The notes under the pieces: model-generated
The model's input: only the letters and a program-made list of their open reading frames with translations
Database searches by the model: none
What the model was told of the DNA's origin: nothing
Made by a program: the position numbers and the translations under genes
Assembly: GCF_000373365.1 (NCBI RefSeq)
Contig: NZ_KB891230.1
Location: 155,975 to 219,974, forward strand
Source: Parafrankia discariae
Lineage (GTDB): Bacteria > Actinomycetota > Actinomycetes > Frankiales > Frankiaceae
DNA: 64,000 nucleotides
Direction of reading: 5' to 3'
Shown: positions 1-64,000 of the stretch, piece after piece
How the letters are laid out: each line of letters begins with the position of its first letter
Position numbering within the stretch: the stretch's first letter is position 1

Positions 1-1031
1 ACCCGGTTGTGCACCCAGCCCTCGGCGAGAAGCTGGCGCATCCCGGCGTCGACGATCGGGTAGCCGGTGCGGCCCCACTTCCACGCCTCGAAGGAGTCGC
101 CGGGAGGCTCGTAGTCCATCGCGGCCAGGGTCTCGGTGAGGTCGGTCCGGGCCGACGACGGTGTCGTGGCGAGGACGTCCGCGTAGAACTCGCGCCAGGC
201 GAGCTCGGAGCGGAACTTCTCGGCCGAAGCGGCCGCCGGCTCCGCCCCGGCGGCCCCGGCCCCGGCGGCCGCGGCGGTGCGGAGCGCGTCGAGGACGGTG
301 CGCGGGTGGACACAGCCCCACTTCAGGTAGGGCGAGAGGCGGGAGGTGACGGCCGCGGCCGGCTCGTCGCGGTGCGCCGCGTAGCCGGCCAGCGATTCGG
401 TCAGGAAGGCGCCCAGCCGCTCGTGCGCGGCGTGCTCGCCGGCCGGCGGTAGCTCGGTGCCCCCCAGGTCCGGATCGGCCGGTATCGGCTCGCCGCCGCC
501 GTCGAGGTCGGTGGGCCGGAGCCAGGTGGGATCCGCCGGCCCGGCCGGCGCGCGCCAGCCGTGCTCCTTCCAGGCCCGGTAGAAGGGCGTGAACACGCGG
601 TAGGACGTCCCGTCGGGCTTGCGCAGGCGGCCGGGCGTGACGGCGTAGGGCGAGCCGGTGCGCACGAGCCGCCGGCCGTCCGCGGCCAGAGCACGTTCCA
701 CCAGGTTGTCGCGGTGGGATCCGTACGGGCCGTAGTCGGCCGCGATGTGGACGGCGTCCGCGGCGATCTCGCGGGCGAGCGCGGGGACGACGTCCGCCGG
801 GTTCCCGGTACGCACGCACAGCCGGCCGCCGAGCCGGGCGTCCAGGTCGCGCAGGCACCGGTGGAGGAACGCCAGGCGGACGGGGCCGGCCGGGCGCCGC
901 AGCGCGTCGTCGAGGACGAAGAGCGCCAGCACCCGGCCGGATCCGGCGGCGGCGAGCAGCGCCGGGTTGTCGTCGAGCCGGAGGTCGCGGCGAAGCCACC
1001 ACACCGCCTGCGTCGAGGGAGGCGAGCTCAT
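1..1031 (-). CDS. phr: Deoxyribodipyrimidine photolyase, C-terminus off the window
   Basis: Repairs UV pyrimidine dimers using blue light with FAD as cofactor. About 343 codons are visible. The N-terminus carries the photolyase alpha/beta-domain signature WWLRRDLRLDDNPALL (residues 10-25). The frame stays open to the window edge, where it reads TGYPIVDAGMRQL and then WVHNR, the FAD-domain motif that binds flavin and the flipped dimer in class I photolyases. The remaining ~100 residues lie beyond position 1, so this is an edge truncation, not a broken gene. The ATG at 1031 faces the divergent gene at 1081 with only 49 bases between them, so the two promoters overlap. CPD photolyase is more likely than (6-4) photolyase or cryptochrome, but the segment that would decide is missing. 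Confidence 0.93.
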   Translation of the reverse strand, partial: MSSPPSTQAVWWLRRDLRLDDNPALLAAAGSGRVLALFVLDDALRRPAGPVRLAFLHRCLRDLDARLGGRLCVRTGNPADVVPALAREIAADAVHIAADYGPYGSHRDNLVERALAADGRRLVRTGSPYAVTPGRLRKPDGTSYRVFTPFYRAWKEHGWRAPAGPADPTWLRPTDLDGGGEPIPADPDLGGTELPPAGEHAAHERLGAFLTESLAGYAAHRDEPAAAVTSRLSPYLKWGCVHPRTVLDALRTAAAAGAGAAGAEPAAASAEKFRSELAWREFYADVLATTPSSARTDLTETLAAMDYEPPGDSFEAWKWGRTGYPIVDAGMRQLLAEGWVHNR

Positions 1032-1080
1032 CCGACAGAGGTTAGTCAGTCACCGTGAGTCACCAACGGAGACCACTTCG

Positions 1081-2187
1081 ATGACACGCAAGGTCACGGC
1101 GTGGCATCGACAGATCGCCGTGGGCTTCCGGTGTGCTGACGCGGTGACGCAGGCGGTGCAGTGGGATCAGGGCGTCTCGGACGCGTGGTCACGGATCGCG
1201 CAGATCGGCCCCAAGATCCTGGTCTTCGCGTTCGCCGTCGCCGTCGGAGCCGTGGTCATCCGGGGCGTGCTCCACGCCGCGGACCGGATGCTGGAGCAGG
1301 CCGGCCTCGACGGCGCGATCGACCGCGCCGGCGCGTCCCGACTGTTGCGCTGCCAGACCGGGGTCATCCGGGGCTGGCTGCTGCGGCTGGTGGCCGTGAT
1401 CGGCCTGTTGGCCGTGCTGCGCGCCGCGCTCGGGGTGTTCGGGCCGAGTCCCGCCGACCGGATGGCCGGCGCCGCCCTGGCACTGCTCGCCCGCGCGCTG
1501 CTCGCGGCCGTCATCGCGCTGCTCGGGCTGGCGCTGGCCGCCCGGGCGCGCCGCCTGGTCACCGAGTCGTTCGCCGGGCTGCAGCATGGCAACCTGCTGA
1601 GCAGGGTCGTCGCCGGGTTCGCCGTCCTCGCGTTCGGCAAGGCGGCGCTGGACGAGCTCGGCATCGGGACCTCGGTCACCACGCCGCTGCTCTACGCGGT
1701 GCTCGCGACGGGCACCGGAGTGGTGGTGGTCGGGGTGGGCGGTGGTCTCGTCCGGCCGATGCAGAGCCGCTGGGAGGACATCCTCGACCGGGCCGAGGAC
1801 AGCGCCGGTGAGGCCCGCGCCGTCTGGCGCGCGAACCGGGTCGGGACGCCGAACCGGGGCGGGACGCCCCCGCCACCGGCGGCGACACCGGCGACACCGG
1901 CGCCGGCAGCCACGTCCCCGCCGACACCCGCGGCCACGCCGGCACCCACGGCCACGCCGGCGCCGGCGCCACGGCGCCCGCCCGGGGCTCCGACCCTGCC
2001 GGGAGCCGCTCCGGGGGCCCTGCCGAAGGGCCCCTCCACAGCCGAAGCGCCGGGGCGGGTACCGTCCACGGATCCCGCACCCGCGTCGCCACGCACGGCC
2101 CTGCCATCGCCGTCGGTGCTCCCCGGCCCGCCGCCGACCTCCCCCGTCCGGGGGGAGAACCAGCTCCCCGGCACTGTTTCCGACTGA
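1081..2187 (+). CDS. Membrane protein with conserved TM-helix (MscS/CmpX-like) and Pro-rich tail
   Basis: 368 residues. Five hydrophobic segments at roughly 38-58, 97-117, 129-158, 176-196 and 202-225 precede a charged stretch (SRWEDILDRAED) and a ~120-residue tail of Pro, Ala and Thr with PTPAATPAPTATPAPAP-type runs. The segment GIGTSVTTPLLYAVLATGTG resembles the 'conserved TM helix' repeat of CmpX and MscS-like channel proteins, so a role in ion or osmotic flux is inferred. No MscS beta-domain follows the helices. The start is set by GGAGA at 1068-1072, eight bases before the ATG. The open frame extends further upstream, but across the divergent photolyase start. The tail is probably a disordered cytoplasmic extension. 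Confidence 0.8.
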   Translation: MTRKVTAWHRQIAVGFRCADAVTQAVQWDQGVSDAWSRIAQIGPKILVFAFAVAVGAVVIRGVLHAADRMLEQAGLDGAIDRAGASRLLRCQTGVIRGWLLRLVAVIGLLAVLRAALGVFGPSPADRMAGAALALLARALLAAVIALLGLALAARARRLVTESFAGLQHGNLLSRVVAGFAVLAFGKAALDELGIGTSVTTPLLYAVLATGTGVVVVGVGGGLVRPMQSRWEDILDRAEDSAGEARAVWRANRVGTPNRGGTPPPPAATPATPAPAATSPPTPAATPAPTATPAPAPRRPPGAPTLPGAAPGALPKGPSTAEAPGRVPSTDPAPASPRTALPSPSVLPGPPPTSPVRGENQLPGTVSD

Positions 2188-2397
2188 CCTGTGGGTGTGC
2201 GTTCGGCGAACTGCGACGCGCCGCGACGCCGGGTGGGGCACTCTGGGAAGGGACGGCTTCGGGTGGCGGCGCGGCGTCCGCGCCACGCCGCATGACGGTG
2301 GGAGACACCTACGCCAGGACGCAACGCTGACGAGCAGGACCTCGCGGGGGGCGACGCCGCACCGGCGTCGAGAGATTGCGAGCGAAGGGACATCTCG

Positions 2398-2991
2398 GTG
2401 AACGAGCCATCCGACATGGAACGTTCACGGCTGCTCCTCGGATGGCTGGCGGCTCGCAGGGCGGTGGACCACTGCCTGTCCGATCTGCTGGCTGCCGGCC
2501 CGGCCGGCGAACGACGGGTCCGCGAGTCGCTCGAGAAGGTCGACGACCTGGAGACTCGCGCGCAGGTCGCGTTCGATCGCTACCGGAGCGCGGCCGAGTC
2601 CACCGAGCCCCGCGGGCCCGGCGCTGACCGCGCCCAGGCGACGCGGATCATGGACGCGAGCAGCGCCGGTTCCGGGACGGGAACGGCCGAGGACGGTCGC
2701 GACAGAACCAGGTTCGACCGGAACAAGTCAGACCGGGGCAAGGTCGACAGCGGGGTGTCGGCGATCCCGAGCGGCGATCCGCGCCCGTTCGACGTCGACT
2801 CGAGAAACGTCATGCCCCTGCATGTGAACCCGCGTGGCCTGCCCCCGGGCGGGAGAGAACCGACCGGCGGGGAACCGGCCGTGCCTGAACGCTGGTCCCG
2901 TGACCGGCCCCGCCTGAACGTGGTGCGGGCAGCCGAGAACGACCTCGCACGTAGCAGTCCTAACACAAAGAGTAATCAACGACACCGTTGA
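2398..2991 (+). CDS. Hypothetical hydrophilic protein
   Basis: 197 residues; no family recognised. The first ~70 residues look helical and ordered (RSRLLLGWLAARRAVDHCLSDLL, then ESLEKVDDLETRAQVAFDRY). The rest is Asp/Arg/Gly/Pro-rich and probably disordered. No signal peptide or membrane segment. The GTG start at 2398 is supported by AAGGGA at 2386-2391. The gene ends 37 bases before the esterase lipoprotein gene and could be co-transcribed with it. It is a weak gene call, because high-GC DNA keeps several frames open here, but the helical N-terminus and Shine-Dalgarno favour this one. Confidence 0.55.
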   Translation: MNEPSDMERSRLLLGWLAARRAVDHCLSDLLAAGPAGERRVRESLEKVDDLETRAQVAFDRYRSAAESTEPRGPGADRAQATRIMDASSAGSGTGTAEDGRDRTRFDRNKSDRGKVDSGVSAIPSGDPRPFDVDSRNVMPLHVNPRGLPPGGREPTGGEPAVPERWSRDRPRLNVVRAAENDLARSSPNTKSNQRHR

Positions 2992-3028
2992 CGCGCGGCC
3001 CGGTAGGCGGCGCGTCAGAATATCGATC

Positions 3029-4282
3029 GTGTCGGCCGTCCGCAGCCGCCGCTTCGTCGCGGTACGGCTTCTCATCTCCCTGCTCGCGGCAGCGCTGGTC
3101 GTGGCCGGGTGCGGGCTCGCGGGCGGGGCCGGGCCGAGCGCCCGGCCCGGCCCGACGAGCGAGGAGGGGACCATCCCCACCCCGCCGCCGACAATCGGTC
3201 CCGACGCCTTCGAGCGGAGTGGACGGGGCGGTCAGATCCGGTTGACGCTGCCGGACGCCGGCACGGCGGGCCCGTACCCGCTCGTCGTGGCGCTGCACAG
3301 CCTGTACCACGACGGCACCGAGCCGCAGCGCGGCTGGGGGCTCGACGAGCTCGCCCGCTCGGCCGGCTTCGCCGTCGTCTACCCCGACGGGCTGGGGATG
3401 TCCTGGAACGCGGGCACCTGCTGCGGCCCGGCCGGGGCCGCCGGCAGTGACGACGTCGGCTGGCTGCGCTCGCTCATCGCGCACCTGGAGAGCAGCTACC
3501 CGATCGATCCGCGGCGGGTGAGCATCATCGGGCTGTCGAACGGCGGCATGCTCGCCTACCGCTACGCCTGCGAGCACGGCGACGAGCTCGCCGGGTTCGC
3601 GGTCGTCGCGGCCAGCCTGCAGACCTTCAACTGCGTCCCGCCCGCGCCCGTGACCACGGTGTCGATCCACGGCGGACTGGACGGCCACGTCCCGTACGCC
3701 GGCGCGCTGTGGTCCGAGGCCCTGCAGACGGGGATCACGCCCGTCGAGGTGAGCCTCGCCCCGTTCCGGGCGGTGGACGGCTGCCCGGCACCCACCCAGC
3801 CCGCCGACACCACGACCACCGGCGCGGACGGCCACCCGATCGGCACGACCGGGGCCGGGGCCCAGGTCGGGGTGGTCGGCCCGGCCGGGTCCGCCACCGC
3901 CGGACCAGCCGACCCGGCGATCGTCACCGCCGCCGGCCCCGGGCTGCCGGCCGCCACCACATCACCGGCGGCCGGGCAGGGACCGCTGGGCCAGGCGCCC
4001 CTCGGGCAGGCCCCGCTGGGCCAGCCGCCGGCGACGGGACCGGCACCGGCGGGACCGGGCACGCCCGCGGCCCAGCCGCTCGCGCCGCCGGTCCAGGTGG
4101 CGCCGGTGGCCGTCCGGCACGAGACGACCTGTTCGACCTCCGCCCGCCTCGTGCAGTACGTGCTGCCGGCGCTGGGCCACGGCTGGCCGCCGCTGACCGG
4201 CGCCGGCTCCTTCGACACGGCCACCGTGCTGTGGGAGCTGCTGGAGCCGGCCCGCGCGGCCGCCGCCGGCCCCCGGATCTGA
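3029..4282 (+). CDS. lpqC: PHB-depolymerase/feruloyl-esterase family lipoprotein (LpqC-like)
   Basis: Secreted alpha/beta-hydrolase of the CE1/poly(3-hydroxybutyrate) depolymerase type. A signal peptide ends in lipobox VAGC with Cys28 as the lipidated residue. The nucleophile is Ser170 in GLSNGG, the acid is probably Asp218 in HGGLDGHVPY, and His384 sits in GHGWPP. YPDGLGMSWNAG and the CC pair are typical of the family. Unusually, a ~115-residue Gly/Ala/Pro/Thr-rich segment with GQAPLGQAPLGQ repeats is inserted between the Asp and His. The GTG start at 3029 has no clear Shine-Dalgarno. Substrate is unknown: polyester, feruloyl ester or acylglycerol are all possible. Confidence 0.85.
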   Translation: MSAVRSRRFVAVRLLISLLAAALVVAGCGLAGGAGPSARPGPTSEEGTIPTPPPTIGPDAFERSGRGGQIRLTLPDAGTAGPYPLVVALHSLYHDGTEPQRGWGLDELARSAGFAVVYPDGLGMSWNAGTCCGPAGAAGSDDVGWLRSLIAHLESSYPIDPRRVSIIGLSNGGMLAYRYACEHGDELAGFAVVAASLQTFNCVPPAPVTTVSIHGGLDGHVPYAGALWSEALQTGITPVEVSLAPFRAVDGCPAPTQPADTTTTGADGHPIGTTGAGAQVGVVGPAGSATAGPADPAIVTAAGPGLPAATTSPAAGQGPLGQAPLGQAPLGQPPATGPAPAGPGTPAAQPLAPPVQVAPVAVRHETTCSTSARLVQYVLPALGHGWPPLTGAGSFDTATVLWELLEPARAAAAGPRI

Positions 4283-4303
4283 ACGACCCCGCCCCGCCCC
4301 ACC

Positions 4304-4331
4304 GGCCTGGCTGACCGACGTCAGGCAGGCC
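4304..4331. terminator. Hairpin between convergent genes
   Basis: Arms GGCCTG/CAGGCC and CTGAC/GTCAG, with one G-G mismatch and a CGAC loop. It lies between the convergent lipoprotein gene (stop 4282) and the minus-strand gene ending at 4359. No T-run follows, as is usual in high-GC actinobacteria. Confidence 0.5.
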
Positions 4332-4358
4332 GACGTCGGCCGGGCCGGGAGGCCGGTG

Positions 4359-6338
4359 TCAGGCGGCCGGCTGGAACGAGGCGCGCAGCGCGCCCATCAG
4401 CGTGTTCAGCGACGCCGCGGCGTCCGCCGGAACCCTGGTGATGAGCACGTAGACCGCGCCGGGCGCCTCGCTCGTGCGCATGAGGTACGAGACACGCTGG
4501 CCGTCACGGTCGTAGGAGCCCGCCAGCTCCTGCACGGTCGCCCCGGACGTGTCCGTAGCCGGGCCCGAGCGGTCCTGGGTGAGCCCCGGGACGCTGCCGA
4601 ACTCACTGCTCTGGACCTGGCTGAGCGCCGTCGTGGCGTCCGCGTCCGGGATCCGGGCGACGCCGATCATCCGCGGGCCGTACTCGGCGGATGTGCCCAC
4701 CGCGCCCGCCCCGGGCTCCCCGAAGAACACACCGGTGTTGTCCCGCCGCTGCTTCCAGGACGCCGGATGGGAGAACGTCGCCTTCTGGTCGGGGTCGGTG
4801 AAGGCCACCCAGTCCGCCGGCACCGCGGCCGGTGGCTGGCCGCCCCCCGCGGGAGCACCGCCGGACGGCGCCGGGGAGGCCGACGGGGCGGTGCTCGGCG
4901 TCGCCGTCGAGGGCGTGCCCGCCGTCGTCGCCGTGTCGCCGCTCGGACGCACCTTCTCCCAGACGACGCCGGCGCCGACGCCCACCGCGAGGGCGACACC
5001 GAGCACGACCAGGGCGATCACGAGGCGCCGCAGGAAGGGCCCCAGCCCGGCGGCCTCGCCGCCGTCCGGACCGTCGAAGTCGTCGCCATCGTCCGGGAAG
5101 TCAGGTTCGCCGGGGAAGTCGGCCTCGTCGAAGCCGCCCCGGCGCGGGGGCGCGGCCCGGCGCGGCCCGGTCCCGCCGGAAGCCGCGCCGACGGCACCCA
5201 GCGCCTCGGTGCCGACGCCCCCGGATCTGGCCCGGTCCTGCGGGCCGGTGCCGTCCGGGCCGCCGGCGCGCCGGGCGGCCCGGGCCCGCGCCCGCGGACC
5301 GGTGCCGGGTGCCGGGCCACGGGCGTCGTCGTCCGCCGGACCGTCCGGGTCGCGGTACGGCAGGTCCCGCGCGGGACCGTCGCGGTATCCGCGCTCCTGG
5401 TCACGGTAGGGCTGGTCCCGCCGCTCGGCGTCGCGCGGGTCGGCGTCGGGCAGCGCGACGTCGCGGTGCGCCATCTGCGGGTACGCCGCGTCCCGGTAGG
5501 CCGGGTCGGGGCCGCCCCGGCGCCCGCCCGGATCCGTCCCCGGGGCCGCGGCCGATCGGACCGGCTCCGGCTGGTACGGGTCCGGACGGGCGGCGCCGGC
5601 GTCCACCCCGCTCCCCCGCTCGGGGGCCTGCCGAGGCGCCGGGCCGGTGGACCCCGGCGGACGCGTCGGGGCCCGGCCGGCGCCGGCACGCGGAACCAGG
5701 GCGCCGCGGACGGAGGTCGTGTCCCGGCGGGCACCGGGACCGGGCGGGCCTCCTGGGCCTCCTGGGCCGCCCGGGCCGCCTGGGCCGCCCGCCGACGGGT
5801 AGCCGCCCGTGTCGGGTCCGGGTGGCGGGTAGGGGCCGGTCGCGGGGCCCGGGCCGGACGGCGCGTAGGGCGCGCCGCCACCCGCGGGCGGACGGGCGCC
5901 GGGCCCGGGCGGCGGCGGGTACTGGCCTCCGGGCGGGTACTGCCCTCCCGGCGGGCCGGCCGGGGGGTACTGGCCTCCCGGCGGGTACTGACCTCCTGCC
6001 GGGCCGGACGGCGGGTAGGCACCGGCGCCGGGACCCGGACCGTAGCCGGCTCCGGGGTCGGCGGCCGACGGGTATCCCGGCTGCTGATGGGCACCGCCCG
6101 GCCGGGGGGCGTCGGGATAGCCCGTGGGCGGGCCGCCCTGGTACTGGGGCGGACCCTGGTACTGGGGCGGACCCTGCTGGGCACCGTCGGCGCGGGGGTC
6201 GTTCCGGTACTGCTGACGCTGGTCCGGGCCGTCCCAGTAGCCGTCCGGCCCCAGGTCGTCCGGTGCGCCGGGCGGCCGTTCCCGGTAGCCCGGCCCGGCC
6301 TGATCCCGAGGGTCACCTCTCCATGCACCGTCCGTCAC
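4359..6338 (-). CDS. Pro/Gly/Tyr-rich single-pass membrane protein with extracytoplasmic domain
   Basis: 659 residues in three parts. The N-terminal ~430 residues are low complexity, rich in Pro, Gly, Tyr and Gln (repeats such as GGQYPPGGQYPP, QGPPQYQGPPQYQ), then Arg/Asp-rich (YRDPDG, RYRDQ). One membrane helix follows at about 435-458 (LRRLVIALVVLGVALAVG). The last ~155 residues form a compact exported domain beginning near PADWVAFTDPDQKATFSHP. That domain resembles the PsbP/LpqN-like extracellular domains found on actinobacterial membrane proteins, but I do not recognise a named family. GTG start at 6338 with GGAGG about eight bases upstream. It is divergent from mscL. A cell-envelope function is inferred only from topology. 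Confidence 0.75.
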   Translation of the reverse strand: MTDGAWRGDPRDQAGPGYRERPPGAPDDLGPDGYWDGPDQRQQYRNDPRADGAQQGPPQYQGPPQYQGGPPTGYPDAPRPGGAHQQPGYPSAADPGAGYGPGPGAGAYPPSGPAGGQYPPGGQYPPAGPPGGQYPPGGQYPPPPGPGARPPAGGGAPYAPSGPGPATGPYPPPGPDTGGYPSAGGPGGPGGPGGPGGPPGPGARRDTTSVRGALVPRAGAGRAPTRPPGSTGPAPRQAPERGSGVDAGAARPDPYQPEPVRSAAAPGTDPGGRRGGPDPAYRDAAYPQMAHRDVALPDADPRDAERRDQPYRDQERGYRDGPARDLPYRDPDGPADDDARGPAPGTGPRARARAARRAGGPDGTGPQDRARSGGVGTEALGAVGAASGGTGPRRAAPPRRGGFDEADFPGEPDFPDDGDDFDGPDGGEAAGLGPFLRRLVIALVVLGVALAVGVGAGVVWEKVRPSGDTATTAGTPSTATPSTAPSASPAPSGGAPAGGGQPPAAVPADWVAFTDPDQKATFSHPASWKQRRDNTGVFFGEPGAGAVGTSAEYGPRMIGVARIPDADATTALSQVQSSEFGSVPGLTQDRSGPATDTSGATVQELAGSYDRDGQRVSYLMRTSEAPGAVYVLITRVPADAAASLNTLMGALRASFQPAA

Positions 6339-6710
6339 CAGACAACCTCCGATTCCGGGCCATGCAGGAAATACCCGAGCGGATACCGGTGTATCACGCC
6401 GTTGCGGAAGTGTTGCGCGAGCCCCCTTGACATTCAGTCCACCTCGTGGCCTATTTCCCGACCTCTCGCGGGAAGTCGGCCGGCCGGAGTTCGCCGGCTC
6501 CCGCTCGTCGCGCTGCCGGCCGCTACCACCGCCGTTAGTGTCCTCGCCATCACCGACGGCCGACGTCGCCGGCCGTGGCGACCGCGCCGGGCGGCGCCGG
6601 CGGTCGACACCCGGCCCGATGGTGCGCGGGTGGGAACCAGCACGAACCGCCCGATCGGGCGGTCACCCGCTCGGCACCGCCTCGCGGGGAAGAGACGTCC
6701 GGGGGGATGC
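6339..6710. other. Divergent intergenic region upstream of mscL
   Basis: 372 bases with no convincing gene. A good -35 hexamer TTGACA lies at 6427-6432, with CTATTT at 6451-6456 as a possible -10, pointing toward mscL. That would give mscL a leader of about 250 bases. The rest is unstructured GC-rich sequence. Open frames here are chance frames running into mscL. Confidence 0.4.
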
Positions 6711-7100
6711 ATGAAGGGCTTCAAAGAGTTCCTGCTGCGGGGGAACGTCGTCGATCTCGCGGTCGCCGTCGTGATCGGCACCGCCTTCACCGCGGTGGTC
6801 ACGTCGCTGGTCGCGAACCTCTTCACCCCGCTCATCGCCGCGATCATCGGGAAGCCGGACTTCGCGCAGCTCACCTTCACGATCAACAACAGCGTCTTCT
6901 ACTACGGTCGATTCCTGAACAGCCTCATCGCGTTCCTCTCGATCGCCGCGGTGATCTACTTTGTCGTGGTGGCACCGGTCAGCAGGATCAATGAGCGGCG
7001 CCGGCGCGGCCAGACCTCCCCACTGGACGATCCGACGCTCACGGACGAGACCCGGCTGCTGACCGAGATCCGGGACCTGTTGGCGGCCGGGCGTCGGTGA
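6711..7100 (+). CDS. mscL: Large-conductance mechanosensitive channel
   Basis: 129 residues, typical MscL length. It begins MKGFKEFLLRGNVVDLAVAVVIGTAF, the amphipathic N-helix and pore-lining TM1 with its Gly/Ala packing face. TM2 follows (LNSLIAFLSIAAVIYFVVVAP), then a charged RINERRRRG stretch and a C-terminal helix (LTEIRDLLAAG). It forms a homopentameric safety valve that opens under hypo-osmotic shock. GGGGGG at 6701-6706 serves as ribosome site for the ATG at 6711. The frame is open for a long way upstream, but nothing there resembles protein. Confidence 0.96.
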   Translation: MKGFKEFLLRGNVVDLAVAVVIGTAFTAVVTSLVANLFTPLIAAIIGKPDFAQLTFTINNSVFYYGRFLNSLIAFLSIAAVIYFVVVAPVSRINERRRRGQTSPLDDPTLTDETRLLTEIRDLLAAGRR

Positions 7101-7335
7101 GCGCCCGGCGCCGGGCCGGCGACGGCCCGGCATGCCGCCGGCCACGGCGCGCACCGGAGCTCGGCGGTCGGGCCGCCCCGCGCCGCCGGGCCGGCTGTGA
7201 GGTCGGGGGCGGGACGGCTGCCATTCCCAGCCTCGGGCAGGATGTCCTGGATCGGACACCCTTCGCGGCGCCGACTAAGCGGAACGTAGGTTGGAATTCA
7301 GGAATCGCTCAGGGTCCCGGGGGAAAGTGCCTACC

Positions 7336-9057
7336 ATGACTACCACGCACGACGCCCGGTCCCCTTGGGCTCCGCCCGACAACGCGCCGGAGCGGACCAG
7401 GGCCGAGGCGAACAGTTCGGAGGGGTCGGTGGACCCGCGGTCGAATCCCGTCGAACACCAGCAGTATCCCGGCACGCCGCCGGCCGGCGGTCCGCCGCCC
7501 GGGCCCGGCGCGAGCCGTCCGGACCAGACCGGTGGTTTTCCGGCGGGCCCCCCGCCGGCGCCGCACCCGGCCGGGCCGGCGACCGGCCCGGGCACCCCCG
7601 GCGGGTCCTACGAGTCGGGCCCGCAGCAGGGTCCGCGGCCGACCGCGCCCTACGGCCAGAACTCCGGCTGGGCTGATCCCCGCTCCGGCGCCGGCGACAG
7701 TACGCAACGGATCGACCAGGGTGGCCCGGCCACCGGTCAGGGCCCGGCCACCGGTCAGGGCCAGCAGCAGTCCGGCGCGTGGTGGAACCCAGGGCATCCC
7801 GGCTGGGGCGCCCCGGTGCCGCCGGGAGCGACTCCCGGTGGTCAGGCACCCGGTGGTCAGGCACCCGGTTCGCCGGGCGGCTCCGACCCCTACGGGCGGT
7901 TCACCCCCGCGAAGCCCAACCCGGCGCCCATGCGCCGGCGGCGGATGATCGCGGCCGCGCTGGCGATCGCGCTCGTGTCGGGCGGCATCGGCGGCGGCGT
8001 CGGCGCGCTCGTCGCCAACGACAACTCCCCGGCGGTGGTGACCTCCTCCTCCGGCCTGCGCCAGTCGAGCGGCGCGGCCGGTGTCTCCCCGGCCGCGGAC
8101 AACACGGTCGCCGCGGCCGCGCAGGCGATCCTGCCCAGTGTCGTGACGATCGCCGAGGAGTCGAGCCAGGAGTCGGGCACCGGTTCCGGAACGATCATCC
8201 GCGCGGACGGCTACATCCTCACGAACAACCACGTGGTGTCCGGCGCCTCGCAGGGCGGCACCCTCACGGTCACGATGCAGGACGGCCGGACCTTCGACGC
8301 CCAGGTCAAGGCGACCGACCCGAGCTCCGACCTCGCCGTGATCAAGATCGACGCGACCGGCCTGCCCGCCGCCACGTTCGGGGACTCCGACGCGCTGCAG
8401 GTCGGGGAGCTCGTCGTCGCCGTCGGCAGCCCGCTGGGCCTCAACGGGACGGTCACCTCCGGCATCGTCAGCTCGCTGCACCGCCCCGTCCGCACCGGCG
8501 ACGCGACCGTACGGGACCAGCAGAACACCGTCCTGGACGCGATCCAGACCGACGCGCCCATCAACCCCGGCAACTCGGGTGGGCCGCTGGTGAACAGCAA
8601 GGGCGAGATCATCGGCGTGAACACCGCGATCGCAACGGTCGGTGGTAGTTCACCCTTTGGTGGTAGTCAGCAGTCCGGAAACATCGGGGTTGGTTTCGCG
8701 ATACCAGGCAACTACGCGGAGAAGGTGGCCGGCCAGCTCGTCGACAACGGCACCGCCCAGCACCCCTATCTGGGTGTGAGCGCCTCCACAGCCGACGAGA
8801 ACACCCGGTCGACGGCCGCGAGCGGTACCGGGGCGCAGATCCGCTCCCTGGTCAGCGGAGGCCCGGCGGACAAAGCGGGCCTGCGCGAAGGTGACGTCAT
8901 CACCAAAGTGGGGGATCGCGCGGTCACCGACGTGGATTCGCTGATCGCCGCGGTCCGGTCCTACGAGATCGGCAACCAGGTGGAAGTCACCTACCAGCGC
9001 GGCGGCTCCAGCCAGACCGCGACCGTCACGCTGCTCGAACAACCGCCCAATTCCTGA
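7336..9057 (+). CDS. htrA: HtrA/DegP-type membrane-anchored serine protease with PDZ domain
   Basis: 573 residues. A Pro/Gly/Gln-rich cytoplasmic region (1-195; repeats GPATGQ and GGQAP) precedes one TM helix at about 203-230. The extracytoplasmic trypsin-like domain carries the full triad: His299 in TNNHVV, Asp332 in SSDLAVIKI and Ser414 in GNSGGP. A single PDZ domain occupies about 475-565 (YLGVSAS, GPADKAGLREGDVI). This is the domain order of mycobacterial HtrA/PepD, which degrade or refold misfolded envelope proteins. The start is placed at ATG 7336, eight bases after GGGGGAAAG (7319-7327); a GTG at 7327 is the alternative. It is followed by a hairpin-rich region. Confidence 0.93.
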   Translation: MTTTHDARSPWAPPDNAPERTRAEANSSEGSVDPRSNPVEHQQYPGTPPAGGPPPGPGASRPDQTGGFPAGPPPAPHPAGPATGPGTPGGSYESGPQQGPRPTAPYGQNSGWADPRSGAGDSTQRIDQGGPATGQGPATGQGQQQSGAWWNPGHPGWGAPVPPGATPGGQAPGGQAPGSPGGSDPYGRFTPAKPNPAPMRRRRMIAAALAIALVSGGIGGGVGALVANDNSPAVVTSSSGLRQSSGAAGVSPAADNTVAAAAQAILPSVVTIAEESSQESGTGSGTIIRADGYILTNNHVVSGASQGGTLTVTMQDGRTFDAQVKATDPSSDLAVIKIDATGLPAATFGDSDALQVGELVVAVGSPLGLNGTVTSGIVSSLHRPVRTGDATVRDQQNTVLDAIQTDAPINPGNSGGPLVNSKGEIIGVNTAIATVGGSSPFGGSQQSGNIGVGFAIPGNYAEKVAGQLVDNGTAQHPYLGVSASTADENTRSTAASGTGAQIRSLVSGGPADKAGLREGDVITKVGDRAVTDVDSLIAAVRSYEIGNQVEVTYQRGGSSQTATVTLLEQPPNS

Positions 9058-9087
9058 TCACCACACTGACGATGGTTCTCGGTAATA

Positions 9088-9115
9088 CCAGGCGGTTTCT
9101 TCACCAGTCGCCTGG
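9088..9115 (+). terminator. Hairpin downstream of htrA
   Basis: Perfect 7-bp arms CCAGGCG/CGCCTGG around a 14-base loop, 31 bases after the htrA stop. No T-run. Probable rho-independent-like terminator of the actinobacterial type. Confidence 0.5.
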
Positions 9116-9200
9116 ACCGGGCCGGCACCGGCGATGCCGGAACGGATACGCCGAAGCTGCCTTCATATAAGGTGGTCAGCACGCCCGACGAAGTGGGATA

Positions 9201-9237
9201 CGACACCACGATCAGCGTCAAGCTGACCGTGGTGTCG
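9201..9237. other. Strong 16-bp stem-loop
   Basis: Outer stem CGACACCACG pairs with CGTGGTGTCG. After one A-C mismatch, TCAGC pairs with GCTGA around a 5-base GTCAA loop. No T-run on either strand, so it is not a canonical terminator. It lies 160 bases upstream of the sigma-like gene start. Confidence 0.6.
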
Positions 9238-9396
9238 AGCTGGCGACAAAAAATCTTCCCGGCGTTCACCCCGACGGGATGACGCACCTCCTACTATTGA
9301 CCTCGCCTGACCGGTGACCAGGCCGGCGCCACGATGGTTGGGAGCCTGGTCTCGATGCCGAGGTCAGGAACGCCGTCACGGGGAGATGCTGAGTTG

Positions 9397-10935
9397 ATGA
9401 ACGACGACGCGGACCTGGTGGCGCGGGTTCGACGCGGCGATCGTCAGGCTTTCGATGACCTGTACAACCGTTACGCCGACGACGTCTTCTCGATGTGCCT
9501 GCTGATCCTCGGCGACCCGACGGTCGCGCGGGCGGCCGCCGGCACCGCGTTCGCCCTCGTGGCGCGGACGAGACTCAACCCGCTCTCCGACCCGACCCGG
9601 CTGCGCCCCTGGCTGCTGGAGCTCGCCCGCGGCAGCGCACTGGCCTGGTCGGGATCCCCGCAGGCGCGCAGCGTCCCGGTTCCGCACGGCGTCTCCCCCG
9701 AGGAGCTGCTCGACGGCGCCGTGGTCCCGGCACCGGCCAGCCTGCGGGCCGGCCTGGAGCGCACCTTCGACCGCGCGGCCGCCGCCGCCGGAGCGGCCGC
9801 CGCGGCGGCGAGCCGCCGAGCCGCCGAACGCGCCGGTTCCGAGCCCGCCGGAGTCGGGCCCGCCGGGATCGACGAACTGGCCGCGGCGGCGGGCCTGGCG
9901 GCCGGCGGAGCGTCGGGCCAGCCCGGTGGCACCGCCCCGGTCCGCCCGGCCGTCCCCGCCTTCACCGCCTCGGCCTTCCCGACCCAGGACCGCCGTGGTC
10001 CGGCGTCGGCCGCGGACGATCGAGTCGCCGCGGGCGGCTACGCCCCCGAGGACGCCGTCACCGTCATCTCGCCGTCCACCGGGCAGTTGCGCACGCAGCG
10101 TCAGGACGACCGGCACGGGCAGACCACGGCACCGGCCGGCGCCGGTGACCGCGACCGCGACCGCGACCGACACGGGAACGTCCTCCCGCTGATCCCGGTG
10201 GACCGCGCCTACCCGGGCGACGCCGCCGGGTCCGGCGGGTTCGCCGAGTTCCGGGCCCGGCCCGCGATCGCCGTGGCCGCCGCCCTGGTCGTCGCCGTCG
10301 CCGGGCTCACCGCCGTCATCTCCTGGCCGGCGGGCGAGGCCGAGCTGGTCGCCGACGGCGGCCCCGGCATCGTCGCGATCGCCCCCTCGGCGCCCCCCGG
10401 CCCCCTGCCGACGATCGCCCGGCCGCCGATCGCGTCCGAGGTGCCCGCGCCCACCGTGGTGCCGACCGTCGCGGGCGCCTACACGAGCCGACCCGGCGTG
10501 TCCCGGCCCGGCCAGGTCGTCCGCGAGGTCAACACCGGCGACCAGCCCGCGGCGCCGCCCGCGCCGCCCGCGCCGGCCCCGAGCACACCGCCGCCACCCA
10601 CGACGGACGCGCCCGCGCCGCCGGCGACGACCCCGCCCGCGACCCCGCCCACGACGACCGGTCCCACCACGACCACCGGTCCGACGACGCCGCCCCCGGC
10701 CACCACCACGCCGCCGCCGGCCACGGACACCCCGACGACACCGCCGCCGCCGGACGGCGAGGCTCCCACGACACCGCCGCCGGCGACGACCACCGAGCCC
10801 GCCCCGCCGCCGAGCACCGCTCCGGCGCCGCCGGCCACCGAGGCCCCGGCCCCGCCGGCGACGACCCCACCCCCGGCCGGTGACCAGCGGCTCCCACCGG
10901 GCACCCGGGACGCGCAGAACCCGATCCCGGTCTGA
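9397..10935 (+). CDS. Sigma-70 region 2-like protein fused to membrane anchor and Pro/Thr-rich tail
   Basis: 512 residues. Residues 1-85 read as ECF sigma region 2 (LVARVRRGDRQAFDDLYNRY, DDVFSMCLLILGD, LRPWLLELARG). The expected region 4 helix-turn-helix is absent. Instead come ~200 residues rich in Ala, Arg and Gly, a single TM helix at about 290-310 (AIAVAAALVVAVAGLTAVISW) and a long exported Pro/Thr tail (TTTGPTTPPPATTTPPP). Start at ATG 9397 with GGGGAGA at 9380-9386; ATG 9355 is an alternative. Without region 4 it probably does not direct transcription alone. It may be a membrane-tethered sigma-like decoy or a divergent ECF/anti-sigma fusion. Confidence 0.75.
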   Translation: MNDDADLVARVRRGDRQAFDDLYNRYADDVFSMCLLILGDPTVARAAAGTAFALVARTRLNPLSDPTRLRPWLLELARGSALAWSGSPQARSVPVPHGVSPEELLDGAVVPAPASLRAGLERTFDRAAAAAGAAAAAASRRAAERAGSEPAGVGPAGIDELAAAAGLAAGGASGQPGGTAPVRPAVPAFTASAFPTQDRRGPASAADDRVAAGGYAPEDAVTVISPSTGQLRTQRQDDRHGQTTAPAGAGDRDRDRDRHGNVLPLIPVDRAYPGDAAGSGGFAEFRARPAIAVAAALVVAVAGLTAVISWPAGEAELVADGGPGIVAIAPSAPPGPLPTIARPPIASEVPAPTVVPTVAGAYTSRPGVSRPGQVVREVNTGDQPAAPPAPPAPAPSTPPPPTTDAPAPPATTPPATPPTTTGPTTTTGPTTPPPATTTPPPATDTPTTPPPPDGEAPTTPPPATTTEPAPPPSTAPAPPATEAPAPPATTPPPAGDQRLPPGTRDAQNPIPV

Positions 10936-10955
10936 TCCCCCCGGCCCCCGGCCTG

Positions 10956-10984
10956 GATCCGGTCAGCTCAGAGCTGACCGGATC
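10956..10984. terminator. Bidirectional hairpin terminator
   Basis: Perfect 13-bp arms GATCCGGTCAGCT/AGCTGACCGGATC around a 3-base CAG loop. It sits between the convergent sigma-like gene (stop 10935) and the CopC-CopD gene (stop 11030). Confidence 0.8.
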
Positions 10985-11029
10985 AGGTCTGAGCCGGGCG
11001 ACTCCCTCCGGGGCGAGCTCCGGCGGAGC

Positions 11030-12976
11030 TCAGCGGACGTCGTAGAAGACCGTCGTCACGTACTGGTCGAAGTCGTTGACGCGGAGGGTGAAGCGCAGCT
11101 GCCACCGGCCCGGCAGTGGCACGCCCACTCCCTCGGCCACGGCGTGGCCGTCGGTGACCTCCACCAGAGGGACCTCCAGCGGGCCGACGCCCGCCGAGGG
11201 CAGACTCAGCTCACCGCTGGCCTCGACCAGCCGCTGCGGCCGGCCCTGCGGGTCGTAGGTGTAGACGTGCATCGTCTGGGCGCCGGTGCGGGTGGGCGAG
11301 ACGTCGATGTCCACGGTGAGCGGGCCGGCGACGGTCGTCCTCGTGAACGGCGGGGCGTAGGAGTCGCGGCCCGGGATGGTGTTCACCAGGATCGCGGTCA
11401 CCGCCAGGACCACGGCACCGATCAGGACCTCGAACAGCACGCCCCGGCGCAGCCCGGTGAGCGCGATCGAGGTGACCCGCGGCCCCGGTTCGGGGTGGTA
11501 GTGCCGGCGCACCCAACGCCTGGCGAGGAACCCCAGCCCGAGCACGCCGAGGACGAACCAGAGCTTGTAGAGGAGCAGCCGGCCGTAGGTCGTGTCGAAC
11601 AGCGCGCCGAACTCGCCGATCTCCCGCCAGGTCTGGAAGGCTCCGGTCAGGACGATCAGGGCGATCGCGATGGTCGCCGTCGTCGACCAGCGGGGCAGGA
11701 CCCGGGCCAGTTCGACCGCCTGCTCGGGCGGCACCGGCTCGCCCTCGACGCTCGCACCGCCGGTGTCAGTGTCGTTCTCGCCGCCGCTGCCGACACTCGT
11801 GCCACGGCCGCCGACGACAACGGCGGGGACGGCGGCGGCGATGCCCTCGCCCTTCCCGGACCAGCCGAGCAGGCTCAGGCCGAGCACGCACAGCCCGCCC
11901 AGCCAGATCGCCATGGCCGCGATGTGCACGGTCAGGCTGGCCGTCGCCAGCCAGACCATGTCCCCCGCGCTGGCGTGGCCGATCATCGCCATGGTCATCA
12001 CGAGCGCCAGGCCGAGGCCGGCGAGCTCCACGAGTCCCCGGCGGCCGGCCCCGGCCGGGTGGCGGGCGCCGTCATCGCCCGGTTCGGTCAGTTCCGGGTC
12101 GCGCAGCCGGCGCAGGAGCGGAACGGCCAGCAGCAGCGCCAGCACGCGGATCGCCAGGAGCTGGCCGTAACGGCCGTCCAGGGTGGTGGCCAGCGGGTCA
12201 CCGCGGAAGACGCCGGAGATGCCGGACCCGGCCGTGTAGGGGCCCTGGAAGAGAAGCATCCCGACCGCGCCCACGATGCTGAGCAGCCAGCCGGCGATGA
12301 TCAGCCGGGCTGGGCCGGGGCGGCGCGCCCCGGCGGGCCACAGCACGGCCACGAAGAAGGTGGCGCCGATCAGCAGCGCGGCGCCGGCGAACGCGATGAA
12401 CCGCGCCGTGCCCAGGGCCACCCCGACCACCCGCGACCCGCCGCCGCCGGAGGGCAGCGCGGCCGCCGCGCCGGCGTCCGGCGGGCCGCCGACCCCGAAC
12501 GCGAAGGCGCCGCCGACCGGATGGCTGTCGGCCGAGACGACCCGCCAGCTCACCACGTACGTGCCTGGTCCGAGCCCGGAGCGCAGCGCGACGGTCGCCT
12601 GCGACGCCGCCGCGCCGCCGTGCGCGCCGCCCTGGTCTGCGCGGGCGCCGGTGGTGTCCAGGACCCGGATCGAGTCGGACTTGACCGAGACGGACTCGCT
12701 GAACGTCAGGGTCACCTGGGCGGGAGCGGTGTCGAGGGCCGCCCCGCCAACGGGATCGCTGCCGGTGAGCACCGCGTGCGCCGACGCGGGCAGCGCCATG
12801 CCCAGCACGGCGACGGCGGCCAGCGCGCAGACCGCCAGCGCTCTGCGTGCGCCGACATGGCGGCGGGAGGACCCGCCCACGCGACGGGAGGACTCGCCAC
12901 CGTGGCGGCGGGAGGGCTCGCCGGCGCGCCGGCGGCCGGCGCCACGCTCAGAGCCCCGTCGTTCGGATCCGGTCAT
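11030..12976 (-). CDS. CopC-CopD fusion (YcnJ-type copper import protein)
   Basis: 648 residues. An unusually long Arg/Ser/His-rich n-region (1-44, RRH repeats) leads into a signal peptide ending ASA, so the mature protein would start at His67 (HAVLTGSDPVGG). In CopC this terminal His ligates Cu(II). The CopC beta-sandwich (about 67-165; LTFSESVSVKSDSIRVLD, SADSHPVGGAFAFGV) is followed by a multi-pass CopD domain (FIAFAGAALLIGATFFVAVLWP, HIAAMAIWLGGLCVLGLSLLGW). The C-terminal ~110 residues form a further exported domain (TVDIDVSPTRTGAQTMHVYTYD). It is last in a four-gene minus-strand set and 87 bases downstream of the ycnI-like gene, after a strong palindrome. Role: copper acquisition across the membrane. 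Confidence 0.9.
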   Translation of the reverse strand: MTGSERRGSERGAGRRRAGEPSRRHGGESSRRVGGSSRRHVGARRALAVCALAAVAVLGMALPASAHAVLTGSDPVGGAALDTAPAQVTLTFSESVSVKSDSIRVLDTTGARADQGGAHGGAAASQATVALRSGLGPGTYVVSWRVVSADSHPVGGAFAFGVGGPPDAGAAAALPSGGGGSRVVGVALGTARFIAFAGAALLIGATFFVAVLWPAGARRPGPARLIIAGWLLSIVGAVGMLLFQGPYTAGSGISGVFRGDPLATTLDGRYGQLLAIRVLALLLAVPLLRRLRDPELTEPGDDGARHPAGAGRRGLVELAGLGLALVMTMAMIGHASAGDMVWLATASLTVHIAAMAIWLGGLCVLGLSLLGWSGKGEGIAAAVPAVVVGGRGTSVGSGGENDTDTGGASVEGEPVPPEQAVELARVLPRWSTTATIAIALIVLTGAFQTWREIGEFGALFDTTYGRLLLYKLWFVLGVLGLGFLARRWVRRHYHPEPGPRVTSIALTGLRRGVLFEVLIGAVVLAVTAILVNTIPGRDSYAPPFTRTTVAGPLTVDIDVSPTRTGAQTMHVYTYDPQGRPQRLVEASGELSLPSAGVGPLEVPLVEVTDGHAVAEGVGVPLPGRWQLRFTLRVNDFDQYVTTVFYDVR

Positions 12977-13021
12977 GATGTTCCGTTCCCGGTGGTGTTC
13001 CGCCCAGGGTGTACGGCGAGT

Positions 13022-13059
13022 GCGGGGTGCCTCCCACCGGCCGGTGGGAGGCACCCCGC
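13022..13059. terminator. Perfect 38-bp palindrome
   Basis: 19-bp arms, fully complementary, centred between 13040 and 13041 (inner sequence CCACCGG/CCGGTGG). It begins five bases after the stop of the ycnI-like gene and lies before copCD. Likely a terminator or processing hairpin that sets a different expression level for the downstream copCD gene. Confidence 0.75.
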
Positions 13060-13063
13060 GGGG

Positions 13064-13819
13064 TCAGGCCCGCCGGCGGGTCGTGATCAGTGCGAAGGCC
13101 CCGGCGGCCAGCCCGAGGACTCCCAGCACGAGCCCGGTGATCCCGAGCGCGCGCGCCGTGCCGTCCGACGTGGAGTCCGATTCCGTGGCGGCCGCGGCCT
13201 GCTCGGTGCCGGAGCCGGCACCGCTGGCGGTGTCGTCGCCGTCACCGTCGTCGTCGCCGGCCACCGCCGCGGTCAGCGTGACCGTCGGCGCCGGATGCTC
13301 CGGCTCGGCGGCGCCCGCCGCCGCGACGTCGACCCAGCGGACGACCTCGCCGTCCGAGTAGGTCTGCAGGGTCTTGAAGACGACCTGGTCGCCGTTCTCC
13401 GGCAGCGGGCCGGCCGAGACGTTGAAGGTGTCGAACTCGCCCGGCTTGACGCCGCCGCCGTCCTGCGCTGTCCAGGTGACCCGGGTGACGATCTCGCTGA
13501 CCTGGCTGCCGTGCACGGTGAGCGGGGTCGGCGGCGCGCCCTTGGTGACCTTGTACGTCCAGCCGGGCTTGGGCTGGACGGTGACCGACGCGATCGGGTT
13601 GTCGGTCGGGAACTGCACGTCGATCCCGGTGGTGGACGCCGTGTCGCTCTCGGTCGGCACCTTGAACGACAGGGTCGTGTAGCCGCCCGCGGCCGCCTCG
13701 GCCGGAGACACGGTGACATGCGCGGACGCCGGCACGGCGAGCGCGATGGTGCCCGCCGCGGCGGCGAGCGCGCACAGGACCCCACGGCGGAGCCGGGCTG
13801 TGCGGATGGTGCGGGACAT
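13064..13819 (-). CDS. YcnI-type DUF1775 copper-binding protein
   Basis: 251 residues. The signal peptide ends ASA (residues 31-33), leaving mature His34 (HVTVSPAEAAAGGYTTLSFKVPTES), the N-terminal His that in Bacillus YcnI binds Cu(II) with a Glu as a monohistidine brace. The DUF1775 beta-sandwich runs to about 175 and includes the conserved VRWVDV. An acidic Asp/Gly linker and one C-terminal TM helix with an RRRA tail follow, so it stays anchored outside. Start is set by AGGAGGA just before the ATG at 13819. Cotranscription with the CopC-CopD gene matches ycnIJ in Bacillus. Confidence 0.92.
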   Translation of the reverse strand: MSRTIRTARLRRGVLCALAAAAGTIALAVPASAHVTVSPAEAAAGGYTTLSFKVPTESDTASTTGIDVQFPTDNPIASVTVQPKPGWTYKVTKGAPPTPLTVHGSQVSEIVTRVTWTAQDGGGVKPGEFDTFNVSAGPLPENGDQVVFKTLQTYSDGEVVRWVDVAAAGAAEPEHPAPTVTLTAAVAGDDDGDGDDTASGAGSGTEQAAAATESDSTSDGTARALGITGLVLGVLGLAAGAFALITTRRRA

Positions 13820-13998
13820 CGAAGTCCTCCTCGAAGGCCCGTCGGGCCTTCCGTCGGTGATCGGATTTGCTGACCCGAACACCGGGGTCGTCGCGGCACG
13901 GCAGGCGGCACCACCGCGAAACGGCGGACACACCCGCGACGCGGCCTTTCCGGACGCGTGCCTACCGGTCTCCGCCGTGCGCTGTCAGAACGCCGGTC

Positions 13999-14739
13999 TC
14001 AGAACGCCGGTCGCGGACTCGACCCCGGTGGACGGGTCGGCGGCCCGCGCCGCGCGGCGTCGGCTCCGAGCAGGAGGACATGGGCGTGCCAGCGGATCCC
14101 CGGACCGGCCCCGCCGCCGGCGACCCGCCCCGGCATCGAGGTCACCGGCGCGACGGCGACCCGCGGCCGCGCCGCGACGACGAGCGACCCGAGGCGGCCC
14201 GCGGCCCGCACCCGGGCGAGCACGTTGGACGTCGTCCGCGCCACGGTGGTGACGGCGTGTTCCACCGCCACCCGCAGCGCCGCGGTGGACCACAGGCGCC
14301 GCTCGCACCGGTGCAGCAGCACGGCCACGCACGACGCGGCGCACACGTGCCCGGCGACCATCCACGCGCCGGGAAACAGGGAGGCCACCAGGTGGTCGCC
14401 CACCCCCGGCCCCACCACCGACACCGCGGTCGGCGCCGAGCCGGCCCCGCCCGTTCCCGGGGTGTGGTGCGTCGCGAGCACGAAGGCGGTGTGCAGCGCG
14501 GCCTGCGCGGCCAGGACGGCCCCGAGGACCTGCCCCAGCGCGCGCTCCCGGTCGGCCAGGCCGTAGGAGACCCGGGTGAGCAGGCCGGCGCCGGCCGCGA
14601 CCAGCAGCGTGGACGGGCGTTCCCCGCCCACGGCGACGTGCGCCGCGAGCGCCAGGCAGGCCGAGGAGACGCCGAAGACGGCCGCTCTCGCGAGCCGGCC
14701 AGTCCCTGGCGTTCCTGTCACAGTCAGCAAGCCTGCCAC
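13999..14739 (-). CDS. Integral membrane protein of a copper gene set
   Basis: 246 residues; no named family recognised. Four hydrophobic segments: about 18-36 (AAVFGVSSACLALAAHVAV), 44-60, 70-92 (VLGAVLAAQAALHTAFVLAT) and 112-142 (DHLVASLFPGAWMVAGHVCAASCVAVLLH). They contain His and Cys residues placed within or beside helices (AAH, TAF..THH, AGHVCAASC), compatible with metal transfer. The C-terminal ~100 residues are hydrophilic and Arg/Gly/Pro-rich. It lies 37 bases after the upstream gene in the same direction and before the ycnI-like gene, so a helper role in copper handling is inferred from position. Confidence 0.75.
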   Translation of the reverse strand: MAGLLTVTGTPGTGRLARAAVFGVSSACLALAAHVAVGGERPSTLLVAAGAGLLTRVSYGLADRERALGQVLGAVLAAQAALHTAFVLATHHTPGTGGAGSAPTAVSVVGPGVGDHLVASLFPGAWMVAGHVCAASCVAVLLHRCERRLWSTAALRVAVEHAVTTVARTTSNVLARVRAAGRLGSLVVAARPRVAVAPVTSMPGRVAGGGAGPGIRWHAHVLLLGADAARRGPPTRPPGSSPRPAF

Positions 14740-14776
14740 GCGGGGACGTCGTCGGCCTCAAGGACCACATTCCCTG

Positions 14777-15961
14777 TCAGGGGACGGACAGCCCTGATAC
14801 CCCCGGCACGCCCGACACCTCGGACGAATCGGATATCTCGGGCTGGCGCCGCAGGGTCAGCCACGCGGCGAGCCCCAGCCCCACCCCGGCGCCCAGCGTC
14901 ACCGCGGTGAGCACCCGGACGACGGGCACCGGGCCGACCACCGGCGTGCCCGAGCGGACGAACACCCCGAGGTCGGGCAGGCCGCCGAGCACGGCGAGCA
15001 GCAGGCCGGCGCTCACGGCCAGGTAGAGGCCCGTCGGCGAGCGCCGGAGGATGAGGACCGTGCCGGCCAGCGCGCCCGCCCAGACGGCGATCTGCATGGC
15101 GTTGCCCCAGACGAAGGCGTCGAGGCGACCGTCCGCGTTCGCCGCCGCGACCAGGGCGGAGTGCGTCGCGTCGACCGCCGCCAGAGCGGCCAGCGCGGCG
15201 GCGACCGGCCACCGCGCCCGCCGCAGGAGGCCGAGCGCGGCGGTGCCGGCCAGCACCGCGACCGTGGCCGCCACCCACGGCCACGGCGACGGGCCGGGGA
15301 TCCAGTCGAGCGTCCCCGTGTAGACGGCCGGCCGCCCGTCGACCGTGAGCGGGACGGACCAGTCCTCGACGCGGTGCCGCCGGTCCGGTTCCGCGCGCAC
15401 CGCGGGCGGGTCCGCCGACCCCATCCAGTGGACCCGGTGGTCGTGCCAGAAGGCCACGACCTGGCCGCCCCGCGCCGCGGAGACCAGCGCCCACTCCGGC
15501 GGGGCCGCCGGGTCGACCACGTCGGCCGGGCCGGGGTCGTCGCCGGTGCGGCTGGCGTTGAGGTAGGTGGCCGAGGAACGCCGGTTCTCCCACACTCCGC
15601 GGGTGTCGAGGCGTAGGTAGGGTTCCTTTTCGTATCCCTCGACGAGGATGGGGAAGCCCGCGGTGGCCGACAGCCGCACCCGGTTCCCGTTCTCGACGAC
15701 GCTCAGCCGCACACCGGGAACGGCCGGGTCCCCGGTGAGCGTGGTGTGGTAGTTCGTCGGGCCGGCCCCGCCGACGGTGTGCGCGGACGCGGGGCTGGCG
15801 AACGCGACCAGCCACAGCGCGCCGAGCAGGGACGCGAGCAGGGCCGCCCCCGTGCCCCGGGCCGGGGCGGGCACGAGGCGCGCCGGCCGGGAGGTGGCCC
15901 GAGGGGTGGTCCGGGCGCTGACGGTGATCCGGGCACTGACGGTGATCCGGGCGCTGACCAT
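14777..15961 (-). CDS. Exported-domain membrane protein with mature N-terminal His, copper gene set
   Basis: 394 residues. The N-terminus has a tandem repeat (VSARIT, VSARIT, VSARTT) from an 18-bp DNA repeat, then a signal peptide ending ASA with His61 next (HTVGGAGPTNYHTTL). A ~180-residue exported beta-rich domain follows (VRLSVVENGNRVRL, GVWENRRSSATYLNAS, WHDHRVHWMG). Four to five TM helices come from about 225 on, with HS and D residues in AALAAVDATHSALV. I know no characterised member. The mature N-terminal His, shared with its CopC and YcnI neighbours, suggests Cu(II) binding. ATG 15961 was chosen; a GTG at 16015 is possible, and neither has a clear Shine-Dalgarno. Confidence 0.78.
   Translation of the reverse strand: MVSARITVSARITVSARTTPRATSRPARLVPAPARGTGAALLASLLGALWLVAFASPASAHTVGGAGPTNYHTTLTGDPAVPGVRLSVVENGNRVRLSATAGFPILVEGYEKEPYLRLDTRGVWENRRSSATYLNASRTGDDPGPADVVDPAAPPEWALVSAARGGQVVAFWHDHRVHWMGSADPPAVRAEPDRRHRVEDWSVPLTVDGRPAVYTGTLDWIPGPSPWPWVAATVAVLAGTAALGLLRRARWPVAAALAALAAVDATHSALVAAANADGRLDAFVWGNAMQIAVWAGALAGTVLILRRSPTGLYLAVSAGLLLAVLGGLPDLGVFVRSGTPVVGPVPVVRVLTAVTLGAGVGLGLAAWLTLRRQPEISDSSEVSGVPGVSGLSVP
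15905..15958. repeat. 18-bp tandem repeat, three copies
   Basis: Units GGTGATCCGGGCACTGAC and close variants at 15905-15922, 15923-15940 and 15941-15958. They encode the VSARIT repeats at the extreme N-terminus of the minus-strand protein. Copy-number change would stay in frame. Confidence 0.85.
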
Positions 15962-16074
15962 GGCGGTCTGAGCGTACGGTCGCGCGGAACATGGCGAGAC
16001 GGTTTCACCCGGCACCGACGGATTCGGCCCGGCACCGTCGGGGATCCGTCCACCGGCATCGGCGATGGGAAGGT

Positions 16075-16953
16075 ATGGACGCCAGCAGCGAGGCAGGCGC
16101 GACCGCGAGCCCCGCGGTGGGTCGCGTCGTCCGGCTCTTCCGGTACTTGGTGAAGGGGATGACCCCCGAGGCCCTCCCGGAGGTGCCGCTCCATCCGGGT
16201 GACGGCGTCCCCGGTGACCGCGTGTTCGCGCTCGCCCGCCCGGACACGATGTTCGACGAGGACGACCCCGAGGTCCTGCCCAAGAGCCGTTTCGTCATGC
16301 TCCAGAAGGACGAGGCGCTCGCGCGGATCCGCACGTCGTTCGACCCGGCGTCCGGGACGCTGGCCTTCGGCCTGGGTGAGCCGGCGGCGCGCGCCGGGGA
16401 CGGGCCCGGTGACGTGCGCCGGGTCGACCTGAACACCCCGGCCGGGCGGGCCGAGCTGGAGGACTACGTCCTCACGGTGCTCGGGCCCCGGCTCGGCGGC
16501 CGGCCGCGGCTCGTCGCGGCCCGCGGGCGGCACCGTTTCACCGACACGGGCGGCCACGGGGACACCTTCATGCACGCCGTCTCAGTGATCAATCTCGCCT
16601 CCGTCCGGGATCTCGCGGAGCGGGTCGGCGAGCCCGTCGACCCGCTGCGGTTCCGGGCGAACGTCTACATCGACGGGATCGCGCCGTGGGCGGAGCTCGG
16701 TTGGGCCGGCCTGGAGCTCGGTCTCGGCGCCGCTCGTGCCCGCGTTCTCGCCCGGACGCCACGCTGCGCGGCGACGACGGTGAATCCCGAGACGGGGATC
16801 CGTGACATCCGGATACTCAAGGAACTCTCCAGCAACTACGGACATACCGACTGCGGGGTCTACGTCACCGTGCTGACCGAGGCGATCCTGCGCCCCGGGG
16901 ACCCGCTCACGCCGCCGGACGGACGCGAGGAGGACGTGCTGTGCGGGTCGTGA
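16075..16953 (+). CDS. MOSC-domain protein
   Basis: 292 residues of the MOSC type (beta-barrel domain that binds molybdenum-cofactor sulfur, as in MOSC N-terminal/C-terminal proteins). Seen: an N-terminal barrel-like part with VVRLFRYLVKGM and GDGVPGDRVFALA, then FRANVYIDG, WAELGWAGLELGLGAARARV, and the MOSC Cys in TPRCAATTVNP (metal-sulfur carrier position). It ends NYGHTDCGVYVTVL. GGGAAGG lies immediately before ATG 16075, closer than ideal, so a slightly later start cannot be excluded. Its last 13 bases overlap the response-regulator gene, indicating one transcript. The substrate is unknown; N-hydroxylated compounds are typical for mARC-like members. Confidence 0.85.
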   Translation: MDASSEAGATASPAVGRVVRLFRYLVKGMTPEALPEVPLHPGDGVPGDRVFALARPDTMFDEDDPEVLPKSRFVMLQKDEALARIRTSFDPASGTLAFGLGEPAARAGDGPGDVRRVDLNTPAGRAELEDYVLTVLGPRLGGRPRLVAARGRHRFTDTGGHGDTFMHAVSVINLASVRDLAERVGEPVDPLRFRANVYIDGIAPWAELGWAGLELGLGAARARVLARTPRCAATTVNPETGIRDIRILKELSSNYGHTDCGVYVTVLTEAILRPGDPLTPPDGREEDVLCGS

Positions 16954-17588
16954 TCGCGGAGGACTCCGTGCTGCTGCGCGAGGGGATCCGACGCCTGCTG
17001 ACCGACGCCGGCTGCGAGGTGGTCGCCACGGTCGGGGACGGCCCCGGCCTGGTCACCGCGATCGTCGAGCACCGGCCCGACGTCTCGGTGGTGGACGTGC
17101 GGATGCCGCCGTCGCACCGGGACGAGGGGCTGCGGGCCGCGATCTCCGCGCGGGACAAGGTGCCCGGCACGCCGGTGCTCGTCCTGAGCCAGTACGTGGA
17201 GAAGCAGTACGCCAGCGAGCTGCTCGCCGACGGTGCGGGCGCGGTCGGCTACCTCCTCAAGGACCGGGTCGCGGACGTCCGCGAGTTCGTCGAGGCGGTG
17301 CGCCGCGTCGCCGCCGGCGGCACGGTGATGGATCCCGAGGTGGTCGCGCAACTGCTGGTGCGCAGCCGCCGCAACGATCCGATGGCCACGCTCACCCCGC
17401 GCGAGCGCGAGGTGCTGGGGCTGATGGCCGAGGGCCGGTCGAACACGGCCATCGCCGCGGCGCTCGTGGTCAGCGCCGGGGCGGTGGAGAAGCACATCTC
17501 GAACGTCTTCGCCAAGCTGGGGCTGGAGTCCTCCGGGACGGACCACCGCCGGGTCCTCGCCGTCCTCACCTACCTCCGGGAGTCCTGA
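16941..17588 (+). CDS. NarL/LuxR-family response regulator
   Basis: 215 residues. Receiver domain 1-120 with acidic pair ED (residues 7-8), phospho-acceptor Asp52 in VSVVDVRMPP, Ser/Thr-region LVLSQYVE, and Lys in LLKDRV. A LuxR helix-turn-helix follows at about 150-212 (LTPREREVLGLMAEGRSNTAIAAAL, then VEKHISNVFAKLGL). It binds DNA when phosphorylated. GTG start at 16941 lies within the end of the MOSC gene, with GAGGAGGA at 16927-16934. No histidine kinase gene is adjacent on either side, so it is an orphan here. Confidence 0.93.
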   Translation: MRVVIAEDSVLLREGIRRLLTDAGCEVVATVGDGPGLVTAIVEHRPDVSVVDVRMPPSHRDEGLRAAISARDKVPGTPVLVLSQYVEKQYASELLADGAGAVGYLLKDRVADVREFVEAVRRVAAGGTVMDPEVVAQLLVRSRRNDPMATLTPREREVLGLMAEGRSNTAIAAALVVSAGAVEKHISNVFAKLGLESSGTDHRRVLAVLTYLRES

Positions 17589-17652
17589 CCTCCGGCCTCC
17601 GGGAGTCCTGACCGGGCTCAGCCCAAGGCCGCCGGCGTCCGGCCGGCCGGAC

Positions 17653-17688
17653 GCCGGCGAAACCGGCGAAACCGGCGAAACCGGCGAA
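17653..17688. repeat. 9-bp tandem repeat, four copies
   Basis: Four head-to-tail copies of (G/A)CCGGCGAA in the 196-base gap between the response regulator and amine oxidase genes. Probably slipped-strand expansion; no promoter elements coincide with it. Confidence 0.8.
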
Positions 17689-17784
17689 CGGGCCGCTGCC
17701 GGCCCGCGCTCGGCGACCTCTACTTTTGGGTGGCCCAGTCCCTGCGCGCCGGGTCACGCACCCGAGATGTTGGTGGAGGTCGCC

Positions 17785-19830
17785 ATGACGGTCAGCGCGT
17801 CCCCGGAGCCCGGGACGACCCCGGCGCGGCCGGCGCATCCCCTCGAACCGCTGTCGGCCGCCGAGATCGGCCGGGCCGCCGCGATCCTGCGGGCCGGCGA
17901 GAACCTCGGGCCGGAGTTTCGTTTCGTTTCCATCGAGCTGAACGAGCCACCAAAGGCCGCCCTCGTGTCACGCGAGGCCGAGCGGGACGCCGACGACGAG
18001 CTGGCCGCGCCGGACCGGCAGGCGTTCTGCGTCCTGCACGAGCGCGGGGCGCGGCTGACCCACGAGGCCGTCGTGTCGCTGTCCGCCGGGACGGTGGTGG
18101 AGATGTACGCCGTCCCCGGCGTGCAGGCGGCGATGATGATGGAGGAGTTCCTGGCCTGCGAGGACGTCGTCCGCGCCGACCCGGGCTGGCAGGCGGCGAT
18201 GCGCCGGCGCGGGGTCACCGACTTCTCGCTGGCGATGATCGACCCGTGGTCCGCGGGCTACACCGGGCGGGAGGACGACCCCGCCCGGCGGCGCATCGCG
18301 CGCCCGGTGACGTTCGTCCGCTCCGGGCCCGGCGAGAACGGCTACGCCCGGCCGGTGGAGGGCCTGCAGGTCGTCGTCGACCTGGAGGCGATGGCCGTCG
18401 TCGAGGTGACCGACCACGGCCAGGGCCCGGACGGCCCGGTGCCGCTGCCGCCGCGCCCCGGGAACTACGCGCCGGCACTGATGACGGCCGACCCGGCGAA
18501 CGTCCCCGCGTTCGACCGGCTGCGCGACGAGCTGCGCCCGCTCGAGGTCACCCAGCCGCGCGGCGCCAGCTTCACCGTGGACGGGTACGCGGTGCGGTGG
18601 CAGAAGTGGGACCTGCGCGTCGGGTTCACCCCGCGGGAGGGCCTCGTCCTGCACCAGGTCGCCTACACCGACCGGGGCCGGCGGCGACCGATCCTGCAGC
18701 GCGCCTCGGTGTCGGAGATGTTCGTCCCGTACGGCGACCCGGCGCCGACGCACCGGGTGAAGAACGTCTTCGACATGGGCGAGTACGGGGTCGGGGTGAC
18801 GGCCAACTCGCTGCGGCTCGGCTGTGACTGCCTCGGCGACATCCGGTACCTCGACGCGGTCGTGAACGACTCCGACGGCAACCCGGTGCCGATCCCGAAC
18901 GCGGTGTGCCTGCACGAGGAGGACACCGGGATCGCCTGGAAGCACACCGACTTCCGGACCGGCCAGGTCGAGGTCCGGCGGATGCGCCGGCTGGTGATCT
19001 CGATGATCTGCACGGTCGGCAACTACGAGTACGGCTACTTCTGGTACCTCTACCTGGACGGCACCATCGAGTTCGAGGTGAAGCTGACCGGGGTGATCTC
19101 CACCGGGGCGGTGCGGCCGGGCGAGTCGCCGTCGCACGGGGTGCTCGTGGCGCCCGGCCTGTACGGGCCGCATCACCAGCACTTCTTCAACGTGCGCCTG
19201 GACCTGGAGCTCGACGGCGGCCCGAACTCGGTGCACGAGATCGACTCGGTGCCCGACCCGATCGGCCCGGACAACCCGACGGGCATCGCCTGGCGGACGC
19301 GGGACACGCCGCTGGACTCGGAGCGCCACGCCCAGCGCAAGGTCGACCCGTCCGTCGCGCGGTTCTGGCGGATCACCAACCCGCGCGTCGAGGGCCCGCT
19401 CGGCCGTCCGGTGGCCTACCGGCTCGTCCCGGGGCACACGGCGCCGCTGCTGGCGCATCCCGACTCGCACCAGGCGGCGCGCGGGCGGTTCGCGTCCCGC
19501 AACCTGTGGGTGACCGCGCACGACGAGCGGGAGCGGTACGCCGCCGGCCGCTACCCGAACCAGAACGCGGGCAACGAGGGCCTGCCGCAGTACGCGGCCG
19601 CGGACCGGCCGGTCGCCGACACCGACATCGTCGTCTGGTACAGCTTCGGGGCGCATCACGTCGTGCGCCCGGAGGACTGGCCGGTGATGCCGGTCAGCCG
19701 GATCGGCTTCGAGCTGCGCCCGGACGGGTTCTTCGACGGCAACCCGGCCCTCGATCTGCCCCCGTCCGAGCCCGCCGGTGCGGCCACGCACGTCGGTGGG
19801 GCCACCCACGGGCCCGATTGTGCCGTTTAG
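17785..19830 (+). CDS. tynA: Copper-containing primary-amine oxidase
   Basis: 681 residues, cytoplasmic (no signal peptide). It oxidises primary amines to aldehydes, releasing ammonia and H2O2. All active-site elements are present: Tyr414 in GNYEYG is the residue that becomes topaquinone, Asp330 in FDMGEYG is the catalytic base (84 residues earlier, as in the Arthrobacter globiformis enzyme), and His464, His466 (HHQHF) and His625 (HHVVRPEDWPVMP) form the copper site. GCDCLGDIRYLD is also conserved. The ATG at 17785 follows GGTGGAGG (17772-17779). The copper uptake set lies 2-6 kb away on the other strand, which fits its copper need but does not prove linkage. Ends at a hairpin. Confidence 0.97.
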   Translation: MTVSASPEPGTTPARPAHPLEPLSAAEIGRAAAILRAGENLGPEFRFVSIELNEPPKAALVSREAERDADDELAAPDRQAFCVLHERGARLTHEAVVSLSAGTVVEMYAVPGVQAAMMMEEFLACEDVVRADPGWQAAMRRRGVTDFSLAMIDPWSAGYTGREDDPARRRIARPVTFVRSGPGENGYARPVEGLQVVVDLEAMAVVEVTDHGQGPDGPVPLPPRPGNYAPALMTADPANVPAFDRLRDELRPLEVTQPRGASFTVDGYAVRWQKWDLRVGFTPREGLVLHQVAYTDRGRRRPILQRASVSEMFVPYGDPAPTHRVKNVFDMGEYGVGVTANSLRLGCDCLGDIRYLDAVVNDSDGNPVPIPNAVCLHEEDTGIAWKHTDFRTGQVEVRRMRRLVISMICTVGNYEYGYFWYLYLDGTIEFEVKLTGVISTGAVRPGESPSHGVLVAPGLYGPHHQHFFNVRLDLELDGGPNSVHEIDSVPDPIGPDNPTGIAWRTRDTPLDSERHAQRKVDPSVARFWRITNPRVEGPLGRPVAYRLVPGHTAPLLAHPDSHQAARGRFASRNLWVTAHDERERYAAGRYPNQNAGNEGLPQYAAADRPVADTDIVVWYSFGAHHVVRPEDWPVMPVSRIGFELRPDGFFDGNPALDLPPSEPAGAATHVGGATHGPDCAV

Positions 19831-19872
19831 CCGGGGCGTCGGCGACCCGGCACGCCCGCGACACGCCCCGGC
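19830..19872 (+). terminator. Hairpin after amine oxidase gene
   Basis: Arms GCCGGGGCGT/ACGCCCCGGC with a 23-base loop, starting at the last base of the amine oxidase stop codon. No T-run. Confidence 0.45.
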
Positions 19873-19926
19873 CGGAAGGGACGGCTTGCCCCGGAACGGG
19901 GGTAGCTGCCCTAGGCTCCCGGAGTT

Positions 19927-20283
19927 GTGAGTCCCGTTCTCGCCACGAACCGGGCCGGGAACCTCGTCCGTGCTCTGATCACGATCGCGCTGCTGGTCCT
20001 GATCATGCGCACGGCCTACCTGCTCTGGGTCTTCCACACGCCGGCCTGGACGTCACGCCCGCACGACGTCCACTACTGCGGTGGCTGGTACGAGCGTCAG
20101 GAGACGGCGGACGTCTCCGGGGCCCAGGCCCGCAAACTGGCCGGTGGACGGCTCAGGCAGGTCATGCGCTCACCCGTGCTGCGGCCCATCGCGGCCTACC
20201 GGTCGGGGTCGGCCTGCCCGCGCTACATCTTCGCCAAGGTCGGTGAGGACACCTACGTGACCTACCAGGTCACCGACGACTGA
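19927..20283 (+). CDS. Small single-pass membrane protein of unknown function
   Basis: 118 residues. One TM helix at about 14-36 (LVRALITIALLVLIMRTAYLLWVF) is followed by an exported or cytoplasmic domain with two Cys (HYCGGWYERQ and SACPRYIFAKV) that could form a disulfide. No family recognised. The GTG start at 19927 is preceded by TAGGCT (19912-19917) nine bases upstream, fitting a leaderless or near-leaderless transcript; GGAG at 19921 is too close to act as a normal ribosome site. Confidence 0.7.
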   Translation: MSPVLATNRAGNLVRALITIALLVLIMRTAYLLWVFHTPAWTSRPHDVHYCGGWYERQETADVSGAQARKLAGGRLRQVMRSPVLRPIAAYRSGSACPRYIFAKVGEDTYVTYQVTDD

Positions 20284-20337
20284 GCCGGCGCGCACCTGAA
20301 CCGATCCGCGCCCGAGCCGACCCGCACCCGCCAGCCA

Positions 20338-20362
20338 TGACGCCGGCCGGGACCCGGCGTCA
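20338..20362. terminator. Bidirectional hairpin
   Basis: Arms TGACGCCGG/CCGGCGTCA, 7-base loop, between convergent genes; its right arm includes the stop codon of the minus-strand gene at 20360. Confidence 0.65.
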
Positions 20363-20686
20363 CTGGTGGCTGAGCCGGCCCGCCGGCCGGGCCGCGGTGT
20401 GCACGTGCACCCGGGCGTGGATGGACGTCCGCTGCGCGAGCGCGGCGCGCACGGCGCGGTGCAGGCCGTCCTCGAGGTAGAGCGCCCCGCCCCACTCCAC
20501 GACGTGCGGGAACAGGTCCCCGTAGAACGTCGAGTCCTCGTCGAGCAGGACGTCGAGCGCCAGCACCCGTTTCGTCGTGACGAGCTGGTCGAGCCGCACC
20601 TGACGCGGCGGGATGGCGGCCCAGTCCCGCTGGCCAAGACCATGATCGGGGTACGGGCGACCGTCACCGACCAACTTGAAGATCAC
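20360..20686 (-). CDS. Conserved actinobacterial protein, VapB-like annotation / ParB-like motif
   Basis: 108 residues. Sequence IFKLVGDGRPYPDHGL, IPPRQVRLDQLVTTKRVLALDVLL, FYGDLFPHVVEWGGALYLEDGLHRAVRAAL belongs to a family widespread in actinobacteria that databases often label a type II VapB-family antitoxin. The DGLHRAVRA segment recalls the ParB/sulfiredoxin DG-HR nucleotide-binding motif, so that label is doubtful. No toxin gene is adjacent. GTG start at 20686 is fixed by GAAGGAGG five bases upstream. The open frame extends to about 20857 without resembling the family. The C-terminus ends in a short His-rich tail. Confidence 0.8.
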   Translation of the reverse strand: MIFKLVGDGRPYPDHGLGQRDWAAIPPRQVRLDQLVTTKRVLALDVLLDEDSTFYGDLFPHVVEWGGALYLEDGLHRAVRAALAQRTSIHARVHVHTAARPAGRLSHQ

Positions 20687-20849
20687 CGGCACCTCCTTCT
20701 CGCGGGGCGAGACACTGCCCGACCACGACAGCCTAGAATCCTCCGCCCGCGAACCGGATCGCGGTGCCCTTCCGGCGCCGCGTTGCGCGGACATTGGGAA
20801 TCGCGACCACTGTTGATCTGAGACAGGGAACCACAACCGGACAAAAGGC

Positions 20850-20891
20850 TTGACCACCGGGCTCCCGCCGACTTAAGTAAGCCTTACCTGA
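20850..20891 (+). promoter_or_regulatory. Promoter with IdeR/DtxR iron box
   Basis: TTAAGTAAGCCTTACCTGA at 20873-20891 matches the IdeR/DtxR consensus TTAGGTTAGGCTAACCTAA at 14 of 19 positions and is a dyad (7 of 9 in the arms). A -35 hexamer TTGACC sits at 20850-20855, exactly 17 bases before the box, so the box covers the -10 region. Iron-loaded repressor would block transcription of the DUF2470 gene. Confidence 0.8.
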
Positions 20892-20908
20892 TGACAGGAG
20901 GAGGCCCG

Positions 20909-21958
20909 GTGACGAGTCCAAGCTTGGACGTCGACATGCCCGTACTGGCCGAGCAGGCGAGGACCATCCTCGCCGGCGGCCGCTGCGCGCTGCTCACGCT
21001 GCCCTGCGCCCACGTGCGGGGCTGGGTCGGACTCATCGACGACGGCGGCGAGCCCCTGCTGCTCGTGGGCGCCGACAGCCCGCCCGCGCGGTGCGCCGAC
21101 TCCGGCCGCCGCGCCCGCGTCGACGTGCCCGGCCACAACGGGGAGCGCCTGGTCCTCGCCGGGGTGCTGGCCTCGGCGACGGAGACCGCCGACGAGCTCA
21201 TCCAGCGCCTGGGCAACCTGGGGCGCAGCATCACGGTGACCTCCGGTGACATCTCGGACCTGCGGGTCCTCTCCGTGGCCGTGGACGAGGTGCTCATCTG
21301 TCTGCCCGGCCGCGCCGAAGCGCCGGCCGGCGCCACCCTGACACCGGGCGCCGGCCGGCCGGCCGCCAGCCCCGTGGCCGCCTCGGCCGAGCGCGCGGCC
21401 GGCACCGAGCCCGCGCGCGCCGGGTCGGCCGCGGGCCCGGAACCGGTTCCCGGCGCGGAGGAGGCGGGCCCGGAACTGACGGCGGGCACCGAGGTCGCGC
21501 AGGCGCCGGCCCCCCGGCGGGCCCGGATCGCCCGCCGGGCGCGGGGAGCGCGCCGCGACGCGGCGGCCCGCCCGGGCGGGCGCTGGTCGTCGCTCGGGCC
21601 GGCCCGCCGCGTCGAGATCACCTCGTACGCCCTCGCCGAGCCCGACCTCGTGACGGCCTACGCCCCGGACCTGATCGAGCACCTCAACAAGGCCCACGCC
21701 GCCCAGATGCGCCAGCTCGCCGCGCGTGGCGTCCCGGCGGCCGGCGGCGTCCCGGCGGCCGGCGGCGTCCGCCCCGACGAGGTGATCGGCGCGTCGGTGG
21801 CCTCGCTCGACCGGGCCGGCCTGGACATGTGGCGGATCGGCCCGGAGGGCGCCGACGCCGTCCGGGTGCTGTTCCGGTCACCGCTGGCCGAGCCCCGCTC
21901 GCTCGGGCACGAGCTGCGTCTCCTGCTGGAAGAGGCGGAGCACGGGACCGCCGAATGA
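20909..21958 (+). CDS. DUF2470-domain protein (HugZ-like heme/iron utilisation)
   Basis: 349 residues. The N-terminal ~130 residues look like the split-barrel FMN-binding/heme-degrading fold (EQARTILAGGRCALLTLP, GWVGLIDDGGEPLLLVG, RARVDVPG). A ~110-residue Ala/Gly/Pro/Glu linker follows, then a C-terminal DUF2470 domain (AEPDLVTAYAPDLIEHLNKAHAAQMRQL, ASVASLDRAGLDMWRIG, VRVLFRSPL). The usual DUF2470 'N-H' metal/heme motif appears as HLNKAH. GTG start at 20909 follows AGGAGGAGG (20896-20904). The iron box directly upstream predicts induction under iron limitation. Heme breakdown is the likely role; it could also only bind heme. Confidence 0.88.
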   Translation: MTSPSLDVDMPVLAEQARTILAGGRCALLTLPCAHVRGWVGLIDDGGEPLLLVGADSPPARCADSGRRARVDVPGHNGERLVLAGVLASATETADELIQRLGNLGRSITVTSGDISDLRVLSVAVDEVLICLPGRAEAPAGATLTPGAGRPAASPVAASAERAAGTEPARAGSAAGPEPVPGAEEAGPELTAGTEVAQAPAPRRARIARRARGARRDAAARPGGRWSSLGPARRVEITSYALAEPDLVTAYAPDLIEHLNKAHAAQMRQLAARGVPAAGGVPAAGGVRPDEVIGASVASLDRAGLDMWRIGPEGADAVRVLFRSPLAEPRSLGHELRLLLEEAEHGTAE

Positions 21959-22200
21959 GCCGCGCGGACGCACCGGGACCGACCGCCGACGGGCCCCGCC
22001 CCGCCGACGGGCCCGGGGTGCCGGACACCGCCGCGGCTCCGGCCCCGGCGGCGGTCGGTCCGGCGGCGGTTCTGGCGGCGGTCGTCCCGGCGGCGCGTGT
22101 CGGCGGATCGCGGGTTCTCTCGCCGTTCGACCCACGGGTGGCGGATTGGGCGCGGGCGGTGTCCGTACCGGCCCCCAGGCCCGGCGGGCGGGGATCATAA
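21955..22200 (+). CDS. Small Ala/Pro-rich protein, coupled to DUF2470 gene
   Basis: 81 residues starting at an ATG that overlaps the DUF2470 stop (ATGA), the usual sign of translational coupling. Mostly Ala, Pro and Gly, ending in a more ordered stretch (RVLSPFDPRVADWARAVSVP). No family recognised and no membrane segment strong enough to call. It may be a small iron-regulated protein or a chance frame. Confidence 0.4.
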   Translation: MSRADAPGPTADGPRPADGPGVPDTAAAPAPAAVGPAAVLAAVVPAARVGGSRVLSPFDPRVADWARAVSVPAPRPGGRGS

Positions 22201-22240
22201 TCGGCAGCGGACTCCCCTGACCCTCCCGCCCGGAGGTCCG

Positions 22241-22954
22241 ATGCCCCACCTGCCCCCGCCCGTCCCGGCACCGCCGACCGTCCCGCCAGCGGCCGGGCCC
22301 GCGTCGACCGTCCCGGCGGCGACCGCGCCCGCGTCGGCTGTGCCCGCGTCGCCCGCTCGGCCGGGCTCGATCCGTGGCACCGGTGGTCCGCGCCCGCGGA
22401 GGACGTCCGCGTTGGTCGGCGGCCTGCTCGTCGCCTGCCTGGCCGTCGCGGGCTGCTCGGGCTCCGGCGACGACGACGCGCCCGCGCCGGCCCCGGCGAG
22501 CGGCACGGCGGGCACCGGCCAGGGCGCGAGCTCCTCGGGAGCACCGGCCGCGGGAACGCCGCAGGCGAGCCGCACCACCCGCTTCCAGGGGGCCGACGGC
22601 GACATCGAGGTCGGTTTCGTCGCCCTGCGCGTCGACGGCCAGCTGGCCCGCCTCGATCTGCTCTTCACACCCCGGTACGCCCGGGACCCGGGCACCGGCA
22701 TCACGCTCTACGACATGGCCGGCAAGCGCGACGCCGCGGTCACCCTGGTCGACGCCCTGAACCTGCGCCGCTACACCGTCGTGCGGGACAGCGCCGGAGT
22801 GGCGCTGGGCGCCGCCTCGGGAACCACCCGGACCCGCAACAACGTGCCCGTCGCCGGCTCGTTCACCTTCGCCGCGCCGCCCGCCGACGTCACCACCGTG
22901 GACGTCTACCTCAACGACCGGGTGATCGTCGACGACGCCGCGATCACACGTTGA
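22241..22954 (+). CDS. Putative lipoprotein, DUF-type, partner of OmpA-domain protein
   Basis: 237 residues. A Pro/Ala-rich N-terminus (1-50) and RPRR lead into a hydrophobic segment ending in lipobox AVAGC (Cys near residue 72). After a Ser/Gly linker the mature domain (QGADGDIEVGFVALRVDGQLARLDLLFTPRY, GITLYDMAGKRDAAVTLVDALNLRRYTVVRDSAG, TTVDVYLNDR) looks like an immunoglobulin-type beta-domain. Strong ribosome site GGAGG precedes ATG 22241. The next gene starts within its stop codon (TTGA), so the two are translationally coupled. Function unknown. Confidence 0.8.
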   Translation: MPHLPPPVPAPPTVPPAAGPASTVPAATAPASAVPASPARPGSIRGTGGPRPRRTSALVGGLLVACLAVAGCSGSGDDDAPAPAPASGTAGTGQGASSSGAPAAGTPQASRTTRFQGADGDIEVGFVALRVDGQLARLDLLFTPRYARDPGTGITLYDMAGKRDAAVTLVDALNLRRYTVVRDSAGVALGAASGTTRTRNNVPVAGSFTFAAPPADVTTVDVYLNDRVIVDDAAITR

Positions 22955-23565
22955 GCGCGGCCGTGGGCCGGGCCGCCCGGCTGGTGCTGGTCACCGCGGC
23001 GCTCTGCGCGCTGGCCGGGGCGGCGAGCCCCGGCGCCCTGGGCGCGCCGAGCACGCCGCCACCGAGCGCACCGCCGCCGGGTGACGTGCCCGCCGGGGAG
23101 ATCACCCGCTCGGTGCGCCCGCTCGACGCCGCCGGCTCGGTCCTCACCATCGACCCGGCGGACTCCGTGCTCCCGCTGGTCACCGAGGAACGGTCCGGCG
23201 ACCGGGTCACCGTCACGGTCAGCGCGGACGTCCTGTTCGCCTTCGACTCCGACGACACGACCGAGGCCGCGCGCACGGAGATCGCCCGGATCGCCAGCCG
23301 GATCGGCCCCGGCACCAGGACGGTCACGGTGCTCGGGCACACCGACAGTCTCGGCACCCCGGCCTACAACGTGATCCTCTCGCAGCGCCGGGCGGACGCG
23401 GTCGCGGATCTGCTCCGCCCGGCCGTGCCGGGCGGGACGCGGGTCTCGGCGACGGGCCGCGGCGCGGCGGACCCCGTCGCCCCGAACACCCGGCCCGACG
23501 GGTCCGACGACGCCGCCGGGCGGGCGCTGAACCGGCGGGTCCAGATCAGTTTCCCGGCCGGCTGA
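22951..23565 (+). CDS. OmpA-family peptidoglycan-binding exported protein
   Basis: 204 residues with a signal peptide (VLVTAALCALAGAASPGALG) and a C-terminal OmpA domain (about 95-200). It contains VLFAFDSDDTTEAARTEI, VTVLGHTDSLGTPAYNVILSQRRADAVADLL, and the Arg in ALNRRVQISF, residues used to bind diaminopimelate in peptidoglycan. TTG start overlaps the upstream lipoprotein stop. In a Gram-positive the domain ties the protein, and perhaps the coupled lipoprotein, to the wall, as with mycobacterial ArfA/OmpATb-like proteins. Confidence 0.88.
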   Translation: MSAAVGRAARLVLVTAALCALAGAASPGALGAPSTPPPSAPPPGDVPAGEITRSVRPLDAAGSVLTIDPADSVLPLVTEERSGDRVTVTVSADVLFAFDSDDTTEAARTEIARIASRIGPGTRTVTVLGHTDSLGTPAYNVILSQRRADAVADLLRPAVPGGTRVSATGRGAADPVAPNTRPDGSDDAAGRALNRRVQISFPAG

Positions 23566-23599
23566 CCGGGACGCCGTCCATCCGTCCGTCCGGACCAGG

Positions 23600-23623
23600 C
23601 CGGTCCGATTTCCGGTCCGATTT
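23600..23623. repeat. 12-bp perfect tandem duplication
   Basis: CCGGTCCGATTT at 23600-23611 and again at 23612-23623, directly before the -35 of the znuA promoter. Could be a duplicated activator site or slippage. Confidence 0.7.
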
Positions 23624-23654
23624 GACATCCGGATCGACAACCGTTTTCATTTTC
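23622..23654 (+). promoter_or_regulatory. znuA promoter with Zur-type box
   Basis: TTGACA at 23622-23627. Downstream, GACAACCGTTTTCATTTTC at 23636-23654 resembles actinobacterial Zur operators; read on the minus strand it contains ATGAAAACGGTTGTC. A nearly identical site lies at 32109-32126 upstream of zur. The box covers the -10 region, giving zinc-dependent repression. The short distance to ATG 23658 and lack of Shine-Dalgarno suggest a leaderless message. Confidence 0.7.
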
Positions 23655-23657
23655 CTC

Positions 23658-24626
23658 ATGTCGCCCCCGCCCCGCCGCCCCGCCGCCGCCCTGCTCACCG
23701 CGGCGGCACTCGCCGCCACCCTGGCGGCCTGCGGCGGCTCGGGCGGGGGTTCCGGCGCCGGCACGGACGGTTCGGCACCACGGGTGGTCGCGACGACCAC
23801 CTACGCGGCGGATTTCGCCCGCGTCATCGGCGGCGCCGACATCGAGGTCCGGCAGATCCTGCGGCCGGGTGTCGATCCGCACGACTACGAGCCCTCACCG
23901 GCCGACCTGGAGGCGATCGGCTCCGCGGACGTCCTGATCGAGAACGGCGTCGGGCTGGAGAGCTGGCTCGACGACGCGATCTCGGCCAGCGGCTTCGACG
24001 GCGTCGAGGTCGTGATGGCCGACGGGGTCGCCGTCCGGGGCGCGCCCGAAGGGGAGGCGGACCACACCGGCGAGGGCCAGCACGCCGGGGGCGACCCGCA
24101 CATCTGGCACGACCCGCGCAACGCGAAGATCATGGTCACGAACGTCGAGAAGGGGCTCGCGGCGGCCGATCCGGAGAGCTCCGCCACCTACCGCGCCAAC
24201 CTCGCCGGTTACACGACCCGGCTGGACGAGCTCGACCGGGAGAACCAGCGGAAGATCGACACCATCCCGGCGGACCGGCGCAAGCTGGTCACCAACCACG
24301 ACTCGTTCGGCTACTACGTAGACCGGTACGGCCTGGAGTTCGTCGGCTCGATCATCCCGAGCTTCGACACGTCCGCCGAGCTCTCCGGCCGGGCGATCGA
24401 CGACATCGTCAGCCGGATCCGGGCGTCCCACGTCGTGGCGGTGTTCTCCGAGTCGTCCCTGCCGCCGCGGACGGCGCAGACCATCGGCCGCGAGGCGGGC
24501 GTCCGCGTCGTCGCCGGCGAGGGCGCGCTCTACGCCGACACGCTGGGCCCGGCGGGGTCTGATGGTGCCACCTACCTCGAAGCCGAGCGGCACAACACGG
24601 ATACCATCGTCGACGCCCTCCGGTGA
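23658..24626 (+). CDS. znuA: Zinc/manganese ABC transporter substrate-binding lipoprotein
   Basis: 322 residues. Lipobox LAAC (Cys25). Cluster A-I binding protein (ZnuA/TroA type): VVATTTYAADFARVIGG, VDPHDYEPSPADLEAI with a metal His, an acidic His-containing loop (EADHTGEGQHAGGDPHIWHDPRN) with the second His, NHDSFGYYVDRYGLEFVGSIIP, and FSESSLPPRTAQTI with the acidic ligand region. The His-rich loop and the Zur-like box favour zinc over manganese. First gene of a four-gene importer operon. Confidence 0.93.
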   Translation: MSPPPRRPAAALLTAAALAATLAACGGSGGGSGAGTDGSAPRVVATTTYAADFARVIGGADIEVRQILRPGVDPHDYEPSPADLEAIGSADVLIENGVGLESWLDDAISASGFDGVEVVMADGVAVRGAPEGEADHTGEGQHAGGDPHIWHDPRNAKIMVTNVEKGLAAADPESSATYRANLAGYTTRLDELDRENQRKIDTIPADRRKLVTNHDSFGYYVDRYGLEFVGSIIPSFDTSAELSGRAIDDIVSRIRASHVVAVFSESSLPPRTAQTIGREAGVRVVAGEGALYADTLGPAGSDGATYLEAERHNTDTIVDALR

Positions 24627-24654
24627 GACAGGACCCACAACCAGGATCTACAGG

Positions 24655-25656
24655 ATGGACCGGTGGTCGATCATGACCGGTAACGCTCAGGCCGCGTGCC
24701 TGACCGCGCCGGACGGGCCGGACGGAGCCTCGGCGTCCTCGCCGGTGGCGGTACCGACGACCGCGGCGCCGGTGGCGGCGGTGGCGACAGCACTGGCGGC
24801 CGACGCGGCCGCCGCGATCGCGCTCCCCGGTCAGGTCGGCACCGCGATCCCGGCCGAGACCGAGGGCGGCGGCCGAGCCGGAGCCGGAGTCAGGACCGGG
24901 GCCGTTCCCGCCGCGCTGTCGCTGGAGCACGCGAGCATCGCCTACGGCCGGGTGCCGGTGCTGCACGGCGTGCACGGCGTGCTGCACCCCGGCCGGACGC
25001 TGGCCCTCATCGGGCCCAACGGCGCGGGCAAGTCGACGCTGATCAAGGCGCTGCTCGGCCTGGTACCCGTGGTCGACGGCCTGATCACGGTGCTCGGCCG
25101 TCCCCCGGGCGCCGCCCGCCGGGAGGTCGCCTACGTGCCACAGGCGGACACACTCGACCCGGACTTCCCGATCTCGGTCGGCCAGGTCGTGCTGATGGGC
25201 CGCTACCGCGGGATCGGCTGGATCCGCCGGCCCGGCCGCGCCGACCGGGCCGCGGCCCAGGCCGCGCTGGAGGCCGTCGGACTGGCCCACCGGGCCCGGG
25301 ACCGCTTCGGCACGCTCTCCGGCGGCCAGCGCCAGCGGGTGCTGCTGGCCCGCGCCATCGCCGCCCAGCCCCGGCTGCTGCTGCTCGACGAGCCGTTCAA
25401 CGGCGTGGACGTCGTCTCGCAGGACGCCCTGCTCGCCGCGCTCGGCACGCTGACCGCCACCGGCACGGCTGTCGTCGTCTCCACCCACGACCTGGCCCTG
25501 GCGCAGCTCATCAGCGACGAGGTGTGCCTGCTCAGCGGTCGGCAGATCGCGTTCGGGCCGCCCGCCGAGGCGCTCACCGCGCAGCCCCTGCGGGCCGCCT
25601 ACGGCGGTGCCGCGCTGGAGATCGACGGCCGGGGCGTCGTCGTCACCCGCTCGTGA
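24655..25656 (+). CDS. znuC: Metal ABC transporter ATP-binding protein
   Basis: 333 residues with an Ala-rich ~80-residue N-terminal extension before the ATPase. Walker A GPNGAGKST (about 120-128), Q-loop YVPQ, signature LSGGQRQR (about 221), Walker B LLLLDEP and switch His in VVSTHD are all intact. MGRYRGIGWIRRP is typical of the Znu/Mnt/Zur-regulated family. AGGA at 24643 precedes ATG 24655; ATG 24673 is an alternative. Sits 28 bases after znuA and 7 before the first permease gene. Confidence 0.94.
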   Translation: MDRWSIMTGNAQAACLTAPDGPDGASASSPVAVPTTAAPVAAVATALAADAAAAIALPGQVGTAIPAETEGGGRAGAGVRTGAVPAALSLEHASIAYGRVPVLHGVHGVLHPGRTLALIGPNGAGKSTLIKALLGLVPVVDGLITVLGRPPGAARREVAYVPQADTLDPDFPISVGQVVLMGRYRGIGWIRRPGRADRAAAQAALEAVGLAHRARDRFGTLSGGQRQRVLLARAIAAQPRLLLLDEPFNGVDVVSQDALLAALGTLTATGTAVVVSTHDLALAQLISDEVCLLSGRQIAFGPPAEALTAQPLRAAYGGAALEIDGRGVVVTRS

Positions 25657-25663
25657 CCAGGCC

Positions 25664-26584
25664 GTGAGCACGCCCGGCGATCTCCTGATCACGCCGTTCG
25701 AGCGGCCGTTCATGTACCGGGCGCTGCTCGAGGTGCTGCTGCTCGGGACGCTGAGCGCCGTGGTCGGCGTCCTCGTCCTGCTGCGCCGGCTGGCCTTCCT
25801 CACCGACGCGCTCACCCACGCCGTCTTCCCGGGCGTCGTGGTCGGCTTCCTGATCGCCGGCGACTCCGGCATCGTGCCGGGGGCGCTGCTCGTCGCCGTC
25901 GCGGGTGCCGCCGGGTTCACCGCGTTGGTCTCCACCCGGCGGGTCACCGAGGACGCGGCGATGGCGATGCTGCTCACCGGCTGTTTCGCCGTCGGCGTCG
26001 TGCTGGTCTCGCGCCGGGAGTCCTACACCTCGGATCTCACCGCCTTCCTGTTCGGACGGCTGCTGACCGTCGACTCCACCGACATCACCGTGACCGCGGT
26101 GACCGCCGCCGTGGCCCTCGCGGTGCTCGCACTGATCCACAAGGAGCTGCTGCTGCGGGCGTTCGACCCGGAGGGGGCGCGCGCGGCCGGGTACCCGGTG
26201 TGGCTGCTGGACCTGGTCCTCAACCTGGTGATCGCGCTCGTCGTCGTCGCCGCCGTCCGCGCCGTCGGGACGGTGCTGGTCATCGCCCTGATCGTGATCC
26301 CGGCGGCGGCCGCCCGGCTGCTCAGCGACCGGCTGGTGGTCATCGTGCTGGCCTCGATCGGGCTCGGGGTCCTCGGCGGCTGGCTCGGCCTGGTCGCCAG
26401 CTACGAGGCGTCGGTGCGCCACGAGATCCGGCTCGCCGCCGGCGCGTCGGTCGTCCTGGCGCTGGTCGCGATCTACGCGCTGGCGCTGCTCGTCGCCATG
26501 CTGCCGCGCCGGTCGCGCGCCGCGCGTTCCCGGCCCCGGGAGAGCCGGCGGCGGCGGCCCGTGTCGTCGGGCGGGGCGACCTGA
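25664..26584 (+). CDS. znuB: Metal ABC transporter permease 1
   Basis: 306 residues, ABC-3 family, about eight TM helices. Starts ITPFERPFMYRALLEVLLLGTLSAVVGVLVLLRRLAFLTDALTHAVFPGVVVGFL, including the conserved coupling stretch near the first helices, and ends in an Arg-rich tail. The GTG at 25664 has only a weak AGG upstream and is probably coupled to znuC. Its stop shares a base with the start of the next permease (TGATG), so the two are translated together and likely form a heterodimeric channel. Confidence 0.9.
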   Translation: MSTPGDLLITPFERPFMYRALLEVLLLGTLSAVVGVLVLLRRLAFLTDALTHAVFPGVVVGFLIAGDSGIVPGALLVAVAGAAGFTALVSTRRVTEDAAMAMLLTGCFAVGVVLVSRRESYTSDLTAFLFGRLLTVDSTDITVTAVTAAVALAVLALIHKELLLRAFDPEGARAAGYPVWLLDLVLNLVIALVVVAAVRAVGTVLVIALIVIPAAAARLLSDRLVVIVLASIGLGVLGGWLGLVASYEASVRHEIRLAAGASVVLALVAIYALALLVAMLPRRSRAARSRPRESRRRRPVSSGGAT

Positions 26585-27540
26585 TGGCGCTGTTCGAGTC
26601 GCTGGGCGACGGCTACACCCGGCGGGCCCTGATCGAGGTACTGATCGTCGGGACGCTGTGCGGCGCCGTCGGCGTACACGTCGTGCTGCGCCGGCTCAGC
26701 TTCCTCACCATGGCGATGACCCACGCGACCTTCCCGGGCGTGGTGATCGCCTCCCTGATCGGGATGAACCTCGTGCTGGGCGCCGGGCTGTTCGGCGTGC
26801 TGGTGGTGAGCGCGGTCGCCCTGCTCACCGGCACCCCGGGGCACTCGGCCGCCGGCGGTGGCGGTGGCGCGGGCCGGGGTGGCGGCGGCTCGGGCGGTGC
26901 CGGCTCGGGCGGCGGCGCGCGGCGCGCGGGCACCGGCGGGCGGGACGTGAGCACCGTGACCGGCGTCGTGCTCTCCGGCGGGTTCGCGCTCGGCGTCGCG
27001 CTGATGTCCGCCCGGGACGGGTCGAACCGTGACCTGAGCGCCTTCCTGGTGGGCTCGGTGCTGACCGTCCAGGAGAGCGACCTGGTCGTCAGCGGTGTGA
27101 CGGCGGTCGTGGTGCTCGCCGCGCTCGTGACCCTGCGCAAGGAGCTGCTGCTCGGGGCGTTCGACCCCACCGCGCTCACCGCGGCCGGGTACCCGTCCCG
27201 GGGGCTCGGGCTCGTCCTGCTGCTGCTCGTCGAGGCGGCGGTCGTCACCTCGCTGCCCGCGGTGGGCACGATCATGGCCGTCGCGCTGGTCGTCGGCCCG
27301 GCCGCCACCGCCCGGCTGTGGTGCTCGCGCACATCGACGATGACCGCGGTCTCGATCGCGGTGGCCGTGGTCTGCGGTGTGGTCGGGCTCGCCGTCAGCG
27401 AGCAGTGGGACATCGCCGCCGGCGGGGCGATCGTGCTGACGCTGGCCGCGGCCCTGGTGCTCTCCCTCGTCCTGGCGCCCCGGGGCGGGCTGTCCGGGAC
27501 GCCGGCGGCGCGGATCGCCGCGGCCACCCACCGCGGGTGA
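26584..27540 (+). CDS. Metal ABC transporter permease 2
   Basis: 318 residues, paralogue of the preceding permease (LIEVLIVGTLCGAVGVHVVLRRLSFLTMAMTHATFPGVVIASLIG). Differs by a ~45-residue glycine-rich insertion (GGGGGAGRGGGGSGGAGSGGG) in the loop after about residue 85, absent from permease 1. ABC-3 helices continue after it (LSGGFALGVALMSAR, LVLLLLVEAAVVTSLPAVGTIMAVALVVGPAATARL). Last gene of the operon; two different permeases plus one ATPase is common in actinobacterial zinc/manganese importers. Confidence 0.9.
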   Translation: MALFESLGDGYTRRALIEVLIVGTLCGAVGVHVVLRRLSFLTMAMTHATFPGVVIASLIGMNLVLGAGLFGVLVVSAVALLTGTPGHSAAGGGGGAGRGGGGSGGAGSGGGARRAGTGGRDVSTVTGVVLSGGFALGVALMSARDGSNRDLSAFLVGSVLTVQESDLVVSGVTAVVVLAALVTLRKELLLGAFDPTALTAAGYPSRGLGLVLLLLVEAAVVTSLPAVGTIMAVALVVGPAATARLWCSRTSTMTAVSIAVAVVCGVVGLAVSEQWDIAAGGAIVLTLAAALVLSLVLAPRGGLSGTPAARIAAATHRG

Positions 27541-27589
27541 GGCCACGCCCACGGCACACGGGGGCGGGAAATCCAGTCGACACGGCATC

Positions 27590-27595
27590 TACCCT
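27590..27595 (+). promoter_or_regulatory. Leaderless -10 element for aminotransferase
   Basis: TACCCT (TANNNT type) ends seven bases before ATG 27603 and no ribosome site is present. Confidence 0.55.
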
Positions 27596-27602
27596 GGGCA
27601 CT

Positions 27603-28817
27603 ATGGAGTTCGCCCAGTCCGACAAGCTCGCCGACGTCTGCTACGACGTCCGAGGTCCCGTCCTCGACGAGGCGACCCGGCTGGAGGCCGCAGGCCAGCG
27701 CGTGCTGAAGCTGAACATCGGCAACCCCGCCCCGTTCGGCTTCTCCGCGCCGCCTTCGGTGCTCGCCGCCGTGGTCGAGAACCTCGCGGCGGCACAGGGC
27801 TACAGCGACTCCAAGGGCCTGCTCCCCGCCCGCGAGGCCGTCGTGCGCTACGCGGCCGGCAAGGGGATGACCAGCGTCACCCCCGACGACGTCTACCTCG
27901 GCAACGGCGTCTCCGAGCTGATCATGATGTCGTTGCAGGCGCTGCTGAACAACGGCGACGAGGTGCTCCTGCCCGCCCCCGACTACCCGTTGTGGACGGC
28001 GGTGGTCAGCCTCACCGGCGGGCGGCCGGTGCACTACCTGTGCGACGAGTCCGCCGGCTGGAATCCCGACCTCGACGACATCATCCGCAAGATCACCCCA
28101 CGCACCCGCGCGATCGTGATCATCAACCCGAACAACCCGACCGGCGCCGTCTACGACCGGCCGGTGCTCGAGGAGCTCATCGAGGTCGCCCGTCGGCACA
28201 ACCTGATGCTGTTCTCCGACGAGATCTACGATCGCATCCTCTACGACGGCGCGGAGCACCACTCGCCCGCCGCGCTCGCCCCCGACCTGTTCTGCGTCAC
28301 GTTCAACGGGCTGTCGAAGGCCTACCGGCTGGCGGGCTTCCGCTCCGGGTGGATGACCCTCTCCGGGCCGCGCCAGCACGCGTCCAGCTACATCGAGGGC
28401 CTGAACGTCCTGGCGAACATGCGCCTGTGCGCGAACGTGCCCGGCCAGTTCGCGCTCCAGGCGGCGCTCGCCGAGGGCGGCGGCGCCGGCGATCTCGTCC
28501 TGCCCGGCGGCCGGCTGCTGGAGCAGCGCGACACGGTGGTGAAGCTGCTCAACGACATCCCCGGGGTCTCGTGCGTGCCCCCGCGCGGCGCGCTGTACGC
28601 GTTCCCCCGCATCGACCCCGAGGTCCACCCGATCGACGACGACGAGAGCTTCGTGCTCGACCTGCTGCGGGCCGAGCGGATCCTGCTGGTGCAGGGCACC
28701 GGGTTCAACTGGCCGCGGCCCGACCACGTCCGGCTGGTGACCCTGCCCTGCGTCGACGACCTGACCGACGCGGTCGGTCGGATCGACCGTTTCCTGACCG
28801 CCTACGCTCGGACCTGA
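27603..28817 (+). CDS. alaA: Class I aminotransferase, AlaA/AspC type
   Basis: 404 residues. PLP enzyme of fold type I: LNIGNPAPFGF, YSDSKGLLPAREAVV, the Asn in INPNNPTGAVY, Asp/Tyr in FSDEIYDRILYD, Schiff-base Lys in GLSKAYRLAGFRSGW and the substrate Arg in HVRLVTLP. This pattern matches the AlaA/YfbQ group (alanine-pyruvate/glutamate transamination), including the mycobacterial homologue often named AspC. Leaderless start inferred (TACCCT at -8). Confidence 0.9.
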   Translation: MEFAQSDKLADVCYDVRGPVLDEATRLEAAGQRVLKLNIGNPAPFGFSAPPSVLAAVVENLAAAQGYSDSKGLLPAREAVVRYAAGKGMTSVTPDDVYLGNGVSELIMMSLQALLNNGDEVLLPAPDYPLWTAVVSLTGGRPVHYLCDESAGWNPDLDDIIRKITPRTRAIVIINPNNPTGAVYDRPVLEELIEVARRHNLMLFSDEIYDRILYDGAEHHSPAALAPDLFCVTFNGLSKAYRLAGFRSGWMTLSGPRQHASSYIEGLNVLANMRLCANVPGQFALQAALAEGGGAGDLVLPGGRLLEQRDTVVKLLNDIPGVSCVPPRGALYAFPRIDPEVHPIDDDESFVLDLLRAERILLVQGTGFNWPRPDHVRLVTLPCVDDLTDAVGRIDRFLTAYART

Positions 28818-28856
28818 GCGTCTCGTCCCGCTTTGCCGGACGGCGCCGCGCAGGCG

Positions 28857-28900
28857 ATGTCCACAAGGGACGGCACCCTGTGGACAGAACCTGTGGACAA
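28857..28900. promoter_or_regulatory. Cluster of three DnaA-box-like sites
   Basis: ATGTCCACA (28857-28865, plus), CTGTCCACA (28887-28879, minus) and TTGTCCACA (28900-28892, minus). The last is identical to the preferred actinobacterial DnaA box; the others differ by one base. The first two also form a hairpin. They lie 18-61 bases before the GT-C gene start. Confidence 0.6.
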
Positions 28901-28917
28901 CCGGGTGGAGGACGCGC

Positions 28918-30720
28918 GTGTACTGGCCGAGCCGGTCAGTGGAACCGACCGGCCGGCCGGCGCCGGACACACGTGAAACAATCGGGCCGCGCGGCGCGGG
29001 GGACGTACTGGCGCTGGTCACGGTCAGCCTGTTGGCGGTCGTGGTCCAGGCGGTGCTCTGGGAGCGTTTCCGTCAGCCGCTCTGGTACGACGAGCTGTGG
29101 CGCCCGCACTTCGTCGCCGAGCCGGCCGGGACCTTCTGGTCGGAGCTCTCGGTGGCGAACACCCCGTCCGCGATCGGCTCGATGGGGCTGCTCCGGGTTT
29201 GCGGTGACGTGTTCGGGTGGCATGCCTGGGCCCTGCGGCTGCCGTCCGCGGTTCCCCTCGTCACGCTCGCCGCCGGCACCTGGCTGCTGGGCCGCCGACT
29301 GACCGGCCGCGCGGCGGCGTTCGCCGCGGCGCTGACGGTCACCCTCGCCGGCACCGTCGTCGACCTCGCCTCCCAGGTCAAGCCGTACACCCTCGACGCG
29401 GCCTGCGCGGTGGCCGTGGTCATGCTGTGGACGCGGGCCGCTCCCACCACCCGAGCGCTGCTGTGGAGCCGGTTCGCCGTCGGTGTCCTCGCGCTGTTCT
29501 CGCTGCCCGCGCTCTTCCTCATCGTCCCGCTGACCGTCCTGGACGTCGCCCGGCCGACCGCTCGCGCGGCTGCCGCCCGGCCGGCGATCCGTTCGGCCGT
29601 TCACGCCGTGCTGTGCGATGCCCCCGCGGTCGTGGTCGCCGGGCTGCACGCGGCGCTGTTCGTGTTGCACCAGTCCGGCCAACGGGCGAGCACCTTCTGG
29701 GACGACCACTTCCTGGCCGGGCGAGGCCCGCTCGACGGGATCCGCTTCGTCGCCGACCAGCTCGCGGCGACCGCGGCCGGCGCGCCCCCGGGGATCGACC
29801 GCTACGACCCGAACCTGGTCCACCCGCTGACCGACTCGTCCGACCCGGTGGTGATCGTGCTCGGCTGCGCCGTCGCGATCGCGTTCGCGGCCGGGGCGGT
29901 CACGCTGTCCCGGCGCCCGGACGGCCGGGTGCTCCTGGTCGCCACCGGCGGCGCCGAGCTGATGGTGCTGGCGGCGAGCGCCGGGCGGTACTGGCCGTTC
30001 GGCGCCGTACGGACGAACGTCTTCGTCGTCCCGCTGCTCACCGTGGTCGCGGCCGCCGGCGCCGCGGCGCTGGCCCGCGCCGCCCGCGACGCGTGGGCGG
30101 GGGCTCGCCCCGCCGGCGGGCAGGCGGCCGGCCGGCGCGGCGCGGCGGCGGTCCTGCTGGCCGCGGTGACGGCGGTGACCGTCCTCGCCGCGGCCGCGGT
30201 GCCCGCCGCCGCGGTCAGCGCCCTGCGCCCGCTGTGGGAGGAACGCGGCGAACGCCGTCCGATCGACCTCATGGTGGACGCGACCGTCACCGCCCGCCGG
30301 CTCTACCGGCCCGGTGACCTGGTCGTCGTAGGCGGCCGTCTCGCCCGCGCGGGCTGGCTGTACGGGATGGAGGTCAGCCAGGACGGCGCCGCCGACAACC
30401 GCACGCCCGGCCAGGAACGCCCCCGCCCGGGCGCCGAGGTGGTCGCCGGGCCGGTGGGACCACGGGTGCGCCGCTCCTCGACCGTCTTCCTGACCGCGAT
30501 CGGAGACGGCGGCGTCGGACGGACGCTCGCCCGGCGCGCGCCGGGGCCGGCCGGTCGGGTACTCCTGTTCGTCCTCGCCTACGACCGCCGGGGCACGGCC
30601 CGTGCGCTCGCCGAGGCACAGGCCGCGGGCTGGTGCCCCGCCTGGACTCACGACTTCGAACTCACCGGCACCCTGCGCGTCCTCACCCCGTGCGAGGGCC
30701 GGGCCGGCGACACCGCCTGA
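28918..30720 (+). CDS. GT-C family membrane glycosyltransferase (ArnT/PMT-like)
   Basis: 600 residues with 10 or more predicted TM helices. The first extracytoplasmic loop contains the acidic motif PLWYDELWRPHF, where GT-C enzymes keep their catalytic/metal DE, followed by SAIGSMGLLRVCGDVFGWHAWALRLPSAVP as in the GT39/ArnT family. These use polyprenyl-phosphate sugars to glycosylate envelope targets; donor and acceptor are unknown here. The C-terminal ~150 residues form an exported domain. GTG 28918 follows GGTGGAGGA (28904-28912). The DnaA-box cluster directly upstream may influence expression. Confidence 0.82.
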   Translation: MYWPSRSVEPTGRPAPDTRETIGPRGAGDVLALVTVSLLAVVVQAVLWERFRQPLWYDELWRPHFVAEPAGTFWSELSVANTPSAIGSMGLLRVCGDVFGWHAWALRLPSAVPLVTLAAGTWLLGRRLTGRAAAFAAALTVTLAGTVVDLASQVKPYTLDAACAVAVVMLWTRAAPTTRALLWSRFAVGVLALFSLPALFLIVPLTVLDVARPTARAAAARPAIRSAVHAVLCDAPAVVVAGLHAALFVLHQSGQRASTFWDDHFLAGRGPLDGIRFVADQLAATAAGAPPGIDRYDPNLVHPLTDSSDPVVIVLGCAVAIAFAAGAVTLSRRPDGRVLLVATGGAELMVLAASAGRYWPFGAVRTNVFVVPLLTVVAAAGAAALARAARDAWAGARPAGGQAAGRRGAAAVLLAAVTAVTVLAAAAVPAAAVSALRPLWEERGERRPIDLMVDATVTARRLYRPGDLVVVGGRLARAGWLYGMEVSQDGAADNRTPGQERPRPGAEVVAGPVGPRVRRSSTVFLTAIGDGGVGRTLARRAPGPAGRVLLFVLAYDRRGTARALAEAQAAGWCPAWTHDFELTGTLRVLTPCEGRAGDTA

Positions 30721-30780
30721 GCATCCCACCGGGCCCGGGCCGGCGGCGAACCTCGGGCCCGCACCGGCCCGACGGTGATC

Positions 30781-31485
30781 TCAGCCGGACACGGTGCCGT
30801 CGGCGCCGTCAGTACTGCCGGTGCTGTCAGTGCTATCGGCGCTGCCGGTGGCGGCCGGTGGGGTCGGCTGGGCGGTGGCCATGGGGAGCCCTACCCGGGT
30901 GGCCAGCGTGTCCCAGTCCCGGTCGCCGTCGGCGAGCGCCTCCCGGACCTGGGCCTGCAGCTGCGCGGCGGGGACCCGCGTGCCGTCGAAGAGCTGCGCG
31001 CAGGTGCGCGCGGCGGTCTCGTAATGGCCGGCGCCGCTGGTGAACAGCCGCTGCGCCTCAGGGTCCGGCCCGGGCGTGAGCCCGCCGGCCTGCTGCCCCT
31101 CCGCCGCGAGCTGGACGCACAGCGGTCGCAGCGAGGCGCCGTCCTGGGCGTCGAGGTAGGCCCGCGCGGACGCGACGCTGGTGGCGATACTGCCGCGCAT
31201 CCCCTGGGTGGACGTGTACCAGGAAGCCAGCGGGCTCTGGTCGACTTCCACCCCCACCGGCGTCGCCGCCGTGGAGCCCTCGGTGAAGTCCGAGCCGGCG
31301 GTCAGGAAGCACCCGACGACCAGCACGACCGCGCCGAGCACCGCGGCACCCGTCGCCGCCGGGGTCAGCGGCGGCTCGGCGATCCGCCACGACTCCCCCC
31401 GCAGCCAGGCCGGACGTCCCGCCACCCACCACCCCCGGATTGCCCGCCACCGTATTACCGAGAGCAAAGGGTACGGGACGGACAT
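30781..31485 (-). CDS. Membrane-anchored hypothetical protein
   Basis: 234 residues. Cytoplasmic N-terminus (1-43), one TM helix at about 44-66 (GAAVLGAVVLVVGCFLTAG), then an exported helical domain with two Cys (LRPLCVQLAAEGQQAGG and AARTCAQLFDGTRVP) and a low-complexity tail (SADSTDSTGSTDGADG). No family recognised. Upstream GAGG about nine bases before ATG 31485. Convergent with the GT-C gene. Confidence 0.65.
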   Translation of the reverse strand: MSVPYPLLSVIRWRAIRGWWVAGRPAWLRGESWRIAEPPLTPAATGAAVLGAVVLVVGCFLTAGSDFTEGSTAATPVGVEVDQSPLASWYTSTQGMRGSIATSVASARAYLDAQDGASLRPLCVQLAAEGQQAGGLTPGPDPEAQRLFTSGAGHYETAARTCAQLFDGTRVPAAQLQAQVREALADGDRDWDTLATRVGLPMATAQPTPPAATGSADSTDSTGSTDGADGTVSG

Positions 31486-31604
31486 TCCGGCGCCTCAAAT
31501 GACCTCAGTGCTGGTCACCAGGCCGACCCGGAGGCAACCGACGGCAGCGAGGCCACCCGGGCCGTGCCCGGCCCACGCCCGGCTCCGCCGAACGCGGCCT
31601 GCGC

Positions 31605-31640
31605 GTGGGCTACGTGGGCTACGTGGGCTACGTGGGCTAA
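31605..31640. repeat. 9-bp tandem repeat, four copies
   Basis: GTGGGCTAC repeated at 31605, 31614, 31623 and 31632 (last copy ends TAA). The final copy contains the stop codon of the minus-strand gene, so the array lies in its 3' untranslated end. Confidence 0.85.
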
Positions 31641-32038
31641 CAGTCGACGAAGTCGGGCCGCTGGTTGAGCACCTGCGCCCGCGGCGAGACGAACGCCTGG
31701 TACTGCGCGCGCCCGACGGCGTCCGGGGCGAAGACCGCGACCCGGTGGCAGTTCTGGAACGCCAGCGCGACACCGAAGTGCCGTTCGAGCGCCGACCGGA
31801 TGGACGTGCTCGCCAGGGCGCGCAGCAGCTGCCCCCGGGCGGCCTCGTCCGGCGGGGGCACCTGGTTGTCGGCGAAATCCCGGCCGGCGGGGCCGGCCGC
31901 GGGCAGGGCCGCGACCAGTTCCTCGACCAGCCGGTAGGCGTACGGGAGCGAGGCACGCACGCAGGCGACGAAGTCCTCGTCGGCCATTCGGCCCTCGCCG
32001 GCGGCCTCGACCAGCTCGGGCGTGACGGTCAGTGACAT
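31637..32038 (-). CDS. Conserved actinobacterial protein (SCO5389-like), unknown function
   Basis: 133 residues. Begins MSLTVTPELVEAAGEG and contains DEDFVACVRASLPYAYRLVEELV, FADNQVPPPDEAARGQLLRALAS and ALERHFGVALAFQNCHRVAVF, ending DC. From memory this matches a Streptomyces family known only as SCO5389-like. No signal peptide or TM. Three Cys residues, two in conserved motifs, could bind metal. It is divergent from zur across a Zur-type box, raising the possibility of zinc control. Confidence 0.78.
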   Translation of the reverse strand: MSLTVTPELVEAAGEGRMADEDFVACVRASLPYAYRLVEELVAALPAAGPAGRDFADNQVPPPDEAARGQLLRALASTSIRSALERHFGVALAFQNCHRVAVFAPDAVGRAQYQAFVSPRAQVLNQRPDFVDC

Positions 32039-32108
32039 CTGGAACCTCCAGGGACGTACCCGGATCGGCGACAGTAGGCGCCGATGACGTCACACACCGT
32101 CGCACGAA

Positions 32109-32126
32109 ATGAAAACCGATGTCAAC
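32109..32126. promoter_or_regulatory. Zur-type box between divergent genes
   Basis: ATGAAAACCGATGTCAAC, matching the minus strand of the znuA box at 14 of 18 positions, with a weak internal dyad (TGAAAA/TGTCA). It lies about 70 bases from the start of the SCO5389-like gene and about 100 from zur. Confidence 0.65.
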
Positions 32127-32223
32127 ACCGTTCCCAGTGCGGGAACTGAGGAGATCGCGCACCCTCCAGACGGGCCGGGTAGATGAGAGAGTGGATGTCG
32201 TGGCGAGTGTGGAAGACGAGCGG

Positions 32224-32763
32224 ATGAGCTCCCCGCGCGGCGGGTCAGCGACTTCCGACCGGGTGGCAGGCGGCTCCGGCGCTGGCTCCGGTGACCGCTC
32301 GGGCGGGGCGGTGCCCCGCCCGGGCCGGGGCCGCGGCACCTCCGTGCGGGCCACCCGGCAGGGCGACGCGGTCTCCTCCGCCCTCGCGGCGACGGACGCC
32401 TTCACCAGCGCGCAGGACCTGCACGCCCGACTGCGCCAGGAGGGCCAGTCCGTCGGCCTGACGACCGTCTACCGTCACCTGCAGGTGCTCGCCGACCGCG
32501 GCGAGGTGGACGTCCTGCGCCGCGACGACGGCGAGACCGTGTACCGGCGGTGCACCACCGACGGTCACCACCACCATCTCGTGTGCCGCCACTGCGGCCA
32601 CACGGTGGAGATCGCCGGCCCCGAGATCGAGACCTGGACGTCCTCCGTGGCCAGCGCGGAGGGCTTCACCGACGTCGTGCACACGGTCGAGATCTACGGA
32701 ACCTGCGCCCGGTGCGCCGCCGCGCGCACCGGTGGCGACGGCGGCGGCGACCCGGCGCGCTGA
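32224..32763 (+). CDS. zur: Fur-family zinc uptake regulator
   Basis: 179 residues with a ~45-residue Gly/Arg-rich N-terminal extension. Winged helix: QGDAVSSALAATDAFTSAQDLHARLRQ, GLTTVYRHLQVLADRGEVDVL. Metal sites: HHHHLVCRHCGHTVEI and the second CXXC in TCARCAA; the two CXXC pairs hold structural zinc and the His cluster the regulatory zinc. CRHC with TVYRHLQ is the pattern of Zur rather than Fur. ATG 32224 has GGAAGA ten bases upstream; GTG 32200 or ATG 32119 would lengthen the disordered N-terminus. Together with the two shared boxes it is the likely repressor of the znu operon. Confidence 0.88.
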   Translation: MSSPRGGSATSDRVAGGSGAGSGDRSGGAVPRPGRGRGTSVRATRQGDAVSSALAATDAFTSAQDLHARLRQEGQSVGLTTVYRHLQVLADRGEVDVLRRDDGETVYRRCTTDGHHHHLVCRHCGHTVEIAGPEIETWTSSVASAEGFTDVVHTVEIYGTCARCAAARTGGDGGGDPAR

Positions 32764-32772
32764 ACGCGGCGC

Positions 32773-33732
32773 TCAGCGGCAGACGCTGCCCGCATGGCCG
32801 AACCCGGGCTGGGAGAGGTCGAGGTCGAGCGTGTTGCCCCGACCGCTGATCGGCTTCAGGTCCATGACGCACTCGCGGCCGTTCGCGGTATCCGTGACGG
32901 TGACGCGCTGCGCGCCGGCGTAGAGCGCGCCGCTGCTCCAGTTCGCCGCCCCCGAGCTCGTGAAGACGGCGAAGGACGAGATCGGGTACCCGGTCGACGA
33001 ACGGGCGTCCCCACCGAAGATGAGGAACTTCACCCGGTCGCGGGCCGGGGTCAGTCCACCGTCGGTGAGCCGGCCGCCGACCTGAGCCGTGCCGGGATCA
33101 TTGAGGGTCGTCAGTTTGATCCGGCCGACATACGCCGAGTACGTCCAGCCGTTGGCCCGATGGTCGAAGACGTCGATGTAGAAACGCGAGTGGACGAACT
33201 CGGCGTCCCGGTCGACCTGCGGGTAGAACTCGAACGAGAGTCCGGCCGTGCGCCGGCCCCAGCCGGTGTTCAGCGTGCCGCCGTTGACCAGGTCGGGCTG
33301 GCTGTCGCCCATGAAGTACCCGTTGGGGAAGACCAGCCCCTTGCCCGTGGCGAAACGCGTGTACGTCGCGTAGCTGCCCCGTTCCTGGCAGGCGTTGACG
33401 AAGGTGTCGCCGGTGCCGGTGTTCCGGTTGTAGTTCTGGCACGGCAGGTAGGGCTGCTGCGTCGAGCCGAGAACCAGGTCGACGCCGATGGCCCCGGAGA
33501 TGGGCACCGGGCCGCCGTTCTGGTCCGTGAGGCCCTCGAACGGGACGGCCGCGCCGTTGCCACGGGTCGAGTCGCCGGCGTACTGGGTGGTGTCGGCGGC
33601 CAGGGCGGGCGACGGAGCCCCGACCACCACCAGCCCGCCGCCGGCGAGAAAGACGAAGGCGACGAGTATCTTGCGGCCGACGCCGGCGGCCAGTCCGCGG
33701 CGGCTCGACCTCTTGCGCAGGGTACGCGACAC
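32773..33732 (-). CDS. Secreted protein of unknown function
   Basis: 319 residues. Sec signal peptide with an RKRSSRRG n-region and AVA-type core, likely cleaved after SPALA (about residue 50). The mature protein is beta-rich and aromatic (PYLPCQNYNRNTG, SYATYTRFATGKGLVFPNGYFMGDSQPDLVNGG, GLSFEFYPQVDRDAEFVHSRFYIDVFD) with four Cys that could form two disulfides. It resembles an extracellular beta-sandwich, but I recognise no enzyme motif. GTG 33732 has GGGAG just upstream; the open frame continues to 33981 without likeness to protein. Ends nine bases from the convergent zur stop. Confidence 0.75.
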   Translation of the reverse strand: MSRTLRKRSSRRGLAAGVGRKILVAFVFLAGGGLVVVGAPSPALAADTTQYAGDSTRGNGAAVPFEGLTDQNGGPVPISGAIGVDLVLGSTQQPYLPCQNYNRNTGTGDTFVNACQERGSYATYTRFATGKGLVFPNGYFMGDSQPDLVNGGTLNTGWGRRTAGLSFEFYPQVDRDAEFVHSRFYIDVFDHRANGWTYSAYVGRIKLTTLNDPGTAQVGGRLTDGGLTPARDRVKFLIFGGDARSSTGYPISSFAVFTSSGAANWSSGALYAGAQRVTVTDTANGRECVMDLKPISGRGNTLDLDLSQPGFGHAGSVCR

Positions 33733-34156
33733 GACACTCCCGGATCGACAGAGGCTGGGACGAGGCACCCGAGGCAGGCGCCGATTTCGCGACGCGTCTT
33801 CTCGCCAGAGACCGGCGTCACGCGTCAACGAAAGACGAGAAAGAGCAGGAAAGGACGGGAAGGCATTTCCGGGGCACTGTGATGTGGCGACGTCGGCACC
33901 ACGCGTGCCGGCTTTTGTCACGGCTTCCTGCGAGCCAAGGTACAGCAGAGTGAAGCCCCGGCGGAAAACACCGGGGGACAATTACCTGAACGGGTGGGCG
34001 GAGGTCCGCCGACCCGCCCGGGAGTGCTGTTTACCGGGGGCCGGAGCCGATTACCGGGGAAGCCGCCGGCTGACGCGGGGAAGCGCGGGCTGACGCGGGG
34101 AAGCGCGGGCTGAGGGGAGAGCCCCTACCGGGGGGAGCCGCTGACCGGGGCCGCCG
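33733..34156. other. Intergenic region with tandem repeats
   Basis: 424 bases between two minus-strand genes. The left part is the presumed promoter region of the secreted-protein gene and is less GC-rich than its surroundings. The right part holds a 20-bp tandem repeat (34051-34110). No gene seen. Confidence 0.4.
34051..34110. repeat. 20-bp tandem repeat
   Basis: TGACGCGGGGAAGCGCGGGC at 34071-34090 and 34091-34110, preceded by a diverged copy at 34051-34070 and followed by a partial one. Lies just after the stop side of the CapA-like gene. Confidence 0.8.
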
Positions 34157-35467
34157 CTACCAGGGGGCGGTGCCGGCGAGGTCCGTGCAGTCGCGCAGGC
34201 TGTTCCACCTGGTCAGGGCCTGGCTGGCAGCGGCGCCCGCCAGCGGGCGCGGGGCCCCGTCGACGATCCGGCCGGGTACCCAGCTGGCCGTGGTCACCGC
34301 CCGGCCCTGGAAGGTCAGCTCAAGCACGCCGGTCTCGGTGTTGGGGCCGCCGCCCGACGCGTAGAAGACGAAGTTGCCCAGGCCGTAGCCGACGTACACG
34401 CCGTCGTGGTTCCACCCGGCGCCCTGCAGGACATGCGCGTGCCCGCCAACCAGCGCGTCCGCGCCCGCGGCGACCAGCGGGGCGACCAGGCTGGTCTGCG
34501 TGTCGCTCGGGCAGCTCTCGCGCTCCACCCCCCAGTGCAGGTAGACGATCACGGTGTCCACGGTCGGCCGCACCTCGCGGATCGCCGCGGCCAGCCGCTC
34601 GACCTTCTTCGCCGAGGCGAGCCCGGGTTTGCCGGGCCCGGCGGTCCACGCGGAGACCAGCTCGTCGTCGAGAACCTGCGTCGCACCGAAGATCGCGATT
34701 CGCTGGCCGTTCACGGTGGTCACGTACGGGGCGTAGGCCGCCGCGTCGTCCGCGCCGATACCCACGGTCGGGAAATCGGCCTCGCGGGCGCTGCGCAGCG
34801 AGTCCGCGAGACCTTCGACTCCGTAGTCCATTCCGTGGTTGTTCGCCATGTTCACCACGTCGACACCGGCGGCGCGCATGGCGGTGAACGCGGTGGGCGG
34901 CGCGCGGAAGACGAATGCCTTGGTGGCCGGCGTGCCGCCGGTCGTGACAGCGGTCTCCAGATTGACGATGGCCAGATCCGCCGCGGCCAGGGTCCGCGAC
35001 ATGGGACCCACCGCGGTCCGTGGATCGGCCGCGAGCCGCTGCCCGGGCGCGCCTTCGAAATGGACGTCCCCACCAAAGGCGATGCGGACCGGATTTCCGG
35101 TCGGCCGCCGGGCGCTGTTACCCGCCGCCTGGCCGGCGGGGGCCGACGATTCAGCGGGCAGCGGTGACGGGGGTGCCTGCGGTGACTGGGCCGGCTGGGA
35201 CGCGCCCTGCGGGGCCGCGGGCTGGCCGGCCTGGCCCGGCCCGGTGCCGCCGAGCGCGGCGAGATTCCCCGAGGCGTCGTCACCGCCGCCCATCAGGCCG
35301 AACGTGGCCAGACCGACGCACACGGCGACCGCGAGAACAGTGCCTCCCGCGACCGCGGCGCCCCAGCTTTCCCGGAATCCGCCGGATCGACGCGTGGGGT
35401 CCGATCGCCGGCCATGCCGGCGCCTGGAGGTTGGGCCCTGCCGGCCGTCTCCGTCATCACCGAGCAT
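34157..35467 (-). CDS. CapA/PgsA-family phosphoesterase-fold membrane protein
   Basis: 436 residues. Cytoplasmic Arg-rich N-terminus, TM helix at about 36-58 (AAVAGGTVLAVAVCVGLATFG), Pro/Ala/Gln linker, then the PGA_cap metallophosphatase-like domain: IAFGGDVHFEG, LAIVNLETAVT, VVNMANNHGMDYG, VIVYLHWGVERES, GADALVGGHAHVLQG and YGLGNFVFYA. These supply the metal-binding D/H/N positions of the calcineurin fold. In Bacillus, CapA acts in poly-gamma-glutamate export, but such proteins are broadly distributed. No capBC genes are nearby, so the substrate is open. Confidence 0.88.
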   Translation of the reverse strand: MLGDDGDGRQGPTSRRRHGRRSDPTRRSGGFRESWGAAVAGGTVLAVAVCVGLATFGLMGGGDDASGNLAALGGTGPGQAGQPAAPQGASQPAQSPQAPPSPLPAESSAPAGQAAGNSARRPTGNPVRIAFGGDVHFEGAPGQRLAADPRTAVGPMSRTLAAADLAIVNLETAVTTGGTPATKAFVFRAPPTAFTAMRAAGVDVVNMANNHGMDYGVEGLADSLRSAREADFPTVGIGADDAAAYAPYVTTVNGQRIAIFGATQVLDDELVSAWTAGPGKPGLASAKKVERLAAAIREVRPTVDTVIVYLHWGVERESCPSDTQTSLVAPLVAAGADALVGGHAHVLQGAGWNHDGVYVGYGLGNFVFYASGGGPNTETGVLELTFQGRAVTTASWVPGRIVDGAPRPLAGAAASQALTRWNSLRDCTDLAGTAPW

Positions 35468-35903
35468 TCGTCCGACCCCCGCCCGCGATAATCATCGAAC
35501 GAAAGTCACCCTACCGGGAATCCCCCGTGGCGGCCCATCACCGCTGTGCCGCATGGAGCCCACCGATACATACCGGACGCACTCCGGTACTGGATCCGAT
35601 GTGAAAACGGCACGACGCCCCGGTCTGATCAGGAAATCGGCACCGGGCCGTAATATCGCCGCGTGCGCCGGCCCGGGGCACCGAGTCGCGTTTACGACAC
35701 GGAACGCACCGGGCCGGGAGGGCCTCGGATCCGGGCGGATCCCGCCCGTGATTGCGATTCGCCAAAATATCTTCTACCGGGCCAAGCTCTCAATCCCTCC
35801 TAAAAGCAACGTGGTGTCGCGGCGGAGCCTCAGCGCGACCCGGGCCGGGGGCCCGCTCGGGGCCCCGCGCCAGGGGCCCCGCCCGGAGACCGTTTCGGAT
35901 GCC
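35468..35903. other. Intergenic region, locally AT-richer
   Basis: 436 bases between two minus-strand genes. Includes GATTAT (minus strand, about 35486-35491) as a possible -10 for the CapA-like gene, and a stretch at about 35745-35820 that is clearly lower in GC than the rest of the window (CCAAAATATCTTCTACC). No gene or repeat seen. Confidence 0.4.
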
Positions 35904-36971
35904 TCAGAGCGACAGCAGCGCCGGGGCCAGCTCGCGCCACTGCCAGCGCGGCAGCCCCCGGCGGTCGAAGTCCAGAACCTGCACCGCCACCTGGTCCGCG
36001 CCCGCGTCCAGGTGCTCCTTGATCCGGCCGAGCAGGACGTCGGCGTCCCCCCACGGGACGATCGTGTCGACCAGCCGGTCGGACCCGGTGCCGGCGAGAT
36101 CGTCGTCGGTGAAGCCGTAGCGACGCAGGTTGTTCGTGTAGTTCGGCAGCCGCAGGTAGGACCCCGTGTGCCGGCGGGCCAGCTCGCGCGCCTCGCTCGC
36201 GTCCCGGTGCAGGACGAACGCCTGCTCGGGCACGAGCAGCTTCCCGGGCCCGAGCGCCGCGCGGGCGTCGGCGGTGTGCTCCGGCGGCACGAAGTAGGTG
36301 TGCGCGCCGTCCGCGCGCTCCCGGGCCAGGCCGAGCATCTTCGGCCCCAGCGCGGCCAGCACCCGCGGCTGGACCCCCTCCGGCGGAACCGCCCGGTACT
36401 GCTCGGCGGCCATCCGGTCCAGCTCGTCCAGGTAGGCCCGCATCTGGCCCAGCGGCTTCGCGTAGGTCGCGCCGCGGATGCGCATCAGCTCCGCGTGCGA
36501 GACCCCGAGCCCGAGCAGGAACCGCCCCGGGTACGCCTCCGCGAGCGCGAGCTGACCGGCGGCCATCGTCAGGGGGTTGCGCGCGAGGATCTGCGCGATC
36601 CCGGTCGCGATCGTGATCCGGGACGTCGCCGCGAGCATCAGACCGGCGGTGACCAGCACCTCGCGGCCCTTGACCTCGCCCGTCCACAGGGTGGAGTAGC
36701 CGAGCCCGTCGAGCTCGGCCACCGCCTCGCGCACCGTGGCGGCGTCGGAGAAGTCGAACTGCCCGCTCCAGATGCCGACCTTGCCGAGGACCGCCCCGAC
36801 CGGCGGGCGTTCGCCGGGGGGCTCCGAGCCCCGCGGGCTCCCGGTGGTCGCGGCGGTCGCGGCGGTCGCGGGCGGGCCGGGGTGGCCCGCCGAGCCGCTG
36901 GCCGCGTCGCCGCCCGAGCCGCTGGCCGCGTCGCTCACGCTCACTGGGTCGTCGCTCACTGGGTCGCTCAC
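35904..36971 (-). CDS. LLM-class F420-dependent oxidoreductase
   Basis: 355 residues. After a ~50-residue Ser/Gly/Ala leader, the luciferase-like TIM barrel begins LGKVGIWSGQFDFSDAATVREAVAELDGLGYSTLWTGEV. Conserved segments include AATSRITIATGIAQILARNPLTMA, LALAEAYPGRFLLGLGVSHAELM and YLDELDRMAAEQ. This matches the F420-dependent TIGR03620-like group in actinobacteria; substrate unknown. Start at GTG 36971, preceded at six bases by TACGGT (minus strand, 36983-36978), a leaderless arrangement; other GTGs follow in the VSDPVSDDPVSVSD stretch. Confidence 0.85.
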   Translation of the reverse strand: MSDPVSDDPVSVSDAASGSGGDAASGSAGHPGPPATAATAATTGSPRGSEPPGERPPVGAVLGKVGIWSGQFDFSDAATVREAVAELDGLGYSTLWTGEVKGREVLVTAGLMLAATSRITIATGIAQILARNPLTMAAGQLALAEAYPGRFLLGLGVSHAELMRIRGATYAKPLGQMRAYLDELDRMAAEQYRAVPPEGVQPRVLAALGPKMLGLARERADGAHTYFVPPEHTADARAALGPGKLLVPEQAFVLHRDASEARELARRHTGSYLRLPNYTNNLRRYGFTDDDLAGTGSDRLVDTIVPWGDADVLLGRIKEHLDAGADQVAVQVLDFDRRGLPRWQWRELAPALLSL

Positions 36972-37088
36972 GGGGTCACCGTATCGGGGGCACCCGGCCA
37001 CGACCCGCCGTGCCGGGCGTCGCCCGGCGGCGTCCCACCCGGCCCGGCGGACATCGCCTTGTCGGGTTGCCGCGGTCGGGACGAGGAC

Positions 37089-37094
37089 TATCGT
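37089..37094 (+). promoter_or_regulatory. Leaderless -10 for the 2-oxoacid dehydrogenase operon
   Basis: TATCGT ends eight bases before GTG 37103 and no Shine-Dalgarno is present. With TACGGT on the other strand it makes a compact divergent promoter pair. Confidence 0.55.
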
Positions 37095-37102
37095 TTGCCC
37101 GT

Positions 37103-38182
37103 GTGACGGAGCTCGTGCAGCTGCTCACCCCCGACGGCCGCCGCGTCGCCTCGGACTCCGGGCAGGAAACCGACTACCAGGAATTCGTCGACGGCGTGAC
37201 CGACGACGACCTGCTCGGCCTGCTGCGGGACATGATCATTGTGCGGCGCCTCGACGACGAGGGGACGGCGCTGCAACGCCAGGGTGAGCTGTGCCTGTGG
37301 GCCAGCCTGCGCGGCCAGGAGGCGGCGCAGGTCGGCTCCGGGCGCGCCCTCGGCCCGTCCGACATGGCCTTCCCCTCGTACCGGGAGCACGGTGTGGCCT
37401 GGTGCCGGGGGGTGGATCCACTGGACGTGTTCGGCCTGTTCCGGGGCACCTCGCTCGGCAACTGGGACCCGGCCGCGCACGGGTTCGCGCTCTACGCGAT
37501 CGTCGTCGGGTCGCAGACCCTGCACGCCGCCGGCTACGCCATGGGCATCACCCGGGACGGCGGTGACGGCGCCGCCATCTCGTACTTCGGGGACGGCGCG
37601 TCCAGCGAGGGCGACGTGAGCGAGGCCTTCGGCTGGGCCAGTGTCTTCTCCGCGCCGCTGGTGTTCTTCTGCCAGAACAACCAGTGGGCGATCTCGGAGC
37701 CGTACCGGCGGCAGAGCCGGGTGCCGGTCTACCAACGGGCGCGCGGCTTCGGCTTCCCCAGCGTGCGGGTGGACGGCAACGACGTCCTCGCGACCCTCGC
37801 CGTGACCCGGTGGGCCCTGCGGCAGGCCCGCTCCGGTGGCGGTCCCGTCCTGGTGGAGGCGTTGACGTACCGGATCAATCCGCACACCACCGCCGACGAT
37901 CCGTCGCGCTACCGCCCGTCGGACGAGGTGTCCAGCTGGCGGCTGCGCGACCCGATCGAACGGCTGGCGATCCACCTGCGGGCCCGCGGCGCGCTGACCG
38001 ACGAGCAGGAGGCCGGCCTCGCCGCCGAGGCGAACGCCGTCGCGACGGATCTGCGCGCCCGCTGCCTCACGCTCCCCGACCCGCCCGAGACCGCCCTGTT
38101 CGACCACGTCCAGGTGACGGAGAACAATCTGGTCGCCGCCGAGCGCGCCGCGTTCACGGAACTACGGGGAGCACTGCTTTGA
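37103..38182 (+). CDS. bkdA: 2-oxoacid dehydrogenase E1 component, alpha subunit
   Basis: 359 residues. ThDP-dependent decarboxylase subunit: QGELCLWASLRGQEAAQVGSG, FPSYREHGVAW, the ThDP/Mg motif GDGASSEGDVSEAFGWASV ending FFCQNNQWAIS, and YRINPHTTADDPSRYR near the phosphorylation-loop equivalent. The separate alpha and beta subunits and E2 fit a branched-chain (BkdABC) or pyruvate/acetoin complex; actinobacteria use the branched-chain complex to make iso/anteiso fatty-acid primers. Stop overlaps the beta start. Confidence 0.93.
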   Translation: MTELVQLLTPDGRRVASDSGQETDYQEFVDGVTDDDLLGLLRDMIIVRRLDDEGTALQRQGELCLWASLRGQEAAQVGSGRALGPSDMAFPSYREHGVAWCRGVDPLDVFGLFRGTSLGNWDPAAHGFALYAIVVGSQTLHAAGYAMGITRDGGDGAAISYFGDGASSEGDVSEAFGWASVFSAPLVFFCQNNQWAISEPYRRQSRVPVYQRARGFGFPSVRVDGNDVLATLAVTRWALRQARSGGGPVLVEALTYRINPHTTADDPSRYRPSDEVSSWRLRDPIERLAIHLRARGALTDEQEAGLAAEANAVATDLRARCLTLPDPPETALFDHVQVTENNLVAAERAAFTELRGALL

Positions 38183-39315
38183 CCACCAGCGATACGGCCA
38201 CGGGGGCGGCGACCGGCGCCGCCTCGGACGCGGTCGGTTCCGTGGGCCCGGTGCTGGGCGGGGAGCCGGTGGCGGGCGGGGAGCGGGCGGCGGGCGGAGC
38301 GCCGGCGGCGGGCCCGCGCCAGACCCTGACACTGGCGAAGGCGCTGAACACCGGCCTGCTCGCCGCCATGGCCGCCGACCCGAAGGTCGTCATCATGGGT
38401 GAGGACGTCGGCAAGCTCGGCGGCGTCTTCCGCATCACCGACGGCCTGCAGGACCGGTTCGGCGAGGACCGGGTCATCGACACCCCGCTCGCCGAGTCGG
38501 CCATCGTCGGCACCGCCATCGGCCTGGCCATGCGCGGGTTCCGCCCGGTCTGCGAGATCCAGTTCGACGGCTTCGTCTACCCGGCGTTCGACCAGATCGT
38601 CAGCCAGCTCGCCAAGCTGCACTACCGCTCGGCCGGGCGGATCCGGCTGCCGGTCACGATCCGCATCCCCTACGGCGGCGGGATCGGGGCGGTCGAGCAC
38701 CACAGCGAGTCACCCGAGGCGTACTTCTGCCACACCGCCGGACTGCGGGTCGTCACCTGCTCCAGCCCCGCCGACGCCCACCTCATGATCCAGCAGGCGG
38801 TGGCCTCGGACGACCCGGTGATCTTCCTGGAGCCCAAGCGCCGCTACTGGGAGAAGGGCGAGGTCGACACCACCGCGCTCGCCCTCCTGCCGGCCCAGGA
38901 GCAGCTCGCGCTGCACACCGCGCGGGTCGTGCGGCCCGGGACCGACGCCACCCTGGTCGCCTACGGCCCGATGGTCCGCACCTGCCTGGACGCCGCCCAG
39001 GTGGCCGCCGAGGACGACGACCGCTCGCTCGAGGTGATCGACCTGCGCTCGCTCTCGCCGCTCGACCTCGACCCGGTCGTCGAGTCGGTGCGCCGCACGG
39101 GACGTCTCGTCGTGGTGCACGAGGCACCGTCGAACGTCTCGCTGTCCTCGGAGGTCGCGGCCCGGGTCACCGAGCAGGCGTTCTACCACCTGGAGTCACC
39201 GGTGCTGCGGGTCACCGGGTTCGACACCCCGTACCCCCCGGCCCGCCTGGAAGACCACTACCTCCCCGACGTCGACCGGATCCTCGACGCCGTCGACCGG
39301 TCGTTCGGCTACTGA
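38179..39315 (+). CDS. bkdB: 2-oxoacid dehydrogenase E1 component, beta subunit
   Basis: 378 residues with a ~50-residue Ala/Gly/Thr N-terminal extension. Transketolase pyrimidine-binding part: LTLAKALNTGLLAAMAADPKVVIMGEDVGKLGGVFRIT, TPLAESAIVGTAIGLAMRGFRPVCEIQF, then the C-terminal transketolase fold (LVAYGPMVRTCLDAAQ, LEVIDLRSLSPLD, LVVVHEAP). TTG start overlaps the alpha stop (TTGA) with GGGGAG at 38166-38171. Pairs with the alpha subunit as an alpha2beta2 E1. Confidence 0.93.
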   Translation: MTTSDTATGAATGAASDAVGSVGPVLGGEPVAGGERAAGGAPAAGPRQTLTLAKALNTGLLAAMAADPKVVIMGEDVGKLGGVFRITDGLQDRFGEDRVIDTPLAESAIVGTAIGLAMRGFRPVCEIQFDGFVYPAFDQIVSQLAKLHYRSAGRIRLPVTIRIPYGGGIGAVEHHSESPEAYFCHTAGLRVVTCSSPADAHLMIQQAVASDDPVIFLEPKRRYWEKGEVDTTALALLPAQEQLALHTARVVRPGTDATLVAYGPMVRTCLDAAQVAAEDDDRSLEVIDLRSLSPLDLDPVVESVRRTGRLVVVHEAPSNVSLSSEVAARVTEQAFYHLESPVLRVTGFDTPYPPARLEDHYLPDVDRILDAVDRSFGY

Positions 39316-39326
39316 GGAGATCTCCG

Positions 39327-41027
39327 GTGACCCATCGACAGTTCCGCCTCCCCGATCTCGGCGAGGGGCTGACCGAGGCGGAGATCGTCCGGTGGCTGGT
39401 GGAGGTCGGCGAGACCGTGACGATCAACCAGCCGCTGGTCGAGGTCGAGACGGCCAAGGCGGTCGTCGAGATCCCGTCCCCGTTCGCGGGGGTGCTCGTC
39501 GAACGGCACGGCGAGGCCGGCACCGAGCTCGCCGTGGGCTCACCGCTGCTGACCATCGACGAGCCCGGCGACGAGCCCGCGACCGGCCCGGGGAGCGCGG
39601 CGGGCAACGCCGTGCCCAACGGCGCGGCCGCCCTGCCCGTGTCCCGGGCCGGCGAGGCCGCGGACGTCCCGGGTGGTCCCGGCGCGGCGGACCTGTCGTC
39701 GATGGCCGCCGGACGCACCCCGATGCTGGTGGGCTACGGCCCGCGCAGCGGTGACTCCGGCCCGCGGCGCCGGCGGCGCCCCCGCGGCCTGGACGCCTCC
39801 CCGCCCGGCCCGGCGGCGCCCGCGGTGACCGTCGCCGCCACGGCGGCCGACACGGCGACCGTGCCCGGCACGGTTCCCCCGGCCGGCACGACGCCCCCGG
39901 CCGGCACGACGCCCCCGGCCGGCACGACGCCCCCGGCCGGCACGGTTCCCCCGACCGGCACGACGCCCGGGGGCGCCGCGGCGCCTGTCGTGCCGATCGG
40001 GGCGGCGGCGCGGGGGCGCGTCGCGGCGAAGCCACCCGTCCGCAAGCTGGCGCGTGACCTGGGCGTGGACCTCACCTCGCTCGCGGGCACCGGTCCCGCG
40101 GGCACCATCAGCCGCGCCGACGTCGAGGCCGCGGCCCGCGAGGCCACTCCCCATGTGCCCGCTCCGACGCCGGTGCCGGTGCCCACAGGCGCGGGTTCCG
40201 GCACAGGGGCCACCGCGGTCGGCGGCCCCCGCCATCCGGAATCAAACGGCCACGTGGAGACCACACGCCGGGTGCCTGGGTCCATCCCGCCCGACGCCGG
40301 CTTCGACGACACCGACCGGATCTGGCGGATCCCGGTCACAGGCGTACGGCGCACCATGGCCCGGGCGATGGTGGCCAGCGTGTTCTCGGCCCCGCACGCC
40401 ACCGAGTTCCTCAGCGTGGACGTCACCGAGACGATGGCGGCCCGCGAGCGGATCGCCGCCCTGCCGGACTTCGCCGGTGTCCGGGTCACCCCGCTACTGC
40501 TGGTGGCGAAGGCCCTGCTCACCGCCGTCCGGCGGCATCCGATGATCAATTCGACCTGGGTGGGCGACCCGGCCGGGGAGAACGCCGAGATCCAGGTACG
40601 CGAGCGGGTCAACCTCGGCATCGCCGTGGCCGGCCCGCGCGGCCTGGTCGTCCCGAACATCCCGGACGCCGGGTCGCGCGGCCTGGTCGACCTCGCCCGT
40701 GGCCTGCACTCGCTCACCGAGGCCGCCCGCGCCGACCGGCTGCGCCCGGCCGACCTCTCCGGCGGGACCATCACCATCACCAACGTCGGAGTCCTCGGCG
40801 TGGACACCGGGGCACCGGTGCTCAACCCCGGCGAGGCCGCGATCCTCGCCCTCGGCGCGATCCGACCGGCTCCCTGGGTGCACGAGGGCGAGCTGGCGGT
40901 ACGGACGGTGGCCCACCTCGCCCTGTCCTTCGACCACCGCGTCGTGGACGGCGAACTCGGCTCGGCGGTGCTGGCCGACGTGGCGGCGGTCCTCGCCGAC
41001 CCCGTCCTCGCCCTCGCCTGGAACTGA
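39327..41027 (+). CDS. bkdC: 2-oxoacid dehydrogenase E2 (lipoyl acyltransferase)
   Basis: 566 residues. Lipoyl domain 1-77 with the lipoylated Lys44 in VEVETAKAVVEIP. A ~165-residue flexible linker contains PPAGT repeats (39881-39960). The E1/E3-binding peripheral domain follows (VRKLARDLGVDLTSLAGTGPAGTISRADVE), then the catalytic acyltransferase core ending in SFDHRVVDG with His537. GAGGAGA at 39314-39320 precedes GTG 39327. No E3 dihydrolipoamide dehydrogenase gene follows, so E3 must be supplied from elsewhere. Confidence 0.94.
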   Translation: MTHRQFRLPDLGEGLTEAEIVRWLVEVGETVTINQPLVEVETAKAVVEIPSPFAGVLVERHGEAGTELAVGSPLLTIDEPGDEPATGPGSAAGNAVPNGAAALPVSRAGEAADVPGGPGAADLSSMAAGRTPMLVGYGPRSGDSGPRRRRRPRGLDASPPGPAAPAVTVAATAADTATVPGTVPPAGTTPPAGTTPPAGTTPPAGTVPPTGTTPGGAAAPVVPIGAAARGRVAAKPPVRKLARDLGVDLTSLAGTGPAGTISRADVEAAAREATPHVPAPTPVPVPTGAGSGTGATAVGGPRHPESNGHVETTRRVPGSIPPDAGFDDTDRIWRIPVTGVRRTMARAMVASVFSAPHATEFLSVDVTETMAARERIAALPDFAGVRVTPLLLVAKALLTAVRRHPMINSTWVGDPAGENAEIQVRERVNLGIAVAGPRGLVVPNIPDAGSRGLVDLARGLHSLTEAARADRLRPADLSGGTITITNVGVLGVDTGAPVLNPGEAAILALGAIRPAPWVHEGELAVRTVAHLALSFDHRVVDGELGSAVLADVAAVLADPVLALAWN

Positions 41028-41040
41028 TCCCGCCGGTCAC

Positions 41041-41054
41041 CCGGACCGGTCCGG
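41041..41054. terminator. Perfect palindrome after E2 gene
   Basis: CCGGACCGGTCCGG, 14 bases after the E2 stop codon. Possible terminator hairpin; no T-run. Confidence 0.4.
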
Positions 41055-41146
41055 GGATCGGGATGAACTACGCGTTTTTCCACATACACCCCCCCGGGAA
41101 CAACGGACGCATAGGGGTGCACAACGGAGACAGGTGTCCTGCCTGG

Positions 41147-41152
41147 TACGGT
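41147..41152 (+). promoter_or_regulatory. -10 element for small acidic protein gene
   Basis: TACGGT (TANNNT). Transcription would start about 45 bases before ATG 41205, leaving room for the AAGAGGTG ribosome site at about 41191-41198. Confidence 0.4.
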
Positions 41153-41204
41153 TGCGCCTCACACCCGGCATCCGGCTCAACTTCCACCACGAAGAGGTGA
41201 ACGC

Positions 41205-41441
41205 ATGACGCGCGTGGAGGCTCTGCAGGCCGCCGACGAGTTCGTCGCGAAGGTTCTGACCTCCGCCAGCACCAGCGGCCGGTTCAACGGGGCGCTCAAC
41301 CTGGCCGAGCGCGTGGACCTCACGCTGCGGGTCGCCCGGTTCCTTCTCGAGGGCCAGTCGTCCTCCGAGGCCGACGACCTGCTCAAGCGGGACATGCGCA
41401 ACGAGCTGGACCAGGCCTTCCCGCCGCTGCGCACCACCTGA
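41205..41441 (+). CDS. Small helical acidic protein, unknown function
   Basis: 78 residues, all helical in appearance (RVEALQAADEFVAKVLTSAS, LNLAERVDLTLRVARFLLEGQ, SSSEADDLLKRDMRNELDQAFPPL). No signal, membrane segment or family recognised. Good ribosome site AAGAGGTG before the ATG and a strong terminator after the gene support it being real. Confidence 0.75.
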   Translation: MTRVEALQAADEFVAKVLTSASTSGRFNGALNLAERVDLTLRVARFLLEGQSSSEADDLLKRDMRNELDQAFPPLRTT

Positions 41442-41536
41442 GCCCCGGCCCGACACGGCCGAGGTGGCCCGCGGCCGCGCCTGTCGTCAGCCGACCTCCG
41501 CCGAACCAGCCAGCTCCACCGAACCAGCCGACCGAA

Positions 41537-41582
41537 GATCCTCCCGGGGCCACGCGGACACGACCGCGACCCCGGGAGGATC
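41537..41582. terminator. Strong bidirectional terminator
   Basis: Perfect 13-bp outer stem GATCCTCCCGGGG/CCCCGGGAGGATC enclosing a second 5-bp stem CGCGG/CCGCG. It lies between the convergent small-protein gene and the acyl-CoA dehydrogenase gene. Confidence 0.85.
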
Positions 41583-41643
41583 AGACCGACCACGGTGGCC
41601 GATCAGGTTGAGCCGAGTTGGGACGACCTGTCAGGACGACCCG

Positions 41644-43473
41644 TCAGAAGGCCTCGTCGGACATCTCCATCAGCCCGAGGCCGGTGCCCTCCAGCACGGT
41701 TCGGCGCGCGCGCAGCTCGGGCAGGACGTTGGCCGCGAACCAGCGGGCGGCCGCGATCTTGCCCTCGTAGAACGCCCGGTCGCGCTCGGCCGGGGAGCCG
41801 TCCAGCCCGCGCAGCGCCGCGTCGGCACCGCGCAGCAACAGCCAGCCGACGACGAGGTCGCCGATGCTCATCAGCAGCCGCGTGGTGTTCAGCCCGACCC
41901 GGTAGACCTGGGCCTTGTCCTGGGCCGAGGCGGTGAGGAACCCGACCATCGACCCGACCATGGCCTGGCACTCGTCGAGCGCCGCGCCCAGCGACTCCCG
42001 CTCCGCGCGCAGCGCGCCGTTGCCGGCCTCGCCCTTCACGAACTCCTGGACCTGCGTGAACAGCGTGGTCAGCGCCCGCCCCTTGTCCCGGACGATCTTC
42101 CGGAAGAAGAGGTCCTGGCCCTGGATCGACGTCGTGCCCTCGTACAGGGTGTCGATCTTCGCGTCGCGGATGTACTGCTCGATCGGGTAGTCCTGCAGGT
42201 AGCCGGAGCCGCCGAGGACCTGTAGCGAGCTCGCCAGCAGCTCGTACGAGCGCTCCGAGCCGACGCCCTTCACGATCGGGAGCAGCAGGTCGTTCATCCG
42301 GACCGCGTTCTCGTCCGCCGCGCCGCGGGCCGCCGCCAGCGTGACGGCGTCCTGGAAGGTGGCGGTGTACAGCACGAGGGCGCGCATCCCCTCCGCGTAG
42401 GCCTTCTGCTGCATGAGCATCCGGCGCACGTCGGGATGGTTGATGATGGCCACCCGCGGCGCGGTCTTGTCCGACGCCTGGGTCAGGTCCGCGCCCTGGA
42501 CCCGCTCGCGGGCGAAGGCCAGCGCGTTGAGGTACCCGGTGGACAGCGTGGCGATCGCCTTCGTGCCGACCATCATCCGGGCGTACTCGATGACCCGGAA
42601 CATCTGGGCGATGCCGTCGTGGACGTCGCCGACGAGCCAGCCGACGGCCGGCTCGCGCTCGCCGAAGCGCAGCTCGCAGGTGGTCGAGACCTTCAGGCCC
42701 ATCTTCTTCTCGAGGTTGGTGACGTACGCGCCGTTGCGGGCGCCCGGGGCGCCGGTCTCCGGGTCGGGCATGTACTTGGGCACCACGAACATCGACAGGC
42801 CCTTGGTCCCCGGCCCGTGCCCCTCCGGGCGGGCGAGCACCAGGTGGAAGATGTTCTCCGGGATGTCCCAGTCACCGCTGGTGATGAACCGCTTGACGCC
42901 CTCGATGTGCCAGGTCCCGTCCGGCTGTTCGACGGCCCGCGTCCGGCCGGCACCGACGTCGGAGCCGGCGTCCGGCTCGGTCAGCACCATGGTCGCGCCC
43001 CACTGCCGTTCGATGGCCCAGGTCGCGAACTTCTTCTGCCACTCGGTGCCGATGCCCTCGAGGATGGCGGCGAAGGTCGGCCCCGCCATGTACATGAACA
43101 CCGCCGGGTTCGCCCCGAGGATCAGTTCGGAGGCCGCCCACGCGATGGTCGGCGGGGCGCCCATGCCGCCCAGGTGCGGCGGGAGGTAGAGCCGCCACCA
43201 CTCGCCTTCCTGCGCCGCCGCGAAGGACCTGTGGAACGACTCGGGCAGCGTGACGGTGCCGGTGGCCGGGTCGAGCGTCGGCGGGTGCCGGTCGGCGTCC
43301 TCGAAGGACTCGGCGACCGGTCCGACGGCGACCCGCTCCAGCTCGGCGAGCACCTCGTGCGCTGTGTCGCGGTCCATCTCCGCGAAGGGCCCGGTCCCGA
43401 GCGTCCGGTCCACGCCGAACACCTCGAACAGGTTGAACTCGATGTCGCGGAGATTGCTCCGGTAGTGCCCCAT
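41644..43473 (-). CDS. fadE: Acyl-CoA dehydrogenase, FadE5-like large form
   Basis: 609 residues, the long ACAD type with an extra N-terminal helical domain and a C-terminal extension. Motifs: [15 protein letters not shown] (FAD/substrate loop), [54 protein letters not shown] with the catalytic Glu in YEGT. Oxidises acyl-CoA to enoyl-CoA using FAD; similarity to mycobacterial FadE5 suggests broad chain lengths. GGAGGAG about eight bases before ATG 43473. The upstream region holds a 15-bp inverted repeat likely bound by a TetR-type regulator. Confidence 0.93.
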
Positions 43474-43525
43474 GGACGGCTCCTCCCCTCCGGCTCACCG
43501 CATGATCATCGGCGGCGCGGGCGTA

Positions 43526-43567
43526 GTTACTCGCTGGTAGGTGATGCCCATGCTACCCGCGAGTAAC
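43526..43567. promoter_or_regulatory. Inverted operator pair between fadE and patatin genes
   Basis: GTTACTCGCTGGTAG (43526-43540) and CTACCCGCGAGTAAC (43553-43567) are reverse complements at 14 of 15 positions, separated by 12 bases. Each arm is itself an imperfect palindrome of the TTAC...GTAA kind seen in TetR-family operators. About 55-95 bases upstream of fadE. Confidence 0.65.
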
Positions 43568-43653
43568 CAAGGTTCCAGCTGATCCGCCGACGAAAACCGC
43601 ATCTGTTCGGAGCCGGGTGGAAAGTGCGTCGAGTCAGTAATGTCCGGCACGTT

Positions 43654-43659
43654 TAGTCT
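43654..43659 (+). promoter_or_regulatory. Leaderless -10 for patatin gene
   Basis: TAGTCT ends seven bases before ATG 43667; no ribosome site. Confidence 0.5.
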
Positions 43660-43666
43660 TGCGGCC

Positions 43667-46600
43667 ATGACGGAGGGCAGGGTGGCGGCCGCCGACGAGT
43701 CCGACGACGGGTCGACCCAGGAGGTCAGGCTCGCGGTCGTGATGACCGGCGGCGCGAGCCTGGCGGTGTGGATGGGCGGCGTCGCCCGGGAGATCAACCT
43801 CCTGACCAGCACCTCCGCGCACCGCGACCGCGCCGCGGATGCCGGTCACGACGGCGCGGCCGGGAGGGAAGCGGACAGCACCGGATCGGCCGGCACCGAC
43901 GCGGCCGACGGCGGAGCGGCCGACGGCGGAGCGCGGGGACTGTCGGCCGCCGACGCGGCGGCCGCGTCCCGTTGGGCGGCCCTGCTGGGGATCCTCGACG
44001 TCGAGGTGTCGGTGGACGTCCTGGCCGGCGCCTCGGCGGGTGGGATCAACGCGGCGCTGCTCGGCTACGCCAACGCCCACGACGCCGATCTGGGCCCGCT
44101 GCGCGATCTGTGGATCACACTGGGATCACTGCGCGAACTGATGCGCCGCCCGGACGAACGACGGTTCCCGTCGATGCTGCGGGGCGACGCGGTGGTGCTG
44201 CCCGCGCTGCGGACCGCGCTGCGCGGCCTCGAGACCCGCCCCGCGGTCGCGCCCGCCGCCGCGGCGCGCCGCGCCCGGCCCGCGCGCACGGTCCGTCCGA
44301 CCTCGGTGTTCATCACCACCACGATCCTGCGCGGCGAGGCCGCCCACTGGTCGGACGACCTCGGCGGCATCGTCCGCGACCTCGATCATCGCGGCCTGTT
44401 CGTCTTCGGCGAGGACGACCTGACCGACCCCGAGGCGGCCAACCGCCTGGCGCTGGCCGCCCGGGCCAGCTCGGCCTTCCCCGGCGCCTTCGAGCCGACC
44501 TACGTCCCCGTCCGGAGCTCGCCCGACGCGGACCATCCCGACATGGCCGACTACGTCAACGCGGCCAGCGGCTTCTACGGCTCCGACGGCGGCATCCTGG
44601 TGAACCGCCCGATCGGGCCGGCCCTGCAGGAGATCTTCGACCGGCCGGCGCACGGGCGGCAGGTCCGCCGGGTGCTCGCCTACGTGGTGCCCGCGCCGAA
44701 TCCCCCGGACGGCGCCGAGGACCACACGGCGCCGGGCCGTCGCGGCGGGTCGACGCCGATGGTCACCGAAACGCTGCTCGGGGCCCTGGGCGCGGCCCTG
44801 AACCAGTCGATCGCGAGCGACCTGCGACGGATCAGGGACCACAACGAGGCGGTACGCGGCGTCCGGGCGAGCCGGCGCGGGCTGTTCCGCCTCGCCCCGG
44901 CCGGCGGCCCCCGCCTCGCCGACGAGGGAGTCTACGAGGCCTACCGGCACCGCGAGGCCGAACGCGCCGCGGACGCCGTGCTGAGCGCGCTGGACCGGAT
45001 CGTCACGGACACGAACGTCGGCTCGACCGTGGGCACGTCCGCCGGCCCGGGTTCGTCGGCCCAGGGCTCCTCGGTTCCAGGCTCGCCGGTTCCAGGCTCG
45101 CCGACTCCGGGCTCCGGGTCGGCCGCGGGCGGGACCGTCCCCGCGGACGCCGCGGCGCTGCTCGCGGACCCGGTCGGCCGGACGGACCTGCGGGCCACCG
45201 CGGTCGCGGCCGCGCTGGCGGAGTCCCCGGACCGGCTGCCCGGCCCGGACGACCTCGGTGAGCTGTGGCGGCTGGGCCGCCCCGCGGTGGACGCCGCCAA
45301 GGGCATCCTGATCTCGATGATCAACGAGGCCTACGTCCTGTCCGCCGATCCGGCGGACAGGACGGCGTTGGCGACGCTGGCCCGGGAGGTGCACGCGGCG
45401 GTCGTCGCGCCCCGCGAGCGGGCCGGTGCGCACCTGCTCCCGCTCCCGTCGACACCGGCGAACCGGGGCGAGTTCACCGTCGTCCGGCACACCCTGCGGG
45501 ACCTGGCGGGGGCGTCGTCCGCCGCCGTGGTGGCCGAGGCGACCCGCCGCTGGCTGCGCGGAGCCGGTGACGAGGAGACCAGCCGGACCGACCTCACGCT
45601 CGCCTGGAGCACGCTGGGCTCGGTCACCGAGAATTTGCGCGGCCTCCTGACCGGCATCCTCGCCCGCTCGGCACCGGCACGGACCGCCGCCACCGACGAC
45701 CCCACCGACCACACCGACCACGGCGGCCCCACCCACCGCGACGGTCCCACCCACCGCGACGGCTCGACCCACCGCGACGGCCAGGACAAGAACCGGCCGT
45801 TCGGGCCCGCGGCGCTGATCGCGCCGGGGCCGCGCACCCACGCGAACGGGCTGAGCCTCGCCGGCCGGCGCCGGGTCGCCGCCCGCACCCTGCGGGACTT
45901 CGTCGGCTACCTCCCGACCCGGCGGACGCGGGCCGCGCTGGCCCTGCTCGACCTGCACCTGGTCACCCATGCCCTGACCGGCGGCGACGTCGTCGACCAA
46001 CCGGTGGAGCTGGTCCAGGTCAGCGCGGACATCCGCTGTGATCTGGACCCGTCGCGGGCGAGCGCCGACCGGAAGCTGACCGGGCTCCAGCTCGGGAACT
46101 TCGGGGCGTTCGCGAAGTCGTCCTGGCGGGCCAGCGACTGGATGTGGGGCCGGCTGGACGGCGCCGCCTGGCTGGCCCGCATCCTGCTCGACCCGCGCCG
46201 CCTGGTCCACTTACGCGACGCCGCCGCGCCGGACACGCGACCGGGCGCGCGGTCGAACACGCAGGCGGACGCACAGGCGGACAAGCGACCGCCGGAGGGC
46301 GCCGCGACCTGGCTCACCGGGTTCCTGGAGCTGCTGGCGACCGTCGCGGCCAGCCCCGCCCCGGCGGACGTCCGCGCCGAGCTCGCCTGGCTCGACGACC
46401 CGGACGCGGCCGTGCCGGCCGCCCTGCCCGAGACCGCGGCCTGGGTCGCCGCCGGGATCCAGCGCGAGATCGCCGCCGGTGAGCTGACCAGCGTCGCCGA
46501 CGCCGTCCGGGCGGACATCGCGGGTGCCGGGGCCGGCTCCGCGCCCACCCGGGAGTTCCTCGCCGCGATGGCACCCGCGCCGGCCGGACCCCGTCCCGCG

Positions 46601-47251
46601 ACCGCGACCACAGGCCCGGCCCCGGCCGGGCTCGATCCCGCCGACGCCGCCCGCGCGCTGCGGGCGTGCCGGGTCTCGGACGAGCGGCTGACCGACCGGG
46701 CCAACAGCCCGATCCTCGCCGCCACGGTCGCCCAGGCGCTGGCGGTCCTCACCGGCTGGCTGGCGTCGCTGCCGGCGCTTCCGCGACCGCTGCGCCCGGC
46801 GGTCTCGGCCGTGCGCGCCGTCACCCGCGTCGCCTACGCACTGGTGGACGACGTGACCCGCGGCCGGCGCCGGGCCACGATCGCCCTCGGCGCCGGGCTG
46901 CTCGCCGCCGGACTCGCGGGCGCGCTCACCCTGTCCGGGCCGTCGGGTGGGGTGGGCCTGCTGGTGGCCGTCACGGGACTGCTGCTGATCAGTCTCACGG
47001 GCTGGCGGGTACTGCCCGCCGGGCTGGCCGTCGTGGGCGCCGCGGGGCTGGCGGCGGTGGCCGCGGCGGGGGTGATCCCGGTCGTGGGTGACCATCTCTT
47101 CCCCTGGCTGCACGACGACGCGCTGCCCTATCTGGCCGATCACCCCTGCGCGTGGGCGGCCGTCTTCGGCCTGCTGATGCTCCCGCCGGTGTGGTCACTG
47201 GCCGACCTCCTGCGTCCGCGCCGGCGGAGCCGAAACCACCCGGCCCGCTGA
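43667..47251 (+). CDS. Very large patatin-like phospholipase with C-terminal membrane helices
   Basis: 1194 residues. Patatin domain at the N-terminus: oxyanion region VVMTGGASLAVWMGGVAREI, nucleophile Ser123 in GASAGG, catalytic Asp307 in GSDGGILVN; a ~55-residue Ala/Gly/Asp insertion separates the first two. The middle region is alpha-helical with scattered low-complexity inserts (THRDGPTHRDGSTHRDG) and fits the patatin-related DUF3376 type of actinobacteria. The last ~130 residues contain four hydrophobic helices (ATIALGAGLLAAGLAGAL, VGLLVAVTGLLLISLTG and two more) that would anchor it in the membrane. Predicted lipid acyl hydrolase. ATG 43667 chosen for the leaderless -10; ATG 43640 is in frame. 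Confidence 0.88.
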   Translation: MTEGRVAAADESDDGSTQEVRLAVVMTGGASLAVWMGGVAREINLLTSTSAHRDRAADAGHDGAAGREADSTGSAGTDAADGGAADGGARGLSAADAAAASRWAALLGILDVEVSVDVLAGASAGGINAALLGYANAHDADLGPLRDLWITLGSLRELMRRPDERRFPSMLRGDAVVLPALRTALRGLETRPAVAPAAAARRARPARTVRPTSVFITTTILRGEAAHWSDDLGGIVRDLDHRGLFVFGEDDLTDPEAANRLALAARASSAFPGAFEPTYVPVRSSPDADHPDMADYVNAASGFYGSDGGILVNRPIGPALQEIFDRPAHGRQVRRVLAYVVPAPNPPDGAEDHTAPGRRGGSTPMVTETLLGALGAALNQSIASDLRRIRDHNEAVRGVRASRRGLFRLAPAGGPRLADEGVYEAYRHREAERAADAVLSALDRIVTDTNVGSTVGTSAGPGSSAQGSSVPGSPVPGSPTPGSGSAAGGTVPADAAALLADPVGRTDLRATAVAAALAESPDRLPGPDDLGELWRLGRPAVDAAKGILISMINEAYVLSADPADRTALATLAREVHAAVVAPRERAGAHLLPLPSTPANRGEFTVVRHTLRDLAGASSAAVVAEATRRWLRGAGDEETSRTDLTLAWSTLGSVTENLRGLLTGILARSAPARTAATDDPTDHTDHGGPTHRDGPTHRDGSTHRDGQDKNRPFGPAALIAPGPRTHANGLSLAGRRRVAARTLRDFVGYLPTRRTRAALALLDLHLVTHALTGGDVVDQPVELVQVSADIRCDLDPSRASADRKLTGLQLGNFGAFAKSSWRASDWMWGRLDGAAWLARILLDPRRLVHLRDAAAPDTRPGARSNTQADAQADKRPPEGAATWLTGFLELLATVAASPAPADVRAELAWLDDPDAAVPAALPETAAWVAAGIQREIAAGELTSVADAVRADIAGAGAGSAPTREFLAAMAPAPAGPRPATATTGPAPAGLDPADAARALRACRVSDERLTDRANSPILAATVAQALAVLTGWLASLPALPRPLRPAVSAVRAVTRVAYALVDDVTRGRRRATIALGAGLLAAGLAGALTLSGPSGGVGLLVAVTGLLLISLTGWRVLPAGLAVVGAAGLAAVAAAGVIPVVGDHLFPWLHDDALPYLADHPCAWAAVFGLLMLPPVWSLADLLRPRRRSRNHPAR

Positions 47252-47281
47252 CCACGGTCAGGACCGGCGGGCCGGCCGCGC

Positions 47282-48157
47282 TCAGGAGACGTCGGCCCAG
47301 CGCATTCCGCCGTCGGGTTCACGCAGGCAGGTGACCGGACGGCCGTCGGCACCCGGGACGATCTGCCCCACGTCGACGGGGTCGCACTCACTGCCCGGCT
47401 CGGGCCGCGACCGGGTGGACTGCGTGGGCTCCTCCGGCGACCACCGGCCGGCGGTCGCCGACCCGGCACCCGCCCCGCCCGGTTCCGGCGCGCAGTAGAG
47501 AACCAGGCCGTTGACGGCCACGGCGGGCTCCACGTCGTGGCCCGGGACGCACGCCTCGCCCAGGAACACCGGCGACGGTGCCACTGACGGCAGGTCGGGC
47601 ACGACCGGGCCGGTGGGCCCGGCGGCCGGTGCGCCCGGGGTGGTCCGCGCGCTCGGGCCGGCCGGTGTGCGCGGGTTGGCCGGTGTGCGCGGGTCGGCCC
47701 CCGTCTGCGGGTCGGTACCCGGTGTACCGGGACCGGCGCCCACCGAGGCCGACCCGGTCGCCGCGGGCCCGACCGCCGCGGAGCCCGCGCCGGGAGAGCC
47801 CGCGCCGGCCGTGGTCTGGCCGTCACCTTCCGGCCCGGCGGCGCCGGCGGGACCCGCGGCCGGGGACGGGCCCGTTCCCGAGGGCTGCGCGGCGGCGGCC
47901 GGCGCCGGCTCGGGCCGGGTGGTCGTCGTGTCGCCGCCCGCCTCGCCACAGGCGGCCAGCACGGCGGCGAGCGCCACGCCGACGATCACCGCCCGGTGAC
48001 CGACCCGCGGGCCACGACCGGCACGCGGACGACGCGGGGGCCGAACCGGGGTGTCGGAGTTGTTTCTCCGTAGTTCGCCGAAGTCGCCGGAGACAACTCG
48101 AAGGTGCCCCGACGAGGTGCCACGGGAGGTCGCGCCGAACGGGTGATCACCGGTCAC
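47282..48157 (-). CDS. Putative lipoprotein with long low-complexity linker
   Basis: 291 residues. Hydrophobic segment ending in lipobox LAAC (Cys near 70) after a ~50-residue Arg-rich N-terminus, then ~100 residues of Pro/Ala/Gly/Thr (GADPRTPANPRTPAGP). The C-terminal ~85 residues hold four Cys in short motifs (GEACVPGHDVEPAVAVNGLVLYCAPE, SECDPVDVGQIVPGADGRPVTCLREPDG) suggesting a small disulfide-bonded domain. GTG 48157 has GGGAGGGA five bases upstream. No family recognised. Confidence 0.7.
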   Translation of the reverse strand: MTGDHPFGATSRGTSSGHLRVVSGDFGELRRNNSDTPVRPPRRPRAGRGPRVGHRAVIVGVALAAVLAACGEAGGDTTTTRPEPAPAAAAQPSGTGPSPAAGPAGAAGPEGDGQTTAGAGSPGAGSAAVGPAATGSASVGAGPGTPGTDPQTGADPRTPANPRTPAGPSARTTPGAPAAGPTGPVVPDLPSVAPSPVFLGEACVPGHDVEPAVAVNGLVLYCAPEPGGAGAGSATAGRWSPEEPTQSTRSRPEPGSECDPVDVGQIVPGADGRPVTCLREPDGGMRWADVS

Positions 48158-48187
48158 GGCGTCCCTCCCCTCGCAGGTCCGACCCAC

Positions 48188-48553
48188 GGCCTCGATCCAG
48201 CTTAGGTAGCCGCCGGTGCCGAATGCGGCCAGTTGACCGGAACGGGCGCCGGGCGGCGGCCGGAACGGGCCGGCGATCCGGGCCCGGGACCGTCCCTCTG
48301 TCGCCTTTTTTGTTGCTCCTTACTAGTGGTCTGGATGTGATCCCAGACCTGGTGGTCGACGGTCTCCGGGAGGCTCCTCCATCCGGCCCGGATCGGCGCG
48401 GGCGTCCGGCCGCGGGGGTCTCCTACCCCCTTGCGGCCCACATTCCTCCTACGGGTGTCGACGAGTCCGCCATCCCCTGGTGCCACCGGGTCGCCCCAGG
48501 CTCCGGCGGGCCCGGCGGGCCCGGCGGGCCCGCCGGAACCGGTCGGAGCCTGG
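48188..48553. other. Intergenic region upstream of lipoprotein gene
   Basis: 366 bases. CTAAGCT (minus strand, about 48203-48197) is a possible -10 for the lipoprotein gene. A small hairpin GGTCTGG/CCAGACC occurs at 48328-48349, next to a T-rich run at 48306-48311. A triple GGCGGGCCC repeat sits at about 48506-48533 near the nitroreductase stop. The minus-strand open frame here is not protein-like. Confidence 0.4.
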
Positions 48554-49174
48554 TCAGCGGGTGTCGACGGACACGAGCGCGGCGGCCAGCCCGACCGGGG
48601 TTAGCTGGCCGTCCGCGGTCAGCTCGGAGGCCACCGCGGACAGGGCGACCGGCTCCCGTGACGGCAGCGGGACGGCGTCCGAGAGCGTCCCCAGCTCCAC
48701 CCAGCCGAGCAGCTCCTCGCCGCCGGTCAGGCCGAACACCGCGCGGACCTGGTCGCTGTCGGGCAGCGGCGTCGACTTCCACGCCGAGGCGACGCCCTGG
48801 GCGTGCGCGGCGAGGCAGAGGTTCTGGGCCGCGGCGGCGGCGGACGCGTCCTGCTCGGCACGCGGGACGCGTGCGCCGGGCACCCGGGAGGCGATCACGG
48901 CGATGAGGGCCGGTGAGCGGGTGGCCTTGCCCGCGGCCTTGCGGATGACCGGTTCGGCCAGGCCGCCGACCGCCTCGGCCGCCGCGGTGATGGCGTTCGC
49001 CAGCACCTCGCGCGCCTCGCCGCGGACCACGACGAACCGCCACGGGCGCAGCATCTTGTGGTCCGGCGCGGTCGTCGCGGCGGCGAGCATGACGGCGAGC
49101 TGTTCGTCGGTGGGGCCGGGCTCCACGAGCCGGGTCGCGGTACGTCGGGTCATCAGGCAGGCGAGGGCGTCCAC
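48554..49174 (-). CDS. Nitroreductase-family flavoprotein
   Basis: 206 residues. FMN-dependent nitroreductase fold: RRTATRLVEPGPTDEQLAVMLAAATTAPDHKMLRPWRFVVVRGEARE (FMN-phosphate Arg pair and the central helix), AAAAAQNLCLAAHAQGVASAWKSTPL and the C-terminal LLGWVELGTLSD. PDHKMLRPW resembles the YdjA/TdsD-type branch. Reduces nitro or quinone substrates with NAD(P)H. GTG 49174 follows GGAGC; starting there excludes the 17-bp iterons upstream, which are out of phase with codons. Divergent from marR. Confidence 0.88.
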   Translation of the reverse strand: MDALACLMTRRTATRLVEPGPTDEQLAVMLAAATTAPDHKMLRPWRFVVVRGEAREVLANAITAAAEAVGGLAEPVIRKAAGKATRSPALIAVIASRVPGARVPRAEQDASAAAAAQNLCLAAHAQGVASAWKSTPLPDSDQVRAVFGLTGGEELLGWVELGTLSDAVPLPSREPVALSAVASELTADGQLTPVGLAAALVSVDTR

Positions 49175-49215
49175 AGCAGCTCCATTCGGTTCGGGTTCGC
49201 GTCCGCGCGTCGCGA

Positions 49216-49283
49216 TTCGGCCGACTTCAGCGTTCGGCCGAGTCCGGCGTTCGGCCGAGTCCAACTTTCGGCAGAATTCAGCC
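49216..49283. repeat. Four 17-bp iterons
   Basis: TTCGGCCGA begins at exactly 17-base steps: 49216, 49233, 49250, and (as TTCGGCAGA) 49267. The core TCGGCCGA is palindromic. They lie between the nitroreductase start (49174) and marR promoter. Confidence 0.85.
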
Positions 49284-49349
49284 GGTATCAACCCGGATCG
49301 GTGCCACGCACGCCGGGGCGCCGATCGTTCACTTTCCGCGGACGAGCTC

Positions 49350-49378
49350 TTCCCATTTCACTGAGGCAGCCTCATAAT
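49350..49378 (+). promoter_or_regulatory. marR promoter with 13-bp palindromic operator
   Basis: TTCCCA (49350-49355), 17-base spacer, CATAAT (49373-49378). The perfect palindrome TGAGGCAGCCTCA (49362-49374) lies in the spacer and touches the -10, the classic position for MarR autorepression. Confidence 0.65.
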
Positions 49379-49421
49379 AGATGAGACTCAGCGATCGAGA
49401 GGCGGGCCGTGTACCGGCGGA

Positions 49422-49463
49422 CCGCGCACCACCAGCGGACGCAGGCCGCGCACCACCAGCGGA
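49422..49463. repeat. 24-bp-spaced direct repeat in the marR leader
   Basis: CCGCGCACCACCAGCGGA at 49422-49439 and 49446-49463, between the predicted transcription start and ATG 49477. Could fold or bind protein; or recent duplication. Confidence 0.7.
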
Positions 49464-49476
49464 GAGGACGGTCGGC

Positions 49477-49932
49477 ATGCCCCCACCCGACACCGGCGAT
49501 GAGGTCGTCGACCTGATCCTCGCCCTCGGCCACCAGGTCAGGCGCGGGGTCAACGAGTCGCTGCGGGCCGGCGCCGGCCTGACCCTGCCCCGGCTCAAGG
49601 TCCTGCGGCTCGTCGCGGAGACCGGCCCCCTGCGGCTGCGGGACCTGGCCAGCGCCGTCTCGGTGGCACCCCGCACGATGACCGAGACGGTGGACGGCCT
49701 GGAGGCCGACGGCCTCGTCCGCCGCCAGATCGACCCCGCCGACCGCCGCGCGATCCTGCTGGAGCTGACACCGGCGGGAAAGACCACGCTCGAGACCGGG
49801 CGCGCCTGCGCGTCGGCCGCCGTCCGCCGCTTCACCGACGGGCTGTCGGCGGACGATCGGGCCACTCTGGGCCGGCTCCTGGCGCAGGTGCGGGACAACG
49901 CGGCTGCCGTTAACACGCTGCCGTTACCGTGA
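49477..49932 (+). CDS. MarR-family transcriptional regulator
   Basis: 151 residues, usual MarR length. Winged helix: LTLPRLKVLRLVAETGPLRLRDLASAVSVAPRTMTETVDGLEADGLVRRQIDPADRRAILLELTPAGK, with the wing Asp-Arg-Arg. Dimerisation helices at both ends. ATG 49477 is preceded by AGAGGA at seven bases; the earlier in-frame ATG at 49381 lies at or before the predicted transcription start, so it is unlikely. Probably represses itself, the ABC exporter that follows by one base, and perhaps the divergent nitroreductase. Confidence 0.9.
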   Translation: MPPPDTGDEVVDLILALGHQVRRGVNESLRAGAGLTLPRLKVLRLVAETGPLRLRDLASAVSVAPRTMTETVDGLEADGLVRRQIDPADRRAILLELTPAGKTTLETGRACASAAVRRFTDGLSADDRATLGRLLAQVRDNAAAVNTLPLP

Positions 49933-49933
49933 G

Positions 49934-51055
49934 GTGAGCACCTGGGCGCGCCAACCCGAGGAGGCCACGGTAACCGGAGCTCTCGCGGTGGGTCACGCCC
50001 CCCGCCCCGCCCCGGCCAGCGGGCCCGGTACCGGCACGGACACGGCGCCGGCGGTGGTCGACGTCCACCGGCTGACGAAGCGGTACGGGCGGGTGGAAGC
50101 ACTGCGTGACGTCTCGTTCACCGTGCCCGCCGGAGCGGTGACCGGGTTCCTCGGCGCCAACGGGTCGGGCAAGACGACGACACTGCGGATCCTGCTGGGC
50201 CTGGTGGCCCCCACCGACGGGCACGCCCTGATCAACGGCCGGCCGTACCGCGAGCTGCCCGCTCCGGCCCGCACGGTCGGTGCCGTGTTCGAGCCGGCGG
50301 CGCATCCGGCCCGCACCGGGCGCGACCACCTTCGCTGCCTGGCGCTGCCACTCGGCCTGCCCCGGCGTCGGCGCGGCCCGGCCGTGGACGAGGCGCTGAC
50401 GGCCGTCGACCTCACCGCCGCCGCCGACCGCCCGGTCGGCACCTACTCGCTGGGGATGCGCGGGCGGCTCGCCATCGCCGGCGCCCTGCTGGGGGACCCC
50501 GAGCTGCTCGTCCTGGACGAACCGGCGAACGGGCTGGACCCGGACGGCATCCGCTGGCTGCGCCGGTTCCTGCGCTCGTGGGCGGCCAGCGGGCGCAGCG
50601 CGCTGCTGTCCAGCCACGTGCTCGCCGAGGTCACCCAGACGGTGGACCACGTCGTCATCGTCGACCGCGGCCGGGTGGTGCTGGCCGCGCCCGCCGCCGA
50701 GGTGGGCCGCGGGCACGTCGAGGTCCACACCCCGGAGGCGGACCGGCTGGCCGGACTGCTGCGCCCCGCGGACGTCGTCCGGACCGGCCCCGACGGCCTG
50801 CGCCTGCCGTACGGCCTCGCCGAGCACGTCGGGCGGCTCTGCGCGGCCCACGGGATCCCACTCGTCGAGCTGCACACGACCGGCCCCGACCTGGAGCGGA
50901 CGTTCTTCGACCTGACCGGCCGGACCGGCGACGAGGCACCCGGCCGGATCGACGGCGAGACGCACGGCGGGGCCGGCGACGAGGCACCCGGCGCGGCCGA
51001 TGACGGGGCGGCCGATGACGGGGCGCGCGAGTGGGCCGGAGGCCGGTGGCGGTGA
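49934..51055 (+). CDS. ABC exporter ATP-binding protein
   Basis: 373 residues. DRA/Nod-type ATPase: Walker A GANGSGKTTT, Q-loop VGAVFEPAAHPARTGRDHLR, signature YSLGMRGRLAIAGALLG (degenerate LSGGQ as in this subfamily), Walker B LLVLDEPANGLDPDG, switch His SSHVL. ~40-residue N-terminal and ~50-residue acidic Gly-rich C-terminal extensions. The GTG at 49934 starts one base after the marR stop; GTG 49988 is possible. With the permease below it makes an antibiotic- or lipid-type exporter. Confidence 0.9.
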   Translation: MSTWARQPEEATVTGALAVGHAPRPAPASGPGTGTDTAPAVVDVHRLTKRYGRVEALRDVSFTVPAGAVTGFLGANGSGKTTTLRILLGLVAPTDGHALINGRPYRELPAPARTVGAVFEPAAHPARTGRDHLRCLALPLGLPRRRRGPAVDEALTAVDLTAAADRPVGTYSLGMRGRLAIAGALLGDPELLVLDEPANGLDPDGIRWLRRFLRSWAASGRSALLSSHVLAEVTQTVDHVVIVDRGRVVLAAPAAEVGRGHVEVHTPEADRLAGLLRPADVVRTGPDGLRLPYGLAEHVGRLCAAHGIPLVELHTTGPDLERTFFDLTGRTGDEAPGRIDGETHGGAGDEAPGAADDGAADDGAREWAGGRWR

Positions 51056-51828
51056 CCGAGGCCCGCCCGACCGTCGAGGTCGTCCGCCGGTCCGGCCGCC
51101 CCCGCGGGCGCCGGGGCGCGGGGCCGGGCACGGGCCGGCTGGTCGCCACCGAGCTCCTCAAGATCGCGACGGGACGCTGGCAGCTCGTCGGCCTCGGCGT
51201 CGCCCTGGCGATCCATGTCCCGCTGCTGCTGCTGTGGGGCGCCCAGGCCGAACCGCTTGTCGCCTGGAACGGCCTGCGCTCGCGCTCGGGGTTCCTGCTC
51301 GCCTACGCGATGATGTTCTTCGGGGTGATCCTGGTGACCGGTGAGTACCGGTATCGCACGGTCACCCACGCCTGGCTGCTCACCCCGCGGCGGTCCCGGG
51401 TGCTGGCCGCCCAGGTGCTCACCGTGCTCGCCGTCGGCGCCACCCTGAGCACGGCGACGTTCGCCGCCTGGTGGGCCCGCGGGGCCGCCCGGCACGGCAC
51501 GGCGGCGATGCGCGCGGACCGGCCGGCGGAGCTGCTGTCGGCCTGTGTGATCGTGGTCGTCATGGTGTGCGCGGCCGGGGTGGCCGGAGTGGGGGTGGGG
51601 ACGCTGACCCGCGGCTCGACCGCGGCCGCCGGCGCCATCGCCCTGTCCGGGCTGGCCGAGGCGGTGCTCGACGTGGCCCGCTTCCACGGCCCGGTGACCG
51701 CACCGTTGGGCGTCCTGCTCTGGCCCACCAGCGAGACTCGTGTCTCTTCCCTGCTCGCCGCGATCTCGTGGGCGGTGGTTCTCACCGCCGCCGCGAGCGC
51801 CTCACTGCACCGGGACCTGCCATCCTGA
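51052..51828 (+). CDS. ABC-2-like permease
   Basis: 258 residues, about six TM helices (WQLVGLGVALAIHVPLLLLWGA, LLAYAMMFFGVILVTGEYRYRTV, VLTVLAVGATLSTATFAAWWA and others). The EYRYRTVTHAWLLTPRRSRV segment is typical of ABC-2 type permeases next to DRA-type ATPases. GTG start overlaps the ATPase stop (GTGA) with GGAGG nine bases upstream. Confidence 0.87.
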   Translation: MTEARPTVEVVRRSGRPRGRRGAGPGTGRLVATELLKIATGRWQLVGLGVALAIHVPLLLLWGAQAEPLVAWNGLRSRSGFLLAYAMMFFGVILVTGEYRYRTVTHAWLLTPRRSRVLAAQVLTVLAVGATLSTATFAAWWARGAARHGTAAMRADRPAELLSACVIVVVMVCAAGVAGVGVGTLTRGSTAAAGAIALSGLAEAVLDVARFHGPVTAPLGVLLWPTSETRVSSLLAAISWAVVLTAAASASLHRDLPS

Positions 51829-51919
51829 ACAAGGGACCAACCGAATCCGTGATGTGGCATAGGTCACTGCCGGCGCGGCGCGTGTCCCCATCCCCTGCCG
51901 CACCGCACCGCGATCGGCC

Positions 51920-51925
51920 TACGAT
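51920..51925 (+). promoter_or_regulatory. Leaderless -10 for cyclase-ATPase gene
   Basis: TACGAT, seven bases before ATG 51933; no ribosome site. Confidence 0.5.
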
Positions 51926-51932
51926 CCCGCAC

Positions 51933-54900
51933 ATGGTGCCGTGCCCGACATGCGCGGAGGAGAACCCGAAGCGAGCGCGCTTCTGCTCCGAGTGCGGGAA
52001 CCCCCTGCCCGTCGCGGGCAACGGGTCGCGCAAGACAGTGACCATCATGTTCGTCGACATAACCGGTTCGACGGACATCGGTGAGAAGATCGACTCCGAG
52101 CCGCTGCAGCAGGTCATGTGGCGGTTCTTCACCACCGTGCGTGAGGTCATCCACGCTCATGGCGGCACGGTCGAGAAGTTCATCGGGGACGCGGTGTTCG
52201 CCGTGTTCGGCATCCCGGTGCTGCACGAGGACGACGCGCTGCGCGCCGTGCGGGCCAGCCTGGACATCCGCGCGGCGATGGAGGAGCTCAACGCCGACCT
52301 CCAGCGCGAGTGGGGCCTGCGGCTGCGGGTGCGCATCGGGATCAACACCGGCGAGGTGACCGTCGCCGGCGGCGGCGCGACCGGCGACCCGGTGAACGTC
52401 GCCTCCCGGCTGGAGGAGGCCGCGCCGCCCGACGAGATCCTCATCGGTGACAGCACCTACAAGTTCATCCGGCACAGCGTCACCGTCAGCTCGGTGGGCC
52501 CGCTGGTCGTGCAGGGCAAGCGGGAGCCGGTGCGGGCGCACCGGCTGATCGGGCTGGTCGACCCGACCGCCGGCCCGGGCAGCCGGGCCCCCACCCAGGG
52601 CTTCGCCGCGCCGGTGATCGGCCGCAACCGGGAACGCCGCCGCCTCCAGGACGCCTTCGAGGCCGTCGTCGAGGAGCGGACCTGCCACCTGTTCACCGTG
52701 CTCGGCCCGGCCGGCATCGGGAAGTCTCGGATGGTCGGCGAGTTCTGCCAGGCCACCGCCTCCCGCGCGACCGTGCTCACCGGCCGCTGCCTGTCCTACG
52801 GCGAGGGCATCGCCTACTGGCCGCTGATGGAGATGGTCCGCCAGGCCACCGGCATGTCCGCCGACGAGAGCGCGCCGGACGGCCGGCTGCGCCTCAAGGA
52901 GCTGCTGGCGGACGTCCCGCAGGCCGCCGAGGTGGTCGACGCGCTCGCCCCGCTGGTCGGGCTCGGCGGCGCCGAGCTGGGCGCCCAGGAGAGCTTCTGG
53001 GCGGTCCGCACCTTCTTCCAGGCGCTGGCCGAGAAGCGCCCGCTGGTGCTGTGGTTCGACGACGTCCACTGGGCCGAGCCGACCCTGCTGGACCTGATCG
53101 AGCACGTCGCCGACTGGTCGCGCGACGCGCCGATCCTGCTGCTGTGCCTGTCCCGCCCGGAGCTGCTGGAGGACCGGCGCGAGTGGGGCGGCGGCAAGCT
53201 GAACGCCACGTCGATGCTGCTGGCGCCGCTCACCGAGGCGCGCTGCCACCGGCTGATCCGCACCCTGATGGGCTCGGACGACCTCGACCCCGCGCTCGTC
53301 TCGAGGATCACCACCTCGGCGGCGGGCAACCCGCTGTTCGTCGAACAGATGGTCGCCGCGCTGGTCGACGACGGCCTGCTGCGCCGCGAGGGTTCCCGGT
53401 GGATCGCCACCGGGAACCTGCGCGGGGTCACCGTGCCACCGACGATCTCCGCCCTGCTGGCCGCCCGGCTCGACCGCCTGGAGCCCCCGGAGCGCCGGGT
53501 GCTGGAGCGCGCCGCCGTGGTCGGCGAGCGGTTCTACCTGGACGCCGTCGTCGAGCTCTCCGACCCGTCCGAGCGTCCGTACGTCACCGAGCACTGCCTG
53601 TCGCTGGTCCGCAAGGAGCTCGTCCACCCGGACCGCTCGGACCTGCCCGGCGTCGACGCCTACCGGTTCCTGCACGTCCTGCTGCGCGACTGCGCCTACC
53701 AGGCGGCGTCCAAGCGCCAGCGCGCCGACCTGCACCAGCGCTTCGCCGGCTGGTTGCAGGCGCGGATGGTCGGCGGGCCGGGCGAGCACGACGAGCTGGT
53801 CGGCTACCACCTGGAACAGGCCTACCGCTACCGGGTGGAGCTCGGGCAGCGTGACACCGAGATGATCGAGCTCGGCCGGGCGGCGGCCACCTGCCTGATC
53901 GAGGCGGCCGACCGGGTCCGCCAGGGTGACGAGACCGGCGCCGCGCAGCTGCTCAAGCGCGCGATCACGCTGCTGCCGGAGACCGACCCGCTGCGGCTGC
54001 GGGCCGAGATCGACCTCGGCTGGGCGCTGTACTCGTTCGGCCGGCTCTCCGATGCCGAGCGCATCCTGCGGCAGGTCACCGAGCGGGCGCGGCGCGCCGG
54101 CGAGGACGGCCTGCGGGCGCACGCCCGGCTCGCCCAGCTGCGGGTGCTGTTCGCGACCGACCCCGAGGGCCTGGTCGCCAGCACGCTCACCGAGGCCACC
54201 GCGGCGCTGGCCGCCTTCGTCCGGGACGGCGACGACGTCGGCGCCGCGCTGGCCTGCCGCAGCCAGTCGGCGGCGTACGGCGCGGCCGGCCAGTTCGCGG
54301 CTGCGGAGAAGGCCATGGAGGCCGCCGTGCTGCACGCCGAGGAGTCCGGGGTGCCCCGGGCCGCGCACTCGCTGCGGCGCGAGCTGGTGCTGCTGCTGAG
54401 CCTCGTGCCGCGCCCGGTGCCGTACGCGATCGCGAAGGCGACCAGGGCGCTGGAGGCGGCCGGCGACGACCGCGGGCTGCGCCGGGCGGTGCTCGCCCAG
54501 CTCGCGCTGCTCAACGCCATGTCCGGGGACCTGGAGGCGGCGCGCACCCATCTCAAGGACGCCGAGGAGATCGTCGGGGACATCCGCGGCGCCCGCACCG
54601 ACCCGTTCCACAGCGGCTTCGTGGTGGCCCGGGTGGCTCTGCTGGCCGACGAGCCGGAGATCGCCGAACGCGAGCTGCGCCGCAGCTGCCGCCAGCTGTC
54701 CCGGATGGGCGAGCGCGCGCACCTGGCGACCCGCGCCGCGTTGCTGGCCGACGTGCTGGTCCGGCGCGGCAAGCTGGAGGAGGCGCAGAAGTACGTCAAC
54801 CGGTGCCGGGACGCGGCCGCCGGCGACCAGCTCCCCGCCCAGGCGGGCTGGTGCTCGGTGCACGCCAAGCTGCTGTCGATCTCCGGGCGGGACGCCGAGG

Positions 54901-55133
54901 CGCTGCGCTTCGCCGACACCGCGTGCGACCTGGCCGGGCGCACCGACGACATCGACGGGCAGGGCAACGCGCTGCTGGCCCGCGCCGAGGTGCTCTACCG
55001 GGCCGGGCGCAAGGACGACGCCGCCGAGAGCATGGAGGCGGCCAGCGCCCGGTTCCTGCAGAAGGGGAACCGGGCGGCGGCGGCCACCAGCCGGCGGCTG
55101 TTCGAGACCCTCGACGCCGAGCGTTTCGGCTGA
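51933..55133 (+). CDS. Adenylate/guanylate cyclase-ATPase-TPR regulatory protein
   Basis: 1066 residues. Zinc ribbon at the very start (Cys4, 7, 18, 21: CPTCAEENPKRARFCSEC), then a class III nucleotide cyclase domain (about 35-200: TIMFVDITGSTDIGEKID and GTVEKFIGDAVFAVFG carry the two metal Asp; GINTGEVTVAGGGATGDPVNVASRLE). An AAA/STAND ATPase follows with Walker A GPAGIGKS near 258-265 and FDDVHWAEPTLLDL as Walker B. The C-terminal half is TPR-like helical repeats. Same domain order as several mycobacterial cyclase regulators, though a DNA-binding domain is absent. Likely produces cAMP under ATP-driven control. Confidence 0.93.
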   Translation: MVPCPTCAEENPKRARFCSECGNPLPVAGNGSRKTVTIMFVDITGSTDIGEKIDSEPLQQVMWRFFTTVREVIHAHGGTVEKFIGDAVFAVFGIPVLHEDDALRAVRASLDIRAAMEELNADLQREWGLRLRVRIGINTGEVTVAGGGATGDPVNVASRLEEAAPPDEILIGDSTYKFIRHSVTVSSVGPLVVQGKREPVRAHRLIGLVDPTAGPGSRAPTQGFAAPVIGRNRERRRLQDAFEAVVEERTCHLFTVLGPAGIGKSRMVGEFCQATASRATVLTGRCLSYGEGIAYWPLMEMVRQATGMSADESAPDGRLRLKELLADVPQAAEVVDALAPLVGLGGAELGAQESFWAVRTFFQALAEKRPLVLWFDDVHWAEPTLLDLIEHVADWSRDAPILLLCLSRPELLEDRREWGGGKLNATSMLLAPLTEARCHRLIRTLMGSDDLDPALVSRITTSAAGNPLFVEQMVAALVDDGLLRREGSRWIATGNLRGVTVPPTISALLAARLDRLEPPERRVLERAAVVGERFYLDAVVELSDPSERPYVTEHCLSLVRKELVHPDRSDLPGVDAYRFLHVLLRDCAYQAASKRQRADLHQRFAGWLQARMVGGPGEHDELVGYHLEQAYRYRVELGQRDTEMIELGRAAATCLIEAADRVRQGDETGAAQLLKRAITLLPETDPLRLRAEIDLGWALYSFGRLSDAERILRQVTERARRAGEDGLRAHARLAQLRVLFATDPEGLVASTLTEATAALAAFVRDGDDVGAALACRSQSAAYGAAGQFAAAEKAMEAAVLHAEESGVPRAAHSLRRELVLLLSLVPRPVPYAIAKATRALEAAGDDRGLRRAVLAQLALLNAMSGDLEAARTHLKDAEEIVGDIRGARTDPFHSGFVVARVALLADEPEIAERELRRSCRQLSRMGERAHLATRAALLADVLVRRGKLEEAQKYVNRCRDAAAGDQLPAQAGWCSVHAKLLSISGRDAEALRFADTACDLAGRTDDIDGQGNALLARAEVLYRAGRKDDAAESMEAASARFLQKGNRAAAATSRRLFETLDAERFG

Positions 55134-55187
55134 CCCGGCCGGCTCAGGTCAGTTCCGGGCCGGACCGACTCCGGGACCGGGATCGGC

Positions 55188-56165
55188 TCAGGTCACCTCG
55201 GGCTTCGGGAGCGGGTTGAGCCGTGTGGTGCCGTAGGTGAACCCGGCCAGGTCGATGGTCTGCGGCGTGGCCGGCTCGTACGAGGTCCCGCCGTCGCCGA
55301 AGGTCGCTGTGACGAGAATCCCACCGATACGCAGGTCGTTGGAGATCCGCGGGTTGAAGCTCTGCTCCTTGTGGACGAGCTGACCGTCCAGCCAGGCGAG
55401 CAGGACACCGTCGGCGAAGCCCTCGAAGTTGAGTTTGACGCCCTGTTCCACGCAGATCCAGCGGCCGACCGGCCAGTGCCACGCGCCTTTGCCGATCACA
55501 TTGATCGGGTGATCGGAGCGCGCGGTGTTCGCGTAGACGATTCCTTCGTCACCGTCCCGCCACGCGAAGCGGGTGGCCAATCCGCTGCGCAACGTCTCCG
55601 TACGCTGACGGTTCTTGACGATGGTGCCGAACAATCCCGGGAGGCGACCGCCCTTGCCAAAGGCGAAACCCTCCGGGAACCGCAGGTAGTAACGCAGGTA
55701 CAGCTCGTAGGGTGATCTCAGGGTGTGATCGACGAAGAGCTGCGTCCCGCCGTAGGTGGGCCCGTCGCCGTAGATTCTCGCGTCCGCGGGGTTCATCGCG
55801 TCAACCGGAAGTGAGATTCGCAGGAATTTCGGGAAGCGTGGATCGTCCGACGGCATCATCTGCGCGCGGTCCAGCCCGAAGCTCGACCGGCCCTGGGCCA
55901 CCAGGTCCTTGCCGAAGAACTCCTTCGCCGCGGCCGGGTCCGCGAGGGTGCGCCGCGCGGCGGCGGTGGTCGCGGGCGCGGCGGCGGGCGTCGCCGTGTC
56001 CGGCGGCAGGATCTCGCTGGCCGGGTCGAACGGCTGGTCGTCGGAGACCAGGCCGCAGCCCGTCCCCGCCAGCGCGAACGCGCCGAGGGACGAGGCGAGC
56101 AGCGCCCGCCTCGTCCAGCCGCGCCGGTCCGGACCGGCCTCCCCCGGCCTGCCCGGACCGCTCAT
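55188..56165 (-). CDS. PL14-like exported polysaccharide lyase
   Basis: 325 residues. Twin-arginine type leader (GWTRRALLASSLGAFALAGTGCG), so it is probably exported folded; a Cys after the hydrophobic core may be lipidated but the lipobox is poor. Mature domain: TLRSPYELYLRYYLRFPEGFAFGKGGRLPGLFG, ATRFAWRDGDEGIVYAN, GRWICVEQGVKLN, ADGVLLAWLDGQLVHKE, LRIGGILVTATFGDGGTSYEPA: the beta-jelly-roll pattern of polysaccharide lyase family 14 and alginate/glucuronan-lyase-like proteins. The ATG overlaps the stop of the UDP-glucose dehydrogenase gene (ATGA). Substrate is inferred to be the polymer made by the divergent operon. Confidence 0.8.
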   Translation of the reverse strand: MSGPGRPGEAGPDRRGWTRRALLASSLGAFALAGTGCGLVSDDQPFDPASEILPPDTATPAAAPATTAAARRTLADPAAAKEFFGKDLVAQGRSSFGLDRAQMMPSDDPRFPKFLRISLPVDAMNPADARIYGDGPTYGGTQLFVDHTLRSPYELYLRYYLRFPEGFAFGKGGRLPGLFGTIVKNRQRTETLRSGLATRFAWRDGDEGIVYANTARSDHPINVIGKGAWHWPVGRWICVEQGVKLNFEGFADGVLLAWLDGQLVHKEQSFNPRISNDLRIGGILVTATFGDGGTSYEPATPQTIDLAGFTYGTTRLNPLPKPEVT

Positions 56166-57559
56166 ACGTTGGGGCGGCCGAGCGCGTGGTAGATCCAGCC
56201 GGCGGCCCGCCACCGCTGCGGGTCGAGGGTGTTGCGGCCGTCGATGATGACCGGGCGGCGCACCAGCGACGTCAGCAGCGACGGCTCGATCTCACGGAAG
56301 TCGGCCCACTCGGTGAGATGCAGCACGACGTCGGCGTCGGCGACCGCCTCGGCGACGCCCGAGGCGTAGCGTAGGTCGGCGAACTTGCGGGCGGCGTTCG
56401 CCATGGCCGCCGGGTCGTAGACCGTCACCCGGGCGCCGGCCTTGCGCAGCGCGTCGGCGACGTCCAGCGCCGGCGAGTCGCGGATGTCGTCGCTGTTCGG
56501 CTTGAACGCGGCCCCGAGCACGGCGACCCGGCGCCCGGCCGCGCCGCCGCCGAGCAGGTGGATGGCCAGCTCGACCGTCCGGCTGCGCCGGCGCAGGTTG
56601 ACCCGGTCGACCTCGCTCAGGAAGCCGAGCGCCGGGCCGGCGCCCATCTCCTCGGCGCGGGCCTGGAAGGCACGGATGTCCTTGGGCAGGCAGCCGCCGC
56701 CGAAGCCGAGGCCGGCGCCGAGGAACCGGCCGCCGATCCGGGTGTCGTAGGCGAGGGCCGAGGCCAGGGTCTTGACGTCGGCGCCCGCCACCTCGCATAC
56801 CTCGGACATCGCGTTGATGAAGGAGATCTTCGTGGCGAGGAACGCGTTCGCGGCCACCTTGACCAGCTCGGCGGTGGCGAAGTCGGCGACGACCGCCGGC
56901 GTGCCGGCGGCCAGCGCGGTCGCGTACACCTCCCGCAGCCGGGCCTCGACCCGGATCCGGCGCCCGGTGTGGTTGCCCTGGTCGGTGCGGTCGGCCACGC
57001 CGTACCACTCGTCGTCGGCGGGCAGGCCGAAGACCAGCCGGTCCGGGCGCAGGGTGTCCTCGACCGCGAAGCCCTCCCGCAGGAACTCGGGGTTCCACGC
57101 GAGATCGACCTCGGGGGCCTCCCGGGCGAGCCAGTCGGCGAGGCGCACGGCCGTCCCCGCCGGGACGGTCGACTTGCCCACCAGCAGGGACCCGGCCTTC
57201 GGCTGGGCGGCGAGGAGCCGCTCGACCGCGCCGTCGACGTAGCTCATGTCGGCCGCGCCCGAGTCCGCGCGCTGCGGGGTGCCCACGCACAGGAAATGCA
57301 CGTCCGCGCTCGCCGCGTCGGCGAAGGAGGTCGTGAAGGCCAGCCGGCCGGTCTCGAGGTTCTTGCGCAGGAGCTCCTCGAGGCCCGGTTCGAAGAAGGG
57401 CACCTCGCCGTCGGCGAGCCGGCGGACCTTGTCCTGGTCGACGTCGACGCCGATGACGTCGAAACCGAGCTCGCTCATGCAGATCGCGTGCGTGGCCCCG
57501 AGATATCCGGTGCCGATAACGCTGATCCGGAGCGGGCTCCCCGCTTCTGGTGTGCTCAT
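56162..57559 (-). CDS. ugd: UDP-glucose 6-dehydrogenase
   Basis: 465 residues. Oxidises UDP-glucose to UDP-glucuronate with two NAD+. N-terminal Rossmann motif ISVIGTGYLGATHAICMSELGFDVIGVDVD, middle WNPEFLREGFAVEDTLRPDRLVFG, catalytic Cys290 in FGGGCLPKD, C-terminal VAVLGAAFKPNSDDIRDSPALDVADALRKAGARVTVYDP. A ~20-residue insertion (ADDEWYGVADRTDQGNH region) distinguishes it from shorter forms. GDP-mannose dehydrogenase is a relative, but the overall motifs favour UDP-glucose. A GGGGGGA site lies about nine bases before ATG 57559. First gene of the ugd-lyase unit. Confidence 0.93.
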   Translation of the reverse strand: MSTPEAGSPLRISVIGTGYLGATHAICMSELGFDVIGVDVDQDKVRRLADGEVPFFEPGLEELLRKNLETGRLAFTTSFADAASADVHFLCVGTPQRADSGAADMSYVDGAVERLLAAQPKAGSLLVGKSTVPAGTAVRLADWLAREAPEVDLAWNPEFLREGFAVEDTLRPDRLVFGLPADDEWYGVADRTDQGNHTGRRIRVEARLREVYATALAAGTPAVVADFATAELVKVAANAFLATKISFINAMSEVCEVAGADVKTLASALAYDTRIGGRFLGAGLGFGGGCLPKDIRAFQARAEEMGAGPALGFLSEVDRVNLRRRSRTVELAIHLLGGGAAGRRVAVLGAAFKPNSDDIRDSPALDVADALRKAGARVTVYDPAAMANAARKFADLRYASGVAEAVADADVVLHLTEWADFREIEPSLLTSLVRRPVIIDGRNTLDPQRWRAAGWIYHALGRPNV

Positions 57560-57925
57560 TGTGTGTATCCCCCCACTCAACGTCGGGCTTTCGGGCCGCG
57601 GAGCGCATTGTGGCCCGCTCGTGTTTCCGGCGGATGAGGCGGGGTGCCGGGGCGACCCGGCCACCGCCACAGGTAGCCACTCGACTACCAAACGTTGCCA
57701 GTTTGCCCCTGGTGGAGGGTGGGTACGGTGATCGGTTACGCCCAGTCCTGACCACTGCTAATGTCTGCCTCGGCTATCAATGGATAGACATCAGCGACCA
57801 CCGGCGGGGGTGCGGTGGGGACTTGAGCCACCCGGCTGGCGCGCCGGATGGTTCGTACACGTCCCAACGCTTGCCCATGACCCTGGCGTTCTCGGTGGCC
57901 TGCAGCTGGGGGGGCAACGCACAAG
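57560..57925. promoter_or_regulatory. Divergent control region of the polyuronate locus
   Basis: 366 bases. Contains inverted repeats CAAAC-N7-GTTTG (57689-57705) and CTATC-AATG-GATAG (57774-57787), and TAATGT (57759-57764) as a possible -10 toward the glycosyltransferase gene, about 160 bases from its start. Locally lower in GC than the flanking genes. No gene seen. Confidence 0.5.
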
Positions 57926-59200
57926 ATGGAGTGGTTCGGCGTCGCGTTCGATTTCGTACGCGACCATCGTTCTCTGGTCCCGATCGGGATCGCGGGCGTC
58001 GTCTCCTGGGTGGTGTGGCTCACACGCCGCCTGCTCTCCACCCGGTACCGCCCCGTCCGGAACAACTTCCGAGCCAGCACCTCGGTGGTCGTTCCCTCGT
58101 TCCGGGAAGATCCCGACGTCCTCCTCCGCTGCCTGGAGACCTGGCTCTCCCAGCAGCCGGACGAAATCATCATCATCCCGGACGTGGAGGACACCGAGCT
58201 CATAGCGAGACTCGCCGAGCGCGCCGACCCGACGGTCCGCGTGATCCCGTTCGTCCACGAGGGCAAGCGCTCGGCGCTGGGCGTCGGCCTGTCCGCGGCG
58301 ACCCGGGACATCGTCGTGCTCTGCGACTCCGACACCGCGTGGGAGCCGGGGCTGCTCGCCGCGGTGCAGATGCCGTTCGTCGACCCGCAGGTCGGCGGGG
58401 TGGGCACCCGGCAGAACGTCTACGAGCCGCGCAGCAGCGTGTGGCGGCGGGTCGCGAACTGGCTGGTCGACATCCGCTACCTCGACTACGTGCCGGCGCA
58501 GGGCCGGGTCGGCGCCGTCGCCTGCCTGTCCGGGCGGACCGCGGCCTACCGGCGCTCGGCGATCCTGCCCGTGCTGCACAACCTGGAGCACGAGTTCTTC
58601 CTCGGCCGGCGGTGCATCGCCGGTGACGACGGCCGGCTGACCTGGCTGGTGCTCGCGTCCGGCTACAAGACCATGCACCAGCACACGGCGCACGCCATGT
58701 CGATGTTCCCCGACAACCTGAAGGCCTTCATCAAGCAGCGGGTGCGCTGGAGCCGGAACTCCTACCGGACCTACCTGACCGCCATCTACAAGGGCTGGCT
58801 GTGGCGGCAGCCGCTGATCACCCAGGTCAGCGTGCTGCAGATCGTGCTCACCCCGGTGACCATGGGTGTCGCGATGACCTACTTCGTGCTGTGGATGTTC
58901 CGGCCGGAGGCGAACGCCCCGATCATCGCGATCGCCTGGCTGCTGCTCGGGCGGTTCATCCGCGGGCTCTCCCACCTCAAGGAGCATCCGCGGGATGTCT
59001 TCATCCTCCCGTTGACAGTGCTGATGATCATCGTCGTCGCACTGCCCATCAAGGCCTGGGCGCTGGTGTCTATGAACAAGCAGGGCTGGCTGACCCGGCG
59101 CTCCGACATGATCGGCGGGGAGGGGCAGACCGACGCCTCCACCCGCACCGGCCCGGCCGCGGGCGCACGCCCGGCGACGGCGACGGGCGGTGTCCGATGA
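57926..59200 (+). CDS. Processive family 2 glycosyltransferase (Alg8/hyaluronan-synthase-like)
   Basis: 424 residues. One N-terminal TM helix, a cytosolic GT-A domain and three to four C-terminal TM helices, the layout of Alg8 and hyaluronan synthases. Catalytic signatures: STSVVVPSFRED, D134-S-D136 (LCDSDTAWEPG), D234-D235 (AGDDGRLT, acceptor-site base) and Q271-RVRW275, the QXXRW motif of processive polymerases. VEDTELIARLAERA and FVHEGKRSALGVGL are typical of this branch. Would polymerise a nucleotide sugar, plausibly UDP-glucuronate from the divergent ugd, and extrude the chain. Its stop overlaps the next start (ATGA). Confidence 0.9.
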   Translation: MEWFGVAFDFVRDHRSLVPIGIAGVVSWVVWLTRRLLSTRYRPVRNNFRASTSVVVPSFREDPDVLLRCLETWLSQQPDEIIIIPDVEDTELIARLAERADPTVRVIPFVHEGKRSALGVGLSAATRDIVVLCDSDTAWEPGLLAAVQMPFVDPQVGGVGTRQNVYEPRSSVWRRVANWLVDIRYLDYVPAQGRVGAVACLSGRTAAYRRSAILPVLHNLEHEFFLGRRCIAGDDGRLTWLVLASGYKTMHQHTAHAMSMFPDNLKAFIKQRVRWSRNSYRTYLTAIYKGWLWRQPLITQVSVLQIVLTPVTMGVAMTYFVLWMFRPEANAPIIAIAWLLLGRFIRGLSHLKEHPRDVFILPLTVLMIIVVALPIKAWALVSMNKQGWLTRRSDMIGGEGQTDASTRTGPAAGARPATATGGVR

Positions 59201-61740
59201 GGGCCCCGCTCCCAACCTGGATACGGCGGGCGGGGCTGACCACCCTCGTCGTGGCCGCGATCGGGAGCGGTGGCCTGCTCACCGCCCTGCCCGCGCACGC
59301 CGAACCGGTGGCGCCGCTGCCCCCGGTCAGCTCGGCGGACGCGAAGAAGCAGTCCAACCTGGTCGACGCCGAGGACATCCGGCTGCGCTCGATGTTCGAG
59401 CGCTTCGGGGTGCTCACCGCGCCGACGCTCGTCGAGGTCGCCGGCAGCCTGCCCACCCTGCTGCTGCCGGCACGCCAGGCCCCGTACACCGCGGGGGACG
59501 TCGTCGCGGCCGGCGGCGGGCGCCGCGAGGTCGACGGCGCCGTGCTGTTCACCGCGAACGTGCTGGTCGGCCCGCAGGCCCGGCTCGTGATCGATCCCAG
59601 CATCAGCACGCTGCGGCTGGCCAGCGGCGCGTCCGGGTTCGCCTCCGTGGCCACCTGGCGCGGCGGGCTGGAGTTCGCCGGGCGCTCCCCGGAGCAGCCG
59701 CTGACCGTGGTCGGCTGGGACGTCCAGAACCTCGAGCCGGACAAGCTCACCGTGGACGGCCGCGCCTACATCCGCACCATGGGTGGCGAGCTGATCATGC
59801 GCAACACCAGTGCCAACCACCTCGGCTTCTGGAACGGCCGGACCGGCGGCGTGGCCTGGACGGGAAGCAAGGGCGAGCCGAGCACGGGCGGCGCGGCGAA
59901 CTCGACCCTGAGCGACAACATCTACGGCGCGTACGTCTCCGGCAGCGAGGGCATCCAGATGGTCGGCGTGCGCCTCGTCGACAACGAGCGGTCCGGCCTG
60001 GCCGTGCACCGCGACGCCATCACCACGCTCGTGTCCGGGGTGACCTCGGCCCGCAACCACGGCGACGGAATGACCATCGACCGGGCCTCAGGCTCCCGGG
60101 TGATGCGCAGCACGGTGAGCGACAACAGCGGCGACGGCATCTCGCTGGACGGCCGTGGCCTCGGCGTGGTCGCCACCGCGACCGGGGTCCAGGTCAACCA
60201 GATCAAGGACACCCTGATCGAGGAGAACACCGTCTCCGGCAACGGCCGGTACGGCATCCGGGTCGTCGGCGGCGAGAACACCGTCGTCCGCATGAACACG
60301 ATCAGCGGCGGCCAGCTCGGCATCGTGGTCAAGAGCGGCGCCAACGGCACCCAGATCACCGGCAACAAGGTGACCGGGGCGGACGAGGCCGGCATCCAGA
60401 TCGGGCCGGACGCCCGCCGCACCGCCATCGTCGACAACAAGCTCGCCGACGGCCGTCTCGGCGTGCTCACCCAGGACGCCCTCACCACCATCATCAGCCG
60501 CAACCAGGTGCGTGGCGCCACCGACTTCGCCATCACGCTGCGTGGCGCCTCGGACGGCAGCACGATCCAGCACAACATCCTCGCCGGCGAGGGCTGGCGG
60601 GCGGTCGACACCCGCAAGGCTCTGGGGGTCCGCTCCCGCGACGTGCACAGCAACGACGCCGACGCCTGGGTGTCACGCACTCCGCATCACTGGTACACGC
60701 TGTTCCGCCGCCATCCCGCCCTCATCGTGTGGGGTCTGGTGGCGCTCTTCCCACTCGCCGGCTGGTGGGCCCGGCGGCGGGCCCGGCGACGGCCGCCGCG
60801 ACACCCCTATCCCGAGTCCGAGCTGCTGGTCCGCCGCCTGACCGGGGGCACGATGCGACCGGATCCCGCCTTCTCCGGCATCCCCGACCAGCGGACGGGG
60901 TCCTCGGTGGCCGATTCGCCCGCGGGCACCGCCCTTCCCCGGGTGCCCGCGGAGCGCTATCCCACGCCGGGCCGAGCGCAGCCGGCCCCGGCCGGCGCGG
61001 GCATTCAGATCCTCCCGACACCGGTGCTCGCCGCGGCGGGCCCGGCGGCGGGAGGAGCGCTGGACGTCCAGCCGGCTCCCGGCGGGCGGACCAGGTCCGG
61101 CTCGCGGCGCCGCTCCGGTGCCGCGGAGCCGAACGGCTCCCCGGCGAAGCGGCCACGGCCCGCGACGGCCGGCTCCGACGACACGACCGTCCTGCACACC
61201 GGCGGTCTCCGGGCCGGCCGCTCCGGCGCCGACCGCTCCGGCCCCGACCACTCCGGAACCGGTCGTCCCGGAACCGGTGGCGCTGACGACGACCGCCGCG
61301 GCACCGACGACGTCGGCAACGCGCTGTCACCGTCCGCGACCCTGACGCCGGCCGCCGCGCCGATCAGTGAGGACGCCCACCCGACCCTGCGCGGCCTGCG
61401 CTTCTACCGCACCCCGCGGGACCTGGCGGCCGGACCGGACCTGTCCACCGGACCGGACATGCTGGCCGCGCACGACATGCTGGCCGGACACGGCATGTCC
61501 GCCGCGGAGGTCACGACCGAGATCACGACACGGCCGTTCGACGGCGCCGACCACCCCGCGGGTCCCACCCAGTGGCCACGCGCCGGGTGGGAGCAGCCTC
61601 CGGAGCCGGACGCCTACTGGTCCGGCGGCCAGGGTTCGGAAGACCAGCCGGACGGCGACCCGAACCTGGAGATCATCGATCCGGTGGACGGGGCGCCTGG
61701 TCGCCGCCGCCGCCGTTCCAAAGGGGGAAACAGCAGGTGA
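59197..61740 (+). CDS. Exported right-handed beta-helix protein with TM anchor and cytoplasmic tail
   Basis: 847 residues. Signal peptide to about 35 (LPAHA). Residues ~190-485 are a run of parallel beta-helix (PbH1) turns (NHGDGMTIDRASGSRVMRSTVSDNSGDGISLDG, IEENTVSGNGRYGIRVVGGENTVVRMNTISGG, ITGNKVTGADEAGIQIG) as in AlgG-like C5-epimerases and polysaccharide lyases; no DPHD epimerase motif seen. A TM helix at about 506-525 (LIVWGLVALFPLAGWWA) and an ~320-residue Arg/Pro/Ala-rich tail on the inner side follow. Probably an epimerase-, lyase- or scaffold-type modifier of the polymer as it leaves the synthase. Confidence 0.85.
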   Translation: MRAPLPTWIRRAGLTTLVVAAIGSGGLLTALPAHAEPVAPLPPVSSADAKKQSNLVDAEDIRLRSMFERFGVLTAPTLVEVAGSLPTLLLPARQAPYTAGDVVAAGGGRREVDGAVLFTANVLVGPQARLVIDPSISTLRLASGASGFASVATWRGGLEFAGRSPEQPLTVVGWDVQNLEPDKLTVDGRAYIRTMGGELIMRNTSANHLGFWNGRTGGVAWTGSKGEPSTGGAANSTLSDNIYGAYVSGSEGIQMVGVRLVDNERSGLAVHRDAITTLVSGVTSARNHGDGMTIDRASGSRVMRSTVSDNSGDGISLDGRGLGVVATATGVQVNQIKDTLIEENTVSGNGRYGIRVVGGENTVVRMNTISGGQLGIVVKSGANGTQITGNKVTGADEAGIQIGPDARRTAIVDNKLADGRLGVLTQDALTTIISRNQVRGATDFAITLRGASDGSTIQHNILAGEGWRAVDTRKALGVRSRDVHSNDADAWVSRTPHHWYTLFRRHPALIVWGLVALFPLAGWWARRRARRRPPRHPYPESELLVRRLTGGTMRPDPAFSGIPDQRTGSSVADSPAGTALPRVPAERYPTPGRAQPAPAGAGIQILPTPVLAAAGPAAGGALDVQPAPGGRTRSGSRRRSGAAEPNGSPAKRPRPATAGSDDTTVLHTGGLRAGRSGADRSGPDHSGTGRPGTGGADDDRRGTDDVGNALSPSATLTPAAAPISEDAHPTLRGLRFYRTPRDLAAGPDLSTGPDMLAAHDMLAGHGMSAAEVTTEITTRPFDGADHPAGPTQWPRAGWEQPPEPDAYWSGGQGSEDQPDGDPNLEIIDPVDGAPGRRRRRSKGGNSR

Positions 61741-62870
61741 GGACCATTTCGCCGGGACAATCCCGGCGACGGGCCGCGATGCTGCGGACGGCCGGCACGC
61801 TCGCGGCGGCCTCGGTCGCCCTGGCCGCCTGCGGCTCCGGCGGCGGGGCGGGCCCGCAGCCCAGCGCCACGCCGACCGCCGGCACCGGAACGGGCGCCCC
61901 GGCCAGCGCCCCGGCGACCGCGGCCGCCGACCCGTTCCCGACGGCGGCCGCCGTCACCGCGCAACGGCCGGTCGAGTGCCCCGCCGGCGGGACCACCGTC
62001 AGCAACGCCGGTGACCTGCGCAGCGCGCTGTCCGCGGCGAAGCCGGGCGCCGTCATCCGGATGACGGACGGCACCTACGGCGGCGACTTCCGGCTGGCCG
62101 CCTCGGGCACCGAGGCCGCGCCGATCTGGCTGTGCGGCTCGCCCAAGGCCGTCCTCGACGGCGAGGACGACGCGGACTACGTGCTGCACCTGGACGGCGC
62201 GTCCTGGGTGCGGGTGGTCGGCTTCACCGTGCGCAACGGCCAGAAGGGCGTGATGGCGGACCGCGTCCAGCACTCGATCATCGCCCAGCTGCAGGTGAAC
62301 ACGATCGGCGACGAGGCGATCCACCTGCGCACGGCGAGCTCGGACAACCAGGTCATCGGCAACGTCATCCGCGACACCGGCAACCGGCGGGAGAAGTTCG
62401 GCGAGGGTGTCTACGTCGGGAGCGCGAGCAGCAACTGGTGCAAGTACACCGACTGTGGGCCGGACCGCAGCGACCGCAACTCGGTGATCGGCAACGACAT
62501 CGCCGGCACGACCTCGGAGAACATCGACATCAAGGAGGGCACGACCGGCGGGGTGATCAGCGGGAACACGCTGTCGTCGGACGCCCTCACCGAGGCCGAC
62601 TCGTGGATTGACATCAAGGGCAACGGCTGGCTGATCGAGGACAACACCGGAATCGGCGGCGGCGCCCTGGAGGACGGTTTCCAGACCCATGTCGAGCAGA
62701 AGGACTGGGGCCGGCAGAACACCTTCCGCCGTAATCGACTCCCGGTGAACGCCAAGGGCTACGGCATCTACATCCACGAGGGCGCCGAAACCGAGAACAT
62801 CGTCAGCTGCGACAACCAGGTCAGCGGGGCGTCGTCGGGGCCGTCCAACATCGACTGCTCGTCCGCCTGA
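61737..62870 (+). CDS. Right-handed beta-helix lipoprotein (PL6/Nos-like)
   Basis: 377 residues. Lipobox LAAC (Cys32), short Ala/Thr linker, then a beta-helix starting NAGDLRSALSAAKPGAVIRMTDGTYGGDFRLAASGTEAAPIWLCG, the usual opening of PL6/chondroitinase-B-like and DUF1565 helices, and continuing with VIGNVIRDTGNRREKFGEGVYVG, SVIGNDIAGTTSENIDIKEG and YGIYIHEGAETENIVSCDNQ. GTG start overlaps the previous stop (GTGA) with GGGGGAAA upstream. Likely an outer-face lyase or epimerase acting on the same polysaccharide. Confidence 0.87.
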   Translation: MRTISPGQSRRRAAMLRTAGTLAAASVALAACGSGGGAGPQPSATPTAGTGTGAPASAPATAAADPFPTAAAVTAQRPVECPAGGTTVSNAGDLRSALSAAKPGAVIRMTDGTYGGDFRLAASGTEAAPIWLCGSPKAVLDGEDDADYVLHLDGASWVRVVGFTVRNGQKGVMADRVQHSIIAQLQVNTIGDEAIHLRTASSDNQVIGNVIRDTGNRREKFGEGVYVGSASSNWCKYTDCGPDRSDRNSVIGNDIAGTTSENIDIKEGTTGGVISGNTLSSDALTEADSWIDIKGNGWLIEDNTGIGGGALEDGFQTHVEQKDWGRQNTFRRNRLPVNAKGYGIYIHEGAETENIVSCDNQVSGASSGPSNIDCSSA

Positions 62871-62938
62871 CGCGGGCCGGCACGACGCCGGCGCGGTCAG
62901 CGACACGGCACGGCCAGTGACACCGGCACGGCCAACGG

Positions 62939-62972
62939 GTCCGGCTCAGGGCACCATCGCCCTGAGCCGGAC
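62939..62972. terminator. Bidirectional hairpin at the end of the polyuronate operon
   Basis: Perfect 14-bp stem GTCCGGCTCAGGGC/GCCCTGAGCCGGAC, 6-base loop ACCATC. Contains the stop codon of the convergent gene ending at 62946. Confidence 0.85.
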
Positions 62973-63269
62973 CTGTTCCTGCAGCCAGTAGAGCTCCTGC
63001 GCCCAGAGCCGGAGCCGGGCGACCGCCGTGAGCTGCGCCGACAGCGCCCGGGCGACGACCGGCCTGGCCAGATTCTGCGGCGACTCCGGCGGCCACTGCC
63101 AGTCGGCGGCGTCCTGGGCCGCCCGCCGGTAGGCCGCTCCGCGCAACGCGACCTCCGCCAGGGCGAAGTCCACCTGCTCGGTGACCATCGCGAGGCGGGC
63201 GCGCATGTCCTCGGTACTGACGGTCGGACCTCCCCCGCCGGCGGAGAGATCCGCGCGTCGCACAGACAT
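62946..63269 (-). CDS. Small helical protein, unknown function
   Basis: 107 residues, helical and rich in Ala, Gln and Arg (MRARLAMVTEQVDFALAEVALRGAAYRRAAQDAADWQWP, LTAVARLRLWAQELYWLQEQVRLRAMV). No signal peptide, TM or family recognised. ATG 63269 follows TACCCT (minus strand, 63284-63279) by nine bases with no ribosome site, probably leaderless. The frame is open to 63494 but the extra part is not protein-like. Confidence 0.6.
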   Translation of the reverse strand: MSVRRADLSAGGGGPTVSTEDMRARLAMVTEQVDFALAEVALRGAAYRRAAQDAADWQWPPESPQNLARPVVARALSAQLTAVARLRLWAQELYWLQEQVRLRAMVP

Positions 63270-63478
63270 GGTGAAGGAAGGGTACGAGGAGTTGGGCTGG
63301 GAGCACAGCACCGGATAGCCCACACTCTGGCGACCTGGCGCACCGGGTGGGTGATTACCCGGCTCGGGTGAGTCCGGGACCGCACCGGCCCCCCGCGTGA
63401 GGTGACCTCCGGTCCGGGTAAGCGGACCTGCGGGGACACCGATCCGGCTCCCCGACGGCCCGACCACTGGGGGCACTG

Positions 63479-63898
63479 GTGGACCTGACATCACCGGCGA
63501 TTCTGATCATGCTCGGCTTCCCGCTCGTCGCGATGGCCGGGATGTTGATGATGAGCCGGCTCGAACGCAGCCTCACCGTTACCGTCACCGGTGCCGGCAC
63601 CGGTGACATGACCGGCGACAACGTGAGCGGCCGGCTGGACGGCGGCTCAGTGGCCGTGGCCGCGGCCGGCCTCCTCCACCCTGAGCCGGCCGGCGAGCCC
63701 GGTCTCGCGGACGAGCTCGACGAAGGCCGGCGCGGCCGCGCGGATACGCAGCTCGGCGTGGACCCGACGGAGCAGGAGGTCCGCGCGGAGCAGGGCGGCG
63801 AGCCCCGCGATGTCGATCGCCCGAAGTTCGGCCACATCCACCGTCACCACTCCGCCGCCCCGGCCCAGCAGCTCGCCGACCTGCTCGCGGAAACGTAG
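63479..63898 (+). CDS. Possible small membrane protein overlapping an antisense gene
   Basis: 139 residues if real. The first ~40 residues (MDLTSPAILIMLGFPLVAMAGMLMMSRLERSL) form one TM helix and charged junction, like small actinobacterial membrane peptides. The rest overlaps the STAS gene on the other strand by 252 bases and looks like its shadow. Either the gene is short with the overlap as an untidy end, or only the N-terminal part is functional. Confidence 0.35.
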   Translation: MDLTSPAILIMLGFPLVAMAGMLMMSRLERSLTVTVTGAGTGDMTGDNVSGRLDGGSVAVAAAGLLHPEPAGEPGLADELDEGRRGRADTQLGVDPTEQEVRAEQGGEPRDVDRPKFGHIHRHHSAAPAQQLADLLAET

Positions 63899-63994
63899 CC
63901 GGCCGACCGTGTCGAACTCGCCCCCGAGCTCGATCACGACGTCGTCCCCGGTCCGCCGCACCGTCATCCGCGTGGCTGTCGCGTCGACCCGCAT
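63647..63994 (-). CDS. STAS-domain protein (anti-sigma-factor antagonist-like)
   Basis: 115 residues, complete STAS fold: RRTGDDVVIELGGEFDTVGRLRFREQVGELL, VTVDVAELRAIDIAGLAALLRADLLLRRVHAELRI, ETGLAGRLRV. The motif that normally reads D-S-S-G around the phosphorylated Ser is IDIAG here, so it cannot be phosphorylated in the usual way. ATG 63994 lies six bases from the window edge; an upstream start is possible, as the frame is still open. Partners (RsbW-type kinase) are not in the window. Confidence 0.85.
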   Translation of the reverse strand: MRVDATATRMTVRRTGDDVVIELGGEFDTVGRLRFREQVGELLGRGGGVVTVDVAELRAIDIAGLAALLRADLLLRRVHAELRIRAAAPAFVELVRETGLAGRLRVEEAGRGHGH

Positions 63995-64000
63995 GCGTGC

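Follow-up and report, generated by a model that had tools for sequence, protein, structure and literature searches.

On balance, the membrane protein P0001 of Parafrankia discariae is likely to be an extracytoplasmic, membrane-tethered copper-handling protein that belongs to the gene set of YcnI and the YcnJ-type CopC-CopD fusion. The copper reading has its observed basis in this gene set, in residue conservation, in the genomic neighbourhood and in protein fusions. P0001 is the first of four genes that run leftward on the minus strand of the window, the whole stretch of 64,000 nucleotides that was analysed, and is followed by P0003, YcnI and CopC-CopD. The features of the locus are as follows.

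11030-12976, minus strand: CopC-CopD fusion, YcnJ-like, with an ATG start and with mature His1 and Asp84-x-His86 in the CopC domain
12776-12778, minus strand: His67 codon of CopC-CopD
13064-13819, minus strand: YcnI (DUF1775), with mature His1 and Glu24
13718-13720, minus strand: His34 codon of YcnI
13999-14739, minus strand: P0003, a small membrane protein encoded between the genes for YcnI and P0001
14777-15961, minus strand: third exported protein P0001, 394 residues, with a signal peptide, a His61-led beta ectodomain and five predicted transmembrane helices
15782-15961, minus strand: predicted signal peptide of P0001, residues 1-60, which ends in S-P-A-S-A; the A-x-A is kept in homologues
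15779-15781, minus strand: His61 codon (CAC) of P0001, the predicted first residue after cleavage
15284-15781, minus strand: ectodomain of P0001, residues 61-226, modelled by AlphaFold2 with a mean pLDDT of 94.3
15422-15448, minus strand: W-H-D-H-R-V-H-W-M motif of P0001, residues 172-180, a candidate metal site
14846-15283, minus strand: five predicted transmembrane helices of P0001, residues 227-372, of which the second carries D-A-T-H

A preliminary description of this DNA had reported that A-S-A directly precedes a His in three exported proteins, and a reading of all three genes bears this out: PASA follows a hydrophobic stretch and precedes the predicted mature His in CopC-CopD (His67), YcnI (His34) and P0001 (His61). 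The three genes and their coordinates were likewise confirmed; the fourth gene, P0003, had been left unmentioned. P0003 is conserved across Frankia-group loci, and weak relatives lie approximately 1 kb from the YcnI gene in several other Actinomycetes (e.g. genomes G171, G107, G214 and G023). A copper amine oxidase gene is located on the opposite strand (17767-19830, plus), approximately 1.8 kb from the start of P0001, and a related gene is also found near the third family in the Frankia loci L031-L034. The closest relative of P0001, with 86% identity, belongs to Parafrankia soli.

YcnI and CopC-CopD are ordinary members of known families, and their N-terminal His comes with the family. The Pfam DUF1775 domain (PF07987; E 1.3e-51) begins exactly at residue 34 of YcnI, which is His34, and the mature protein has both the N-terminal His and the Glu ligand, His1 and Glu24 being the counterparts of the copper ligands His27 and Glu50 of Bacillus subtilis YcnI (PMC8424229). 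In CopC-CopD, PF04234 and PF05425 are found on one chain, the Pfam CopC domain begins exactly at residue 67, that is, at His67, and the D-x-H motif (Asp84, His86) accompanies His1. Because the His of these two proteins is given by family, only the third protein is informative on the shared His.

P0001 matches no Pfam family at E values up to 1 and no NCBIfam model, and 30 aligned family members gave only scattered single weak matches to Pfam. The earlier statement that the third protein has no described function was thus upheld; the family is undescribed in the libraries searched, with open-licence full text as the scope of the literature. Its hallmark is GYxxEPYLR...WHDHRxHWM within a predicted beta ectodomain that is usually followed by five helices. 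The start codon of P0001 is uncertain, which leaves the predicted cleavage site unaffected. The full-length model (mean pLDDT 82) places five transmembrane helices behind the ectodomain. When modelled alone, the ectodomain consists mostly of beta strands with short helices; HDHR starts at the end of the strand at residues 107-113 (mature numbering), and the first ten residues are the least certain part (block pLDDT 70). A fold search with full-length P0001 returned matches to helical bundles only, and a Foldseek search of the PDB with the ectodomain gave no confident relative (best Z 5.2, to an unrelated chain), a result that does not show the modelled fold to be new. At the sequence level, the family has no credible match among solved structures, and a profile search of PDB sequences produced only spurious matches (designed trefoils and ribosomal eL39).

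The family was surveyed in 296 actinobacterial genomes drawn roughly evenly, 37 of which contain a match, and in a GTDB-based collection in which the WHDHRxH[WFY]M pattern occurs in 424 stretches, all 424 of which encode relatives. Many loci come from metagenome bins, and genes within the loci were called by codon composition. One contig that carries the family (L110) is filed as Bifidobacterium breve, probably through a binning error. Of 77 non-redundant aligned homologues, 65 have His and 12 have Asp as residue 1 of the mature domain, under a cleavage-site rule that favoured His or Asp; in the raw N-termini, to which this rule had not been applied, His or Asp likewise comes directly after A-x-A. 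Because the loci of the GTDB-based collection were picked by their resemblance to P0001, they over-represent the His type; among the 31 readable members of the 296-genome draw, the ratio is 19 His to 12 Asp. Asp1 members constitute one side of a branch (SH-aLRT 89), which requires a single change, and His1 members are found on both sides of the midpoint root. Residue 1 changes once on the tree, and positions 2-16 change 8-40 times each. In most of the family, selection has thus probably maintained His1, with one replacement. The conservation of the His, on which the preliminary description had staked its case, stands for most of the family, in which His1 is strongly kept (65/77) and lost in one change; it fails in one deep clade (12/77, and 12 of the 31 readable members of the 296-genome draw) and is to that extent only half upheld.

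Both types share His113-Asp114-His115-Arg116-x-His118 (mature numbering), residues that the preliminary description did not list. N66, H113, D114 and R116 are invariant in the 77 mature domains, and Y50, E53, Y55, W112, H115 and H118 are near-invariant. This pattern makes the invariant HDHR-x-H a stronger candidate for the core of the protein than His1. A D/N-x-x-H motif, represented by D-A-T-H in the second transmembrane helix of P0001, is seen in 41 of the 97 His-type members, whereas the 12 Asp-type members all lack it.

The genomic neighbourhood of the family is rich in copper genes. The family has CopC, CopD, YcnI and Sco1 as its commonest neighbours, and 65 of the 73 loci with at least 4.5 kb of flank on both sides hold CopC, CopD, YcnI, Sco1, cupredoxin or DyP. 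The median distance to CopC, which 66 of 107 loci contain, is 2.3 kb. By comparison, a scan with these models over 502 kb of the same genome beyond the window yielded only a single Sco1 gene. Further recurrent neighbours are Sco1 (PF02630), a DsbA-like thioredoxin and MauE; some Micromonosporaceae loci have the cobalt-type transporter genes CbiM, CbiQ and ABC ATPase, which were identified in L125, a locus that shares gene clusters with L075, L079, L082 and L103. DUF1775 is present in 19 of the 37 genomes with the family versus 41 of the 259 without it (odds ratio 5.6, Fisher p = 5e-6, uncorrected for kinship), and 41 of the 60 YcnI-bearing genomes do not contain the third family. The Asp clade adjoins CopC and YcnI-like genes, and its readable neighbours keep the His after the signal peptide (a few rows are unreadable or accidental matches). 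Because these neighbours persist beside Asp1, His1 is favoured rather than obligatory, and the link of the family to copper does not depend on it. In L112-L118, the genes beside Asp-type members encode DUF1775-like proteins that begin differently (HPF[VI]RGGE.PVDSLA), in some loci together with a classical YcnI. Two other exported proteins of copper loci have a predicted N-terminal His, namely L073:5992-6882 (HEGTAI..., with a weak YtkA match) and L123:12514-13302 (HEGRKA...). The earlier suggestion that P0001 is a new N-terminal-His copper binder associated with CopC and YcnI is strengthened in that the family is undescribed, linked to copper genes across Actinomycetota and mostly retains His1, and is weakened by the Asp clade.

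In 13 loci, the open frame of the third family continues into a DyP-type peroxidase, which is located behind the transmembrane helices (e.g. L054:6716-9493, L096:3813-7415 and 11 further loci). The DyP part was identified by PF04261 and PF20628 in a scan of seven proteins and by similarity in the remaining loci. The hosts are Catellatospora, Hamadaea, Longispora, another Micromonosporaceae bin, and Catenulispora or its kin. Ahead of the DyP part, nine of the 13 fusions have a clear Tat-type segment, a twin-arginine stretch (GRRGF... or SRRSF...) with a weakly hydrophobic segment after it; the remaining four gave RR matches within the DyP domain alone. In three Catenulispora-type loci, the same chain extends into a cupredoxin domain, and a cupredoxin-encoding frame is located just downstream in the Micromonosporaceae fusion loci. 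In two Blastococcus loci, DyP is a separate gene nearby. These fusions may represent a new Sec/Tat dual-targeted family. Proteins assembled jointly by Sec and Tat are known, and DyP is not mentioned in the main text of the paper concerned (PMC5449189). Copper trafficking in Streptomyces lividans involves the DyP DtpA together with Sco and ECuC; its authors compare DtpA with EfeB, and DyP is also a partner in iron systems (PMC4736821). Given the DyP fusion and the cupredoxin gene or domain in Micromonosporaceae and Catenulispora, the third protein may work at a redox or delivery step.

We propose that Sec would export the N-terminus of the third protein and that signal peptidase would cut after A-S-A, leaving a free His1. 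In histidine-brace copper proteins, copper is held by the N-terminal amine and imidazole of His1. The amine and imidazole of His1 in the third protein, perhaps together with the HDHR-x-H loop at the beta-strand end, would likewise hold copper outside the membrane. Copper may then be exchanged between this protein, YcnI and the CopC domain, in the way published for Cu(II) between B. subtilis YcnI and the CopC domain of YcnJ (PMC12154828), and the exchanged copper could feed import through CopD or the metallation of exported copper enzymes. YcnJ plays a role in oxidase function (PMC13344008). A bolder version of this proposal, which we regard as doubtful, is that the free N-terminal His and the invariant HDHR-x-H loop form a new histidine-brace-like site that is joined in some genera to a Tat-exported DyP and a cupredoxin, yielding a single polypeptide, targeted by both Sec and Tat, that would capture, oxidise and deliver copper. 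How Actinomycetota take up and deliver copper outside the cytoplasm is poorly defined, and this unnamed family (424 coding stretches that share an invariant motif, with His conserved at the N-terminus and with fusions to DyP) provides a defined and easily tested new component, with the natural Asp1 clade as a ready comparison for the role of the N-terminal His.

The shared A-S-A/His could be a mere coincidence or reflect a preference of signal peptidase, given that A-x-A is its usual cleavage motif. To set a chance baseline, a simple signal-peptide rule requiring Ala at -1 was run over the 375 genes called in 566 kb of this genome. Among the 73 candidate cleavage sites, His occupies +1 in only four, namely those of CopC-CopD, YcnI, P0001 and a spurious site inside protein-kinase-like sequence. 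His at +1 is thus rare among the candidate export sites of this genome, and the absence of another credible exported protein with His at +1, together with the retention of His1 across the third family, renders coincidence very improbable. A more serious possibility, although one that falls short of likely, is that the HDHR-x-H loop alone is the functional site, either binding metal or haem or forming a structural hydrogen-bond network, and that His1 is secondary, as a helper ligand in most lineages or as a historical residue. The retention of HDHR in both His- and Asp-type members and the copper neighbourhood of the Asp clade are consistent with this explanation. However, the single change at residue 1, compared with 8-40 changes at its neighbours, is hard to explain without a function of His1 in the His type.

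The identity of the metal and of the site has also been considered. Another metal is possible because cobalt-type transporter genes are near in some Micromonosporaceae loci, and the third protein might serve iron, cobalt or nickel, with a DyP fusion that resembles EfeB/EfeO iron uptake. The DyP and cupredoxin fusions and the presence of CbiM, CbiQ and an ABC ATPase next to the family in Micromonosporaceae agree with such a role, but the predominance of CopC, CopD, YcnI and Sco1 among the neighbours makes it unlikely. His1 and W-H-x-H are also reminiscent of the CuB site of PmoB/AmoB, in which the spacing is similar (His1 and W104-H105-V-H107 in mature PmoB versus His1 and W112-H113-D-H115 in the third protein). 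The only columns that hhalign aligned are those around WHxH; however, the alignment covers eight columns at a probability of 0.3%, which amounts to no detectable homology to PF04744, and the weak PmoB/AmoB rows of the fold search (Z 3.5-3.9) fall on the C-terminal rather than the N-terminal domain of PmoB and AmoB. A search for PF04744 in the relatives was uninformative, as the control genomes gave no match either. The resemblance of P0001 to the CuB site appears to be a likeness of motif only, and a CuB-like reading of His1 and WHxH is quite improbable. The preferred reading remains a copper-handling partner of YcnI and CopC-CopD.

Among known systems, the anglerases Ang-1 and Ang-2, which carry an N-terminal-His domain on a HupE/UreJ_2 permease, are the nearest published kind, and Ang-2 is actinobacterial (PMC12537917). 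The predicted layout of P0001 is similar, with a signal peptide, a free N-terminal His, a beta domain and several transmembrane helices. Where anglerases have an N-terminal His, the third family has a predicted one that is conserved in the His type and replaced by Asp in one clade; where they have an immunoglobulin-like beta-sandwich, P0001 has a predicted mostly-beta domain for which Foldseek found no confident match. Unlike anglerases, P0001 and the 30 members lack a HupE/UreJ_2 (PF13795) match; the invariant HDHR-x-H, the CopC/CopD/YcnI neighbours, the DyP fusions and the Asp1 subfamily further set the family apart. P0001 is not classified as an anglerase, as it has no permease domain and a different set of conserved residues. 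P0001 resembles YcnI/DUF1775, a mono-histidine brace (PMC8424229), in its predicted N-terminal His after a signal peptide, its membrane anchoring and its gene set, but it differs in its conserved residues and in being polytopic. Assignment to DUF1775 was rejected, with no PF07987 match and no sequence relation detectable by hhalign (probability 0.4%) against the YcnI of the window. With CopC-CopD/YcnJ, it shares an N-terminal-His domain on a polytopic membrane protein and, again, the gene set; P0001 was rejected as a CopC or CopD, with no PF04234 or PF05425 match and no detectable sequence relation. DtpA-Sco-ECuC of Streptomyces and EfeUOB employ DyP, Sco and cupredoxin partners that are also seen with the third family, whereas in some genera here the chain of a polytopic protein led by His runs on into DyP.

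Follow-up and report, generated by a model that had tools for sequence, protein, structure and literature searches.

The 302-nt gap (positions 49175-49476) between a nitroreductase-family gene on the minus strand and a divergent marR-family gene on the plus strand appears, on the best reading, to hold two unrelated elements, an array of 17-bp tandem copies and a TGAGG/CCTCA dyad, that behave oppositely across relatives. Very probably the first arose by recent tandem duplication within a spacer that is not conserved, and the second is a separate, ordinary MarR operator. The array itself is probably neutral, an evolutionary by-product.

The window, by which we mean the whole 64-kb stretch of DNA that was analyzed, lies on a 347 kb contig (C129) of the 7.89-Mb host genome (G000). 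The nitroreductase-family gene (48554-49174, minus strand) is YdjA-like and matches Pfam PF00881 with E 1.4e-22, as scored on the protein translated from a downstream ATG; its nearest NCBIfam entry, NF008088, is below cut-off. We have chosen the GTG at 49172-49174 as its start codon because the aligned position is GTG or ATG in 17/17 orthologous loci and because a GGAG ribosome-binding motif precedes it (49180-49183). The closest named relatives of this protein are those of Parafrankia soli, P. colletiae and Parafrankia sp. EUN1f, followed by Frankia species, which marks the host as an actinobacterium of Parafrankia type. The regulator gene (49477-49932, plus strand) starts with ATG (MPPPDTGDE...), matches PF01047 with E 1.6e-15 and has orthologues in 16 of the 17 loci. 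Immediately 3' of it, on the same strand, domain searches and synteny place an ABC transporter ATP-binding gene (49934-51055) and, behind that, a probable membrane subunit of the transporter (51031-51828), the match of the latter to PF12730 (E 1.3e-5) being slightly under the Pfam gathering score. The sole promoter predicted in the region, TTCCCA and CATAAT separated by 17 nt (49350-49378, plus strand), is a consensus match only and would serve marR; the stretch is almost identical in P. soli. A repeat search also returned a further direct repeat within the leader of marR (49417-49463, plus strand), with two copies of 23 nt spaced by a step of 24 nt; the first-pass annotation of this DNA had not listed it.

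The array occupies 49216-49283 and consists of four head-to-tail, uninterrupted copies of TTCGGC(C/A)GA followed by 8 variable bases, starting at 49216, 49233, 49250 and 49267. The four 17-bp repeats and their exact step had been reported in the first-pass annotation and are borne out; the 9-mer given there is exact in only three of the copies, which carry TTCGGCCGA, the fourth having TTCGGCAGA. It had also been argued that a repeat whose step cannot be divided by three is not a coding one, and the array does lie outside both genes when the GTG at 49174 and the ATG at 49477 are taken as their starts. Tandem Repeats Finder (TRF) reports 49216-49272 with period 17, 3.4 copies and a score of 79. 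When the 302-nt gap was shuffled 5000 times with its dinucleotides preserved, a score of at least 79 came up once, and the array is therefore real, beyond what chance produces in unstructured DNA. The 8-base core, TCGGCCGA, is a palindrome in its own right. In the 64-kb window TTCGGCNGA is found 8 times where 2.4 are expected, and the looser form of the paired motif, two copies of TTCGGCNGA, is confined to this gap within the host genome.

In order to follow both elements across relatives we used 35 Frankiaceae genomes, one per species, in which nitroreductase orthologues at E <= 1e-50 were found in 17, one locus each; gap counts given here cover these 17 loci. A marR gene is adjacent in 16 of them, the exception being locus L050 of genome G008. 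A separate search for relatives gave 16 loci, 13 of them from Frankiaceae and largely shared with the set of 17; the remaining three (L038-L040), in whose fetched DNA marR has no match, are excluded from the gap counts. The paired pattern TTCGGCCGA-N8-TTCGGCCGA is present in the window's own genome and absent from the other 34, and TTCGGCNGA occurs in 0/15 of the other nitroreductase-marR gaps. With the array as a 96-base DNA query against the 35 family genomes, the only strong match is to the window itself (E 3e-44); the next-best matches, at E 0.004 and weaker, were taken as chance.

The closest relative is P. soli (L005), with nitroreductase and MarR proteins 94% and 98.7% identical to those of the window. 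The 36 nt beside the nitroreductase start and the 41 nt preceding the dyad align with zero mismatches, and between these conserved flanks P. soli has a shorter, different stretch at the site of the array, with which the end of copy 4 partly aligns. The array is also missing from P. colletiae and two further Parafrankia loci, so that the simpler account is that the lineage of the window gained it; judged from these alignments the array was probably acquired there, likely after the split from P. soli, an earlier gain followed by loss in P. soli being less simple. Thus, at the orthologous site of close relatives the array is absent or replaced by different sequence, as is characteristic of a lineage-specific tandem duplication.

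The spacer in which the array sits varies in length: over the 15 gaps with a matched first dyad, the dyad lies between 17 and 187 nt from the start of the nitroreductase gene. Unrelated arrays occupy the same spacer in three Frankia loci, with units of 18 bp (L053, 5.7 copies, TRF score 160), 20 bp (L052, 2.2 copies, score 69) and 20 bp (L055, 2.0 copies, score 71), giving tandem arrays in 4/16 gaps when the window's is counted. The 18-bp array of L053 extends into the operator dyad. On the marR side of L007, TTCACAGATCGCAGC occurs twice at an 18-nt step, where a single related copy is found in L008, a near relative, and the two gaps, of 167 and 149 nt, differ by exactly 18 nt; this duplication was read by eye, TRF giving no call there. 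The window contains a second non-triplet tandem array, of 20 bp and 2.9 copies, at 34055-34113. The segment around it is 400 nt long here and 316 nt, or 84 nt shorter, in P. soli, and the difference falls around the array. Taken together, the arrays in four gaps, the L007 duplication and the difference at 34055-34113 show tandem duplication to be an ordinary kind of change in these spacers.

Arrays of this type are also common elsewhere in the host genome. A TRF survey of 1.264 Mb, comprising the window and 60 further pieces, each 20 kb long and taken from one of six contigs, a non-random sample of ∼16% of the genome, gave 19 arrays of period 17 at a score of at least 60 and 8 at a score of at least 79, the window's own included. 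At the lower threshold 17 is the commonest non-triplet period (19 arrays versus 12 at 16, 12 at 20 and 9 at 19), although far fewer arrays have this period than 15 (87) or 18 (114). By eye, no common sequence was apparent among the period-17 units listed. Non-triplet arrays with periods of 10-60 and scores of at least 79, in any location, numbered 18 in a first 400-kb sample, 7 of them with at least 3 copies, and 13 in a second sample, 2 of them with at least 3 copies. In the first sample these periods tended to leave a remainder of 2 on division by three (14/18, P 0.03); the tendency found no confirmation in the second at the same threshold (8/13, P 0.58) and was dropped. In short, the 17-bp array is a common type of object within its genome.

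The dyad behaves differently. TGAGG-CAG-CCTCA (TGAGGCAGCCTCA) at 49362-49374 is separate from the array and falls inside the predicted marR promoter, as had been noted from the initial inspection, and the proposal made there that it is a MarR site gains considerably from comparison. The TGAGG/CCTCA element is present in 16/16 gaps with marR and missing from the single locus without it. All five Parafrankia gaps have the strict form TGAGG-N3-CCTCA, while among the 11 Frankia gaps with marR four have the strict dyad, six have CGAGG as first arm and one, L054, has an overlapping form only. A second dyad, CCTCA-N3-TGAGG, is found in all 11 of these Frankia gaps; in 10 of them (L045-L049, L051-L053, L055, L056) both dyads are present and overlap with an 8-bp shift. 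L056 appears to reach five half-sites. In the one marR-less locus, L050, no marR was detected at E <= 1e-3, and an ABC transporter gene is seemingly next, by eye. A dyad match with fewer than two mismatches is absent from the entire fetched locus, and inspection by eye of the 250 nt upstream of the nitroreductase revealed neither TGAGG nor CCTCA. It appears, then, that marR has been lost from between the nitroreductase and the transporter gene of G008 and that the dyad has gone too, the link between dyad loss and marR loss being based on this one genome. As a DNA word the dyad is no commoner in the host genome than its control (4 sites versus 4 control sites for the pattern read backwards), so that a large regulon is not indicated; its support derives from conservation and not from word enrichment. 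A literature search with MarR, TGAGG and CCTCA gave, among the matches listed, only ones that were irrelevant by title. With a MarR-family gene (PF01047) beside the site, overlap with the predicted promoter, and retention with marR and loss in the single locus lacking it, the dyad is well supported as the likely binding site of the neighboring MarR-family regulator.

Bound at this dyad, MarR would cover the spacer between the -35 and -10 elements of its own promoter and would thereby be expected to keep marR, together with the ABC transporter genes that follow, repressed until a ligand released the protein. The divergent nitroreductase might perhaps be repressed as well, a suggestion drawn from the divergent arrangement alone because promoter prediction across the region gave no minus-strand promoter. 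The array, for its part, probably arose through slipped-strand or unequal-exchange events in the non-conserved spacer, and no binding protein is required to account for it.

The first-pass annotation had suggested that two different regulators, or one with cooperative sites, might act at this gap, and had named absence of the repeat from close relatives as the observation that would indicate slippage with no function; the intergenic alignment finds it absent from them. A function peculiar to the host species is improbable in our estimation, and it would be surprising if the array were a species-specific cooperative operator through which a second regulator acts on the nitroreductase gene. The palindromic core, as for the site of a dimer, and the constant 17-bp step are what such an operator would have, and of the minimum of 8 changes among the four copies only 1 falls in the 9-base core, the other 7 being in the spacers of 8 bases. 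This gives P 0.02 for a register chosen in advance, but with a free register, any 9-base stretch of the unit being allowed, P rises to 0.20 and is not significant. Further, the array is missing in all relatives examined, unrelated arrays occupy the same spacer elsewhere and many arrays of the same period exist in the genome, all of which argue against a regulator site; since the paired motif is found nowhere else in the genome, a regulator requiring the pair would have one target. A text search of the literature with TTCGGCCGA gave, among the matches listed, none visibly on a regulator site, by title. No better placed is the idea that duplication in one species created a cluster of palindromic sites now bound cooperatively by a resident regulator, which we would not expect to be true; if it were, such binding would be a second layer of control on the nitroreductase that relatives lack.

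Still less probable is a role for the array at the RNA level, with adjacent TCGGCCGA copies pairing into hairpins in the nitroreductase 5' leader or in an antisense transcript. Relative to shuffled versions, the segment 49205-49290 does fold well (plus strand z -3.4, minus strand less so at z -2.2), as expected by construction because the palindrome copies are in tandem. The entire sense leader of the nitroreductase (49175-49290), however, folds no better than shuffles (z -0.8), Rfam offers nothing credible (best E 0.53, far under the gathering score), and the predicted marR promoter is downstream of the array, which leaves the array outside the marR transcript if the promoter is right. Both core constraint and RNA folding are thus weak signs of array function. 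Plasmid iterons are direct repeats of similar length to these 17-bp copies, and the array had been called a set of iterons. That true iterons, sites for a replication initiator, are found here is hardly conceivable, as the array lies among enzyme and transport genes on a contig of 347 kb and the five neighboring proteins scanned include no replication protein; nothing indicates a replication function and the term is a misnomer. We therefore retain a recent tandem duplication beside a separate MarR operator as the reading of this gap. The array illustrates that a striking repeat beside an operator may be no more than a neutral by-product, and has little significance beyond that; the conserved dyad is a concrete, testable candidate operator for the MarR-nitroreductase-ABC transporter locus of Frankiaceae.

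Both elements resemble known systems. Like the intergenic minisatellites and short tandem repeats of bacteria, which arise by slipped-strand mispairing, the array is head-to-tail and lineage-specific, with diverging copies and many further arrays in the same genome; there is no notable difference, the unit simply happening to contain an 8-base palindrome. The dyad is reminiscent of an autoregulated MarR-family operator between divergent genes, with its position in the predicted marR promoter, the divergent enzyme gene and the transporter genes behind marR. Its 13-bp core is shorter than the 16-20 bp that an excerpt of PMC10458429 gives as usual for sites of MarR-like regulators, and in Frankia it differs from such an operator by the second, overlapping dyad shifted by 8 bp.
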